A stretch of DNA of 39,529 nt, taken from the IMG/VR virus record IMGVR_UViG_3300042327_001884, positions 1 through 39,529 of that record; one strand, 5' to 3'. The notes beneath the pieces were generated by a model. That model did not search any database. It saw only the letters and a program-made list of their open reading frames with translations, and was not told the DNA's origin. The position numbers and the translations under genes were made by a program. Below are positions 1 through 39,529 of the stretch, in pieces; positions within the stretch are counted from its first letter, which is position 1, and every line of letters starts with the position of its first letter. The stretch comes from a virus.

Positions 1-249
1 GCCAGTCGCAAGTCAATCGCAAGTAAAGAAGAAGTTGAAAATGCCAAGGAGCAACAAAGCCTACTCAACGACGAAAGGACGCTCCCTGTCCCTGACATTA
101 TAAAGACAAAATACAAAGTCGGCAAGGGAGACCTTGATGGATTTGAAGATTGGATAGCCACCATGCAATCTCGAGGCAATTCATACGCACAAATCGAAAA
201 TATCTTGACCAAAAAGTTGATGGAAAAGGTGGCACAAAATGATAAATAA
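1..249 (+). CDS. Candidate single-strand annealing protein, C-terminal part
   Basis: This is the 82-codon continuation, in frame 1, of the gene that starts at 39224; it ends at TAA 247-249. The stretch after the junction reads SIASKEEVENAKEQQ, the position where Erf-like proteins leave the conserved core for a charged linker. The C-terminal third (from about DLDGFEDWIATMQ) looks like a small separate helical domain. The stop lies inside the start of ssb (ATG at 239), an 11-bp overlap that suggests translational coupling. The function is inferred from the N-terminal motif and the SSB neighbour. Confidence 0.6.
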   Translation, partial: ASRKSIASKEEVENAKEQQSLLNDERTLPVPDIIKTKYKVGKGDLDGFEDWIATMQSRGNSYAQIENILTKKLMEKVAQNDK

Positions 250-586
250 ACTTCAAATCGAAGGTAGTTTTGTCAGAGATCACACCTACAAAGTAAATGA
301 TAAAGGCAATCAATTCCTCGCTAATTCCGTTGCTACCACTGAGGTTGTAAACAAGGATAAAAAAATAACACACTACTTCAATGTAGTGTGTTATGGAAAC
401 CTTGCCGAGGAAATTGCGAATCAATTTGCTAAAGGTGATGTGATTGTTTTCGAAGGCAAGTTGGTCAACAACAACTATGAGAAGGACGGAAAAAAAATAT
501 ATCGTGACCAAATCGTGATTACGAATTACAAACCCGCAGAAAAAAAGAAAGAGTCTTACACCGATGATGGGGACTTGCCGTTTTGA
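239..586 (+). CDS. ssb: Single-stranded DNA-binding protein
   Basis: This 115-aa OB-fold SSB coats ssDNA during phage replication and recombination. It starts MINKLQIEGSFVRD and contains the family's 'THYFNVVCYGNLAE' and 'GDVIVFEGKL' strands. It ends in the acidic tip DDGDLPF, the partner-binding tail seen in bacterial and phage SSBs. It lacks the long Gly/Gln-rich linker of host SSBs, which is normal for short phage forms. The ATG overlaps the upstream annealing-type gene. The stop overlaps the TTG start of the next gene by 4 bases (TTGA). Identification is secure. Confidence 0.93.
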   Translation: MINKLQIEGSFVRDHTYKVNDKGNQFLANSVATTEVVNKDKKITHYFNVVCYGNLAEEIANQFAKGDVIVFEGKLVNNNYEKDGKKIYRDQIVITNYKPAEKKKESYTDDGDLPF

Positions 587-912
587 TTGAACTCACTGAG
601 ATCACAGACGAAATGATAAAAGTAAATCAGCGATTAGATAAAGCGATGGTCGAATTGCATCGTCTTGCTCGAGTGAAATCCCAAAGCGAACATGATTATC
701 GAGTTGCCATTGCTAAAGACATTTTGAAACTGAAAGCCGAAGGAACACCTGCTACTATCATCCCAGATTTATCGAAAGGGAATTGTGCAGCCGAACTACT
801 CAATAGGGATTTGAATGAATCTTTATTCACATCAACACGAGAATCCATAAGCATATTACAAACCCAAGCAAGTCTATTGCAATCTATTTTGAGAGTACAG
901 GAGCATATCTAA
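583..912 (+). CDS. Hypothetical coiled-coil early protein
   Basis: The product is 109 aa. The chosen start is TTG at 583, which overlaps the ssb stop (TTGA); an ATG at 613 is an alternative. It is helical and charged, with heptad-like stretches at both ends (IKVNQRLDKAMVELHRLARV; ISILQTQASLLQSILRV) and a central 'LKLKAEGTPATIIPDLSKG' turn. Small proteins of this shape often follow SSB genes in Firmicutes phages, and their function is unknown to me. Its place between ssb and the initiator suggests a role accessory to replication or recombination, but nothing in the sequence proves it. Confidence 0.7.
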   Translation: MIELTEITDEMIKVNQRLDKAMVELHRLARVKSQSEHDYRVAIAKDILKLKAEGTPATIIPDLSKGNCAAELLNRDLNESLFTSTRESISILQTQASLLQSILRVQEHI

Positions 913-1119
913 ATGACAATAAGCGAACAAACTTTAATCACTCTAAAAAAGCACGTTGAAGCAGAAATGAAAAGATATATAACACTCAAATATGACAAAG
1001 CACTATCAAATTTAGAAGAATCTTATGTAATAGGTTGCTTTAAAACACTTCATGAAATCAAACAAATTTTCGGCACTGAGAATTGGGAAAATATCAAAAC
1101 AGAGTTGGAGCAAATCTAA
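913..1119 (+). CDS. Hypothetical small helical protein
   Basis: This 68-aa protein has an ATG directly after the preceding stop (TAAATG) and ends at the A shared with the next ATG. It is predicted helical, with the core E-x-x-x-x-Y...L...GC-x-x-x-L-x-x-I. The same pattern is in the following gene, so the two look like a tandem duplication that has diverged. I do not recognise the family. The position within the early operon suggests expression with the replication genes. Confidence 0.6.
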   Translation: MTISEQTLITLKKHVEAEMKRYITLKYDKALSNLEESYVIGCFKTLHEIKQIFGTENWENIKTELEQI

Positions 1120-1292
1120 TGATAAACACCGAAATACTCACTTTACAAGTCATCCTTGAAGAGAAAGTTAATGAGTACCGCACCATTTTGTATAGCGGAG
1201 AAGAACTCACGCCAACTGACTTAAATTATCTAATGGGCTGTATCGACACTTTGAATGACATCCGTCACAAGTTGGAGGCTATGGAAGATTAA
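1119..1292 (+). CDS. Hypothetical small protein, paralogue of the preceding gene
   Basis: The product is 57 aa from the ATG at 1119, which overlaps the upstream TAA (TAATGA), with GGAG about 9 bases upstream. A longer reading from 1083 is possible but would overlap the neighbour. It shares 'LEEKVNEYRTIL...L..LMGCIDTLNDI' with the upstream gene's 'VEAEMKRYITL...LEESYVIGCFKTLHEI'. The function is unknown. The two small proteins may pair or replace each other. Confidence 0.6.
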   Translation: MINTEILTLQVILEEKVNEYRTILYSGEELTPTDLNYLMGCIDTLNDIRHKLEAMED

Positions 1293-1354
1293 AACACCTG
1301 TCACAAAGAACGAAATGTCAAGAAAGACAAATTAGTAAAGTGGAGGTCTACTGA

Positions 1355-1681
1355 ATGAAAAGTGATTATAAATCGAAATTTGATAATTACTTAAAAGACA
1401 ACAGTATACGTTTAGATTTCGACTTGTACAGAGCCGTTTTATTAACGCTAAACATGATGCTCGAAAACACATTTTCTAAATTCGATTCAATACGAATTAA
1501 CGCTAAAAGGTTTGAAGTTAAGCAATCTGATATTCGGTTTTATGTAGATGAATTGAAAGTTAAGTCGCGAAGATACGTTAAAAATCAAAAACAAAGAAAA
1601 AAAGAATTCGCCGAAATTTTTCACAACAACGCAAGATTCAAAGAAAAATTAAACGAAGAAGAAAAAATAAAACATGGTTAA
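1355..1681 (+). CDS. Hypothetical basic protein
   Basis: This 108-aa protein begins at ATG 1355 after a good GGAGG (1343-1347). The N-terminal half is mixed and the C-terminal half is strongly basic and helical (VKSRRYVKNQKQRKKEFAE). That composition would suit nucleic-acid binding, but I see no named motif. The end overlaps the ATG of the HNH-type gene by 8 bases, so the two are probably translated together. Confidence 0.6.
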   Translation: MKSDYKSKFDNYLKDNSIRLDFDLYRAVLLTLNMMLENTFSKFDSIRINAKRFEVKQSDIRFYVDELKVKSRRYVKNQKQRKKEFAEIFHNNARFKEKLNEEEKIKHG

Positions 1682-1970
1682 ACCTTACACTACACCACAC
1701 CCTGCTAGGCGTCGTATAAAACCATCTCAGAAACAGATGGGAAATATTAGTAAAAACGTACGGACAATCGTTTCAGAACGCTCTAACGGGGTTTGTGAGC
1801 GGTGTAACCGACAGCGAGCAACACAGATGGCACACCTGATTGGTAGGAAGCAATTAACACACATGACCACGGAAAAAGACTTATTACACGTCTGCATCTA
1901 CTGTCACAAGTGGATGGACGAGACAGTCGAAGGGATCCGATGGAAGCGAGGAATAAACGGTGAGACCTGA
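1674..1970 (+). CDS. HNH-type zinc protein, possible nuclease
   Basis: This 98-aa protein has the zinc knuckle of small HNH proteins: CERC (C-x2-C) near residue 41, then 'AHLIGR', then 'DLLHVCIYCHKWMD' with a second C-x2-C-H. HNH domains cut or nick DNA. In phages they are found in packaging nucleases, homing enzymes and replication clusters. Here the gene sits in the early operon, far from terL, so a packaging role is less likely. The usual central catalytic histidine is plausibly the H of AHLIGR. The basic N-terminus (HPARRRIKPSQK) could contact DNA. It overlaps both neighbours. Confidence 0.7.
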   Translation: MVKPYTTPHPARRRIKPSQKQMGNISKNVRTIVSERSNGVCERCNRQRATQMAHLIGRKQLTHMTTEKDLLHVCIYCHKWMDETVEGIRWKRGINGET

Positions 1971-2232
1971 AATTATTAAACAGTATCTTGACGATGGATA
2001 TACGATCAACATCGTAAAAAAGAAAAGAAAAATGACTATTTTACAGATGAGAGATTCAATAATTGACGTTACAAATGTAGTTGGACATTGGTACGAAAAT
2101 GTTTATGAAATACATTGTGAACATGAGAATGGTGACTATGATTCTCACACTAAAAATGTTGATGAATTTGATGAGTTGATGGAAGCATTTAATACCTTTG
2201 GATTTCCGAAGGAAAAGGAGTCTGACAGATGA
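1960..2232 (+). CDS. Hypothetical protein
   Basis: The product is 90 aa from a GTG at 1960, inside the end of the HNH gene. The N-terminal 35 residues are basic with beta character (GYTINIVKKKRKMTIL). The C-terminal part is acidic (ENGDYDSHTKNVDEFDELMEAF). No family is recognised. Its stop overlaps the next ATG (GATGA), continuing the chain of coupled small genes that lead to the replication initiator. Confidence 0.55.
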   Translation: MRPEIIKQYLDDGYTINIVKKKRKMTILQMRDSIIDVTNVVGHWYENVYEIHCEHENGDYDSHTKNVDEFDELMEAFNTFGFPKEKESDR

Positions 2233-2357
2233 AAATCTATTACTTTTTGATGATGAAGTTTTGTGATTATTGTGCTGATCTTTCGAGCGATTCCAATAAA
2301 AAGTTACGTTGGATCAATAAATTTGCAGAGTACAGAAATGACCTCGAAAGGAAATAG
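2229..2357 (+). CDS. Very small hypothetical protein (42 aa)
   Basis: The ATG at 2229 overlaps the preceding TGA, with GGAG a few bases upstream. The frame stays open for 42 codons to TAG 2357 and fills the gap before the initiator gene. The product begins MKIYYFLMMKFCDYCADL and ends in a charged helix (LRWINKFAEYRNDLERK). Tight packing between coupled genes and a sensible composition argue that it is real. The function is unknown. Confidence 0.5.
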   Translation: MKIYYFLMMKFCDYCADLSSDSNKKLRWINKFAEYRNDLERK

Positions 2358-2362
2358 AAATT

Positions 2363-3190
2363 ATGGCACAAAGAAGAATGTTTAGTTTGAAAGTTATCGA
2401 TACAGATGAATTTATAGATATGCCGATTAGTGCAAGGTTATTGTATTACGATTTGAGCATGAGAGCCGATGACGATGGATTCGTTGCATCACCTAAAAAA
2501 ATTCAACGAATGACAGGCTGTTCTGGTGATGACTTAAAACTTTTAATCGCAAAACAATTCTTGATCCCTTTTGAAAATGGTGTGTGTGTCATCAAACATT
2601 GGAGACTACATAATTACATTTCCAAAGACAGATATACACGAACCATTTACACCGAAGAGTTCAATAAATTAAACGAAATAGACGGAGTTTATGAGGTAAA
2701 TCAAAGCCTGTATACAGATTGTATACAAGATGTAATACCAGATGTAATACAAAATGTAGACATTCTGTCGACACAGGTTAGGTTAGGTAAGGATAGGTTA
2801 GGAAAGGTTAGGTTAGATAAGGATAAAAAAGATATATATACCCCAGAAGAAAAAATCAAAATAAATTCGGATAAGAAACAGTATCTCGAAAAAGTGTTTT
2901 TAACAGACGAAGAATACGAGAAACTTTTGGAACTTTATAAATCCCAAGAAAATTTAGATAAAGGGCTAGAAAAACTAAATAATTACATTCGAAGATCGGG
3001 TAAAAAATATGATTCTGACTATCACGCCATGAATGATTGGGTGCTAAGGAGCGTGACTGAAGATGCAACACCTAAAGGATTTGGGACTACAAGAAATACT
3101 AGCCAAAATCGATCAACTGAAACAGATGAGCGAACACCATTTGTCCACAAGAACCGAACCTACCCCGACGTGGATATGTCACAAGTGTAA
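2363..3190 (+). CDS. Replication initiator / replisome organiser (DnaD-like)
   Basis: This 275-aa protein probably opens the phage origin and recruits the helicase loader encoded next. Residues 1-100 have the winged-helix form typical of Firmicutes phage replisome organisers (RRMFSLKVIDTDEFIDMPISA; YYDLSMRADDDGFV; VIKHWRLHNYI). The middle is low-complexity (RLGKDRLGKVRLDKD). The C-terminal part (about 190-245) has a DnaD/DnaB2-like ending, YNNYIRR-type followed by 'SDYHAMNDWVLRSV'. The order initiator then DnaC-like loader is the classical one. The nucleotide repeats inside the gene are described separately as an origin candidate. Start ATG 2363 follows AAAGGA. Confidence 0.85.
   Translation: MAQRRMFSLKVIDTDEFIDMPISARLLYYDLSMRADDDGFVASPKKIQRMTGCSGDDLKLLIAKQFLIPFENGVCVIKHWRLHNYISKDRYTRTIYTEEFNKLNEIDGVYEVNQSLYTDCIQDVIPDVIQNVDILSTQVRLGKDRLGKVRLDKDKKDIYTPEEKIKINSDKKQYLEKVFLTDEEYEKLLELYKSQENLDKGLEKLNNYIRRSGKKYDSDYHAMNDWVLRSVTEDATPKGFGTTRNTSQNRSTETDERTPFVHKNRTYPDVDMSQV
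2697..2850 (+). other. Candidate phage replication origin inside the initiator gene
   Basis: Around 2705-2765 the words GTATAC/GTATACA and GATGTAATAC recur. From about 2776 to 2825 the word GGTTAG or GGATAG recurs at short intervals. An AT-rich run (AAAAAAGATATATATA) follows directly. Repeats plus an AT-rich unwinding element inside the initiator gene match the lambda O and SPP1 layouts. Part of the repetition could simply encode the protein's RLGK repeats, so this is a candidate only. Confidence 0.45.
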
Positions 3191-3869
3191 AGACGAATAC
3201 GGATACATCATCGTTCGCGATGGAATCGAGTACTATGTCGAATGTGAATGTTACCTTCCCATCAAACAAGAGAAACTGTTCCAGGCTTCCAAAATTACCC
3301 CTAATTTCCGTTTGAAGACCTTTGGGGTATGGAACGTTGCCTACTTGGAAGAAAATGTCAGAATAGCCCACACAGGTGCTTTAAATTACGTTTCACACTT
3401 CAACCGCATCCGAAACACTCGCCGAAACTCGATTGCACTCTTGGGACAAAGTGGCTGTGGCAAAACACACCTGCTCATGGCAATCGCAAATCGACTCATG
3501 GAACGTGGTATTCCTCTTCTCTACTTTCCGTTTGTTGAAGGATTTAACGAGTTGAAAGCTGATTTAGATAACCTTGAAACACGGATTTCGAAAATGCAAA
3601 AAGTGGACGTGCTGTTCATCGACGATCTGTTCAAGGGTCGAACCTCTCCGACTCCGTTTCAAATCGAGCAAATGTTTGCCGTCGTAAATTATCGCTACAT
3701 GAACCACCTTCCACTCCTCATTTCTTCCGAGCGTTCGAACCATGATTTACTAGAAATAGACGAGGCGTTAGGCAGCCGAATTTATGAGATGACACGTGAC
3801 TTTAATACCGAGCTTCGGGGCAAAAAATTAAATTATAGACTACGGGGTGACGATGATGAGATTAACTGA
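3063..3869 (+). CDS. dnaC: DnaC/DnaI-like helicase-loader ATPase
   Basis: This 268-aa AAA+ protein loads the host replicative helicase at the phage origin. A cysteine pair C39/C42 plus C61/C63 forms a probable zinc knuckle, as in DnaI. Walker A is GQSGCGKTH (128-136) and Walker B is VLFIDDLF (183-190). A later 'LGSRIYEMTRDF' box fits sensor 2/arginine-finger territory. The gene starts inside the initiator (ATG 3063, AAGGAG upstream), a 128-bp overlap. Length and motifs match the family well. It lies directly after the DnaD-like gene, as in many Bacillus and Listeria phages. Confidence 0.9.
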   Translation: MQHLKDLGLQEILAKIDQLKQMSEHHLSTRTEPTPTWICHKCKDEYGYIIVRDGIEYYVECECYLPIKQEKLFQASKITPNFRLKTFGVWNVAYLEENVRIAHTGALNYVSHFNRIRNTRRNSIALLGQSGCGKTHLLMAIANRLMERGIPLLYFPFVEGFNELKADLDNLETRISKMQKVDVLFIDDLFKGRTSPTPFQIEQMFAVVNYRYMNHLPLLISSERSNHDLLEIDEALGSRIYEMTRDFNTELRGKKLNYRLRGDDDEIN

Positions 3870-4176
3870 ACTTATACGTAACGCTAGAAAAGAAAGTGCC
3901 ATGTCGCAAGAGCAACTTGCCAACTTACTTGGCATATCACTTGAAGCTTTGCAGGAACTAGAAGACGAAGACGAAGATGCGTGGGAAAGTAAAACCGAAA
4001 GGATTGTTTACGGAGACAATCTCGAAACTCAAATCTATCATTTGGATTCTGGTGACTATCGTGAAGTAGATTGTCCGAGTTGCGGTAACGTCCATCAAAT
4101 CCATTTTACAAGAAAAGGCGATGGTAATTTACGTTGTCCGAGTATATTTATCCGCATCGAGGAGGATTGCGAATGA
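3856..4176 (+). CDS. HTH protein with C-terminal cysteine ribbon
   Basis: The product is 106 aa from ATG 3856, the start best placed behind GGGGTG; ATG 3853 is also possible. Residues 2-38 (LTELIRNARKESAMSQEQLANLLGIS) look like an XRE-type helix-turn-helix. The C-terminal part carries CPSCGNVH and a later RCP, which suggests a half zinc ribbon. It overlaps the helicase loader by 14 bases. It may be a transcription regulator of the early operon, but no partner or target can be named. Confidence 0.6.
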   Translation: MRLTELIRNARKESAMSQEQLANLLGISLEALQELEDEDEDAWESKTERIVYGDNLETQIYHLDSGDYREVDCPSCGNVHQIHFTRKGDGNLRCPSIFIRIEEDCE

Positions 4177-4367
4177 ACACGATCATCGCACTTGAAGAAT
4201 CCAATTTCCTTTGGGTTCCCAACGAATATAACAAAGTCATACAAGCTTACGAGCAACGATACTACATCGCAGAGATCTCGAAATTCGTAAGACGTCCACA
4301 AGTTGAAGTTGCTTGTTTAATCATGGATCTAGGGAAAAAGGGTGTGTTAAGCAAATGGAAAAATTAG
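4173..4367 (+). CDS. Small hypothetical protein with possible winged-helix fold
   Basis: This 64-aa protein starts at ATG 4173, overlapping the preceding stop (ATGA), after GAGGA. The central stretch YYIAEISKFVRRPQVEVACL followed by 'IMDLGKKGVL' reads like a helix-turn-helix in which the second helix is followed by a short wing. Small proteins of this type occur next to RusA genes in Firmicutes phages. The role is unknown. The gene overlaps rusA by 13 bases. Confidence 0.6.
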   Translation: MNTIIALEESNFLWVPNEYNKVIQAYEQRYYIAEISKFVRRPQVEVACLIMDLGKKGVLSKWKN

Positions 4368-4726
4368 TGTTAACCCTTCCACCTTCAGTCAATCACATGT
4401 ACATCAACGGACGAATTGGGCATCGATTATCTCGAATCTTAAGTGACTCCTCGAAAATGTGGATGCAGGAAAATGCACTGAAAACAAACTTGTGGAGAAA
4501 CAAAAATGGATGGCAGACAAGCCAATACAAAACCGTTGTAAAGCTTTGGTTTTACTTTCCCGACCATCGTAGACGTGACACACACAACAGCTTAAAAATC
4601 CTTATGGACACCTTAGAAAAAGCACAAATTTTCGTTGACGATAAATATGCATTGCCTCAAATCATCGACTATTCGATAGACAAAAAAAATCCCAGAGTCG
4701 AAATGGAATTTCAAAAAGTAGAATGA
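4355..4726 (+). CDS. rusA: RusA-type Holliday junction resolvase
   Basis: This 123-aa endonuclease probably cleaves branched recombination and replication intermediates before packaging. It begins with the family's 'LPPSVNHMY' box. The acidic/basic active-site region D75-T-H-N78...K81...D85 is present, and D95-D96 follows in 'FVDDKY'. Length matches RusA (about 120 aa). The start at ATG 4355 lies within the end of the upstream gene, whose AAAAAGGGTG supplies the ribosome site. It closes the replication and recombination block. Confidence 0.88.
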   Translation: MEKLVLTLPPSVNHMYINGRIGHRLSRILSDSSKMWMQENALKTNLWRNKNGWQTSQYKTVVKLWFYFPDHRRRDTHNSLKILMDTLEKAQIFVDDKYALPQIIDYSIDKKNPRVEMEFQKVE

Positions 4727-4739
4727 CTTCATAGCAGAT

Positions 4740-4765
4740 GAACACTTCTCAAGCAAGGAGTGTTC
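4740..4765 (+). other. Hairpin between rusA and the late regulator
   Basis: GAACACT (4740-4746) pairs perfectly with AGTGTTC (4759-4765) around a 12-base loop. No T-run follows, so it is not a standard terminator. It may limit read-through or stabilise the upstream mRNA. It lies just before the regulator's ribosome binding site. Confidence 0.4.
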
Positions 4766-4792
4766 CTGCTTTACCAATCGAAGAGGTGAACG

Positions 4793-5209
4793 ATGCGGTT
4801 AACAGTAAACCAAGTTCAGCGAGGTAATTTCAAAGTCATTGAGTATGAGTTGCTTCACTACCACGAGAACAAGAAAATATATCAACATCACGAAAATGAA
4901 ATCTTACATAGTTCTCCTCTTGCCCAAGAAATACGTAGCACAGACATCAAGAAACCTACAGAAATAAAAGCTTTGCAACTGCTCTCGAACAATCACATGG
5001 TCGAGATGAAACGCAGATTAGATGCTGTGGAATATGCTTTAAGTCATGTCGACACCATACGACAACAATTGATTGCTGAAAAATATTTTGTTATGGATTT
5101 GACCGATGCAGGGATTATGGATAAGCTACATATTGAGCGTGCTACCTACTACCGCTACCGCCGAGATGTCATTGAACTTATCGCGGATCGCTTAGGGTGG
5201 ATCATTTAG
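4793..5209 (+). CDS. ArpU/RinA-like late transcription regulator
   Basis: This 138-aa protein is the last gene of the early operon, where Firmicutes phages usually carry the activator of the packaging, structural and lysis genes. The N-terminal half is helical (NKKIYQHHENEILH; ALQLLSNNHMVEMKRRLDAV). The C-terminus has a sigma-70-region-4-like helix-turn-helix (IMDKLHIERATYYRYRRDVI) found in ArpU/RinA proteins. The start ATG 4793 follows GAGGTG. A terminator follows. The target promoter is presumably upstream of terL near 29.2-29.5 kb, which is an inference. Confidence 0.75.
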   Translation: MRLTVNQVQRGNFKVIEYELLHYHENKKIYQHHENEILHSSPLAQEIRSTDIKKPTEIKALQLLSNNHMVEMKRRLDAVEYALSHVDTIRQQLIAEKYFVMDLTDAGIMDKLHIERATYYRYRRDVIELIADRLGWII

Positions 5210-5214
5210 AAAAA

Positions 5215-5236
5215 GCCCACAATATGTGGGTTTTTG
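5215..5236 (+). terminator. Rho-independent terminator of the early operon
   Basis: CCCAC-AATAT-GTGGG followed by TTTTTGTTTG lies directly after the late-regulator stop. The right half is repeated at 5796-5812. Confidence 0.75.
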
Positions 5237-5237
5237 T
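5221..5237 (+). repeat. 17-bp direct repeat, copy 1 (terminator half)
   Basis: AATATGTGGGTTTTTGT is identical to 5796-5812. This copy forms the right arm and T-run of the early-operon terminator. The toxin-antitoxin pair lies between the two copies. Confidence 0.85.
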
Positions 5238-5240
5238 TTG

Positions 5241-5269
5241 TTGACGTACGCAATAAAGTACGTTAAAAT
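5241..5269 (+). promoter_or_regulatory. Sigma-A promoter with operator-like GTAC repeats for the toxin-antitoxin pair
   Basis: TTGACG (5241-5246), a 17-bp spacer and TAAAAT (5264-5269) make a near-consensus promoter. Between the boxes ACGTAC (5244-5249) and GTACGT (5258-5263) form an inverted repeat. The two GTAC cores are 12 bp apart. From memory, E. coli YefM-YoeB binds paired TGTACA-type palindromes with similar spacing, so autorepression is likely here. Confidence 0.75.
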
Positions 5270-5287
5270 ATTAGATGAGGTGATGAA

Positions 5288-5539
5288 ATGAAAACAATAT
5301 CTGTTACACAAGCAAGACAAGATTTATATAATTTGTTAGATGACACCATTCAAAATAGTGAACCCATACAAATTAAAGGCAAACGTGGTAGTGCAGTTTT
5401 AATCTCTTTAAGTGATTGGAACTCTTTGGAAGAAACTTATTATTTAAAATCTATTCCGCTTGTAGAAGAAGAAATTTTAGAAGGAATGAAAACACCGATT
5501 GAGGATTGTGTGGAGGACATAGGTTGGGATATCAAATAA
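5288..5539 (+). CDS. yefM: YefM/Phd-type antitoxin
   Basis: This 83-aa antitoxin neutralises the toxin encoded next and probably represses their shared promoter. The N-terminus MKTISVTQARQDLYNLLDD and 'EPIQIKGKRGSAVLISLSDW' match the DNA-binding Phd/YefM fold. The acidic C-terminal tail (LVEEEILEGMKTPIEDCVED) is the part that normally threads around the toxin. Start ATG 5288 follows GAGGTGATGAA. It overlaps the toxin start by 16 bases. Length and order (antitoxin first) are typical of the family. Confidence 0.9.
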   Translation: MKTISVTQARQDLYNLLDDTIQNSEPIQIKGKRGSAVLISLSDWNSLEETYYLKSIPLVEEEILEGMKTPIEDCVEDIGWDIK

Positions 5540-5787
5540 TTTTTACAAAACAAGCTAAGAAAGATTCCGAAAAAATAGAAAAATCAAATTTGAAATTCAA
5601 AACAATTGAATTATTAAAAGTAATCGCAAAAAGTCCGTTCCAAAACCCTCCTCCCTATGAAAAATTAATCGGAAGCTTACACGGTGCATATTCAAGAAGA
5701 ATAAATATTCAACACCGATTAGTCTATGAGGTTTTTGAAGCGGAAATGAAAGTGAAAGTATTAAAAATGTGGACTCATTATGAATAA
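5524..5787 (+). CDS. yoeB: YoeB/Txe-type mRNA-cleaving toxin
   Basis: The product is 87 aa from TTG 5524, placed 7 bases after GGAGG (5512-5516); an in-frame TTG at 5506 is less well placed. YoeB binds the ribosome and cuts mRNA in the A site when its antitoxin is degraded. The active-site set is visible: E46 (YEKL), R65 in 'NIQHRLVYEV', and the terminal H85-Y86. 'GAYSRRINIQHRLVYEV' is the family signature. With an intact catalytic set it is probably functional. Likely roles are stabilising the prophage or excluding other phages. Confidence 0.9.
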   Translation: MGYQIIFTKQAKKDSEKIEKSNLKFKTIELLKVIAKSPFQNPPPYEKLIGSLHGAYSRRINIQHRLVYEVFEAEMKVKVLKMWTHYE

Positions 5788-5795
5788 AATCAAGT

Positions 5796-5812
5796 AATAT
5801 GTGGGTTTTTGT
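5796..5812 (+). repeat. 17-bp direct repeat, copy 2
   Basis: This is an exact copy of 5221-5237 without the pairing left arm, so it cannot form the original hairpin. It marks the right edge of the toxin-antitoxin segment. Confidence 0.85.
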
Positions 5813-5914
5813 CGGTTTATATGAGTTGTTTTATCTCTCTCCTCTTGGTAAAATCTTTGGTGACATGGAATAGAAATCCATGAAACATCATAGACTTACA
5901 GGAGGAGTTTTTTT

Positions 5915-6217
5915 ATGTTTAGGAAAGCAAGTAAAGTTTTAGTATTAACAGGAATTATGGCAATCGCAATACCGTTATCTGCCATGGCACATGAACCAAG
6001 CCATCTAGAAAAGAGTAGAACCAACTGTAAAGAAAGAGTAGCCGATACGGCATTTTTTATTACAACATTTAGGAACCCGGCATCAAGCGCAATGGGATAC
6101 ATTTTTTATAATTTAGGGAACACTACTTGTGAAAAAATGTATGAACCTGGAAAGAACATGGCACCAGGACACAGAAGCATTGATTACTCGAATCATTTGC
6201 CACGTCCTATGAAGTAG
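5915..6217 (+). CDS. Small secreted protein, possible lysogenic-conversion gene
   Basis: This 100-aa protein has a clear signal peptide: basic MFRKASK, a hydrophobic core (VLVLTGIMAIAIPLSA) and a probable cleavage after AMA. The mature part is about 74 aa with two cysteines (C33, C69) that could form a disulfide, and a His/Pro-rich end. I do not recognise the family. Start ATG 5915 follows a strong AGGAGGAG. It stands outside the late operon on the opposite strand, together with a small membrane protein. That arrangement is typical of cargo expressed in the lysogen. Confidence 0.65.
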   Translation: MFRKASKVLVLTGIMAIAIPLSAMAHEPSHLEKSRTNCKERVADTAFFITTFRNPASSAMGYIFYNLGNTTCEKMYEPGKNMAPGHRSIDYSNHLPRPMK

Positions 6218-6226
6218 GAGGAATTT

Positions 6227-6391
6227 ATGCAATGGAAACTGCTATTAGTTTTCGGAGTTATAGCTCTAGTGTCTCACTTTTTTGGATTTAGATCATCAGA
6301 TACGGGTCTATACTCCGGATTGTTTTTTTTAGCAATTGGAGGCTTAGTTTTTTGCTATGAGTACTTCATAAAAAAAAAGAGTAGGCATTAG
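6227..6391 (+). CDS. Small membrane protein (54 aa)
   Basis: ATG 6227 follows GTAGGAGG with good spacing and the frame ends at TAG 6391. The product has two hydrophobic segments (WKLLLVFGVIALVSHFFGF and LYSGLFFLAIGGLVFCYEYF) and a basic tail KKKSRH, so a two-pass membrane protein is likely. It is 9 bases after the secreted protein gene and probably co-transcribed with it. The stop overlaps the stem of the following terminator. The function is unknown; it could assist the secreted protein or modify the host membrane. Confidence 0.6.
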   Translation: MQWKLLLVFGVIALVSHFFGFRSSDTGLYSGLFFLAIGGLVFCYEYFIKKKSRH

Positions 6392-6404
6392 CCTACTCTT
6401 TTTT
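6378..6404. terminator. Bidirectional terminator between + strand cargo and - strand lysis genes
   Basis: AGAGTAGGC-ATTA-GCCTACTCT has a 9-bp stem flanked by an A-run on the left and a T-run on the right, so it can act on both strands. Between it and the endolysin stop at 6508 there is only another short inverted repeat, GCGATTCAAATCGC near 6458. Confidence 0.9.
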
Positions 6405-6507
6405 CATGCCTCTATTTCCCATTTTTTCCCAATAGGCATATAAATGTATTCCCTAGCGATTCAAATCGCTTAGAGATGCCTTTACGTTCGTTAAAATGGC
6501 ATTGTAG

Positions 6508-7095
6508 TTACTTGGCAGACATCCGTTTTAATATTGTGCCAAGTGTACCCATGTCCACAGGATCAAGTGGTTGCCATTTATCCGAAAGTTTATAGGACTC
6601 TTGCAAGTATTTTAAGCCATCTACTTTCCATGGTTCTGCTACTGCAGTAGTTTTACTAGCTTTCTTTTTTTCGCCGTAAAACTTATCTAGATATTCCCCT
6701 GGATCTACATTCGTTCTCCACCCAAAGCTTGGCGTGGTTTTCGCACGAATCTCATAGTGCAAATGGGAACCTGCAGATTGCCCTGTATTCCCTTGCTTCC
6801 CTACCACTTGACCTTTAGTGACCATTGCTCCTTCTTCCACCGAGCACGAATCAAGATGCCCATACAAGTGTAAATGATTTTTGCTATCAACGACACAAAC
6901 CGTAAAGCCATAGCCACCTAGACCTGTTTGTGGTTGAGCAAATGCCGAGAATACCACTTTGCCATCTGTAAAGGCGTAAATTTCGCCTTGATGCTCCTTG
7001 GCAAGGTCTATACCTGTGTGGAACTCGTCTTTGCCTGATATGGGGCTTGTACGCTCTCCATATTCGCTAGTTACTCTGTACCCTGTCCAATCCAT
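6508..7095 (-). CDS. Endolysin, M23 (LytM-like) metallopeptidase
   Basis: This 195-aa peptidoglycan hydrolase probably cuts cross-bridge peptides at lysis. The zinc and catalytic set is complete: H26-x3-D30 (HTGID), H80 (LYGHLD) and H111-L-H113 (GSHLHYEI). There is no signal peptide, as expected of a holin-dependent endolysin. The C-terminal 45 residues (WKVDGLKYLQESYKLSD onward) look like a small separate domain, perhaps for cell-wall binding. ATG 7095 follows TAGGAGG. It is the last gene of the late operon, after the holin candidate. A virion-associated role is less likely given the position. Confidence 0.9.
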   Translation of the reverse strand: MDWTGYRVTSEYGERTSPISGKDEFHTGIDLAKEHQGEIYAFTDGKVVFSAFAQPQTGLGGYGFTVCVVDSKNHLHLYGHLDSCSVEEGAMVTKGQVVGKQGNTGQSAGSHLHYEIRAKTTPSFGWRTNVDPGEYLDKFYGEKKKASKTTAVAEPWKVDGLKYLQESYKLSDKWQPLDPVDMGTLGTILKRMSAK

Positions 7096-7106
7096 GAAAA
7101 TACCTC

Positions 7107-7478
7107 CTAAATAACATCAAAATCCGACTTGGCTTCTGTTTTAGCCGTGATCGGATTTTGTGTGATTGGTTCAGTTTTTGGTGTCACCATTTCTGTTTTT
7201 GGTTCGCTGATTGGTACTTGTTCTTTGGGGTCATCATCTTTTTTCGATTTAATGCCGTAGCCACTTAAGAAACCCGATAGCGCACCTGTTAAGAATAGTG
7301 TTAATGTTTTGATAATTTCGATAAAGTCTCTATCGTTTGGGGCTTGGTTCATTGGTTGAGTGACAAACACTAACGCATACAACATTGCCATCACCGAGAA
7401 ACCAAAGATTACGACTAGCACAAATCCAATAATAAAAATTAATCTTGAGTATAATTCATCACCCGTATATCTTTTCAA
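7107..7478 (-). CDS. Probable holin
   Basis: This 123-aa protein has two hydrophobic segments (about 13-39 and 54-74) separated by a short polar loop (QPMNQAPNDRDFIEI). A long Lys/Glu/Thr/Pro-rich tail follows. This two-helix layout directly upstream of the endolysin fits a holin that lets the enzyme reach the wall. The second segment contains a GxxxG-type stretch (GALSGFLSGYG). It begins with TTG behind GAGGT and overlaps the lipoprotein stop by 4 bases. No sequence family is certain, so the call rests on topology and place. Confidence 0.7.
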   Translation of the reverse strand: MKRYTGDELYSRLIFIIGFVLVVIFGFSVMAMLYALVFVTQPMNQAPNDRDFIEIIKTLTLFLTGALSGFLSGYGIKSKKDDDPKEQVPISEPKTEMVTPKTEPITQNPITAKTEAKSDFDVI

Positions 7479-7729
7479 GGCAATACCTCACTTTCTGTAT
7501 TTGGTGTTGGGTTTGGTGTTGGGTTCAATGAATCTTGAATTTCTTGCCACACATCGGACGGAAATAAATCCTCTGTGCAATAGTCAAAAATTTTACATTT
7601 TGGCAATGTGCAGTCTGCTGTGTTCCAATTTTCATACTGTTGGCAGGGGTAACGAACGGTATTAAATTCTTCACAGCCTGTAACCATGACCACAACGATA
7701 AGTAATACAAGTAAACCTTTTACTTTCAT
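7475..7729 (-). CDS. Small lipoprotein in the lysis cassette
   Basis: This 84-aa protein has a short lipoprotein signal peptide with the lipobox V-T-G-C19. The mature 66 residues contain five more cysteines (YPCQQ, ADCTL, PKCKI, DYCTE pattern) and end in a proline-rich tail (NPTPNPTPN). It would be anchored to the outer face of the cytoplasmic membrane. It lies between terS and the holin candidate. A spanin role is excluded if the host has no outer membrane. It could regulate lysis or act in superinfection exclusion. The family is not certain to me. Confidence 0.65.
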   Translation of the reverse strand: MKVKGLLVLLIVVVMVTGCEEFNTVRYPCQQYENWNTADCTLPKCKIFDYCTEDLFPSDVWQEIQDSLNPTPNPTPNTESEVLP

Positions 7730-7741
7730 TTTTTTTCCTCC

Positions 7742-8116
7742 TCACTCTGCCCATTCTTCCAAACTTTGATCTAGCACAATAGAAACCGCACCGCTATGTT
7801 CGACTTTGTCACGAAACATACCGAGCGACTTTGCACCCAATTCCAATGCTTTCAGCTTTTGTGGTGTGTCTGTGGTTGGGTCTAAAGCGATATCTTTGAT
7901 TTGTTGTAAGATATCTTCTGCAGACCACATGACTTGCTTCATTCTCTCTTCTTGCAGACGTGTCAATTCAGCAGAAATGTCTTGTCTTTTTAACAGACCA
8001 GACGCTAGTTCCTTCGCTGATTTTTCAGTTGCATTTGGGTAAACACGCAAGTATGCCCTTGCTCCATTTCCGTCAATTAAGTACTCTTCTACAAATTTCT
8101 TGTGTCTGTCTAGCAT
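7742..8116 (-). CDS. terS: Terminase small subunit
   Basis: This 124-aa protein binds the packaging start site and presents DNA to TerL. The N-terminal half is the Terminase_2 helix-turn-helix: 'FVEEYLIDGNGARAYLRVYP' followed by 'SAKELASGLLKRQDI'. The middle is the helical oligomerisation region (EDILQQIKDIAL; KLKALELGAKSLGMF). The acidic end (LDQSLEEWAE) is the TerL-contacting type. It lies about 19 kb downstream of terL in the same operon, instead of beside it. ATG 8116 follows GAGAGGAG. Confidence 0.85.
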   Translation of the reverse strand: MLDRHKKFVEEYLIDGNGARAYLRVYPNATEKSAKELASGLLKRQDISAELTRLQEERMKQVMWSAEDILQQIKDIALDPTTDTPQKLKALELGAKSLGMFRDKVEHSGAVSIVLDQSLEEWAE

Positions 8117-8129
8117 AGGTTTCTCCTCT

Positions 8130-11100
8130 CTACATCGGTACTTTTAATTCTTTCATCGGAACAATGGCATCTAAATAAATCTTGTTGAACTCTGCATAAG
8201 TTTCTTTTATCTTTTCTTGTCGTTGTGATTTCGTTAACGTTTTATCAAGTAAGATGCTATCTCGTTTTTTCTTTACTTCTTGCAACTGTTTTGTGAATGC
8301 CGTTTGGCTTCTTGAATTAACCATGTTGTAATGTCTCTCTGTGTACCAACTCGGAAGTGGTGTTTCATTTTTTTCGTTTTCGTCATGTGCACGTATTAAC
8401 GATTCTCTCGCTTTGTAATACTTTTCGGCTAAGATAGATACGACGCTAGGGTCAGTGAAAAATTTCTTGAATATGACATCTTTCGTTAAATCCTTCGGGC
8501 TTTTTGCTTCAGCCGTCAGAGGCAATCCGACTCTTGCCACGTCGCCAAGATATTGCTTTGCGATATAGTCAATGTGCATCGGTGAGATATTCATGGCTTT
8601 GCCTGTTCCTTTGGATAACCATTTTGAAATTTCTATGGCTACCCGAGATGTTGTTTCATCGTACTTCAATGTTGAAGTAATATTTTTATCGACATCGGCA
8701 GGAATGATTTTTTGACCGAAGTAATTTTGGTTACTTGCCAAAGAAACGATAGGTGAAAGTGAGGTTGAATTTAAGATTCCTGCTAAGCTACCACCTTCAA
8801 CTGCATATGGGATGCCACTATCATTGTTTTTTGCACCTTGCACAAATCCACTTGCAATAGGAGGTAAATAAGCATTTACCATCTGTGCAGTTACATCTCT
8901 AAACGCATCGGGATTGCCTTTCGCCATGCTTTCAAACATATCGAGTGAAAATTGAGCAGGAAATGTATACGAGCGGTCAATAGGGATTTTAGTGAATGTT
9001 CCATCTTTGTTTTTGTTTACGTAGATATAGTTGTATCGTTCACTTGCAGGTAAATTTTGGTAGCCTTCATCGTCACGAAACCTGAGATACTCTTGCAATT
9101 TAGGTAGAAAAGCAAGGAATAGAAGTCCCATACCCGCTCGAAGTGGACGTTCCATAACATGCTTAAAAAACTGTGTTGAATTGGCTATTGTCGCTGAGGT
9201 AAAAATGGATGCTAACTCAAACCTACCTCTTACCCACGAACCACTAACTGTGTAATCTGTTGTAACTCCTCTTGCATATTTGGAAGCTATTCTTACGTTT
9301 TCTTTAGTTGCTACGCCACCAAGCTTTTTCATTTTGTAGTGGTAGGCAGCCATTCGATTCATGTTTTCCATCGTGTTCGCATATCTGCTATGTATCGAGC
9401 GTTCGTCCCATGGATTAACCACTTTAAGTGTTTTTTTGAAAGTAACACCAGACTCAAACTCGGTTGTCGAAGCACGATGCTCAGGTGACGTTTTTAGCAA
9501 GTAACTTTGTCCGTTTCCTGCATTGTAATAATCATCTACCATTTTCCCGAATTGCTTCAACCCTGGAATTTGTTTCGCAAGTACGGAAAACATAGCTTTG
9601 ATGAGAAATACAACGTGTTTGAAAGGTTCATCGCTACGCATAATTGCTCGATGTGTATCCATCACAAATGACCCTGTGCTGAAGATAGGAGCAAGTGGAC
9701 CAGTCAACCCTGTCTTAAGAAATTTCACATACGCATTCAATAACTTAAGTGAATTTGGATCAAGCGTAGACAACGCAATTGCCATATCTTCATCCTTAAC
9801 ACCTATCTTGATGATTTGTCCATTTTCGTAAGCATAAATCACTTTTTTATTTTTAATATTTTTCACAAGTGATTCTGAAAACGTATCTGTCATCAACTTC
9901 GTTACTTCTTGATGGTTTTTTGCTTCTAACTTGGTAGTGTCTTCAATGGAAAATCCTTCTTTTCTAAACAATTCAGCATTTTGACGTATGCCATCCAAAA
10001 TTTCTTTATTGACTCGATTGCGCAACATCAAGCTATAATACTGTCTTGTTAATTCCATCGTAGATACTTTCGGGTCAAGTACCTCTGCTTCAGATCCACC
10101 ACGTTTACTTTTCTTGTTGATTTTCAACGTTGTGTTTTCACCAAAATCACGTTGCAAAGGTGCATAGAATGGGTTGTCTTTTTCAAGACCATCAACGTAA
10201 TTTCGTGTCCATATGCCTTCTTTAACCATCATTTCACGGATGTTTTTGAAGTATTTATCCCACGACTCTCCTGCTTTCATCATGTTTTTATCTTTCTTGG
10301 CAAGTTCCACAATGCGGTCTTTCATTTCATCTATGTTTTCTAAGGTGTACCTTTTGCCATGAACAACAAACGTATCGCCTTTTTTAACACGGCTAATCGC
10401 ACTGCGTAATATTAAAAACTCATCAAGTAACTTTGTGTTTTTCCCAACCATTTTGTAAATCGCAACTAAGCTTTTGCCAATCACATTGCCTTCTAAATCG
10501 ACTTGATCTTCATGTATCGATCTGCTCGTGAGGTTGTTTGCTCGAACGGTGTCTGCGTTTAATTCGTGGATTTTTCCATCAGCATCTAACCTTTTTGTAG
10601 GAGCTCCATGGTCAAACATGGTTTGTGTTACTTTATCCTTAAATCCTTTTTCTTTTTTAATCTTCTTAGCAAATTTTTCTTTGTTTTTTCTCGCTTTTTT
10701 AATTTTGTTTTTTTCTGCAAAATTATTTTTCGTCAACTTCAATTTTCTTGCTAACTTCCCCACCGTTTTGATAGGCAAAGGGATAATAAAAGAATTGAGT
10801 TGAGTATTACCACGAGGCGTATCATTTTCTTTGAATAATTTTTCTAAAGCTTCATTTCTTTTTGCCATTAAATTATTGAAAAATTTTGTTTCTCCACTAT
10901 CTTCTTTTATTTTTTTCGCTAGATTTTCGAGGGCATCGTCAACATTTTTTCCAGAGCTTACTTGCAACCCTGTTGCTTCATCGAATAAAATTTTGCGACC
11001 TTTATAATCAATAGAAAAACCACTTCTACCGCCCGGCAAAAATGCATTTTTAACCGGTCCCACTACTCTCATTTCACCGTTGATTAAAACTCTTCTCTCA

Positions 11101-14100
11101 TCTTTTTTCGTAGGGTAATCTTTGCTTAAGTCATGTGTTTTGTCTCCTACTTTGACTTGATTTGAATTTATGGAGTCACGTGAACCGCCACTTCCTTCAT
11201 CCGCCGACACTTTACCTGCATTAGCAACTACTCCATTTTTTTGTTCATCGAATGATTTTTTTTGTTTCTCCATTTTTTCAAGTCGGCTTTTATACTTGCG
11301 ATATGCTTGTACCAATTTGCTTCCGTCTGCTTCTTGAACTTTACTTGATAAAGGAGTGTGGTATTTCTTTCCGATTCTCAACGCAACGGTTTGAAGTTGT
11401 TGTTTAGCTTCTTTTAACGCAAGTGTCCACATCGTTCCGTTTTTAGGTCGGTAATTTTTAGTGTCCATCAAATCTAAATCTTTTTTGATTTCTTTCATTA
11501 ACGCTTCGTTAAATTTGATTGCTTTTTCATCGGGAACTAACTTGCCATCTACTGTTTTGTATTCATCTTTTAATTTTGCGACATTACTGTTTAATCTTTC
11601 TGTGATTTGATTTTGTTGCGTGTGCAGTTCATCCATTTCTTTACGAAGTGCATTTTCTTTTTCCGTGACTAAACCTAGCTTTCTCTTTGCATCTTCTTCT
11701 TTTTTTTGCTTTGCTTCAGCATCTTTTAGTGCTTGCTGTTTTTTAGATTCTTCCTGTAGTTTTAGTCTTTGTGCTTCAAACTCCGCATCTAATTGTTCCT
11801 TTGTTTTTACAATATTATCGGTGTCATTTGCATTTTCATCTTTTGTTTTCACATCAGATTCTTTTGTTGTCCCTGCATTTGCATCCGCATCAGGTGTTCC
11901 ATCTTTTGGGTTATTTGTTTCAGCTTTTGCTTTAGCTGATGCACTTATGTTTGTATTCGCATATCGTAGGTCTTGTTTTTCTGCATTGGTTTGCTCTACT
12001 GCGTCACTTTTTATTTTGCTGAGTTTCGATGTTTTACCAAGCTTATTTTCAATCCACTTTACGTCAGTTGTTTTGCTGAGATATTCAGTTGATAAACTTA
12101 AAGATCCGTGTGGTGCGTCAAATTTAATCTTAGCCATTGTTCCAGCTTTAATGATCGAAGTAATTTGACCTCGACCATACTCTTTGTGTTCTACATACAA
12201 TCCTTTTTTTATCTCTTCAACAGGTTTTATAACAGGCTGATCCGCAGTTGATGTAGTTGGTTGATTTCTAGTTAAATCAGGAGTTGTTGTAGTGGTTTCA
12301 ACAGATGCTTTTTTTTCTGTAGTCGCTTTAGCAGGTGTTGTTCCACTTGCTGTAGGAGTTTTTGTGCTAGTCGTAGGAGTTGTTGCGTTAGTTGTAGGAG
12401 TTGTTGCGCTAGTCTTAGGAGTTATTGTAGATTTCCGTGGTTTATTTCCGTGTGAGTCAAATAGTTGTTTCTTTACATTAGTTAAATTTTTAAAACTACC
12501 TGTGGCTATGATTTCGCCTGTTTTTTTATTCACCATATTAAAAACAACCTCACCATTTTTGGCGGGTTGTTTGCTTCGTTGATAGTCGACATCGACGACA
12601 TTTCCATTTTTATCTATGGATTTTCCTTGTTGATATAAAGTATCGTAATACTCTTTTGAATTTCGATAATTAGTTTCTCGTAATTTTGCTTCTGCTTCAG
12701 CTTCCTTTCTCAATTCTATTTCTTCTGCTTCGGCTTTCTTTCTAAATTCTATTTCATCTGCTACTCGTTTTGCTTCGACTTTGTTTTTGTGTGGTGTTAC
12801 TGCATTATCGAAAGCCTTTTGCATAGCTTCAGCTTTTGATCTGCCTGTGCCACTTGCAATCACATTGCCGTCTTTATCTTTCATGTTGTATGTTTGTTGA
12901 TTTTTATTTTTAAGGGTTTTGTCTTTCTCGTAAGTCACATCAATGGTGTTTCCGTCTGCATCAATATGTTTATTTTCTGCTTTAAGCTTTTGGTAGTCTA
13001 CACTTCCATCTGCTTTCGCGGGAACTACGTCTGCTTTTGCAACAGTTTGTTCTACATCAGCTTTTGCGGGAACTCCTGCGACTTCGTCTGCAGTTTTGCT
13101 AACTCCTGCAGTTGGTGTTACACCTGCAGGTGTAACAGTTGCTTTGGGATCATCCAATATTTGTTTAAGCATCTTATCCGCAAATGCCTTGCCGTGAAGT
13201 TTCACTTGATCGTCATAGTTGATTACATCTTTAGCTTTATCAACTCTTACTTTTTCTGATGCTTGAGCATCTAATTCATCAAAGTTCTTTCTAGATATTT
13301 CAACAATCTCATCAGCTTTTTCTTTCCCGTGTAGTTGAACCAATTCCTCGTATTTCACAGAGTTTCTTGCTTTCTCTAAGTTGTCTACAGGTTGTCCTTC
13401 TACAGTCGGATTTACAGGGGTTTCGGCATCAGGGTCAAGAGATCTCCGATATGCAACTTCGTCGAAGTCAGGATCCACTTCTCCTGTTTCAACGTTTTTA
13501 TTGGATTTGTAATCTGCGTATTTTGAAGTGACTTTACCTGCGACTGTACCTGCACCTTTTAGTCCAAGTTCGAGTCCTTTACCTAATGCTTTTGCAGGTG
13601 GAATAAAGAGTGGACCCATTGCCGTGTCTATTGCCAATTTCTGAGCATTATCTTGCCAAGTGTAAGCATCACCATTAAGTGCTTCTCGAACACCAATTTC
13701 CCCTGCACTCAACATTGCACCAATAGCTAAATCTTCTTTCGCCTCTTGTCCTAGAACTTTTGCTCCACGTTTGACTATCTGACCTACAGTTGGTTTTACC
13801 ACTTGCGTACCTGCAGAATTGATAACAGTTGTAGTACCTAATTTAGCTACGGGTTTAGCTAATGTTTTCCCTGCTAATCTCCCCACTGCACCTTTAATTA
13901 AACCTTTACCTCCTGTTTTAGCTAAAACTTGTAATCCAAGTTTTGCCCCAATTGCAGGGCTTACATAACCTAAACCTGTCGCAAGCCAATCTGAAGATGC
14001 TCCAAGAAAATCATCACCAAAACTTCTAGCTTCACGGTAATCATCTTTTCCTTTAAGTGCATCTAACTCTCCTGTTACACCCAATGTGTAACTATCAACG

Positions 14101-14387
14101 AACCGAGAACTAAATCTGTCATATGCTTCCCGACGTGTTTTAGATATCAAATTTTTTGCATATTCTGTATCAAATTCTTCCTTAGTTTGCACATTCAATT
14201 TACTCAATTCCGCAGCCGTTAATTTCTTTGGCGAATAAGTCACTTGAGAAGATTTGGTTGAAGTTGTACCAGAGGTTGAAGTAGGAGGTTTAAGATTCCT
14301 TTTTTGATTCTCTAATTTGTTTCTTAATTCACTTTTCTTGGATTCCTCTTTTTGCTCATCACGTTTTTTGTTAAAATTATATGGCAA
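8130..14387 (-). CDS. Giant internal virion / ejection protein (polyvalent-type)
   Basis: The product is 2085 aa from TTG 14387, which is 8 bases after AGGAGG; a reading from 14477 would be 30 residues longer and lacks a good ribosome site. Its size and its place after the tail genes suggest a protein stored in the head or tail and injected with DNA. Residues 1-60 are basic and Gln-rich, followed by Gly/Ala-rich hydrophobic stretches (about 120-300). Two related segments contain 'LHGK..AD' near 350-430. Two beta-rich repeats with 'DVxYxxxK...GEVIA(S/T)G' lie near 465-640. Then come a Thr/Pro linker (650-690), a Tudor-like 'VEHKEYGRGQI' segment (about 730), a coiled coil (865-930), and a conserved C-terminal third (about 1300-2000). 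That last third carries 'LTGPLAPIFSTGSFVMDTHRA' and resembles the large polyvalent-protein-associated (LPD38-like) domain. No lytic active site is evident. Confidence 0.75.
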   Translation of the reverse strand: MPYNFNKKRDEQKEESKKSELRNKLENQKRNLKPPTSTSGTTSTKSSQVTYSPKKLTAAELSKLNVQTKEEFDTEYAKNLISKTRREAYDRFSSRFVDSYTLGVTGELDALKGKDDYREARSFGDDFLGASSDWLATGLGYVSPAIGAKLGLQVLAKTGGKGLIKGAVGRLAGKTLAKPVAKLGTTTVINSAGTQVVKPTVGQIVKRGAKVLGQEAKEDLAIGAMLSAGEIGVREALNGDAYTWQDNAQKLAIDTAMGPLFIPPAKALGKGLELGLKGAGTVAGKVTSKYADYKSNKNVETGEVDPDFDEVAYRRSLDPDAETPVNPTVEGQPVDNLEKARNSVKYEELVQLHGKEKADEIVEISRKNFDELDAQASEKVRVDKAKDVINYDDQVKLHGKAFADKMLKQILDDPKATVTPAGVTPTAGVSKTADEVAGVPAKADVEQTVAKADVVPAKADGSVDYQKLKAENKHIDADGNTIDVTYEKDKTLKNKNQQTYNMKDKDGNVIASGTGRSKAEAMQKAFDNAVTPHKNKVEAKRVADEIEFRKKAEAEEIELRKEAEAEAKLRETNYRNSKEYYDTLYQQGKSIDKNGNVVDVDYQRSKQPAKNGEVVFNMVNKKTGEIIATGSFKNLTNVKKQLFDSHGNKPRKSTITPKTSATTPTTNATTPTTSTKTPTASGTTPAKATTEKKASVETTTTTPDLTRNQPTTSTADQPVIKPVEEIKKGLYVEHKEYGRGQITSIIKAGTMAKIKFDAPHGSLSLSTEYLSKTTDVKWIENKLGKTSKLSKIKSDAVEQTNAEKQDLRYANTNISASAKAKAETNNPKDGTPDADANAGTTKESDVKTKDENANDTDNIVKTKEQLDAEFEAQRLKLQEESKKQQALKDAEAKQKKEEDAKRKLGLVTEKENALRKEMDELHTQQNQITERLNSNVAKLKDEYKTVDGKLVPDEKAIKFNEALMKEIKKDLDLMDTKNYRPKNGTMWTLALKEAKQQLQTVALRIGKKYHTPLSSKVQEADGSKLVQAYRKYKSRLEKMEKQKKSFDEQKNGVVANAGKVSADEGSGGSRDSINSNQVKVGDKTHDLSKDYPTKKDERRVLINGEMRVVGPVKNAFLPGGRSGFSIDYKGRKILFDEATGLQVSSGKNVDDALENLAKKIKEDSGETKFFNNLMAKRNEALEKLFKENDTPRGNTQLNSFIIPLPIKTVGKLARKLKLTKNNFAEKNKIKKARKNKEKFAKKIKKEKGFKDKVTQTMFDHGAPTKRLDADGKIHELNADTVRANNLTSRSIHEDQVDLEGNVIGKSLVAIYKMVGKNTKLLDEFLILRSAISRVKKGDTFVVHGKRYTLENIDEMKDRIVELAKKDKNMMKAGESWDKYFKNIREMMVKEGIWTRNYVDGLEKDNPFYAPLQRDFGENTTLKINKKSKRGGSEAEVLDPKVSTMELTRQYYSLMLRNRVNKEILDGIRQNAELFRKEGFSIEDTTKLEAKNHQEVTKLMTDTFSESLVKNIKNKKVIYAYENGQIIKIGVKDEDMAIALSTLDPNSLKLLNAYVKFLKTGLTGPLAPIFSTGSFVMDTHRAIMRSDEPFKHVVFLIKAMFSVLAKQIPGLKQFGKMVDDYYNAGNGQSYLLKTSPEHRASTTEFESGVTFKKTLKVVNPWDERSIHSRYANTMENMNRMAAYHYKMKKLGGVATKENVRIASKYARGVTTDYTVSGSWVRGRFELASIFTSATIANSTQFFKHVMERPLRAGMGLLFLAFLPKLQEYLRFRDDEGYQNLPASERYNYIYVNKNKDGTFTKIPIDRSYTFPAQFSLDMFESMAKGNPDAFRDVTAQMVNAYLPPIASGFVQGAKNNDSGIPYAVEGGSLAGILNSTSLSPIVSLASNQNYFGQKIIPADVDKNITSTLKYDETTSRVAIEISKWLSKGTGKAMNISPMHIDYIAKQYLGDVARVGLPLTAEAKSPKDLTKDVIFKKFFTDPSVVSILAEKYYKARESLIRAHDENEKNETPLPSWYTERHYNMVNSRSQTAFTKQLQEVKKKRDSILLDKTLTKSQRQEKIKETYAEFNKIYLDAIVPMKELKVPM

Positions 14388-14463
14388 AGGGTACACCTCC
14401 TTTTTTTGCTTCGGTTTTTTAACATTGTCAGTTAGAAGTACCATTCCTATTAGGTGAGCGTAG

Positions 14464-15852
14464 TCACTGCGGACCAACTTGTTTTTGAGCTAAAGCCATA
14501 AGTGCATTAAACCCTTCTAACTCGAACTCGTCGACTAATTGTTCATAATTTCGTTTTAATAATTCAATCATTTGTTTAGGATTTCTTTTATAAGGTATCG
14601 GTTTTACTCCCATTAATCTCTCTTCTTCAGTTGGATGTATATATTCTCTACCGTTAAGCACATCTTCATATGCTTTTAAAAATTCAGGATTCTCTTTATA
14701 ATTCACTTTTTTTTCAGTTGTTGACGAAGATTTTGCTGATGCATTCGCAGTTTTTATTGCATCTGATTGTGCTCTAGCCGTGCGATCTCTCGCACTTTCT
14801 TGTGCTTGAAGTAATCTATCTTTCGCACTTTCATCTGTTTTCCATTGGCGTTCCGCTAAACTATTTGAGTCTTGCCATGCTCTATCTTTTTCAGATTCAC
14901 TAGACTTCCATTTTTGTTCAGCTTCAGCAGACCTTCTAGCTTCATCTATTTTTATTTGGTCAAGCGAAATCTGTAACTGCTTCGTTAACTTATCTATTTC
15001 AGCTTGTGACTTTGCATTTGCAACTTTCGCTTCAAAGTCCAATTGCACAGCCGATATTTTGCTATCCAAATCGTTATATGCTTGTTGTTCCTGCAAGTTA
15101 TAGTTCGTTATCGCCCCTTGGAGATTTCCTTGTCTGCTTAACTCTGCTTGAGCCGAAACCCCACTTGAAGTGCCACCTCGATTCGCCATGAACTCTGCAA
15201 AGTTTTTAGCACTAAGTTGTGAGTCTGCACCTGCTTGATTTCGTAAGTCATAATATTTGGGAGCAATCTTGGATCGCTCTGCATTTAACGTATTTATCGA
15301 GTTTTGTCTTGCGAAGTTTAGCGCATCTATTTGTGCCTTTGCACTCATCTCTGCTAAGTCTGAAACCAACTCATTCGACCTATCTTCAGATGTTCCCAAG
15401 TAGTCCTTGGTAATATCAATGCCGTATATTTTAGCTTGGCTTAGCGCCCAATCTCGTTCGCCTGGCGTCCCTGTTAAATAATATTTGCGTAAATATTTAT
15501 GTTCGTTGGGAAGGTTGATTGACTTAGAATTATTACTAGATGTAGAAGTATTGTTAGAAGTGTTGTTAGAAGTTGAAGTATTGTTATAGGATGTTGGATT
15601 GATCGTTACCCCATAAAATTTCGCTTGGTTGGTTGCCCACGTTTGTTTCCCTGCATCGCCAGAGTTATATACATCTGTTAAATATTTCGTTTCGTTATTC
15701 ATGTTAAGTCCGCTTGTTTGAATTGCGGGTTGTGCAAGGCTTATCCCATAGGATTTCGCTTTGTTAATTGCCCATTCTTTTTTTCCTGCATCACCTGTAT
15801 TTGCTAGGTTCGTCAAATATTTTCGTTCGTTATCTAGGTCGATTTGTGCCAT
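14464..15852 (-). CDS. Virion protein with three N-terminal repeats and a long coiled coil
   Basis: The product is 461 aa from ATG 15852 behind GAGGTG. Three 33-residue repeats of the form NExKYLTxxxxxGxxGxxxWAxxxAKxYGI occur at about 8-40, 53-86 and 116-148, separated by an Asn/Ser/Thr-rich linker (90-112). Residues 170-385 are almost entirely helical and charged, with a Trp-containing repeat (EQKWKSSESEKDRAWQDSN; AERQWKTDESAKDRLLQ). It lies directly upstream of the giant protein, so the two may form the internal ejection apparatus. No database family is known to me. Confidence 0.6.
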   Translation of the reverse strand: MAQIDLDNERKYLTNLANTGDAGKKEWAINKAKSYGISLAQPAIQTSGLNMNNETKYLTDVYNSGDAGKQTWATNQAKFYGVTINPTSYNNTSTSNNTSNNTSTSSNNSKSINLPNEHKYLRKYYLTGTPGERDWALSQAKIYGIDITKDYLGTSEDRSNELVSDLAEMSAKAQIDALNFARQNSINTLNAERSKIAPKYYDLRNQAGADSQLSAKNFAEFMANRGGTSSGVSAQAELSRQGNLQGAITNYNLQEQQAYNDLDSKISAVQLDFEAKVANAKSQAEIDKLTKQLQISLDQIKIDEARRSAEAEQKWKSSESEKDRAWQDSNSLAERQWKTDESAKDRLLQAQESARDRTARAQSDAIKTANASAKSSSTTEKKVNYKENPEFLKAYEDVLNGREYIHPTEEERLMGVKPIPYKRNPKQMIELLKRNYEQLVDEFELEGFNALMALAQKQVGPQ

Positions 15853-15871
15853 GCTACACCTCATTTCGGAA

Positions 15872-15909
15872 AAATAAAATAAGCCCAAAGCGATTGCTTG
15901 GGCTTTTTA
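15872..15909. terminator. Hairpin terminator within the late operon
   Basis: AAGCCCAA (15881-15888) pairs with TTGGGCTT (15898-15905), with T-rich sequence on both flanks. On the - strand it may partly attenuate expression of the genes downstream of 15852. Confidence 0.65.
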
Positions 15910-15919
15910 CGTGATGTTG

Positions 15920-16504
15920 TTAGTACTCTACGGAAATTTCTGAAATATAAGCAGTTGCAAAAGGAGTCTGATTAAAGCCAGTAAAGAAATAAAAGTAGAC
16001 TGCCACTTTATTACTCTCCCCAACATATGTCAAATCAATCGTGTCCGTGAACTGATTGGTACCTTGGAACATAGGAAAAGTTGAGTGGTCTCTTTTCAAA
16101 TACCCACGTGGTGGTAGTAATGCAGACATAGGGTCAGGATCTCTTAGCACTGCAAAACAAATGTCAGCATACGTATGAAGATTGGCACGCCACGTAATAT
16201 GAGCTTTTTTTGCTCCTGCAATATTATGGTCTAGCTTAAAACCATAACTTGCATAATTACTAAATGAACCCGTTGCCGACATTTCAATCTCTTTTGTTAA
16301 CGGATTTAATGAATAATACGCGTACGCAAGACCATCTTTATACTCAGAAACCCGACTATAAAAATTTCCATTCCAAAATCGACCATTGGTGAACAAATAA
16401 ATTCGATTATCTCTAATGAAATTGCCTGTTTCTTCTTTGTTTTCGAGAAGTAATGAATTAAACCCAATTGGTGTGGAAGGCATTGAAGAAAATGTGTTAA
16501 TCAT
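15920..16504 (-). CDS. Putative tail or adsorption protein, beta-rich
   Basis: The product is 194 aa from ATG 16504, which overlaps the upstream stop (ATGA). The sequence is rich in aromatic residues and beta-strand pattern (YLFTNGRFWNGNFYSRVSEY; KVAVYFYFFTGFNQTPFATA), like jelly-roll or carbohydrate-binding modules of phage tail proteins. No catalytic motif is visible. It sits in a run of small structural genes after the propeller-like tail protein, so a receptor-binding role is reasonable but unproven. Confidence 0.55.
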   Translation of the reverse strand: MINTFSSMPSTPIGFNSLLLENKEETGNFIRDNRIYLFTNGRFWNGNFYSRVSEYKDGLAYAYYSLNPLTKEIEMSATGSFSNYASYGFKLDHNIAGAKKAHITWRANLHTYADICFAVLRDPDPMSALLPPRGYLKRDHSTFPMFQGTNQFTDTIDLTYVGESNKVAVYFYFFTGFNQTPFATAYISEISVEY

Positions 16505-16944
16505 CAGTAATCCCCACCAAATACCGTGATTTGAATGGAAGATGTAGAATTTGTACCTAGTGAACAAAGAATTTTATAATTTGCAGGTAAATAAATAATC
16601 GGTGGTCTGACTTCTGAGCCCACATTAACAGTCACGATCGTATCAGCTGTTGCGGTATTGTCACTTGAAGTAATAGCAGGAAGTGATACTTCATGGACTA
16701 ATGAGTTGTTCCCCCAGTCCGAATTTGGCTTGCCATTGTTAATGTAAAATCTCAACACGTTTTGAGGGTTATTAATAAGCGTTCTAACTTTAATAAGATC
16801 AATGCGACTTCCATTTTCACCTGCTGTGAAAACTGTAGCTATATTGTTTGTGCCTGTACCATCACGCATAGTGTTAGCAGTAAATAGAACACCCCACTGT
16901 ACTTTAGGTGTTAACGGAAAAATGGGTTGCGTATTTGCTGGCAT
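16504..16944 (-). CDS. Putative structural beta protein
   Basis: This 146-aa protein starts at ATG 16944. It contains 'TLINNPQNVLRFYINNGKPN' and 'PPIIYLPANYKILCSLGTNS', a pattern of alternating beta strands also seen in small phage tail-spike accessory or decoration proteins. It lacks cysteine-rich or catalytic motifs. It is translationally coupled to the downstream gene through ATGA. The role is inferred from position. Confidence 0.55.
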   Translation of the reverse strand: MPANTQPIFPLTPKVQWGVLFTANTMRDGTGTNNIATVFTAGENGSRIDLIKVRTLINNPQNVLRFYINNGKPNSDWGNNSLVHEVSLPAITSSDNTATADTIVTVNVGSEVRPPIIYLPANYKILCSLGTNSTSSIQITVFGGDY

Positions 16945-16945
16945 A

Positions 16946-17242
16946 TTAAAAACCTCCTAAGTTTCTTTGAGCATATATATTGGATGACGCATTGGATTTC
17001 AAGCTTGTTTGTAAATTTGGATCTAGCTTGTCTAGTGTAATTGACCCACTTGGGATTTGACCTGTAACCACAGTGACTAAACTAGCATCTATTTGCGTTG
17101 TTAACGTATTGTTGATGTATTCTTTAATCAGTCTTGACCCTTCGTCAAACTTGGCTTTTAGGAGATTCGATGCCATTTTAGGATTGTCGGGAAGGGCTTG
17201 GATTACTTTTTCGGGTTCTGTGGTTAATTTACTTAATGGCAT
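16946..17242 (-). CDS. Putative tail-fibre or linker protein
   Basis: This 98-aa protein begins MPLSKLTTEPEKVIQALPDN behind GAGGTGACCT. Residues 60-82 contain 'TGQIPSGSITLDKLDPNLQT', a phrase typical of phage tail-fibre shafts just before the trimerisation region. The N-terminal half is helical. It may link adsorption proteins to the tail. It ends one base before the next gene's ATG. Moderate confidence. Confidence 0.55.
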   Translation of the reverse strand: MPLSKLTTEPEKVIQALPDNPKMASNLLKAKFDEGSRLIKEYINNTLTTQIDASLVTVVTGQIPSGSITLDKLDPNLQTSLKSNASSNIYAQRNLGGF

Positions 17243-17245
17243 AGG

Positions 17246-19054
17246 TCACCTCGTTTTGCTACCCATTCGGGAAGCTAAATTGATAGAGAGTATCGTTAAT
17301 CGTTGCGCTGAATTGTTGTCTAAATTCAATTTGAAGTATACAAACTTTTTTGCTTTGATTTTGAATCTGAAAGGTTGCGGATTTCGATTTAAGATGAACG
17401 TGAAGTCCGCGAAATTAATATCTTCAAACGTGAACACATTGTATCTTGCGACATATGTCTGTGAAGTTAATTTGCGGTTCGTTTCATACGAGATATCCAC
17501 ACTTGTCTTGCCATTCGGTTGAATGGAAATCCACATCTCATTGATGTATTTTCTTAGCCACTCTGCTTCAAAGTCGTAAAATCCACTTTCCCAATGAGCT
17601 TTAATCTTTGCGCTGGTGTCTGTAAGATAAGAGTCACCAAATCTTAAAAGTCCATTCCATGAAGTGCCGATATAAAGTTGATTGTTATGCATTCCAAAAC
17701 AAGTTATGGTGTCGAAAAATTCAAACTTGTACCACACATCTAACTGATAATTGTAAACCACGACAATAGAACCGAAACTTATCCAATATTCATATTTCTT
17801 TTCGTAATCGAAGGTGATTGCCTTCGATAAATCTTGTTCATCCAAAGTTTTTTGCACTCGTTTGGAAATATATTTCACATTCCGCTCATCTCGTACATTC
17901 GTCCCTGTCCACTCTTGAACACCTGTATAAAGTGTGAAAGGATTGTTCTGAATGAGTTGAACTTGACCCATCGCTACATTCCCTACCGATTGGTTCACAG
18001 GTGATGTTGGGAAATCCGCAGTTGTTTGTTTACCAATCTCGATCGAATCATAGTACGAATACCACGCTTCTCCGTTGTTGGTAAAAATAAGTAAGCGGTC
18101 ATAATGCCGAATCATGCCTGTGATTTGCACGGAATTACTTGAGATATCTCGATAGTTTAGTGCAGGGAAATATTCCGCAGAAGGCACTCCGTCTGCTAAA
18201 GCTGAATAGCGATAACGATTTGAGCCATCGCCATATACAAAAACACGAGTGTCGTTTGCTCCACCGTATAGGATAGAAAACCGATACTTCGTGATTTCAG
18301 TACGACTGCCTGTACCTTTTGTCCATGCAATTTCTACATTGTTTACTCCCGTCACAGGTGTGTTACTTCCAAACAAATTTACTGTGCCTTCTTTTAAGTT
18401 GACCGTATATTGGTCAGTTGTTTTTAATTCACCTTTTACCTTCACGGAATCCACACTATCAAGGTTATTTTCGGCTAGTGTGAAGATGGAAGATGCCCCA
18501 TTGCCACTAAATTGTTGACGCTTCTTGCCGTTTAGCAGGTTAATCCCTTCGTATTCCGTTCCCCCACCTGTGGGTGGAGTGGAAATACGAACTAGAGGCA
18601 CATAACCTACAACAGCTTGAAATGTTGTTCCGTCATACGAGTAATAATTTTTCCCATCCATCATGTAAACCTTATTACCGAATGCAAAAAAATGCGTTTG
18701 TGAACTCGATAAATTACCAATATGAGTTGGAGTTGTGACATTATTCGCTTCATTAAGCAAAGCCAACGAACCATCTTCATTAACTAAAAAATATTTTTTG
18801 CTATTTATTATCCCTGACCACATACCGTAAATTCTAATAGACCGAGCTATCCCTGTATTGTTAGAAATATATTGGTATACGCTTGTGTAACCTTCACGTT
18901 TAGTGAGCTTGTAATTTTCTGTTATTCGGTAGTTCTTCATATCTGAACTTTCGCCAATTTGAAGTTGCGTGTCCCCACTTGTATCCTCATTGAGTCCCAA
19001 AAACTTTTCGATGGCTAGAGGATTGGGTTGCGTACGTTTAGGTATAGTTGCCAT
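17246..19054 (-). CDS. Tail tube / stabilisation protein, propeller-like
   Basis: The product is 602 aa from ATG 19054, which overlaps the upstream stop (ATGA) and follows GGAGGG. The start 'FLGLNEDTSGDTQLQIGES' and 'MKNYRITENYKLTKREGYTS' resembles tail proteins of podovirus-like phages that extend the portal channel (P22 gp10 / T7 gp12 type). The middle has repeated blade-like strands with YxxDGTTF, 'GSNRYRYSAL' and 'LLIFTNNGEAWYSY' elements. It lies next to the adaptor gene, as expected for a portal-adaptor-nozzle stack. Confidence 0.7.
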   Translation of the reverse strand: MATIPKRTQPNPLAIEKFLGLNEDTSGDTQLQIGESSDMKNYRITENYKLTKREGYTSVYQYISNNTGIARSIRIYGMWSGIINSKKYFLVNEDGSLALLNEANNVTTPTHIGNLSSSQTHFFAFGNKVYMMDGKNYYSYDGTTFQAVVGYVPLVRISTPPTGGGTEYEGINLLNGKKRQQFSGNGASSIFTLAENNLDSVDSVKVKGELKTTDQYTVNLKEGTVNLFGSNTPVTGVNNVEIAWTKGTGSRTEITKYRFSILYGGANDTRVFVYGDGSNRYRYSALADGVPSAEYFPALNYRDISSNSVQITGMIRHYDRLLIFTNNGEAWYSYYDSIEIGKQTTADFPTSPVNQSVGNVAMGQVQLIQNNPFTLYTGVQEWTGTNVRDERNVKYISKRVQKTLDEQDLSKAITFDYEKKYEYWISFGSIVVVYNYQLDVWYKFEFFDTITCFGMHNNQLYIGTSWNGLLRFGDSYLTDTSAKIKAHWESGFYDFEAEWLRKYINEMWISIQPNGKTSVDISYETNRKLTSQTYVARYNVFTFEDINFADFTFILNRNPQPFRFKIKAKKFVYFKLNLDNNSAQRLTILSINLASRMGSKTR

Positions 19055-19968
19055 CAAATCCCTCCATACACATTCGTTATGGTTTCGATACTTGAAGGAT
19101 GTTGTCTGCCACTATTTAGCTTCATTTCCTCGTACCTTTGTTGGAAAAAAGAAGCAGAGTCTGTGTTTTCACTTAGCATCAGATGTGCGCCTAAGCCATA
19201 AGGTAATATGGTTCTAGCCGTCACATCATCGACTTGTAACGTATCTGTCATCTTTTCAAGTTTGATTGGAACAGGACGATATACGATTCGGATTGTGCCA
19301 CTGTAATAGTAATCCACATACAGTGCATCTCGACCTTCCCACTTGTAATTCGAATCACTTGTATACACTCGTTCGGGATATTCGCTAATGATGTCATCGA
19401 CACTTTTGAAGTTACTTGGCATCGTTTTTTTAACCCATGGACGATAGTCTGGAACTTTATTTTTATTTGCGAAAGGTACATTGAACAAAGCACGATTGTT
19501 GTGACGATAGTAGTAGCTACCTGCAAATCGCATGCGTGATTTTGTTGCACCTTCTGTTGGAGTAATGACCCCTTTATAAGCAGTAAAACCACTTGTAGAC
19601 GATGCGTTGATGGTTCCTTTCAAGTTCCATGTGTTTGTGAAATCTTCGATATACACAGTTGCTGAATCATCGACTTCGAAGTAATACGCTTGTGCAGATT
19701 GATCTGCCACATACACTTGTTCTGTGCCTGTATATTCGACGATCTGAAAATTAGACATGTAGCCAAGTGTATTGCTTATTGGCTTGTTCGCGAACTCGTA
19801 TGTTGCGTACACTTCCCCTTGTTTGAGAAGTTCGGCTTGTAAGAGATTCAATATCCCTGGAGTTTTGACTTCGTAGGATATTGTATCGTTTTCCGACAAA
19901 GTGCCGTCCTCTAAACGCTCATCGATTAAGTCCATTGTGATTTCAAATACATCTTGTACTGTAGCCAT
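19054..19968 (-). CDS. Head-tail adaptor (gp4/gp11-like) with C-terminal beta extension
   Basis: The product is 304 aa from ATG 19968. The first 60 residues (VFEITMDLIDERLEDGTLSE; PGILNLLQAELLKQGEVYA) are the helical adaptor type that binds under the portal. The next 100 residues are beta-rich with a carbohydrate-binding-like look (AYYFEVDDSATVYIEDFTN). The last third returns to helices (LPYGLGAHLMLSENTDSASF). It is directly followed by the propeller-like gene and is translationally coupled to it. The fold assignment is by pattern only. Confidence 0.65.
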   Translation of the reverse strand: MATVQDVFEITMDLIDERLEDGTLSENDTISYEVKTPGILNLLQAELLKQGEVYATYEFANKPISNTLGYMSNFQIVEYTGTEQVYVADQSAQAYYFEVDDSATVYIEDFTNTWNLKGTINASSTSGFTAYKGVITPTEGATKSRMRFAGSYYYRHNNRALFNVPFANKNKVPDYRPWVKKTMPSNFKSVDDIISEYPERVYTSDSNYKWEGRDALYVDYYYSGTIRIVYRPVPIKLEKMTDTLQVDDVTARTILPYGLGAHLMLSENTDSASFFQQRYEEMKLNSGRQHPSSIETITNVYGGI

Positions 19969-19986
19969 TTTTTTCAACTCCGCTAT

Positions 19987-20754
19987 TTAATTAATGCCCC
20001 ACTTTTCCTGTAAGTAGGCATACAAATACGATCGTTCTCCATCATCAATTGCTCTGTCATACACAAGTAATTCCGCCATGTCTCCGAAAAAAAATCGACC
20101 ATTCGCATCGCGGTAAGTTCCGACATTAAATCCAGATTGATTCGTTTTATCGACCAAGACTAAAGCGGTTTGACTAGCCAAACGATTATTTAGATATATC
20201 CTTCTTGTGTCGTTTTCTTTGAACCAAAGTTCTGAAATGACGGGTACATTAATTGGGTATACTTGACTATCTATCGCCTGTGGACCAGAGATACCTACAT
20301 AGCCACCAAGCGTATTTGTTGCATTTATGTCAACTCCACCACCGTACCAAGAAGGTTTCGTTTCGAACATGGCGCGTCTTACGCCTGTGTGAGCACCGAC
20401 ATGTCGATTCACGATGATAATCGTACGTTCCGCAGTCGGTTGTAGTGTGTTTAGTTGCGAACCTAACCAATCATTTAACCCATCGAATCTTACCACTTGT
20501 TTGCCGTTTAATTGCCCATGCAATAATTTCGGTTGAGCATCCAAGGTTGGTTGACTTACATGGAAGCCACTCACCGATAAATCTTTCCATTCTGCAACAT
20601 TCGTTTTATCCGCTTGATTAATTGAAGTTGCATCGAGCCATAAAACTAGATTTGCTAAATTTTCAGGAGCAGGTATAGGTTTGGGTGCAGTACCTCCTTC
20701 ACTCCGTTTACTAAACGTAGACCATATCGCTATTCTTATTGCGTTTGCTACCAT
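19987..20754 (-). CDS. Concanavalin A/LamG-like adhesin
   Basis: This 255-aa protein has the LamG-like signature 'NLVLWLDATSINQADKTNV', 'VVRFDGLNDWL', 'RIYLNNRLASQ' and 'GDMAELLVYDRAI', and ends 'YLQEKWGI'. Such domains bind sugars or proteins and are common in phage receptor-binding proteins. No glycosidase catalytic pair is evident. The stop is followed by the adaptor gene 18 bases further on, and the ATG overlaps the upstream stop. It is probably a tail-tip or capsid-surface adhesin that recognises the host wall. Confidence 0.75.
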   Translation of the reverse strand: MVANAIRIAIWSTFSKRSEGGTAPKPIPAPENLANLVLWLDATSINQADKTNVAEWKDLSVSGFHVSQPTLDAQPKLLHGQLNGKQVVRFDGLNDWLGSQLNTLQPTAERTIIIVNRHVGAHTGVRRAMFETKPSWYGGGVDINATNTLGGYVGISGPQAIDSQVYPINVPVISELWFKENDTRRIYLNNRLASQTALVLVDKTNQSGFNVGTYRDANGRFFFGDMAELLVYDRAIDDGERSYLYAYLQEKWGIN

Positions 20755-21008
20755 CAGTACACCGCCAAAAGACCCGTAGCAGTCGTCCCTGTTGTATTAA
20801 CTCGTATGCAACTAATAGGGTGTATCATTCCACCTGTTATGTTTGGAAGGATTCTCACATTTCCTGTTTTTGTGGTGATAGACAAATTGCCTGTCGTTCC
20901 TACATACAAGCCATTCGACACTCCTTTTGGGAAATCCGTGTTCAACGTAACTGTCTCAAATTCATTACCTTTCATGCCATACAGTAGCCCAATCATTGCT
21001 TGACTCAT
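20754..21008 (-). CDS. Small structural or decoration protein next to the IS element
   Basis: The product is 84 aa from ATG 21008, behind AGGAGG at about 21015-21020. It ends 'CIRVNTTGTTATGLLAVY', a phrase I recognise from small capsid-associated proteins of podovirus-like phages. The middle is beta-rich (GNLSITTKTGNVRILPNIT). Its ribosome binding site lies within about 10 bases of the IS edge, so its own translation start survived the insertion. Transcription from the late promoter must cross the IS. Confidence 0.6.
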   Translation of the reverse strand: MSQAMIGLLYGMKGNEFETVTLNTDFPKGVSNGLYVGTTGNLSITTKTGNVRILPNITGGMIHPISCIRVNTTGTTATGLLAVY

Positions 21009-21039
21009 TTTTTTCCTCCTTATCCTCCGTGCCGTAAAA

Positions 21040-21060
21040 CCCCTATCTTCAGATATGGGG
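21040..21060 (+). other. IS left-end hairpin
   Basis: CCCCTATC...GATATGGGG is an imperfect stem. It is nested inside an outer GTGCC (21029-21033) / GGCAC (21067-21071) pairing. TnpA proteins of this family recognise such hairpins in ssDNA. Confidence 0.75.
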
Positions 21061-21144
21061 ATATCAGGCACAAAAATCATGTTTTGTTGTTAGATAAAAT
21101 GGTTTTTTCTTACAAAATATGGTATAATTCTCTTAGGTGATTAC

Positions 21145-21549
21145 ATGTTAAGAGATATATCAAGTAACAATAATATTGTTTTTGACTGCAAGTACCATGT
21201 TGTTTTTTGCCCAAAATATCGCAAGAAGGTTCTTGTTGACCCTGTTGATAGTAAACTCAAAATATTGTTTTTGCAAAAAGCTACTGAGTTGCATTGTGAA
21301 ATCGTGGAAATGGAGATCATGTCAGACCATGTTCATCTTCTCATTAAGTGTGATCCACAATTTGGAATACACAAAGTCATAAAACATCTAAAGGGATATA
21401 CATCAAGAATTTTACGTGAAGAATTTCGGCATCTAAAAAGTAGGCTCCCTTCGCTTTGGACTAATTCGTACTTTGTTGCATCTGTTGGAACTGTTCAGCT
21501 AGATGTAATTAAAAAGTACATTGAAAACCAAAAAGAAAGGGGTGATTGA
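21145..21549 (+). CDS. tnpA: IS200-type HUH (Y1) transposase
   Basis: This 134-aa enzyme cuts and rejoins single-stranded IS ends. The HUH motif is H62-V-H64 in 'SDHVHLL'. The nucleophilic tyrosine is Y125 in 'VIKKYIENQ'. The N-terminal '[16 protein letters not shown]' is the family signature. Full length with all catalytic residues indicates an active enzyme. It overlaps or abuts tnpB within 2 bases, so the pair is probably co-translated. Confidence 0.95.
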
Positions 21550-21550
21550 T

Positions 21551-22636
21551 TTGCACAAAGCCTATAAGTTCCGTATTTACCCAAACCAAGCGCAAACATT
21601 GTTGATTGAAAAAACATTTGGGTGTACTCGTTTTGTGTTCAATCGCTTCCTCGCTAAACGTATAGAAATGTACCAAGATGAAGGAAAAACGTTGAATTAC
21701 AATGCGTGTTCTGCACTTTTGCCTATGTTGAAGAAAGATTTGATATGGCTAAAAGAAATTGATTCAACATCTCTACAATCCGCATTAAAAGATTTAGATG
21801 CATCTTACAAAAAGTTCTTCAAAGAAAAGAAAGGATATCCCAAGTTTAAGAGCAAGAAGAATCCTAAGCAATCCTACACAAGCAGAGTGAATTTGAAAAT
21901 ATTCGACAATCACATTAAACTTCCTAAGCTTGGACTTGTGAAATTTGCTAAATCTAGAGAAGTCGAAGGTAGAATCCTGTCTGCTACAGTAAGCAAGAAT
22001 CCAAGCGGTAAATACTTTGTGTCGATGATGTGTGAATTAGATATTCAACCACTTCCTTTCAATGAATCTCAAATTGGTGTTGATTTAGGTATCAAAGACT
22101 TTGCGACTCTATCAAATGATGAAAAAATCGCTAATCCCAAATACACGTACAAGTACCAACGCAAACTCGCTAAGCTACAACGTAGTTTGTCACGCAAGAA
22201 AAAAGGTGGCTCAAACTATCGCAAGAACAAAATCAAAGTAGCAAGGTTACATGAGAAGATTACAAATTGCCGTAAAGACTTCCTACACAAGCTATCAACG
22301 AAGCTAATTCGTGAAAATCAAACGATTTGCTTAGAAGATTTGCAAGTGCAAAACATGATTAAGAATCACAAGTTAGCTAGAAGTATAGCTGATGTATCGT
22401 GGAGTGAATTTCGCCGACAGTTGGAATATAAAGCGAATTGGTATCAAAGAACGATATCTATCGTGAGTAAGACATATGCATCAAGTCAGTTGTGTTCGGT
22501 TTGTGGCTACCAAAACAAAGAAGTGAAAAACTTAAAAGTACGCAAATGGATATGTCCACAATGCGAAACCGAACATGATAGAGACATCAACGCATCAAGA
22601 AATATCTTACAAGAAGGATTACACTTGGTTTCTTAG
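21551..22636 (+). CDS. tnpB: TnpB RNA-guided nuclease
   Basis: The product is 361 aa from TTG 21551, behind AAAGGGGTG; an in-frame GTG at 21542 is possible. The RuvC triad is complete: D178 in '[10 protein letters not shown]', E262 in '[10 protein letters not shown]' and D345 in '[10 protein letters not shown]'. A zinc ribbon with CSVCGYQ and CPQC lies between the last two. The N-terminal '[12 protein letters not shown]' is typical. TnpB, with an RNA made from the IS right end, cuts sites lacking the IS and so promotes its retention. Length is normal and no break is seen. Confidence 0.95.
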
Positions 22637-22737
22637 TAAACCTTAACTGTCGGATAGACAGGGATAGCTTGGTCAATTAGCTGAGGTTACTCGGCTCTAC
22701 CCAAGAATCCCCTGCCTTTAGGCATGGGGAGTGTCAA
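22600..22737 (+). ncRNA. Probable omega RNA overlapping the tnpB end and IS right end
   Basis: In this family the guide RNA comes from the tnpB 3' end and the IS right end. The region contains a hairpin CCCCTGCC-TTTA-GGCATGGGG (22709-22729) ending at TCAA. The guide would then be read from the phage flank, beginning TAAGGCAATTGGATGAC at 22738. The exact 5' end cannot be seen in the sequence. Confidence 0.6.
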
Positions 22738-23144
22738 TAAGGCAATTGGATGACTCCAATTCTCGCACTATCTTTTAGTGCATTCCCTGTTATTGGAAAT
22801 AATTTAATTGAAATCGTACTATTTTGTTTCGTGAATTTTGCACCTTCGATGTTAATTGCGTGTGTTTGACCTGCTAAAATGCTAATTACCTTTTCGTCTA
22901 CTCCCGATGCCCAATACGTATTTCCTGGTGTACCCACCATAACTTGATACCAAAAGTTCACAGTAGCTCCGAAGTTTTGGATGATAATTGCACAAAATGG
23001 CTCAGGCTTCGTCAAATTGACTTCAAATGTTTGTGTATCAGTTACCAAGGTTCCTGCATTTGTCGCTGTTACAAAGTTGATGTTTGCCCCTATGTTGAGT
23101 GCTAAATTTGTTGGGTTTACTACCGTTCCTACTATAGCTGGCAT
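22734..23144 (-). CDS. Decoration-like structural protein A
   Basis: This 136-aa beta-rich protein (NPTNLALNIGANINFVTATN; EPFCAIIIQNFGATVNFWYQ) is a paralogue of the next upstream gene. Both share 'TKPEPFC.IIIQNF.ATV', 'G..YWAS' and 'IEGAK.TKQNST'. The TGA stop uses bases of the IS right end (TCAA on the + strand), so the last residue, Y, and the stop were created by the insertion. The product is otherwise intact. The place after the coat gene suggests a capsid decoration or head-fibre protein. Confidence 0.65.
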   Translation of the reverse strand: MPAIVGTVVNPTNLALNIGANINFVTATNAGTLVTDTQTFEVNLTKPEPFCAIIIQNFGATVNFWYQVMVGTPGNTYWASGVDEKVISILAGQTHAINIEGAKFTKQNSTISIKLFPITGNALKDSARIGVIQLPY

Positions 23145-23161
23145 TCAGTACCTCCTGTAAT

Positions 23162-23185
23162 AAAAAAGGGAGCAGAGATGCTCCC
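23162..23185 (-). terminator. Terminator between the two decoration-like genes
   Basis: On the - strand GGGAGCA-TCTC-TGCTCCC is followed by TTTTTT. It lies downstream of the gene at 23196-23603 and may limit read-through into the later structural genes, favouring high coat and decoration yields. Confidence 0.8.
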
Positions 23186-23195
23186 CACTTTTTAA

Positions 23196-23603
23196 TTAAG
23201 TTAATTGAATAGCTCCTACCTTCACCATATCCCTTAATGCGTTACCACTCGAGTTTATACATCTCACCGAAACTGTACTGTTTTGCTTGGTGTATTTTGC
23301 ACCTTCAATATGAATCGCATGTATCGCCCCTGCAGGAATACTTACAACAGGACTATCTGTGCTAGATGCCCAATAATTATTTCCTGCAGTACCGACTTGA
23401 ATTTGATAGTTAACAGCTACAGTTGCATGAAAGTTTTGAATGATAATCACACAAAATGGTTCGGGCTTTGTCAAAGCAACTTCAAAAACTTGGTGATCTC
23501 CAGAAGAGACACCTGCATTTGTTGCCGTTACAAATGTAAGATTTGAACCTGTGTTTAGTTGTAAATTTGTTGGTACTACTGCTGTGTTTAGAATTACACC
23601 CAT
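23196..23603 (-). CDS. Decoration-like structural protein B
   Basis: This 135-aa protein is about half identical by eye to the neighbour at 22734-23144, with the same 'TKPEPFCVIIIQNFHATVAV' block and the same length. It starts at ATG 23603 behind GGAGGATATC. It ends AIQLT, which suggests the neighbour's original end was a similar IQLP. It follows the coat protein gene and is cut off from the next gene by a terminator. Both features fit a high-copy head surface protein. The function is inferred. Confidence 0.65.
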   Translation of the reverse strand: MGVILNTAVVPTNLQLNTGSNLTFVTATNAGVSSGDHQVFEVALTKPEPFCVIIIQNFHATVAVNYQIQVGTAGNNYWASSTDSPVVSIPAGAIHAIHIEGAKYTKQNSTVSVRCINSSGNALRDMVKVGAIQLT

Positions 23604-23621
23604 TGAGATATCCTCCTAAAA

Positions 23622-24455
23622 TTAAATGGTAGTTTCATTACCGAAAGTCAATGTAGCGGTGTGGACTAAGTCTGGACGAATCATTTTCGCACCATACACA
23701 TGAAGTCCACGAACACCTGTGTCGAAGGATTGCTCCAAACGAATCGATTCAGTTTCAAGAATTTGTGAAGCGAATGCGATGGAATTATAAGCTCCTGCCA
23801 TAACCTTTGAAACAGGCACCGCATTTGTTCCTGTGTTCACGACTTGGTTTGTCACAAAGATATCAAAGCCGAGATTGTCTGACCAAGCGACTCCACCTGT
23901 GCCATTGATACCATTGTTGATTTGGAATCTAACGCCCGCAAGTTCAAGCTTCAAACGTAGCCAAGGTGGAATGACCATAAATAGGTCTTTGTCATGAATG
24001 TTTTGTTGAGCAAGTGAACGACGAATTTCAGTCAACACGGAAAATACGTTAACCGAAGTGACCGTTGCAGTAGATGAAAGGTTAGCTTGACCATGTAGAC
24101 CTAAAATGAACGAATCACATGCTTGTTGAAGCTTGTATGCAGCGCGGTCTGCTTGACTACCTTTCACATCAACAGCGGACTGTGCTTTTTCAACATCAGC
24201 TACTTTGAACGCGAAGTATTGTTGTTGGTCAATCGTTAACACGACACCTGCATCATTCATGGATTCATAGTTAACCGTACCTGTGTAGTTGCTGATCGTT
24301 GGTTCGGAAAGTCCATTAAAATAAACAGTATCTCCTGCTTTTTTAATGTCACCTTCTGCTTCGAGTGTGCAAATTTTCTTTGCAACGAGATTATCTTCCA
24401 TCGTGCGAATAATTTTTGTAGACCATATTTGAGGAATAAAATTTTGTACTGACAT
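23622..24455 (-). CDS. Major capsid (coat) protein
   Basis: The product is 277 aa from ATG 24455, 8 bases after AGGAG; the upstream ATG at 24461 is too close to it. The pattern 'FIPQIWSTKIIRTMEDNLVA', 'AGDTVYFNGLSEPTISNYTG' and 'DRAAYKLQQACDSFILGLHG' is that of P22-coat/HK97-fold capsid proteins of podovirus-like phages. 'LFMVIPPWLRLKLE' lies in the central domain. The gene order portal, scaffold, coat is standard. No protease gene is seen, so maturation may proceed without prohead cleavage. Confidence 0.88.
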   Translation of the reverse strand: MSVQNFIPQIWSTKIIRTMEDNLVAKKICTLEAEGDIKKAGDTVYFNGLSEPTISNYTGTVNYESMNDAGVVLTIDQQQYFAFKVADVEKAQSAVDVKGSQADRAAYKLQQACDSFILGLHGQANLSSTATVTSVNVFSVLTEIRRSLAQQNIHDKDLFMVIPPWLRLKLELAGVRFQINNGINGTGGVAWSDNLGFDIFVTNQVVNTGTNAVPVSKVMAGAYNSIAFASQILETESIRLEQSFDTGVRGLHVYGAKMIRPDLVHTATLTFGNETTI

Positions 24456-24485
24456 TGACATTTCTCCTTTTAGCATTTTTTTTAG

Positions 24486-25214
24486 TTACCATTTTTTCAT
24501 CGACTCATTAATCGTCTTCCAATTTGCGTTGACTTCTGCGTTAGACATTTTTGATACTTGCTCCCTAGAATAAAAAGGCAATGTAGCACCGTTGGAACGA
24601 ACTGCTCCAACAGAACTCATTGCGTTTTGCTGATTCTTTTCAGTTACACCAAGTCTTTGCTTTAGCAGTTGATTCTCATGTCGCATGTAAGCATCGACTA
24701 AACTTCTACCTTGTTCGACTTCTCGCCAAACGTTGATTGGAATTTCCTCGGCTTTCACATCGGGATATTCGTTTAAGAAGGTTTGAAAGTCTTGCTCCTG
24801 CTGACTTCGTTGCATTTTCTGTTGTTGCTCGGATTCGTATTTCTCACGAAATCGCTTGTTCTCTACGAGTTCTTGAATAATCTCTTCAGGGATATCTTGT
24901 TCTTGGTAAGATTGTTGCAATTCTTGTTCACGCAATGCTTCGTGGTATTCGGCTTCCGTGGTGATTGCTCTTCCATTCCATTCATATCCTTGTTCAGCAA
25001 TGTAACTATCTCTTGCTTCTTGTCGAGTACGTTCAATCGCTTTCTCGTAGTTCATCCCTTTTTGAGCTAGTTCAACAGCTTTCTCGCGGTCGAGTGTTAA
25101 CGATTCTTTGTTGTACTTGATTTCAAGGAAATCTTGTACGTTATCTGATGGTTCAGACATTTGTTCAGATTCGTTTTCTACCACTTCGTTTTCGATGATT
25201 TGGTTGTCATCCAT
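24486..25214 (-). CDS. Scaffolding protein
   Basis: The product is 242 aa from ATG 25214, 8 bases after AAAGGAG; upstream in-frame starts are poorly placed. It is acidic at the N-terminus (EVVENESEQMSEPSDN), then a long Glu/Gln-rich coiled coil (EQELQQSYQEQDIPEEIIQE), and ends with a small basic helix (VNANWKTINESMKKW) of the sort that binds coat protein. Position between portal and coat is typical. It is expected to direct procapsid assembly and leave before maturation. Confidence 0.82.
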   Translation of the reverse strand: MDDNQIIENEVVENESEQMSEPSDNVQDFLEIKYNKESLTLDREKAVELAQKGMNYEKAIERTRQEARDSYIAEQGYEWNGRAITTEAEYHEALREQELQQSYQEQDIPEEIIQELVENKRFREKYESEQQQKMQRSQQEQDFQTFLNEYPDVKAEEIPINVWREVEQGRSLVDAYMRHENQLLKQRLGVTEKNQQNAMSSVGAVRSNGATLPFYSREQVSKMSNAEVNANWKTINESMKKW

Positions 25215-25270
25215 AGTTAATTCTCCTTTTGCCATGGTGGGCAAGATTTATCGCTATCGCATAAAGCGAG

Positions 25271-25429
25271 TCACTTCGATTTTTGTGTTATACGTTGTTT
25301 AGGTTTGAAATTGTTTGTCTTTTTTTGAAGAAGCGAACCAAGAGCCTCTTTTTGTTTCATAGGTTGTGGAGCAACTTCTTTGGTTGTTACGCCTCTGATT
25401 TTGCCTAACGCTTCTTTCACTTTTTTCAA
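25271..25429 (-). CDS. Small basic protein coupled to the portal
   Basis: TTG 25429 overlaps the portal stop and is preceded by GGGAGG at the right distance. The frame runs 52 codons to TGA 25271. The product is strongly basic (KKVKEALGKIRGVTT; NNFKPKQRITQKSK). It fills the 180-bp gap between portal and scaffold. Coupling and composition make it a likely real gene. It may be a minor head protein or bind DNA in the head, but the function is unknown. Confidence 0.5.
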   Translation of the reverse strand: MKKVKEALGKIRGVTTKEVAPQPMKQKEALGSLLQKKTNNFKPKQRITQKSK

Positions 25430-27216
25430 GCCATTTCACCTCCTCTCAAGGGCTGTTGTACTTGTTGTCCAGGTTGTTGTTGCATCTGCGGTTGCATTTG
25501 CGGTGGCATCGGTGGTTGTGGTTGCATCATCATACCCATGATCTGTTGCTCTTGCTCTTCTGGTGGCAACTGTTGGATTTGCATCTGCATCTCTGGTGGG
25601 AGTTGCTCGACAAATCTAGCCATCTGTTCGTAAATGAATTTCTGTTTCACATCTTGATTTTTTATATCTTCAAGAAGCGATTGTTTTTGTGCAATTAGAC
25701 CTGCTGGTATGCGTTCTAAATATTGCTTAAACGTAATCGACTCCTGTTGAAGTAACTTATCTAGTGTTTCAATCGAAGCAAGTTCAGACCAATAGCTAGA
25801 AGCACCCACTTCGATTTTCAAGCGAAATTTAATGGCTCGTAGTTGGTCAAAATCAAACTCGACCACTTGTCGTTGACCCAAGATTTCTGCATCAATCTTA
25901 CGCACTCCATAGTAGTTCGTGACGTAATCTAGCCATATGTAGCCCATATCCTCTAAGAACTGATACATATGTTGTTTAATGTTCTCTAAAGGCACGGCAG
26001 ACGCTTGTTGAACCGCAATGATAGACCGACCCGATGCACGTTCGGGATTAATATCTCCGAGTAAGTTATCGTTTGCTCCAAGCATATCCTTGGTATAGTT
26101 AATCGCTTGGTCAATCGTTCGCATCACTTGTTCAGACATTTGCCCTGCATTCATGTACTGAGCGACATTGGATATACTTTCATTCCCCATGCGTTCAATA
26201 CCGATGGCTGAACCGATTTGATTGTTCCAAGCGGATATCATGTTTTTGTTGTAAATGACTTTCGGAAATGCAGTATGCATCAGCGACATCATACTCATCG
26301 CAAACATCTTGTTGATGAATATTTGGTTGGGAATAATACCTGTTACAAGTGCTTGTCCGTGGTACGAGTTTTTGCGTAAGTCCCAATTCATCCATGTCAC
26401 AGGATACAAGGAAAGTCTTGTGTCCCATTCCTCACGAATTGCCGTGAATTTAGTGAGTTTCTTCGCATATACTGTTCCGTTTTTCTTATATAACTTCAAA
26501 AGAGAAGTCGTCTTGCCCATGCCTTCAGATTTGTTTTCAAGCTGAATTTTAGATCTATCTCCACTTTGATACGAAGAATCTTCATCGCTACTGATCTTTC
26601 CGACATCTTCTTCCGACATGCCATTGGCTCTTGCTTCATCTTGCAAGTTCGCTACAAGTTCCCTTGCGGAAATAATAATGTATCGTTGCTTTTGCACATC
26701 TCTTTCGTTTGGGTCACCAAAAAACACGTTCACGTTATCTATCGCATCAACATCAATGTCCCCTTGTGCCATCTGTCCTGTATCAATGTTTGGATTCCAC
26801 CACACATAACCACATGCATCGCCACTAATTGCAGAATCGAGTAGCCATTGGCGTAGCTTGTAATTCATCTTGTTCTTTTCCCACAACGTAGCGGAATAGT
26901 CGCTAATGAGTTGAGACGCTTTTTTAATCTGCTCTTCCTCTTCGGGAGTCCCATTTCCACTTGTTTCGGGGACAAAATGTAAAGTTGTGTTCTGACTCAA
27001 TATCGCAGATACGAAATAGTTGATAATACGCTTTAGGATGTTAAACACAGGAGTAGGAAGTCCGTTTGAAACGACTCCACTCCACTGGTCACCTGCGTAA
27101 AAGCGTTCATTCTTGTTCACAGTCTCGTATAAGTTAATTTTATGGTTGTAGTTTATCCCTGCCTGATACTGTTTCCACTCTTCGGTTTCCTTGCCGTTAG
27201 TCGCACTTTGTACCAT
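25426..27216 (-). CDS. Portal protein
   Basis: This 596-aa protein forms the dodecameric DNA gate at the unique head vertex. The early box 'YETVNKNERFYAGDQWSG' and 'PTPVFNILKRIINYFVSAIL' is typical of portals. 'FGDPNERDVQKQRYIIISAR' and 'GDINPERASGRSIIAVQQAS' are further conserved stretches of this group. The last 80 residues are Gln/Pro/Met-rich (PPEMQMQIQQLPPEEQEQQ), often a flexible end inside the head. Size and neighbours (terL before, scaffold and coat after) fit. Start ATG 27216 follows AAAGGAAG. Confidence 0.92.
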   Translation of the reverse strand: MVQSATNGKETEEWKQYQAGINYNHKINLYETVNKNERFYAGDQWSGVVSNGLPTPVFNILKRIINYFVSAILSQNTTLHFVPETSGNGTPEEEEQIKKASQLISDYSATLWEKNKMNYKLRQWLLDSAISGDACGYVWWNPNIDTGQMAQGDIDVDAIDNVNVFFGDPNERDVQKQRYIIISARELVANLQDEARANGMSEEDVGKISSDEDSSYQSGDRSKIQLENKSEGMGKTTSLLKLYKKNGTVYAKKLTKFTAIREEWDTRLSLYPVTWMNWDLRKNSYHGQALVTGIIPNQIFINKMFAMSMMSLMHTAFPKVIYNKNMISAWNNQIGSAIGIERMGNESISNVAQYMNAGQMSEQVMRTIDQAINYTKDMLGANDNLLGDINPERASGRSIIAVQQASAVPLENIKQHMYQFLEDMGYIWLDYVTNYYGVRKIDAEILGQRQVVEFDFDQLRAIKFRLKIEVGASSYWSELASIETLDKLLQQESITFKQYLERIPAGLIAQKQSLLEDIKNQDVKQKFIYEQMARFVEQLPPEMQMQIQQLPPEEQEQQIMGMMMQPQPPMPPQMQPQMQQQPGQQVQQPLRGGEMA

Positions 27217-27219
27217 GGT

Positions 27220-27462
27220 TTACTTCCTTTCGGGTGGATTGCCATCATAAGTCATGAGATTGTTTAATCCTTCCAAAACCATATCGGTTTCTTCCTCTTT
27301 AGGCTTCTTAGAATCGCTTCTAGGATGTTCTGTAGGCACAGGCATAGGTTTACCTTTCCCAATCGCAAAGCCATCTCTAAAGCCATTTCTGTAAGAAGCT
27401 AAATTCAGCAAACTTGATAAGAAAATCAGTACAAAGGATAGTGCGTATACAAATGTGTTCAT
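27220..27462 (-). CDS. Single-pass membrane protein
   Basis: This 80-aa protein has an N-terminal hydrophobic segment (VYALSFVLIFLSSLLNLASY, residues 5-24) and a Pro/Lys/Glu-rich soluble part. It sits between terL and portal, with its stop 4 bases before the portal ATG. The function is not recognised. Possibilities are a minor head protein or a membrane protein expressed late. Start ATG 27462 follows AGGAG. Confidence 0.5.
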   Translation of the reverse strand: MNTFVYALSFVLIFLSSLLNLASYRNGFRDGFAIGKGKPMPVPTEHPRSDSKKPKEEETDMVLEGLNNLMTYDGNPPERK

Positions 27463-27486
27463 GGTTCAACTCCTTTTTTGGGCATT

Positions 27487-27513
27487 AAAAAACCACACTC
27501 AATTGAATGTGGT
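27487..27513 (-). terminator. Hairpin terminator or attenuator before the membrane-protein gene
   Basis: On the - strand ACCACATTC-AATT-GAGTGTGGT is followed by TTTTTTAAT. It would reduce, but presumably not abolish, read-through from terL to portal. Confidence 0.7.
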
Positions 27514-27533
27514 CTTCTATTGCCATTGTTTAG

Positions 27534-27812
27534 TTATTCGAAGTTTGAATCTTCAATAGGAAAATTCTTGTTGTGGATGGAGCAAAGTGCGTAATTTTTC
27601 TTTATTCCATCTGTCTCTTCCAAAAATATTTCAACTGCGTGCATTTCCCCGCATTCCGAACAAAAAATTACATCATATCCAACTGATGTGCTTTTTGATG
27701 TTGCAGTTGGTTTTTTTGCTGATGTTACAGTTGGTATTGGGACTGATGTTTCAACTACTATACCTGCTGATGTTTCAACAGATGTGCTTTCTACTTCTTG
27801 GTTTTCTGCCAT
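27534..27812 (-). CDS. Hypothetical protein with Cys/His cluster
   Basis: The product is 92 aa from ATG 27812 behind GGGAGG. The N-terminal 45 residues are Val/Thr/Ser-rich with quasi-repeats (ETSAGIVVETSVPIPTVTSA). The C-terminal half has C-x2-C (FCSECGEMH) and C-x2-H (ALCSIHN), a possible zinc site. It overlaps the end of terL's operon by position only: terL stops at 27817, 5 bases before. The function is unknown, though its place between terL and portal suggests packaging or a head role. Confidence 0.55.
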   Translation of the reverse strand: MAENQEVESTSVETSAGIVVETSVPIPTVTSAKKPTATSKSTSVGYDVIFCSECGEMHAVEIFLEETDGIKKNYALCSIHNKNFPIEDSNFE

Positions 27813-27816
27813 GTGA

Positions 27817-29196
27817 TTACCTCCCAAAATTAATGTATGAATCGTCAATTTTTAACCCTAAAAAAGCGTCTGCCTTTGGCTTCTCGCTATTAAAGTTGTA
27901 TTTCGGTACTACGGTTTCGTTTTTAGTCGATGGTGCAAATCGCATCGAACAGAAGTAGCGAATGCTGTCTGCTCCGTGGGTCAGCTCGTGAGGTTCGTTG
28001 GCTACATCATTTGGTCTTTTGTCGTCATGTTGCAAGAGTGGTAAGTCTCGTATGAGATTGGTGCAGGTTCGCCATATTTTCATCTTTGATGTGCGTGTTT
28101 CTTTTCCGCTTTGCTCGTGCTTGGCAGTATACACTCTTAACCATTCTTTGACGTTGTACCATCCTTGCACTCGATCATTGTTTGACTTGACCAAATACAC
28201 GCCATTGTCCATAAACACCTCTGATGCACTCTTGCCTGTGTCTTGCCTTCTGTTCCATAAGTCTGGTGGTGCATAGGTAATCTTGATTTCCTCGCTTGTC
28301 ATCGCTTTAATACGCCTTACAGCTTCGCTAATGATGAGGTTCGGCTCATATAGTTCCTTATACACGAAAGCATTGCCTTGCATATCGACTGCGATCCAAT
28401 AACACGCCAACATATCTAATCCATAGTCAATCGTGCGATATCTATCCCAATGTGTGGGTATCTCAAACGGCTCGACAACATGGATATCTCGGTCGAACTC
28501 CTCAAAGTACTGCCCTTCAAACGCATCCCAATCGCCATATAACATCGCTCGTTTACGTGCTTCGGGAAGGTTCTCTAGGTTTTCAACGTATTCGGGATTG
28601 TTCTCCATCAGATATTTGTTCTCGTACACCGTGGATTTGATAAAGTTGTAGTTTTCTTCCTTCTCACTCGCAATGTAACGCTTATCAATAAATAACCGCT
28701 TCATCCACGTATGTCCGACTCCACCAGGATTGCATGTGAAGTACATCCTCGGTGCAAACTTCTCCTTCATATGTCCACTCGAACGATTCGACTCTGTTAG
28801 CGTCTTGAACTGAAACTCTGTGAATTGTGTCGATTCCTCAAGGAATATCACATCATATGCTTGTCCTTGATACTGCAACACGTCTGCTTCTGTCATACAG
28901 TACCCTAACAGGATTCTTGCTCCATTCGGGAACCTAAACTCTTTATTCTCTGCAGAGAAGTGTGCAATGTCTTTTAACAAGCTTTGTAAGGGCAGAACGT
29001 GGTTTTCTCTCAACTCTTTTAACGACCTACGTAACAAAAGGATTTGTATGCCCTCGTATCGACTCGCTAGAAGCACCGACTTCGTTCTAGCCGCCCAACT
29101 CTTGCCCCCACCTCTAGCACCGCCATATGCCGTATATCTCGCTTTAGATTTGAAGAACTCTATCTGCCTAGGATATGGGCTTATTTTGATTTGCAT
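27817..29196 (-). CDS. terL: Terminase large subunit
   Basis: The product is 459 aa from ATG 29196, behind GGGGGA; further upstream starts would add 53 poorly composed residues. The ATPase has Walker A at 25-33 (GGARGGGKS) and Walker B at 116-122 (VIFLEES), followed by 'CNPGG' (155-159). The nuclease domain begins near D257 in 'RTIDYGLDM'. It drives packaging of DNA into the procapsid through the portal. It is the first gene of the late operon. The small subunit is unusually far away (7742-8116). Confidence 0.93.
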   Translation of the reverse strand: MQIKISPYPRQIEFFKSKARYTAYGGARGGGKSWAARTKSVLLASRYEGIQILLLRRSLKELRENHVLPLQSLLKDIAHFSAENKEFRFPNGARILLGYCMTEADVLQYQGQAYDVIFLEESTQFTEFQFKTLTESNRSSGHMKEKFAPRMYFTCNPGGVGHTWMKRLFIDKRYIASEKEENYNFIKSTVYENKYLMENNPEYVENLENLPEARKRAMLYGDWDAFEGQYFEEFDRDIHVVEPFEIPTHWDRYRTIDYGLDMLACYWIAVDMQGNAFVYKELYEPNLIISEAVRRIKAMTSEEIKITYAPPDLWNRRQDTGKSASEVFMDNGVYLVKSNNDRVQGWYNVKEWLRVYTAKHEQSGKETRTSKMKIWRTCTNLIRDLPLLQHDDKRPNDVANEPHELTHGADSIRYFCSMRFAPSTKNETVVPKYNFNSEKPKADAFLGLKIDDSYINFGR

Positions 29197-29596
29197 ATGT
29201 CCCCCGATTTTGTTGAAAAATTTTTGGAAGGAAATGGTAGTCCGCTGAAAATGAAAAATTCTCGATAACGCATTGAATAATACACCCCCCGCCCCCCATT
29301 TGGGTTGACTACCCCATGCCACTCCAACTGTTACCATAATCACTAAAATATCCACTATTCGTCGACTTGTATCGGCATACAGTTACACTTTCAGCAATAT
29401 GTTAGGGTAAATCGCAAGAAACCCTGTAACCATGCGGGTTTGAGCATCATAGTTGTAGACGGGATTTAGACATGGGATATTGATTTCACGGAAACGACGA
29501 CGAAAAAAGGTTGATAAAAGTTGATAACCGTACAGCTCTTTGAAAACTGAATAGTAACGAATGAGATTAGTAATTCATATGAAAGGAAGTGAGAAT
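29197..29596. other. Non-coding divergent control region upstream of terL
   Basis: The region separates the - strand late operon from the + strand accessory block, so it should hold the late promoter and possibly the packaging site. A C-tract CACCCCCCGCCCCCC (G-rich on the late-operon strand) lies at about 29282-29296. AAACCC...GGGTTT forms an inverted repeat near 29420-29443. Two direct TTGATAA words lie at 29511 and 29521. No near-consensus promoter stands out, which would suit an activator-dependent late promoter. Confidence 0.5.
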
Positions 29597-29755
29597 ATGA
29601 AAAAAGTTAAAACATTAAAACAATTCGTTATAAAGACGGACGGCGTGCAATTCTATCTTATCCATAAAGATGAATTATGTTATGGAAAACATGCTGAGCC
29701 TGAATGGATAAGCGACACACTAGAAGAATGTATAGAATGGTCACTATCATATTAA
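29597..29755 (+). CDS. Small hypothetical accessory protein
   Basis: The product is 52 aa from ATG 29597 behind AAAGGAAGTGAG. It begins MKKVKTLKQFVIKTDG and ends 'SDTLEECIEWSLSY'. The composition suggests a compact alpha/beta fold, and no family is recognised. It opens the + strand accessory block and is followed by a leader-type hairpin before the next gene. Proteins of this kind are common in antirestriction or mobile-element leading regions. Confidence 0.55.
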   Translation: MKKVKTLKQFVIKTDGVQFYLIHKDELCYGKHAEPEWISDTLEECIEWSLSY

Positions 29756-29768
29756 AACAATAAAAAAA

Positions 29769-29799
29769 TAGCTATCAAAGGTGACAACTTTGGTAGCTA
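29769..29799 (+). ncRNA. Structured leader hairpin 1
   Basis: TAGCTATCAAAG pairs over 12 positions with CTTTGGTAGCTA around a 7-base loop. The sequence that follows, CCTAATAAAACTA..AAGGA, leads into the ribosome site of the gene at 29833. A second copy before the next gene keeps the pairing despite changed bases, so an RNA structure is under selection. Confidence 0.7.
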
Positions 29800-29832
29800 C
29801 CTAATAAAACTAAAAAGGATGGATATATAAGA

Positions 29833-30087
29833 ATGAAAAGAATGTTACATGCATTACGTCAATCTGAAATCGTAAAAAAAGAATTAGAAAAGCGACGAAA
29901 AAACCTAAAATCCAGTGATAGTGATATTTTTACAATAACTTTAGAATTTATCATGTTGTATAGAGTAGATTCCCATACACCAGACGACTACATGAAAATA
30001 GTATCACAAACTGACATGTACAATAAGCACGGCAACGAATATTCTGAATTGCTTGAAATCTTGTTCGAAAGATATGCATTCGAATAA
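29833..30087 (+). CDS. Hypothetical helical accessory protein
   Basis: This 84-aa protein starts at ATG 29833 behind AAGGATGG. It is basic at the start (HALRQSEIVKKELEKRRKNL), then acidic and helical (DYMKIVSQTDMYNKHGNEYS). No family is recognised. Both its leader and the leader of the next gene contain the same hairpin, which suggests common control of this block. Confidence 0.55.
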   Translation: MKRMLHALRQSEIVKKELEKRRKNLKSSDSDIFTITLEFIMLYRVDSHTPDDYMKIVSQTDMYNKHGNEYSELLEILFERYAFE

Positions 30088-30099
30088 CGAATAAAAAAA

Positions 30100-30130
30100 T
30101 AGCTGTCAGAGCTTACGACTCTGATAGCTA
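30100..30130 (+). ncRNA. Structured leader hairpin 2
   Basis: TAGCTGTCAGAG pairs with CTCTGATAGCTA around the 7-base loop CTTACGA. Compared with copy 1, one A-T pair has become G-C, an A-T has become G-T and a T-G has become T-A, so pairing is retained. The same CCTAATAAAACTA tail follows, then the ribosome site of the ArdC-type gene. Confidence 0.7.
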
Positions 30131-30161
30131 CCTAATAAAACTATAAAGGAATGACTATATT

Positions 30162-30755
30162 ATGACAAAGAAGCAATCAACTAGCAAGGATGAATTATAC
30201 CAGCTAGTTACTGACAAGATAGTAACTAGACTACAAGAGGCAATAGACAACAAGACTAGGTTTACATGGTTGAAACCATGGAATGGAACTACTAACCTGC
30301 CCACTAGCTATTCCACAGGCAAACCTTACAGAGGCGTTAACATCCTACTTCTTGACCCTGGATACTATGCAACATTCTTACAAATCCGTGATGCAGGCGG
30401 AAAAGTTAAAAGAGGCGAAAAAGCTCATACACTTGTTTACTTCTCATTCAAAGAAGTTGAAGTTAAAGACAAGAACAATGAGGCGCAAATTGAAAGAATC
30501 CCTTTCCTTAACAAGTATCACGTATTCAACGTTGAAACTCAGTGCGAAAACGTGCCACTGAAGGAGTTTATGAATAAGAAGTATCAACTAGACGAAAACA
30601 GGCTTGATGCTTTACTTACTAGCGGTGAATTACATTGGGCTAAGCATAAGAGTTGTCACGTACCAAAAAGACAATGCTTGATTGACTTGAAACAAAAATA
30701 TGAAACAGTATTCCTTGCAGTGTGTAACAAAGAATCATATTTCTTTTGGAAGTGA
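30162..30755 (+). CDS. ArdC-type antirestriction protein, N-terminal domain only
   Basis: This 197-aa protein matches the N-terminal ssDNA-binding domain of ArdC: 'LYQLVTDKIVTRLQEA', 'WLKPWNG', 'YSTGKPYRGVNILLLDP', 'DAGGKVKRGEKAHTLVYF' and 'PFLNKYHVFNVETQCENVP'. Full ArdC adds a zinc metallopeptidase domain with an HExxH motif, which is missing here. The last 45 residues (HWAKHKSCHVPKRQCLIDLK onward) are unrelated to it as far as I can see. ArdC-type proteins shield incoming DNA from restriction, so an early role at infection is plausible. The truncated form may be a stand-alone ssDNA binder. Confidence 0.78.
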   Translation: MTKKQSTSKDELYQLVTDKIVTRLQEAIDNKTRFTWLKPWNGTTNLPTSYSTGKPYRGVNILLLDPGYYATFLQIRDAGGKVKRGEKAHTLVYFSFKEVEVKDKNNEAQIERIPFLNKYHVFNVETQCENVPLKEFMNKKYQLDENRLDALLTSGELHWAKHKSCHVPKRQCLIDLKQKYETVFLAVCNKESYFFWK

Positions 30756-30757
30756 CG

Positions 30758-30777
30758 GAGGAGGCTTATGCTTCCTC
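30758..30777 (+). other. Hairpin after the ArdC-type gene
   Basis: GAGGAGGC-TTAT-GCTTCCTC forms an 8-bp stem with one G-T pair. No T-run follows. It sits where hairpins 1 and 2 sit relative to their genes, though its sequence is different. Confidence 0.5.
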
Positions 30778-30853
30778 TTGAAAGGAGGTGAGTTAAATAT
30801 TGTAATTTTATAAATAATTGTAATTAATGACTATATCATGAAGGAGATTGAAA

Positions 30854-31021
30854 ATGAGTGTAGAAAAAATAAATACCATGTACAAAGAGATATTAGAAGC
30901 GTTGCTGTCATCCACTTTAACGAACACAGAAAAAAGCGAATACCCTTGTTTATCACAAGAAAACTTGTTCGAGTACAGAAGACTCCTTAGAAAACATAAG
31001 GAGGAAAACCATGAGGTATGA
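30854..31021 (+). CDS. Small hypothetical protein (55 aa)
   Basis: ATG 30854 follows AAGGAG with good spacing, and the frame ends at TGA 31021. The product is helical (VEKINTMYKEILEALLSSTL; NLFEYRRLLRKHKEENHEV). The upstream segment AATGACTATATCATG resembles that before the ArdC-type gene. It overlaps the next gene by 11 bases. I do not recognise the family. Confidence 0.5.
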   Translation: MSVEKINTMYKEILEALLSSTLTNTEKSEYPCLSQENLFEYRRLLRKHKEENHEV

Positions 31022-31241
31022 AGTGTTAGAAATGTTTAGAACAACTTTAGATGTTGACCATACCCTATTTAGTGGCGATGAGTTATTAAAAAAGGATTGG
31101 AACGGTAAATGTTACGTTGTCCATCAATACGGCAAGATCAAACACTTCTACCCTACTTTTCGTGTCGAGGAAATGGACGACTACGGCAAACCTTTACTCA
31201 GTGCAGTACTGTACTTTGAAATCAGAAATGAGGATGTTTAA
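31011..31241 (+). CDS. Hypothetical accessory protein
   Basis: This 76-aa protein starts at ATG 31011, with AAGGAGG just upstream inside the previous gene. It contains 'EMFRTTLDVDHTLFSGDEL' and an aromatic-rich middle (CYVVHQYGKIKHFYPTFRV), so a small alpha/beta fold is likely. It is followed 3 bases later by the next gene. The function is unknown. Confidence 0.55.
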   Translation: MRYEVLEMFRTTLDVDHTLFSGDELLKKDWNGKCYVVHQYGKIKHFYPTFRVEEMDDYGKPLLSAVLYFEIRNEDV

Positions 31242-31243
31242 CT

Positions 31244-31558
31244 ATGGAAACGATTAAAGTATTAGTCAAAGAACCCGATCACCCCCCTTATGTAAAAGAA
31301 ATTGAAAACGAATTGCCAAACATGAAAGCAATTGTTGAAGGTTACATTGAATTTGTAACGCTTAGTAGAACGGCTTCACTTGTATGCAACGAAGAAGGAA
31401 AGCTTCTTGGATTACCTATCAACGTAAGTCTGTATGAAATTGATGACATCATTTGCGGTAATTTTTTTATATGTAGTGTTGATAATGAAGGTGAAACCAT
31501 ATCACTCAGCGATGCAGACATCGAAAAATATACCAAGCGATTTAGTCAGGAGATATGA
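31244..31558 (+). CDS. DUF3846-like hypothetical protein
   Basis: This 104-aa protein has the outline of a small family found in phages and conjugative elements: 'IKVLVKEPDHPPYVKEIENE' leads to 'MKAIVEGYIEFV', then 'VCNEEGKLLGLPINVSL' and 'ICGNFFICSVDNEGETISL'. I recognise this as the DUF3846 pattern, often encoded next to ArdC or antirestriction genes. The biochemical role is unknown. The gene is tightly packed with its neighbours. Confidence 0.65.
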   Translation: METIKVLVKEPDHPPYVKEIENELPNMKAIVEGYIEFVTLSRTASLVCNEEGKLLGLPINVSLYEIDDIICGNFFICSVDNEGETISLSDADIEKYTKRFSQEI

Positions 31559-31559
31559 C

Positions 31560-31826
31560 ATGCCAAAATACAAAGCGATAGAAGAAATCTTTCAACGAAA
31601 TGGTATCAAAGTAAATGGTCAAGAAACATGGGACACAATCGAATCTCAAGCGTTCCAGGAAGACATCATCGGACGCAAAAGTATCGACATGAAATTTGAT
31701 AAAGACGGCAAAAAAGTCACTGCACAATTCAAGATTAATGTGAAACGAGGATATGACAAGTCGCGTGACATCGAATACATCGACATGGACATCGAAGGAA
31801 TCATATTCCCTGTTCACATCCTTTAG
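31560..31826 (+). CDS. Hypothetical protein, paralogue of the gene at 35063
   Basis: The product is 88 aa from ATG 31560, behind CAGGAGATATG. 'GIKVNGQETWDTIESQAF' and 'INVKRGYDKSRDIEYIDMDI' match 'DISVDGKAVWDYIEKQVR' and 'VDVERGYDEKQDLGYTDIHY' in the protein encoded at 35063-35314. Two copies in separate accessory blocks of one small genome suggest a useful function, but it is not known. A strong terminator follows. Confidence 0.6.
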   Translation: MPKYKAIEEIFQRNGIKVNGQETWDTIESQAFQEDIIGRKSIDMKFDKDGKKVTAQFKINVKRGYDKSRDIEYIDMDIEGIIFPVHIL

Positions 31827-31844
31827 CCCTTTCGGGCTTTTTTT
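31825..31844 (+). terminator. Rho-independent terminator of the accessory block
   Basis: AGCCC-TTTC-GGGCT is followed by TTTTTTTG, overlapping the stop of the gene ending at 31826. Confidence 0.9.
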
Positions 31845-31913
31845 GTTATATGGCAATATTTGTAAAATTATGGTAAGATACTAGATAATAAATTGATTGC
31901 GAGGTGCATCGAT

Positions 31914-32471
31914 TTGATCTACATTCCTTACCAGGACAAACCCATCGACAAAGTGCTAATTATCAACCTAACAGGTCACATTGTCGAGTTTACCAAGTAT
32001 CCTTCCAAGACTAAACAAAGCATATTCCCAAACGGGAAATTCGCTGAATTTAGCTTTAAAAAATGTTTGAAGATCAGTGACTTTGAAGAGCAATGTTTGG
32101 CGTATACCGATGATAAGCATAAGATAAAGCTTAATAGCGGATACATCACTTATGACAACAAGTTAATCATGGAAATGCATATCGTATACGATGACATCAA
32201 GCTTGAGGCAATCCTAGAATTTTATAGCTGGTGGAAACCTGAAGACATCACCGAATACGAAATCCACCACAAAAAGCTATCAAACGGCAAAACGATTTAT
32301 CAGAACATTGTGCTGCACAAAGACAAGAAAAAAGAAGAACTTTTTGACGAACTTATCCATAAAGCACACAAAGAAGAAATCATGACACTAGAGGAAGCGA
32401 TTGAATTTTACCGTAGAAAAATCTTCGAAACCACACACGGAGTGCTAGAAATCCAAAGTTGTGATCTATAA
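31914..32471 (+). CDS. Hypothetical protein
   Basis: The product is 185 aa from TTG 31914, 7 bases after GAGGTG; an upstream TTG at 31893 has no ribosome site. The N-terminal two thirds look like a beta-rich domain (VLIINLTGHIVEFTKYPSKT; KIKLNSGYITYDNKLIMEMH). The end is a charged helix pair (KDKKKEELFDELIHKAHKEE). I do not recognise a family. It stands alone between two terminators, so it has its own promoter, probably in 31845-31900. Confidence 0.55.
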   Translation: MIYIPYQDKPIDKVLIINLTGHIVEFTKYPSKTKQSIFPNGKFAEFSFKKCLKISDFEEQCLAYTDDKHKIKLNSGYITYDNKLIMEMHIVYDDIKLEAILEFYSWWKPEDITEYEIHHKKLSNGKTIYQNIVLHKDKKKEELFDELIHKAHKEEIMTLEEAIEFYRRKIFETTHGVLEIQSCDL

Positions 32472-32475
32472 AGAA

Positions 32476-32503
32476 GAGTAGGTCCTCCCCCTACTCTTTT
32501 TTA
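32476..32503. terminator. Terminator between convergent genes
   Basis: AGAGTAGG-...-CCTACTCT is followed by TTTTTTATTTT. It lies between the + strand gene ending at 32471 and the - strand surface-protein gene ending at 32491, and can serve both. Confidence 0.8.
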
Positions 32504-33786
32504 TTTTTCTTTTCGCTCGTACTTAACCAAAGCAATACCACTAGCAACAAAAGAATAACTAAAATTAAAATATCTATCCAACATATCCCATCTCCCGTAT
32601 CGGGAAGTGTATTTGGTGATTGTGTTGGTGTGTCGGTTGGTGTAGTAGTTGGTATTGGCGTTTCAGTTGGAGTATTTGTTGGTTCCTCGGTTGGTTCCTC
32701 GGTCGGTGTTGGATCAGGTGTGTCTGTAGGTGCTTCTGTAGGTAACTCGGTTGGTACAATTGTCGGTGTTGGTGTCAAAGATGGTGTAGGTGATATCGTT
32801 GGCGACGGAGTTGGTGTAGGAACAATTGTAGGTGTCGATGATGGTGTAGCTGTAGGTGATGGATTTGGATCTGTGATGACTATTGTGATTTCTTTCGTGA
32901 GCATCCCCACATTATTAAAAGCAAGTACCAAAAATGTATAGCTACCTTCTTGGGTCGGTGTACCTGTTAACGTACCTGTGACAGTGTCAAAAGTCAGCCC
33001 TGCAGGTAGTGTGCCTGTAATCATATATTGGATAGATGTGCCATTTGCTAAAACCCCATCCGAGTAAGCTTCACCGAGTACCCCATCAACCAATGTATCG
33101 TCAACAAAAGTTGGAGTTTCCGTTGGTGTTTCGGTTGGTGTTTCGGTTGGTGTTTCCGTTGGCGTTTCACTTGGTGTAGGTGTTGGTGTTTCTGTAGGAG
33201 TCGGTGTAGGTGTTTCGCTTGGTGTTGGCGATGGAGTCGGTGTTTCGCTCGGCGAAGGTATAGGCGTTTCAGTTGGTGTAGGTGTAGGAGTCTCTGTTGG
33301 AGTAGGTGATGGTGTTTCACTTGGTGTAGGCGTTGGTGTAGGTGTTTCGCTTGGTGTAGGCGTCGGCGTTTCTGTAGGCGTTGGTTCAGGTGTTGGTGTT
33401 GGTGATGGCGATGGCGATGGTGATGGAGTCGGAGTTGGTGTAGGTGCTTCCGCAATAAAAATTCTGTAATCATTATAATAAGTAGGTAATGCACCACCTG
33501 TAATTTCAAGTTTGAATAAATATGTCCCTGTTATTGTCGGTGTGCCTTGAATGACTCCAAATTTATCAACAGACAGTCCTGTTGGCATTGTTCCCGAGTC
33601 AAAATATACGTCATAACCCTTTACATCACGTAATTCAACTAAATAATTCACACCAACTTCACCGTTTGGCAAAGCGATAGGATCAGTTACTGCGTTTACT
33701 GTGATGATTTTTGATGAAGCACTAATTAACAAAACCGCACAAATCAAAAATAATAACTTCTTTCTCAATCTACTTCTGACTATCAT
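32491..33786 (-). CDS. Sortase-anchored (LPDTG) surface protein with Ig-like domains and Thr/Pro repeats
   Basis: The product is 431 aa from ATG 33786 behind AAAGGGAG. Order: signal peptide (1-32, [17 protein letters not shown]); putative Ig-like domain (about 33-112, with '[20 protein letters not shown]'); Thr/Pro/Ser/Glu repeat linker (115-222); second Ig-like domain (about 225-305, '[20 protein letters not shown]'); second repeat linker; LPDTG (394-398); membrane segment; and the positive tail KKNKKE. These are all the parts needed for sortase attachment to the wall. Phage virions do not need such a signal, so the protein is probably made by the lysogen. It may mediate adhesion, receptor masking or exclusion. 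The linker repeats may vary in length. Confidence 0.88.
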
Positions 33787-33811
33787 GTCACATCTCCCTT
33801 TTTTATATACT

Positions 33812-33837
33812 AAAAAAACCATCCCTATGGAATGGTC
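33812..33837 (-). terminator. Terminator upstream of the surface-protein gene
   Basis: On the - strand ACCATTCC-ATAG-GGATGGT (one bulge) is followed by a TTTTTTT tract. It isolates the surface protein from resolvase transcription. Confidence 0.7.
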
Positions 33838-33859
33838 TTGACTTCTTTTTTTACTAGCC

Positions 33860-33895
33860 TCCAACAAATAAAAGCAACCACGGACGCGGTTGCTC
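33860..33895 (-). terminator. Terminator of the small serine recombinase gene
   Basis: On the - strand AGCAACC-GCGTCCGT-GGTTGCT is followed by TTTATTTG. Between it and the recombinase stop lie an ACTTGAC...GTCAAGT inverted repeat and two TGTCTCACA direct repeats (33948 and 33959). Confidence 0.7.
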
Positions 33896-33967
33896 ATCGG
33901 GGAGATTTACTTGACTATATCATCATAACATGTCAAGTAGGTGCAAATGTCTCACATTTGTCTCACA

Positions 33968-34552
33968 CTAATTTATTTGCCTTGCTTTATAGTATATCGT
34001 CGCTCGCGGAACTCCTGTGATTTTAACAATATCGGAGACACTCATTTTGTTCTCTTCTCTTTCATTAAACATCTTAACAGCTTTGCGTATACTTTTCTCA
34101 TCTTGCCCTTTTCTGCCCAAGTGTGTGCCTCTAGACTTTGCAAGTGCCATCCCATTCCGACTTCGTTCGGATATCAGATCACGTTCGAATTGAGCGAAGG
34201 AAGACAAAATGTTCAGTTGAAGCATGTCCATAAAGTTGTTCTCTCCTACTCGAAATCGCAAATTATCCTGCAAAAACTCAATATTGACTCCTCTTTTCAT
34301 CAGACCATCGACGATTTGGCATAGATCTATCATCGTTCGTGCAAGTCTATCTATCTTTGTGACATAGAGTGTATCCCCCTTCCTCAGATCCTCTAAACAT
34401 CGTTTTAGCTCGACACGATTTACTGTACTTGCTCCGCTTTGCTTTTCACTATAAATCTTTTCTGCTCCTGCACTTTGCAACATTTCGATTTGCAAATCTA
34501 GTTTTTGCTCGGGACTCGATACCCTTGCATAGCCAATTTTAATATTCGTCAT
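33968..34552 (-). CDS. Small serine recombinase (resolvase/invertase)
   Basis: This 194-aa enzyme has the complete catalytic domain: 'IGYARVSSPEQKLDLQIEML' with S12 in the family position, 'LYVTKIDRLARTMIDL', and 'SSFAQFERDLISERSRNGMA', the E-helix region. A Hin-like helix-turn-helix (SVSDIVKITGVPRATIYYKA) ends the protein. It is full length for Tn3-resolvase/DNA-invertase enzymes. A separate large serine integrase is present, so this one probably resolves dimers or inverts a segment. Repeats upstream at 34560-34690 could be its sites. Start ATG 34552 follows GGAGG. Confidence 0.9.
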   Translation of the reverse strand: MTNIKIGYARVSSPEQKLDLQIEMLQSAGAEKIYSEKQSGASTVNRVELKRCLEDLRKGDTLYVTKIDRLARTMIDLCQIVDGLMKRGVNIEFLQDNLRFRVGENNFMDMLQLNILSSFAQFERDLISERSRNGMALAKSRGTHLGRKGQDEKSIRKAVKMFNEREENKMSVSDIVKITGVPRATIYYKARQIN

Positions 34553-34559
34553 TTTCGTA

Positions 34560-34692
34560 CCTCCAATGTCTAAAAGTCCTTAGACCTTTTATACTTGTAT
34601 TATAGACGTCTTTTTAGATACTGTAAATTATGTAATTTAATGTCATTTTATTTTTTTAGCACGGTAGTCTAAAGGTTCATCCTTTTAGATAA
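34560..34692. promoter_or_regulatory. Repeat-rich region, candidate recombination/operator sites for the serine recombinase
   Basis: GTCTAAAAGTCCTTAGAC (34568-34585) contains a perfect 6-bp inverted repeat. TATAGACGTCTTTTTAGAT lies at 34601-34619. TCTAAAGG-TTCAT-CCTTTTAGA lies at about 34668-34689. The recurring GTCTAAA/TTTAGAC words within 130 bp directly upstream of the recombinase resemble the multi-subsite res of small serine recombinases. No experiment supports this, so the assignment is by pattern. Confidence 0.5.
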
Positions 34693-34720
34693 GCGACTTA
34701 CATTAAAAGCGAAATAGTTG

Positions 34721-34749
34721 TTGACTTTATCATACAGACTTGCTATAAT
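34721..34749 (+). promoter_or_regulatory. Strong sigma-A promoter for the three-gene cassette
   Basis: TTGACT (34721-34726), a 17-bp spacer and TATAAT (34744-34749) preceded by TGC (extended -10). This is the best promoter match in the window. It drives the genes at 34785-35499. Confidence 0.88.
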
Positions 34750-34784
34750 AAAAGAGTAGAAACAAATCAAAAGGAGATGTACAA

Positions 34785-35066
34785 ATGAGATTTAGTGAAC
34801 AACAACGTGAATTATTCCGCTACGTGGACAACCAAACACCAAGATATTTAGGTAAAGGTATAAGCTTGATCGAGGGATTAGATAACTCGGAATTTATTGA
34901 TTTCAAGGATTCCAAGTACCATTACACGATCGCAAAGCAAGACATCACACCCGAGTTGATTGCTGAATATTACGACAACGAAGATGACACCGAAGACTCC
35001 CTGGAAGAATACGTTTTTAAATATGTTTACAAAAGAGCGGTGGACACAAAGGAGAAAATCTCATGA
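34785..35066 (+). CDS. Hypothetical acidic protein
   Basis: This 93-aa protein begins at ATG 34785 behind AAGGAG. It is acidic in the second half (YYDNEDDTEDSLEEYVFKYV), with a mixed N-terminus (FSEQQRELFRYVDNQTPRYL). No family is recognised. It is first in a three-gene cassette with a strong promoter, suggesting high expression, perhaps in the lysogen. Its acidic nature might suit DNA mimicry or antirestriction, but that is speculation. Confidence 0.6.
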   Translation: MRFSEQQRELFRYVDNQTPRYLGKGISLIEGLDNSEFIDFKDSKYHYTIAKQDITPELIAEYYDNEDDTEDSLEEYVFKYVYKRAVDTKEKIS

Positions 35067-35314
35067 ATCGATTTCAGCTAATGGAACAAATCATCAAAGA
35101 GAAATATGACATATCAGTAGATGGCAAAGCCGTTTGGGATTACATTGAAAAACAAGTCAGAGAGCATGGTTTAGAAGGTACGCAAGATGTTGAAGTTGTG
35201 CTTTATAAAAAAGAGCAAAAAATCCTGTTTATGATTCGTGTAGATGTCGAACGCGGATATGACGAAAAGCAAGATTTAGGATACACAGATATTCACTACG
35301 TGGACATATTATGA
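35063..35314 (+). CDS. Hypothetical protein, paralogue of the gene at 31560
   Basis: The product is 83 aa from ATG 35063, which overlaps the upstream stop, behind AAGGAG. It shares 'ISVDGKAVWDYIEKQV' and 'VDVERGYDEKQDLGYTDI' with the protein encoded at 31560-31826. It lies between an acidic protein and an excisionase-like protein. The role is unknown. Confidence 0.6.
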   Translation: MNRFQLMEQIIKEKYDISVDGKAVWDYIEKQVREHGLEGTQDVEVVLYKKEQKILFMIRVDVERGYDEKQDLGYTDIHYVDIL

Positions 35315-35499
35315 GTGAGATTGACTTGTTAGGAGTCTCCGAAGTTTCGGAGTTGCTTGGATGGGATCGAAGAAAACTATCGACATATATCAAACGAGGA
35401 AAGTTCCCTACACCGATACACCGAGTGGAAGCAACACCACTTTGGAAGAGATCGCAAATCGAGGAATATATGCTCAAACAAAAAAAGCCCAACGACTAG
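35311..35499 (+). CDS. Excisionase/AlpA-like DNA-binding protein
   Basis: This 62-aa protein has a MerR-like helix-turn-helix with wing: 'LLGVSEVSELLGWDRRKLST', then 'YIKRGKFPTPIHRVEATPLW', and an end helix 'KRSQIEEYMLKQKK'. The family includes excisionases and small transcription regulators. Its place between the small recombinase and the integrase makes it a candidate recombination directionality factor. Recombination directionality factors of serine integrases are very diverse, so this stays tentative. The overlap with the previous stop is 4 bases. Confidence 0.72.
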   Translation: MSEIDLLGVSEVSELLGWDRRKLSTYIKRGKFPTPIHRVEATPLWKRSQIEEYMLKQKKPND

Positions 35500-35508
35500 G
35501 GCTTTTTA
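35484..35508 (+). terminator. Terminator of the three-gene cassette
   Basis: AAAGCCC-AACGACTA-GGGCTTT followed by TTATTTT; the left arm lies within the last codons of the excisionase-like gene. Confidence 0.8.
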
Positions 35509-35646
35509 TTTTAGACGTTTGTCGAATCCAAAATAGAACTTCTGAATCGTATATGCGACATTTATTTCAATTCTGTGTCTTGAAAACCTATAACCCAAAA
35601 CACTTTTATAGCGGGTCTAATATGTATAAATTTCTTTCCGACTCTT

Positions 35647-35663
35647 TATAGACGTTTTTAGAT
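35647..35663 (+). repeat. Direct repeat related to 34601-34619
   Basis: TATAGACGTTTTTAGAT shares TATAGACGT and TTTTAGAT with the upstream copy, which has two extra bases between them. The two copies flank the three-gene cassette. The rest of 35500-35761 holds no gene that I can support; a shorter TTAGACGTTTGTCG word lies at about 35512. Confidence 0.55.
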
Positions 35664-35761
35664 TCGAATAGATATTTTTGATTTAGAGATGCAAACTATA
35701 CTTAAGGGCACGCTCAAGTCTCAATTGTATCTCTAACCCGAAAAAAGGTATCTCTAGAATT

Positions 35762-37186
35762 TTACTTCCATTCGACAAAAATTTCAGACTTGAAAAATGG
35801 GGTAAATCGGTTACCTCTCGGATTGTCTTCGGAGTGAACTGTGATTTTTTCGACAGCATTATTAACTACTCTTTTTTTATCTCTGTCACTTAACTCATTC
35901 CAAATTTCAATCAAATTTGTGATGAGTGGAATGTCGATTTCTTTGGTTGGTTCTTCGACCTGCAAAAGCAACTCTTTTTCTTCAAGGTCTATTTCGTTTT
36001 TCTTTTCCGTGAAAAGACTTCGTGTGATTTCTTCAGCTAAATAAATGTCCAACAACTTTTTTCGTTTCAATTCTATTTTTTCTAATCCCTGCTTTATCAT
36101 AATCTGATTTTCGGATTTCTTGGTCGATGTGCTTTTGCTCAATATGCCTTCTTTTTTAATTACAATCGACTTTAGATGTTCAAGGAATAAATGCTCTACT
36201 TGTATTTGTCTGATAAGAGGACTAGTGCAAGAATTATCAACTGATCGACTGCTGCACATGTAATATAGAGATTTTACACTAGAAAATTTACCGTACATTT
36301 TTTTTCCACATTTGCCACAATAAATACAACCGCTGAACCAATAGTCGATTCTGTCTTTGTATCCTTCTTTGGCTCTTTGCACACGGTTTTTCTTGTGTTG
36401 CTCGTAATCTTCTACGTTAAATATTTTTTCCCATGGTGACTCACTAAAAATAAAATCATCATCGTCCATTTTAGCAAGATTGACATTGTAGTGACCCGCG
36501 GGATTTTTCTTGCCAAATCGCAAAATGCCATAGTATATAGGATTATCTAGTGTGTACTGTACAATTTTACTTGACCAATCTTTCCCTCGTCTTAAAATTT
36601 GCTCGTTTTTTAAAATGATGGAAATAGCTCTAGTTCCTTTGCCACTTTGGTAAAGCTTGAAAATTTTGCGGATCACGTCAGATTCTTCGGGAATTAGTGT
36701 GCCATCGGGATTGTAGCCGTATGGTGTTGTTGACCCTGCTCTTTTGCCTTCTCGAATCATTTGTGACATGCCAAATCGAACACGCTCAGAAAGATTTTCT
36801 CTCTCGTATTGTGCGAAAACACCAAAAATTCGAAACATCATCTTGCCCGATGCAGTAACAGTTTCAAAATCTTCTTTCAATGATTTGAAAGCAACATTAA
36901 ATTTATTTAATGTATCTACGATATATTCGAGATCAGACAAGCTTCTTGATAAGCGGTCAAGCTTGTAAATGAGCAAAACATCTATATCTAAAAGTTGTGA
37001 CATCATCCTCTTAAATTCTGGTCTTTTCATATCTTTCGCTGAATATCCATCATCAATAAATAAGCCGTGTATCGTCCAATTTTGCGAATTAGCATACTCG
37101 GTCAACTCATGCTTTTGTGCCTCAATTGAGTATCCTTCTCTCGCTTGTTCTTCGGTCGAGACACGGACGTAAATAGCACATTTCAA
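35762..37186 (-). CDS. int: Large serine integrase
   Basis: This 474-aa recombinase probably inserts the phage at attB. The catalytic domain has S10 in 'IYVRVSTEEQAREGYSIEAQ', then 'LLIYKLDRLSRSLSDLEYIV' and 'GVFAQYERENLSERVRFGM'. The recombinase domain includes 'AGSTTPYGYNPDGTLIPEES' and 'ILRRGKDWSSKIVQYTLDNP'. The zinc domain holds 'CIYCGKCGKKMYG' and later 'YYMCSSRSVDNSC'. A coiled coil (about 365-425) and a short tail follow, matching the phiC31/A118 type. Directly upstream is a quasi-palindromic attP candidate. It is intact, so the phage looks competent for lysogeny. Confidence 0.93.
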   Translation of the reverse strand: MKCAIYVRVSTEEQAREGYSIEAQKHELTEYANSQNWTIHGLFIDDGYSAKDMKRPEFKRMMSQLLDIDVLLIYKLDRLSRSLSDLEYIVDTLNKFNVAFKSLKEDFETVTASGKMMFRIFGVFAQYERENLSERVRFGMSQMIREGKRAGSTTPYGYNPDGTLIPEESDVIRKIFKLYQSGKGTRAISIILKNEQILRRGKDWSSKIVQYTLDNPIYYGILRFGKKNPAGHYNVNLAKMDDDDFIFSESPWEKIFNVEDYEQHKKNRVQRAKEGYKDRIDYWFSGCIYCGKCGKKMYGKFSSVKSLYYMCSSRSVDNSCTSPLIRQIQVEHLFLEHLKSIVIKKEGILSKSTSTKKSENQIMIKQGLEKIELKRKKLLDIYLAEEITRSLFTEKKNEIDLEEKELLLQVEEPTKEIDIPLITNLIEIWNELSDRDKKRVVNNAVEKITVHSEDNPRGNRFTPFFKSEIFVEWK

Positions 37187-37286
37187 AAATATCCCTCCCC
37201 GAATATTTAGAAATATTTGCTCTAATTATTTTATTTCAATAAATATTTACATTTTATGTTTACAACTTCAATAAAATAGAATATAG

Positions 37287-37333
37287 TGGTAAATACCTCT
37301 AAAAATAAGTGTAATTTTTATAGGTTTACACCA
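37287..37333. other. Candidate attP site
   Basis: A 47-bp quasi-palindrome is centred on T37310. Its outer arms are TGGTAAATACCT (37287-37298) and AGGTTTACACCA (37322-37333), and the inner arms are AAAAAT and ATTTTT. By hand count, 17 of 23 arm positions are symmetric. Size, imperfect symmetry and position about 100 bp upstream of int match attP sites of large serine integrases. Confidence 0.68.
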
Positions 37334-37393
37334 TCAGAGTCTAAATCAGAACACCAGCGCTCGTGCAAATAAAAAATTTTGCGAGGTGGTATT

Positions 37394-37543
37394 TTGTTAA
37401 ATATCGATGTTATCCATTATCTTCAAACTGTACATGCTGACGATTACGAAAAGTTACTGCCGATTTTGAAAGAGTTTACTTATCAACAAAAAATGTCTGA
37501 ATCATGTTTATCAGCTTCTTTTTTTGTTCTTCAGTCAACGTAA
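37394..37543 (+). pseudogene. Possible small gene or gene remnant
   Basis: TTG 37394 follows GAGGTGG with good spacing and the frame runs 49 codons. The first 32 residues (LNIDVIHYLQTVHADDYEKL) look like real protein. The rest merely reads the antisense of the repressor's end (SCLSASFFVLQST). It may be the 5' end of a gene truncated when the repressor module arrived. It could also be a true small gene. Confidence 0.3.
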
Positions 37544-37844
37544 TATCACCAAATTTTAGTTCGGTTTCTTGATTTAAGATGTCCAAAGAATTACTCATTT
37601 TAAGTGGTGTTTGTCCCGCGATCTTCATCAACTCTACATATGGATAATTATATCCAACAGATAGCTTATAAATTGTATCGTTTTTTAGTGCCGTGGGTTC
37701 GCCATTTGTGTTGTATCCTTTTTCAAGTGCTGAGATATACGTATGTGATAATCCTGTTTTTTTAGCTGCTTCACGTAGACTTAATTTCCCGCGAAGTCTT
37801 TTCAGCAATTCACTAAATTCTTTTTGTTTTGAAATCTCAACCAT
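37476..37844 (-). CDS. CI-like phage repressor (XRE family)
   Basis: This 122-aa protein begins with an XRE helix-turn-helix (FSELLKRLRGKLSLREAAKK; 'TGLSHTYISALEKG'). The C-terminal half is a short helical dimerisation region ending 'EEQKKKLINMIQTFF'. No peptidase-type autocleavage domain is present. Induction would therefore need another route, such as antirepression or a host protease. It is divergent from a Cro-like gene. The ribosome site lies in the loop of an inverted repeat at 37845-37866, which suggests autoregulation. Confidence 0.85.
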   Translation of the reverse strand: MVEISKQKEFSELLKRLRGKLSLREAAKKTGLSHTYISALEKGYNTNGEPTALKNDTIYKLSVGYNYPYVELMKIAGQTPLKMSNSLDILNQETELKFGDITLTEEQKKKLINMIQTFFVDK

Positions 37845-37866
37845 TTTTACATCTCCCCATGTAAAA
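37845..37866. promoter_or_regulatory. Inverted repeat enclosing the repressor's ribosome binding site
   Basis: TTTTACAT (37845-37852) pairs perfectly with ATGTAAAA (37859-37866). The 6-base centre is GGGGAG on the repressor strand, its ribosome site. It could act as a DNA operator (TTTACA/TGTAAA half-sites) or as an mRNA hairpin that hides the ribosome site. Confidence 0.7.
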
Positions 37867-37939
37867 TAAAAAAACTCTCGTAAAATAATATACCACTAAT
37901 TTGCTATCCGCAAATAAAAATGGTGTATTTATTTTTTTA

Positions 37940-37958
37940 TTGTAAAAAAACTTTACAA
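37940..37958. promoter_or_regulatory. Operator candidate O1 over the Cro-side promoter
   Basis: TTGTAAA-AAAAC-TTTACAA is a perfect 7-bp inverted repeat with a 5-bp spacer. It overlaps the -35 box TTTACA of the rightward promoter, where a bound repressor would block transcription of the early operon. Confidence 0.72.
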
Positions 37959-37980
37959 ATTGATTGTTAGATGGTACAAT
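37952..37980 (+). promoter_or_regulatory. Early (Cro-side) promoter
   Basis: TTTACA (37952-37957), a 17-bp spacer and TACAAT (37975-37980) preceded by TGG (extended -10). It drives the Cro-like gene and the early operon. A leftward promoter for the repressor is suggested by TGG-TATATT, read on the - strand at 37895-37887. Confidence 0.75.
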
Positions 37981-38020
37981 AAGAGAGTAAAGAAAACAAA
38001 AGGAAAGGAGTCAGATTCAC

Positions 38021-38212
38021 ATGAAAAACGATGTAAAATTTCTACGCAGAAGTAAAGAGTTTGATTTGAGCCAAGAACAATTAGCAGTAAAAGTTGGAGT
38101 TTCAAGAGTTGCAATTTCAAAGATTGAAAAAGGAACGTCACCGAACTTAACTACTGCAATGCGAATAGCACGTTTTTTTAATTGTAAAGTCGAGGATATT
38201 TTTTTTGTATAA
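38021..38212 (+). CDS. Cro-like regulator (XRE family)
   Basis: This 63-aa protein is almost entirely a helix-turn-helix: 'FLRRSKEFDLSQEQLAVKVG', then 'VSRVAISKIEKGTSPNLTTA', ending 'ARFFNCKVEDIFFV'. It resembles small plasmid- and phage-type XRE repressors. Divergent from the 122-aa repressor, it makes up the other half of the lysis-lysogeny switch. Start ATG 38021 follows AAGGAAAGGAG. Operator-like sites lie on both sides. Confidence 0.85.
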   Translation: MKNDVKFLRRSKEFDLSQEQLAVKVGVSRVAISKIEKGTSPNLTTAMRIARFFNCKVEDIFFV

Positions 38213-38214
38213 TG

Positions 38215-38231
38215 TGTAAAATGTTTTTACA
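38215..38231. promoter_or_regulatory. Operator candidate O2 after the Cro-like gene
   Basis: TGTAAA-ATGTT-TTTACA has the same half-sites and the same 5-bp spacer as O1. A weaker third match, TGTAAA-ACAAT-TTTAAT, lies at 38257-38273. A bound regulator here could shape read-through into the early genes. Confidence 0.62.
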
Positions 38232-38289
38232 TCTATCTTTTCGAAAAAATTAATTTTGTAAAACAATTTTAATTAAATGAGGTGATGCG

Positions 38290-38457
38290 ATGAAGTTAGA
38301 AGCAAGTAAAGAAAGTGAAGTTAGATATCTTGACGACTTACTTTCAAAAGAAGCATACGAAAATGTGATTGCCATCATCCGAGAACACAACGAAGTCAAG
38401 AAAGCAAAATGGATTATAGAACAAGAAAAAAAAGAAAGAGTTGAGAACCATGGATAG
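38290..38457 (+). CDS. Small hypothetical early protein (55 aa)
   Basis: ATG 38290 follows GAGGTGATGC and the frame ends at TAG 38457. The product is helical and charged (KESEVRYLDDLLSKEAYENV; KAKWIIEQEKKERVENHG). It overlaps the next ATG by 8 bases. It is first in the early operon after the Cro-like gene. The function is unknown. Confidence 0.55.
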   Translation: MKLEASKESEVRYLDDLLSKEAYENVIAIIREHNEVKKAKWIIEQEKKERVENHG

Positions 38458-38833
38458 AGACGAAAGTGCTTTGAATCAACTGCATCAAAATTGGCTTAAT
38501 CCTGATTACGAATATGATAGATATTCGTCGACAACATTACGTGAACCCATCGCTGAATGCGTTTGTGGTGAAACATTTTATCGTGGTGATGGATATCTAA
38601 GCATGAGTGGTACGAGATGTTGTGGAGATGAAGATTGTGCTTGGGATATCTTCATAGATACCTTTGAATTTGACATCAACGTAGATAGAATATCGGACAA
38701 GCACTGTTTATGCGGAGAAATGATTGACGAAGAAAAGAAACCGATTGTAGTCCGAGAAATTAAGTATTGCACGTATGATTGCTTTTGGAATTACTTGAAA
38801 CAAGAATACACCATCAAAGAGGTGACTTATTGA
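38450..38833 (+). CDS. Cysteine-rich putative zinc protein
   Basis: The product is 127 aa from ATG 38450. It has several Cys pairs: C-x-C in 'ECVCGETF', 'RCCGDEDCAW', 'HCLCGEMI' and 'YCTYDCFWNY'. The pattern suggests two treble-clef or ribbon zinc sites, each with C-x-C then C-x4-C. The protein may bind nucleic acid or a host protein early in infection. No family is recognised with certainty. It overlaps its upstream neighbour by 8 bases, so it is likely translationally coupled. Confidence 0.6.
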   Translation: MDRDESALNQLHQNWLNPDYEYDRYSSTTLREPIAECVCGETFYRGDGYLSMSGTRCCGDEDCAWDIFIDTFEFDINVDRISDKHCLCGEMIDEEKKPIVVREIKYCTYDCFWNYLKQEYTIKEVTY

Positions 38834-38836
38834 ATT

Positions 38837-39019
38837 ATGGCTGAGAAATTTGAGTACCTCGATGTATCGGATCGCAATCTAAATATCCGAATGTACAAAG
38901 CGACAGACAAGCTAATTGTAGAAATTCATAACGAAGGTACTCTTCTCTCTCTCTCTTTCAACGAGCATAAAGATTTTTTCGAAAGTTACTTCTTCAATCT
39001 AGCAAAAGAGGTGAAATAA
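38837..39019 (+). CDS. Small hypothetical protein, paralogue of the next gene
   Basis: This 60-aa protein starts at ATG 38837, close after the preceding stop, with GAGGTG about 15 bases upstream. The core 'LNIRMYKATDKLIVEIHNEG' and 'FNEHKDFFESYFFNLAKEV' aligns with the following gene's 'IEVRCYNADFGIVVEVEQSD' and 'FDNEEQFKKYVFELASVF'. It is probably a beta-hairpin plus helix fold. The function is unknown. Confidence 0.55.
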   Translation: MAEKFEYLDVSDRNLNIRMYKATDKLIVEIHNEGTLLSLSFNEHKDFFESYFFNLAKEVK

Positions 39020-39021
39020 GA

Positions 39022-39231
39022 ATGCCAACAACAACACAAATCAGTTTTAACGAACACACTTTATCAGACAAAGAAATCGAAGTCAGATGCTACAACGCAG
39101 ACTTTGGAATCGTAGTTGAAGTCGAGCAATCCGACAGCTTACTCTATATGACTTTTGACAACGAAGAGCAATTCAAGAAATACGTATTTGAACTAGCATC
39201 TGTATTCGGAAAGGTAGTGTCCCATGGGTAA
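39022..39231 (+). CDS. Small hypothetical protein, paralogue of the preceding gene
   Basis: This 69-aa protein starts at ATG 39022 behind GAGGTG. It keeps the same fold outline as the upstream gene, with an extended N-terminus (MPTTTQISFNEHTLSDKEIE). It ends 8 bases inside the annealing-type gene. Tandem duplication is the simplest origin. The role is unknown. Confidence 0.55.
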   Translation: MPTTTQISFNEHTLSDKEIEVRCYNADFGIVVEVEQSDSLLYMTFDNEEQFKKYVFELASVFGKVVSHG

Positions 39232-39529
39232 AGAGAACGCATTGCAAGATTACATCACAGTAAACGAAAGAATCATGATGTTTTACGAAGCACATCCGCA
39301 AGGTCGCATCATCACGGAAATCGTATCGCTCGAGGATGGAACAGTCATCATGAAAGCATCGACATTTCGCTCACTAGATGAAAAAGAACCTTCCTCCACA
39401 GGGTTCGCCTATGAAAAAGAAGGTTCTAGTTTCATCAACAAAACTTCTTACATTGAGAATTGCGAGACATCAGCCACAGGCAGAGCCATCGCAAACTTGG
39501 GAATCGCCATTCGCAAGTCAATCGCAAGT
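39224..39529 (+). CDS. Candidate single-strand annealing/recombination protein, N-terminal part (gene split by the window ends)
   Basis: These 102 codons run off the right edge with no stop and continue in frame at base 1. The whole product is about 176 aa once the repeated end is counted once. The ATG overlaps the end of the preceding 69-aa gene. The segment near residues 78-92 (IENCETSATGRAIAN) resembles the 'ENAETSAIGRAL' signature of Erf/Sak-type phage ssDNA-annealing proteins. The very next gene is an SSB, which is the usual partner of such proteins. The motif and the context are what I see. The annealing function is inferred, and the protein is shorter than typical Erf. It could be another replication-associated protein that shares the motif. 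Confidence 0.6.
   Translation, partial: MGKENALQDYITVNERIMMFYEAHPQGRIITEIVSLEDGTVIMKASTFRSLDEKEPSSTGFAYEKEGSSFINKTSYIENCETSATGRAIANLGIAIRKSIAS

Follow-up and report, generated by a model that had tools for sequence, protein, structure and literature searches.

The sequence under study, hereafter the window, is one IMG/VR virus record (IMGVR_UViG_3300042327_001884) of 39,529 nt and, judged from its gene content, belongs to a temperate phage. The late genes run leftward, from the gene for the terminase large subunit (27817-29214, minus strand), which is the first of the late operon, to about 6.5 kb. From about 29.6 kb a rightward early/accessory block encodes two small orphan ORFs, an ArdC N-terminal-domain protein, a DUF3846 protein and others. 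The first ORF (52 aa, 29597-29755, plus strand) opens the block and the second (84 aa, 29833-30087, plus strand) follows it. Neither has a Pfam match, and a pattern search of IMG/VR gave no relative of the 84-aa ORF. The third gene (30162-30755, plus strand) encodes a protein of 197 aa that matches PF08401 (E=1.9e-22, residues 11-122) and PHROG 7245. It is shorter than full ArdC, as it consists of the N-terminal domain of ssDNA-binding type and a short unrelated tail; the C-terminal metallopeptidase domain of ArdC was not detected by Pfam. A pattern search for relatives of this protein was empty, and no ArdC was found in 18 terminase-relative records. A repeat, AATGACTATATYATGA, which reads ATG ACT ATA TYA TGA, flanks the ardC-type gene on both sides (30150-30165 and 30826-30841) and is possibly a relic of a duplicated leader.

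To the right of the early block lie, all on the minus strand, a gene for an LPxTG-type surface protein with P/T-rich repeats and a signal peptide (32491-33786), which is likely a lysogenic-conversion gene, a resolvase gene (34552-33968) and a gene for a large serine recombinase (37186-35762), with an HTH gene farther right. Elsewhere, translations suggest an IS200/IS605-like pair (21145-22636, plus strand; TnpA-like, 134 aa, and TnpB-like, 371 aa), which is oriented against the late operon, and a putative YefM/YoeB-type toxin-antitoxin pair (5288-5787, plus strand) adjoining the replication genes. A boxA-like rrn antitermination motif (CTCTTTGAAAAC / TTCTTTGAAAACT) is located at 29534-29547, shortly upstream of the early block, and similar motifs occur in relatives (L038 3743, L039 3898, L064 1422, L100 638 (minus)) on the strand directed away from the terminase. 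From their sequence, these motifs suggest Nus-dependent antitermination. A terminase search of genome contigs gave no matches.

A duplicated hairpin cassette in the first two gaps of the early operon

In the first-pass annotation two hairpins had been described at 29769-29799 and 30100-30130, each with a 12-bp stem, loops of equal size and a common flank, and all of this was borne out; the loops are 7 nt long. The stop codon of the 52-aa ORF lies 13 nt ahead of hairpin 1 and that of the 84-aa ORF 12 nt ahead of hairpin 2. The direct-repeat unit, however, is larger than first described: it comprises 61 nt, spans AATAAAAAAATAGCT to AAAGGA, and is identical at 53 of 61 positions (87%) without gaps. 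These cassettes occupy the first two gaps of the rightward early operon, where each begins 3-4 nt past the stop-codon end region and ends at a Shine-Dalgarno (SD) sequence. Copy 1 (29759-29819) consists of an A-run, the hairpin, the spacer CCTAATAAAACTA and the SD AAAAAGGA at 29812-29819. At the end of copy 2 (30090-30150) is the SD AAAGGA (30145-30150) of the ardC-type gene. The placement before an ArdC-type gene proposed earlier thus holds for copy 2, whereas copy 1 precedes the 84-aa ORF, which sits between the two cassettes. Runs of at least seven A are scarce on the plus strand, with 17 in the whole 39.5 kb, and each of the two hairpins abuts one.

The differences between the copies fall mainly into the hairpins: 7 of 31 nt are changed there (four in the stem, three in the loop), whereas the flanks differ at one position of 30 (Fisher p = 0.053). 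The 20 nt of right flank that precede the SD are almost unchanged, with a single difference. Compared with dinucleotide shuffles the hairpins reach z values of -4.4 and -5.7, none of 200 shuffles being as good, and the structure is beyond chance. The stem changes are those listed initially: in one pair both partners have changed in a compensatory way (A-T to G-C), and two other pairs are half-changed by way of G.U. All four stem differences are transitions and every one preserves pairing. In simulations with four random stem changes, all 12 pairs survived in 0.6% of cases under uniform changes, in 3% with two thirds transitions and in 13% with transitions only; when at least one compensatory double change was also required, the values were 0.5%, 1.7% and 7%. 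Since all changes are transitions and random changes keep every pair at these rates, the covariation between the two copies is modest evidence. On the plus strand the RNA forms 12 of 12 pairs in either copy, whereas the minus-strand RNA forms 11 of 12, because an A.C mismatch replaces a G.U pair. The G.U placement suits the plus-strand RNA slightly better, and both half-compensated pairs (2/2) are G.U on plus and A.C on minus, which is weak evidence for the strand on which pairing is selected. Taken as an observation, the pair of paired-stem hairpins is confirmed.

Further covarying copies in related elements had been regarded as a test of the initial proposal, and none beyond the two emerged in the databases and loci covered. 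Exact and gapped patterns in IMG/VR returned chance matches inside genes alone, none of which forms the structure, and distant blastn of the cassettes against phages and plasmids gave merely fragments of 21-32 nt with E of 2-7. No copy was found in the terminase relatives or in 98 terminase-linked loci, nor by blastn against 99 loci. With a covariance model built from the two copies, only these two scored in 95 sources, namely the window plus 94 related loci, and in 23 whole records; its weak matches (best E 0.04) fold differently. No Rfam family matched the window at gathering score, and at E<=5 nothing credible appeared in 29400-30400. As far as can be seen from these searches, the cassette is private to this phage, and a covariation test has thereby lost its most promising material.

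A proposed one-way terminator on the minus strand

The lack of a T-run behind the stems had led to the view that they are not standard terminators. This is correct for the plus strand, where the tail after the stems reads CCTAATAAAACTA and no U-run is present, but it overlooks the other strand, on which TTTTTTTATT directly abuts each stem: the A7 stretches at 29762-29768 and 30093-30099 correspond to the minus-strand U-runs TTTTTTTATTGTTTT and TTTTTTTATTCG. We computed the d'Aubenton-Carafa terminator score d on every hairpin of the window. Hairpins 1 and 2 obtain d = +14.7 and +25.4 on the minus strand versus -62 and -55 on the plus strand, and both accordingly score as ordinary intrinsic terminators (d>0) in the leftward direction. 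The minus-strand hairpins have folding energies of -9.5 and -14.6 kcal/mol, and the whole 81-nt stretches z values of -2.7 and -3.7.

These scores are within the range of the other predicted terminators of the genome, which were found where expected: at the late-operon end (6379, minus, d=51.3), between duplicated late genes (23168, minus, 30.3), at the end of the early block on the plus strand (32476, 23.2), downstream of the resolvase gene (33874, minus, 19; 33819, minus, 15) and to the left of the recombinase gene (35486, minus, 18). The resolvase unit, the interval beside the recombinase gene and the late operon are thus each provided with a minus-strand terminator. The LPxTG-type gene, which is read leftward, ends 2.4 kb upstream of the cassettes on the minus strand. 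Between its end (32491) and the late operon, the whole-window scan revealed no minus-strand terminator with d>0 except the two cassettes, which are therefore the sole predicted barriers between leftward transcription from the lysogeny/moron side and the late operon. Terminators that act in the antisense direction only are found in 6 of 299 codirectional gaps of the phage group, and two of these six are the cassettes described here.

We therefore propose, with a probability of roughly 0.4, that the hairpins are duplicated asymmetric intrinsic terminators that face leftward transcription, are transparent to early transcription and insulate the late genes. The anatomy, the scores, the gene orientation and the lack of other minus-strand terminators with d>0 in the interval are direct observations, and to these we add, as inferences, leftward read-through, termination at the hairpins and an insulating purpose. 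An RNA polymerase leaving the LPxTG-type gene (33786-32491) leftward would cross the early block in antisense; its transcript would form, first at 30100 and then at 29769, a hairpin with UUUUUUUAUU directly behind it, and synthesis would stop ahead of the late operon with its terminase gene (about 29.2 kb). A rightward transcript would form the hairpin followed by CCUAAUAAAACUA, which would not cause a stop, so that the 84-aa ORF and the ardC-type gene would be read. The sites would lie in intercistronic gaps because there is no other non-coding space.

Read on the minus strand, the cassettes resemble common intrinsic terminators in having a stem-loop that directly abuts seven U and a positive d in both copies. 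They differ in their A/U-rich stem base, which contains one mismatched pair on that strand, and in that they are duplicated and placed in the gaps of an oppositely directed operon; termination is a prediction. Several findings count against the terminator reading. Both half-compensated pairs turn into A.C mismatches on the minus strand, as noted above, and the near-invariant right flank is not needed by a minus-strand terminator, although a recent duplication alone accounts for it. The close cousins L005 and L006-L009 lack such a hairpin pair. Matches resembling intrinsic terminators also arise by chance (8 observed versus 3.4 expected in 5.7 kb), and within the SSB gene (366-393) a perfect 12-bp hairpin abuts an A-run in the layout of the focal hairpins, in coding sequence, with an antisense-terminator score of d=25.7; such scores can thus arise without an obvious role.

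Three candidates examined alongside were rejected. The antisense terminator of L005 (8539-8561) is no analogue, since it sits within a small ORF. Among relatives, late-direction terminators just upstream of the terminase gene show no significant clustering (7 of 16 within 1.5 kb), and most of those phages have codirectional genes there. Finally, a tiny antisense RNA starting from a promoter-like site on the minus strand (30168-30140), which would be suitably positioned for it, was dismissed, because promoter-like sites are as frequent as in shuffled sequence and the same scan gave no counterpart for copy 1.

Alternative roles of the cassette

The main rival, which our analysis leaves as a serious if tentative possibility, takes the cassette as a processing and 5'-stabilising element on the sense strand. 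An RNase Y-type endonuclease would cut in the A-rich stretch behind the upstream stop codon; the downstream cistron would thereby gain a 5' end that the 12-bp hairpin shields from RNase J, with the AU-rich spacer CCUAAUAAAACUA leading on to the SD. A precedent is the RNase Y site of cggR-gapA in B. subtilis, where the processed product owes its stability to a hairpin and the AU tract that comes next promotes cleavage (PMC11780869). The cassette resembles the cggR-gapA and glnRA sites in being intercistronic, with A/U-rich flanks, a hairpin that starts the downstream message and, directly after it, an AU-rich tract. It differs from them in that the hairpin abuts an A-run, in that one sequence occurs twice in one operon, and in that copy 1 has no G shortly upstream, which is the strongest, albeit weak, element of the RNase Y consensus. 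The succession of A-rich stretch, hairpin, AU-rich spacer and SD is conserved where its sequence would matter, while the stem keeps pairing alone, and all 12 pairs form on the plus strand only.

The frequency of hairpins in comparable gaps argues in the same direction. When the window and its terminase relatives were surveyed with crude gene calls, 75 of 254 short codirectional gaps contained a hairpin of -9 kcal/mol or below as against 6.8 in shuffled sequence (about 11-fold), most without a sense T-run: 35 lack T-run and A-run flanks alike, a sense T-run is present in 23, an A-rich 5' flank in 14, and the two together in 3. Hairpins ahead of SDs are therefore a regular feature of this phage group. 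In addition, the cousins L006-L009 carry type II hammerhead motifs in the corresponding gaps, right before SDs, cleavage of which would yield a 5'-terminal hairpin. The stabiliser reading, however, leaves the A7 abutting both stems unexplained and suffers from the lack of further copies. A related reading as an RNase III substrate was rejected, since a 12-bp stem is probably too short for this enzyme.

Structured elements near ardC and other anti-restriction genes are known from other systems. Upstream of ardC on pLS20-family plasmids lie the establishment-gene regulatory sequences EGeRS1 and EGeRS2, of which EGeRS1 is a conserved region of 400-750 bp that immediately precedes establishment operons and contains several inverted repeats, and EGeRS2 comprises a promoter together with a Reg operator; on plasmid p576, two short inverted repeats upstream of ardC have been proposed to prolong mRNA life (PMC8708921). 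The cassettes share with EGeRS the inverted repeats upstream of ardC and of other genes (PMC8708921), but with 61 bp and one inverted repeat each they do not qualify as EGeRS1, and no promoter such as that of EGeRS2 is evident in them. Clustered hammerhead ribozymes flank phage genes including ardA (PMC3088659). As with these, a repeated structured RNA is found here in the gaps that flank small phage genes and an anti-restriction gene; the window, however, has a plain hairpin without a hammerhead core, while the cousins L006-L009 have hammerhead motifs in the corresponding gaps.

It is unlikely that the cassette is an inert linker. In that case a gap sequence, once perhaps a bidirectional terminator that has since decayed, would have come in, duplicated, together with an inserted 331-bp unit that encodes the 84-aa ORF, and would today serve only as homology for gene gain and loss. 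The copies are indeed direct repeats around one orphan ORF, no relatives turned up in the searches and the covariation is statistically modest, but the hairpins have diverged at 7 of 31 positions with all pairs kept while the flanks have hardly altered. A two-faced cassette appears less probable still: its antisense face would end an excludon-like leftward lysogenic transcript, which keeps the early block silent and, if not stopped, would activate the late genes, and its sense face would cap processed early mRNAs. The element would then be one of the interchangeable gap modules of the group, which at corresponding sites would be plain hairpins, hammerhead pairs or one-way terminators.

We consider control of translation very improbable, although the original proposal of a repeated cis-acting RNA controlling translation or processing partly survives: a repeated structured cassette does lie just upstream of the SDs, and RNA processing or stabilisation is a live rival. 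In favour of translation control, the SD can form a marginal CCU:AGG pairing of 3 bp, which would stack on the hairpin and modulate initiation, alone or with a bound protein. It occurs in both MFE folds, with a CCT right behind the stem in each copy, and relatives do have SD-sequestering leaders before an adaptor gene, but the pairing is worth only about 0.2 kcal/mol and is missing from the centroid, and the SD is otherwise free. Least probable of all is a DNA-level palindromic operator bound by a dimeric repressor, for despite a 12-bp inverted repeat in two copies close to gene starts, 4 of 24 arm and 3 of 7 spacer positions differ, asymmetric changes included, and an operator would conserve sequence rather than pairing.

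Structured gap modules in related phages

The closest records with a corresponding block are L006-L009, whose terminase is 72% identical. Hairpins of the window type were not found in these records; their divergent early block contains two perfect type II hammerhead motifs (L007 8822-8871 and 8313-8362, minus strand; also in L006, L008 and L009), each shortly upstream of an SD, with changes that preserve all three stems. The hammerhead call is based on the fact that both copies have a complete core (CUGANGA, GAAA, UH) as well as three stems, and the motifs score below the Rfam thresholds; a descriptor with the CUGANGA and GAAA core and three stems matched L006-L009 and found nothing in the window. 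In another pair of relatives, a common early-gap cassette (L062 637-773 and L065 784-902, minus-strand genes; 73% identical) is located in a divergent early operon and comprises an A-run, a hairpin without a sense U-run and a conserved leader. On the late-direction strand these hairpins score as terminators (d=27 and 22), and the pair appears to follow the same one-way design as the window cassettes. A structured gap module is hence common in the phage group, and its kind differs from phage to phage.

A separate conserved leader precedes one structural gene in about 15 relatives (L065 11314-11386, L072, L073, L080, L081, L084, L085, L091, L093 and L100, and as a variant L060, L064, L067, L068 and L077). 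It contains the hairpin ATCAAGAG-CTCTTGAT, the 3' arm of which can alternatively pair with the SD around a second hairpin. This second hairpin covaries strongly, with 74 of 77 pair cells in the group-1 stem and double changes in five pairs. The gene behind the leader is probably a head-tail adaptor, a name suggested by inference, and the leader has the appearance of a switch of translation or of an element that couples it.

Most likely, the cassette of the window is an ordinary intrinsic terminator whose placement is unusual, being duplicated, antisense and one-way; failing this, it would be an element that stabilises mRNA from within an intercistronic gap. The analysis of the minus strand corrects a reading of the hairpins that considered a single strand. 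If the one-way reading is true, a small phage whose early operon lies between two opposed transcription units insulates these without extra space. The survey further suggests that the gaps of this group are packed with structured RNA, i.e. hairpins, hammerhead pairs and, ahead of one structural gene, a leader that covaries, which would make these phages a compact test bed for setting the levels of single genes within long operons.
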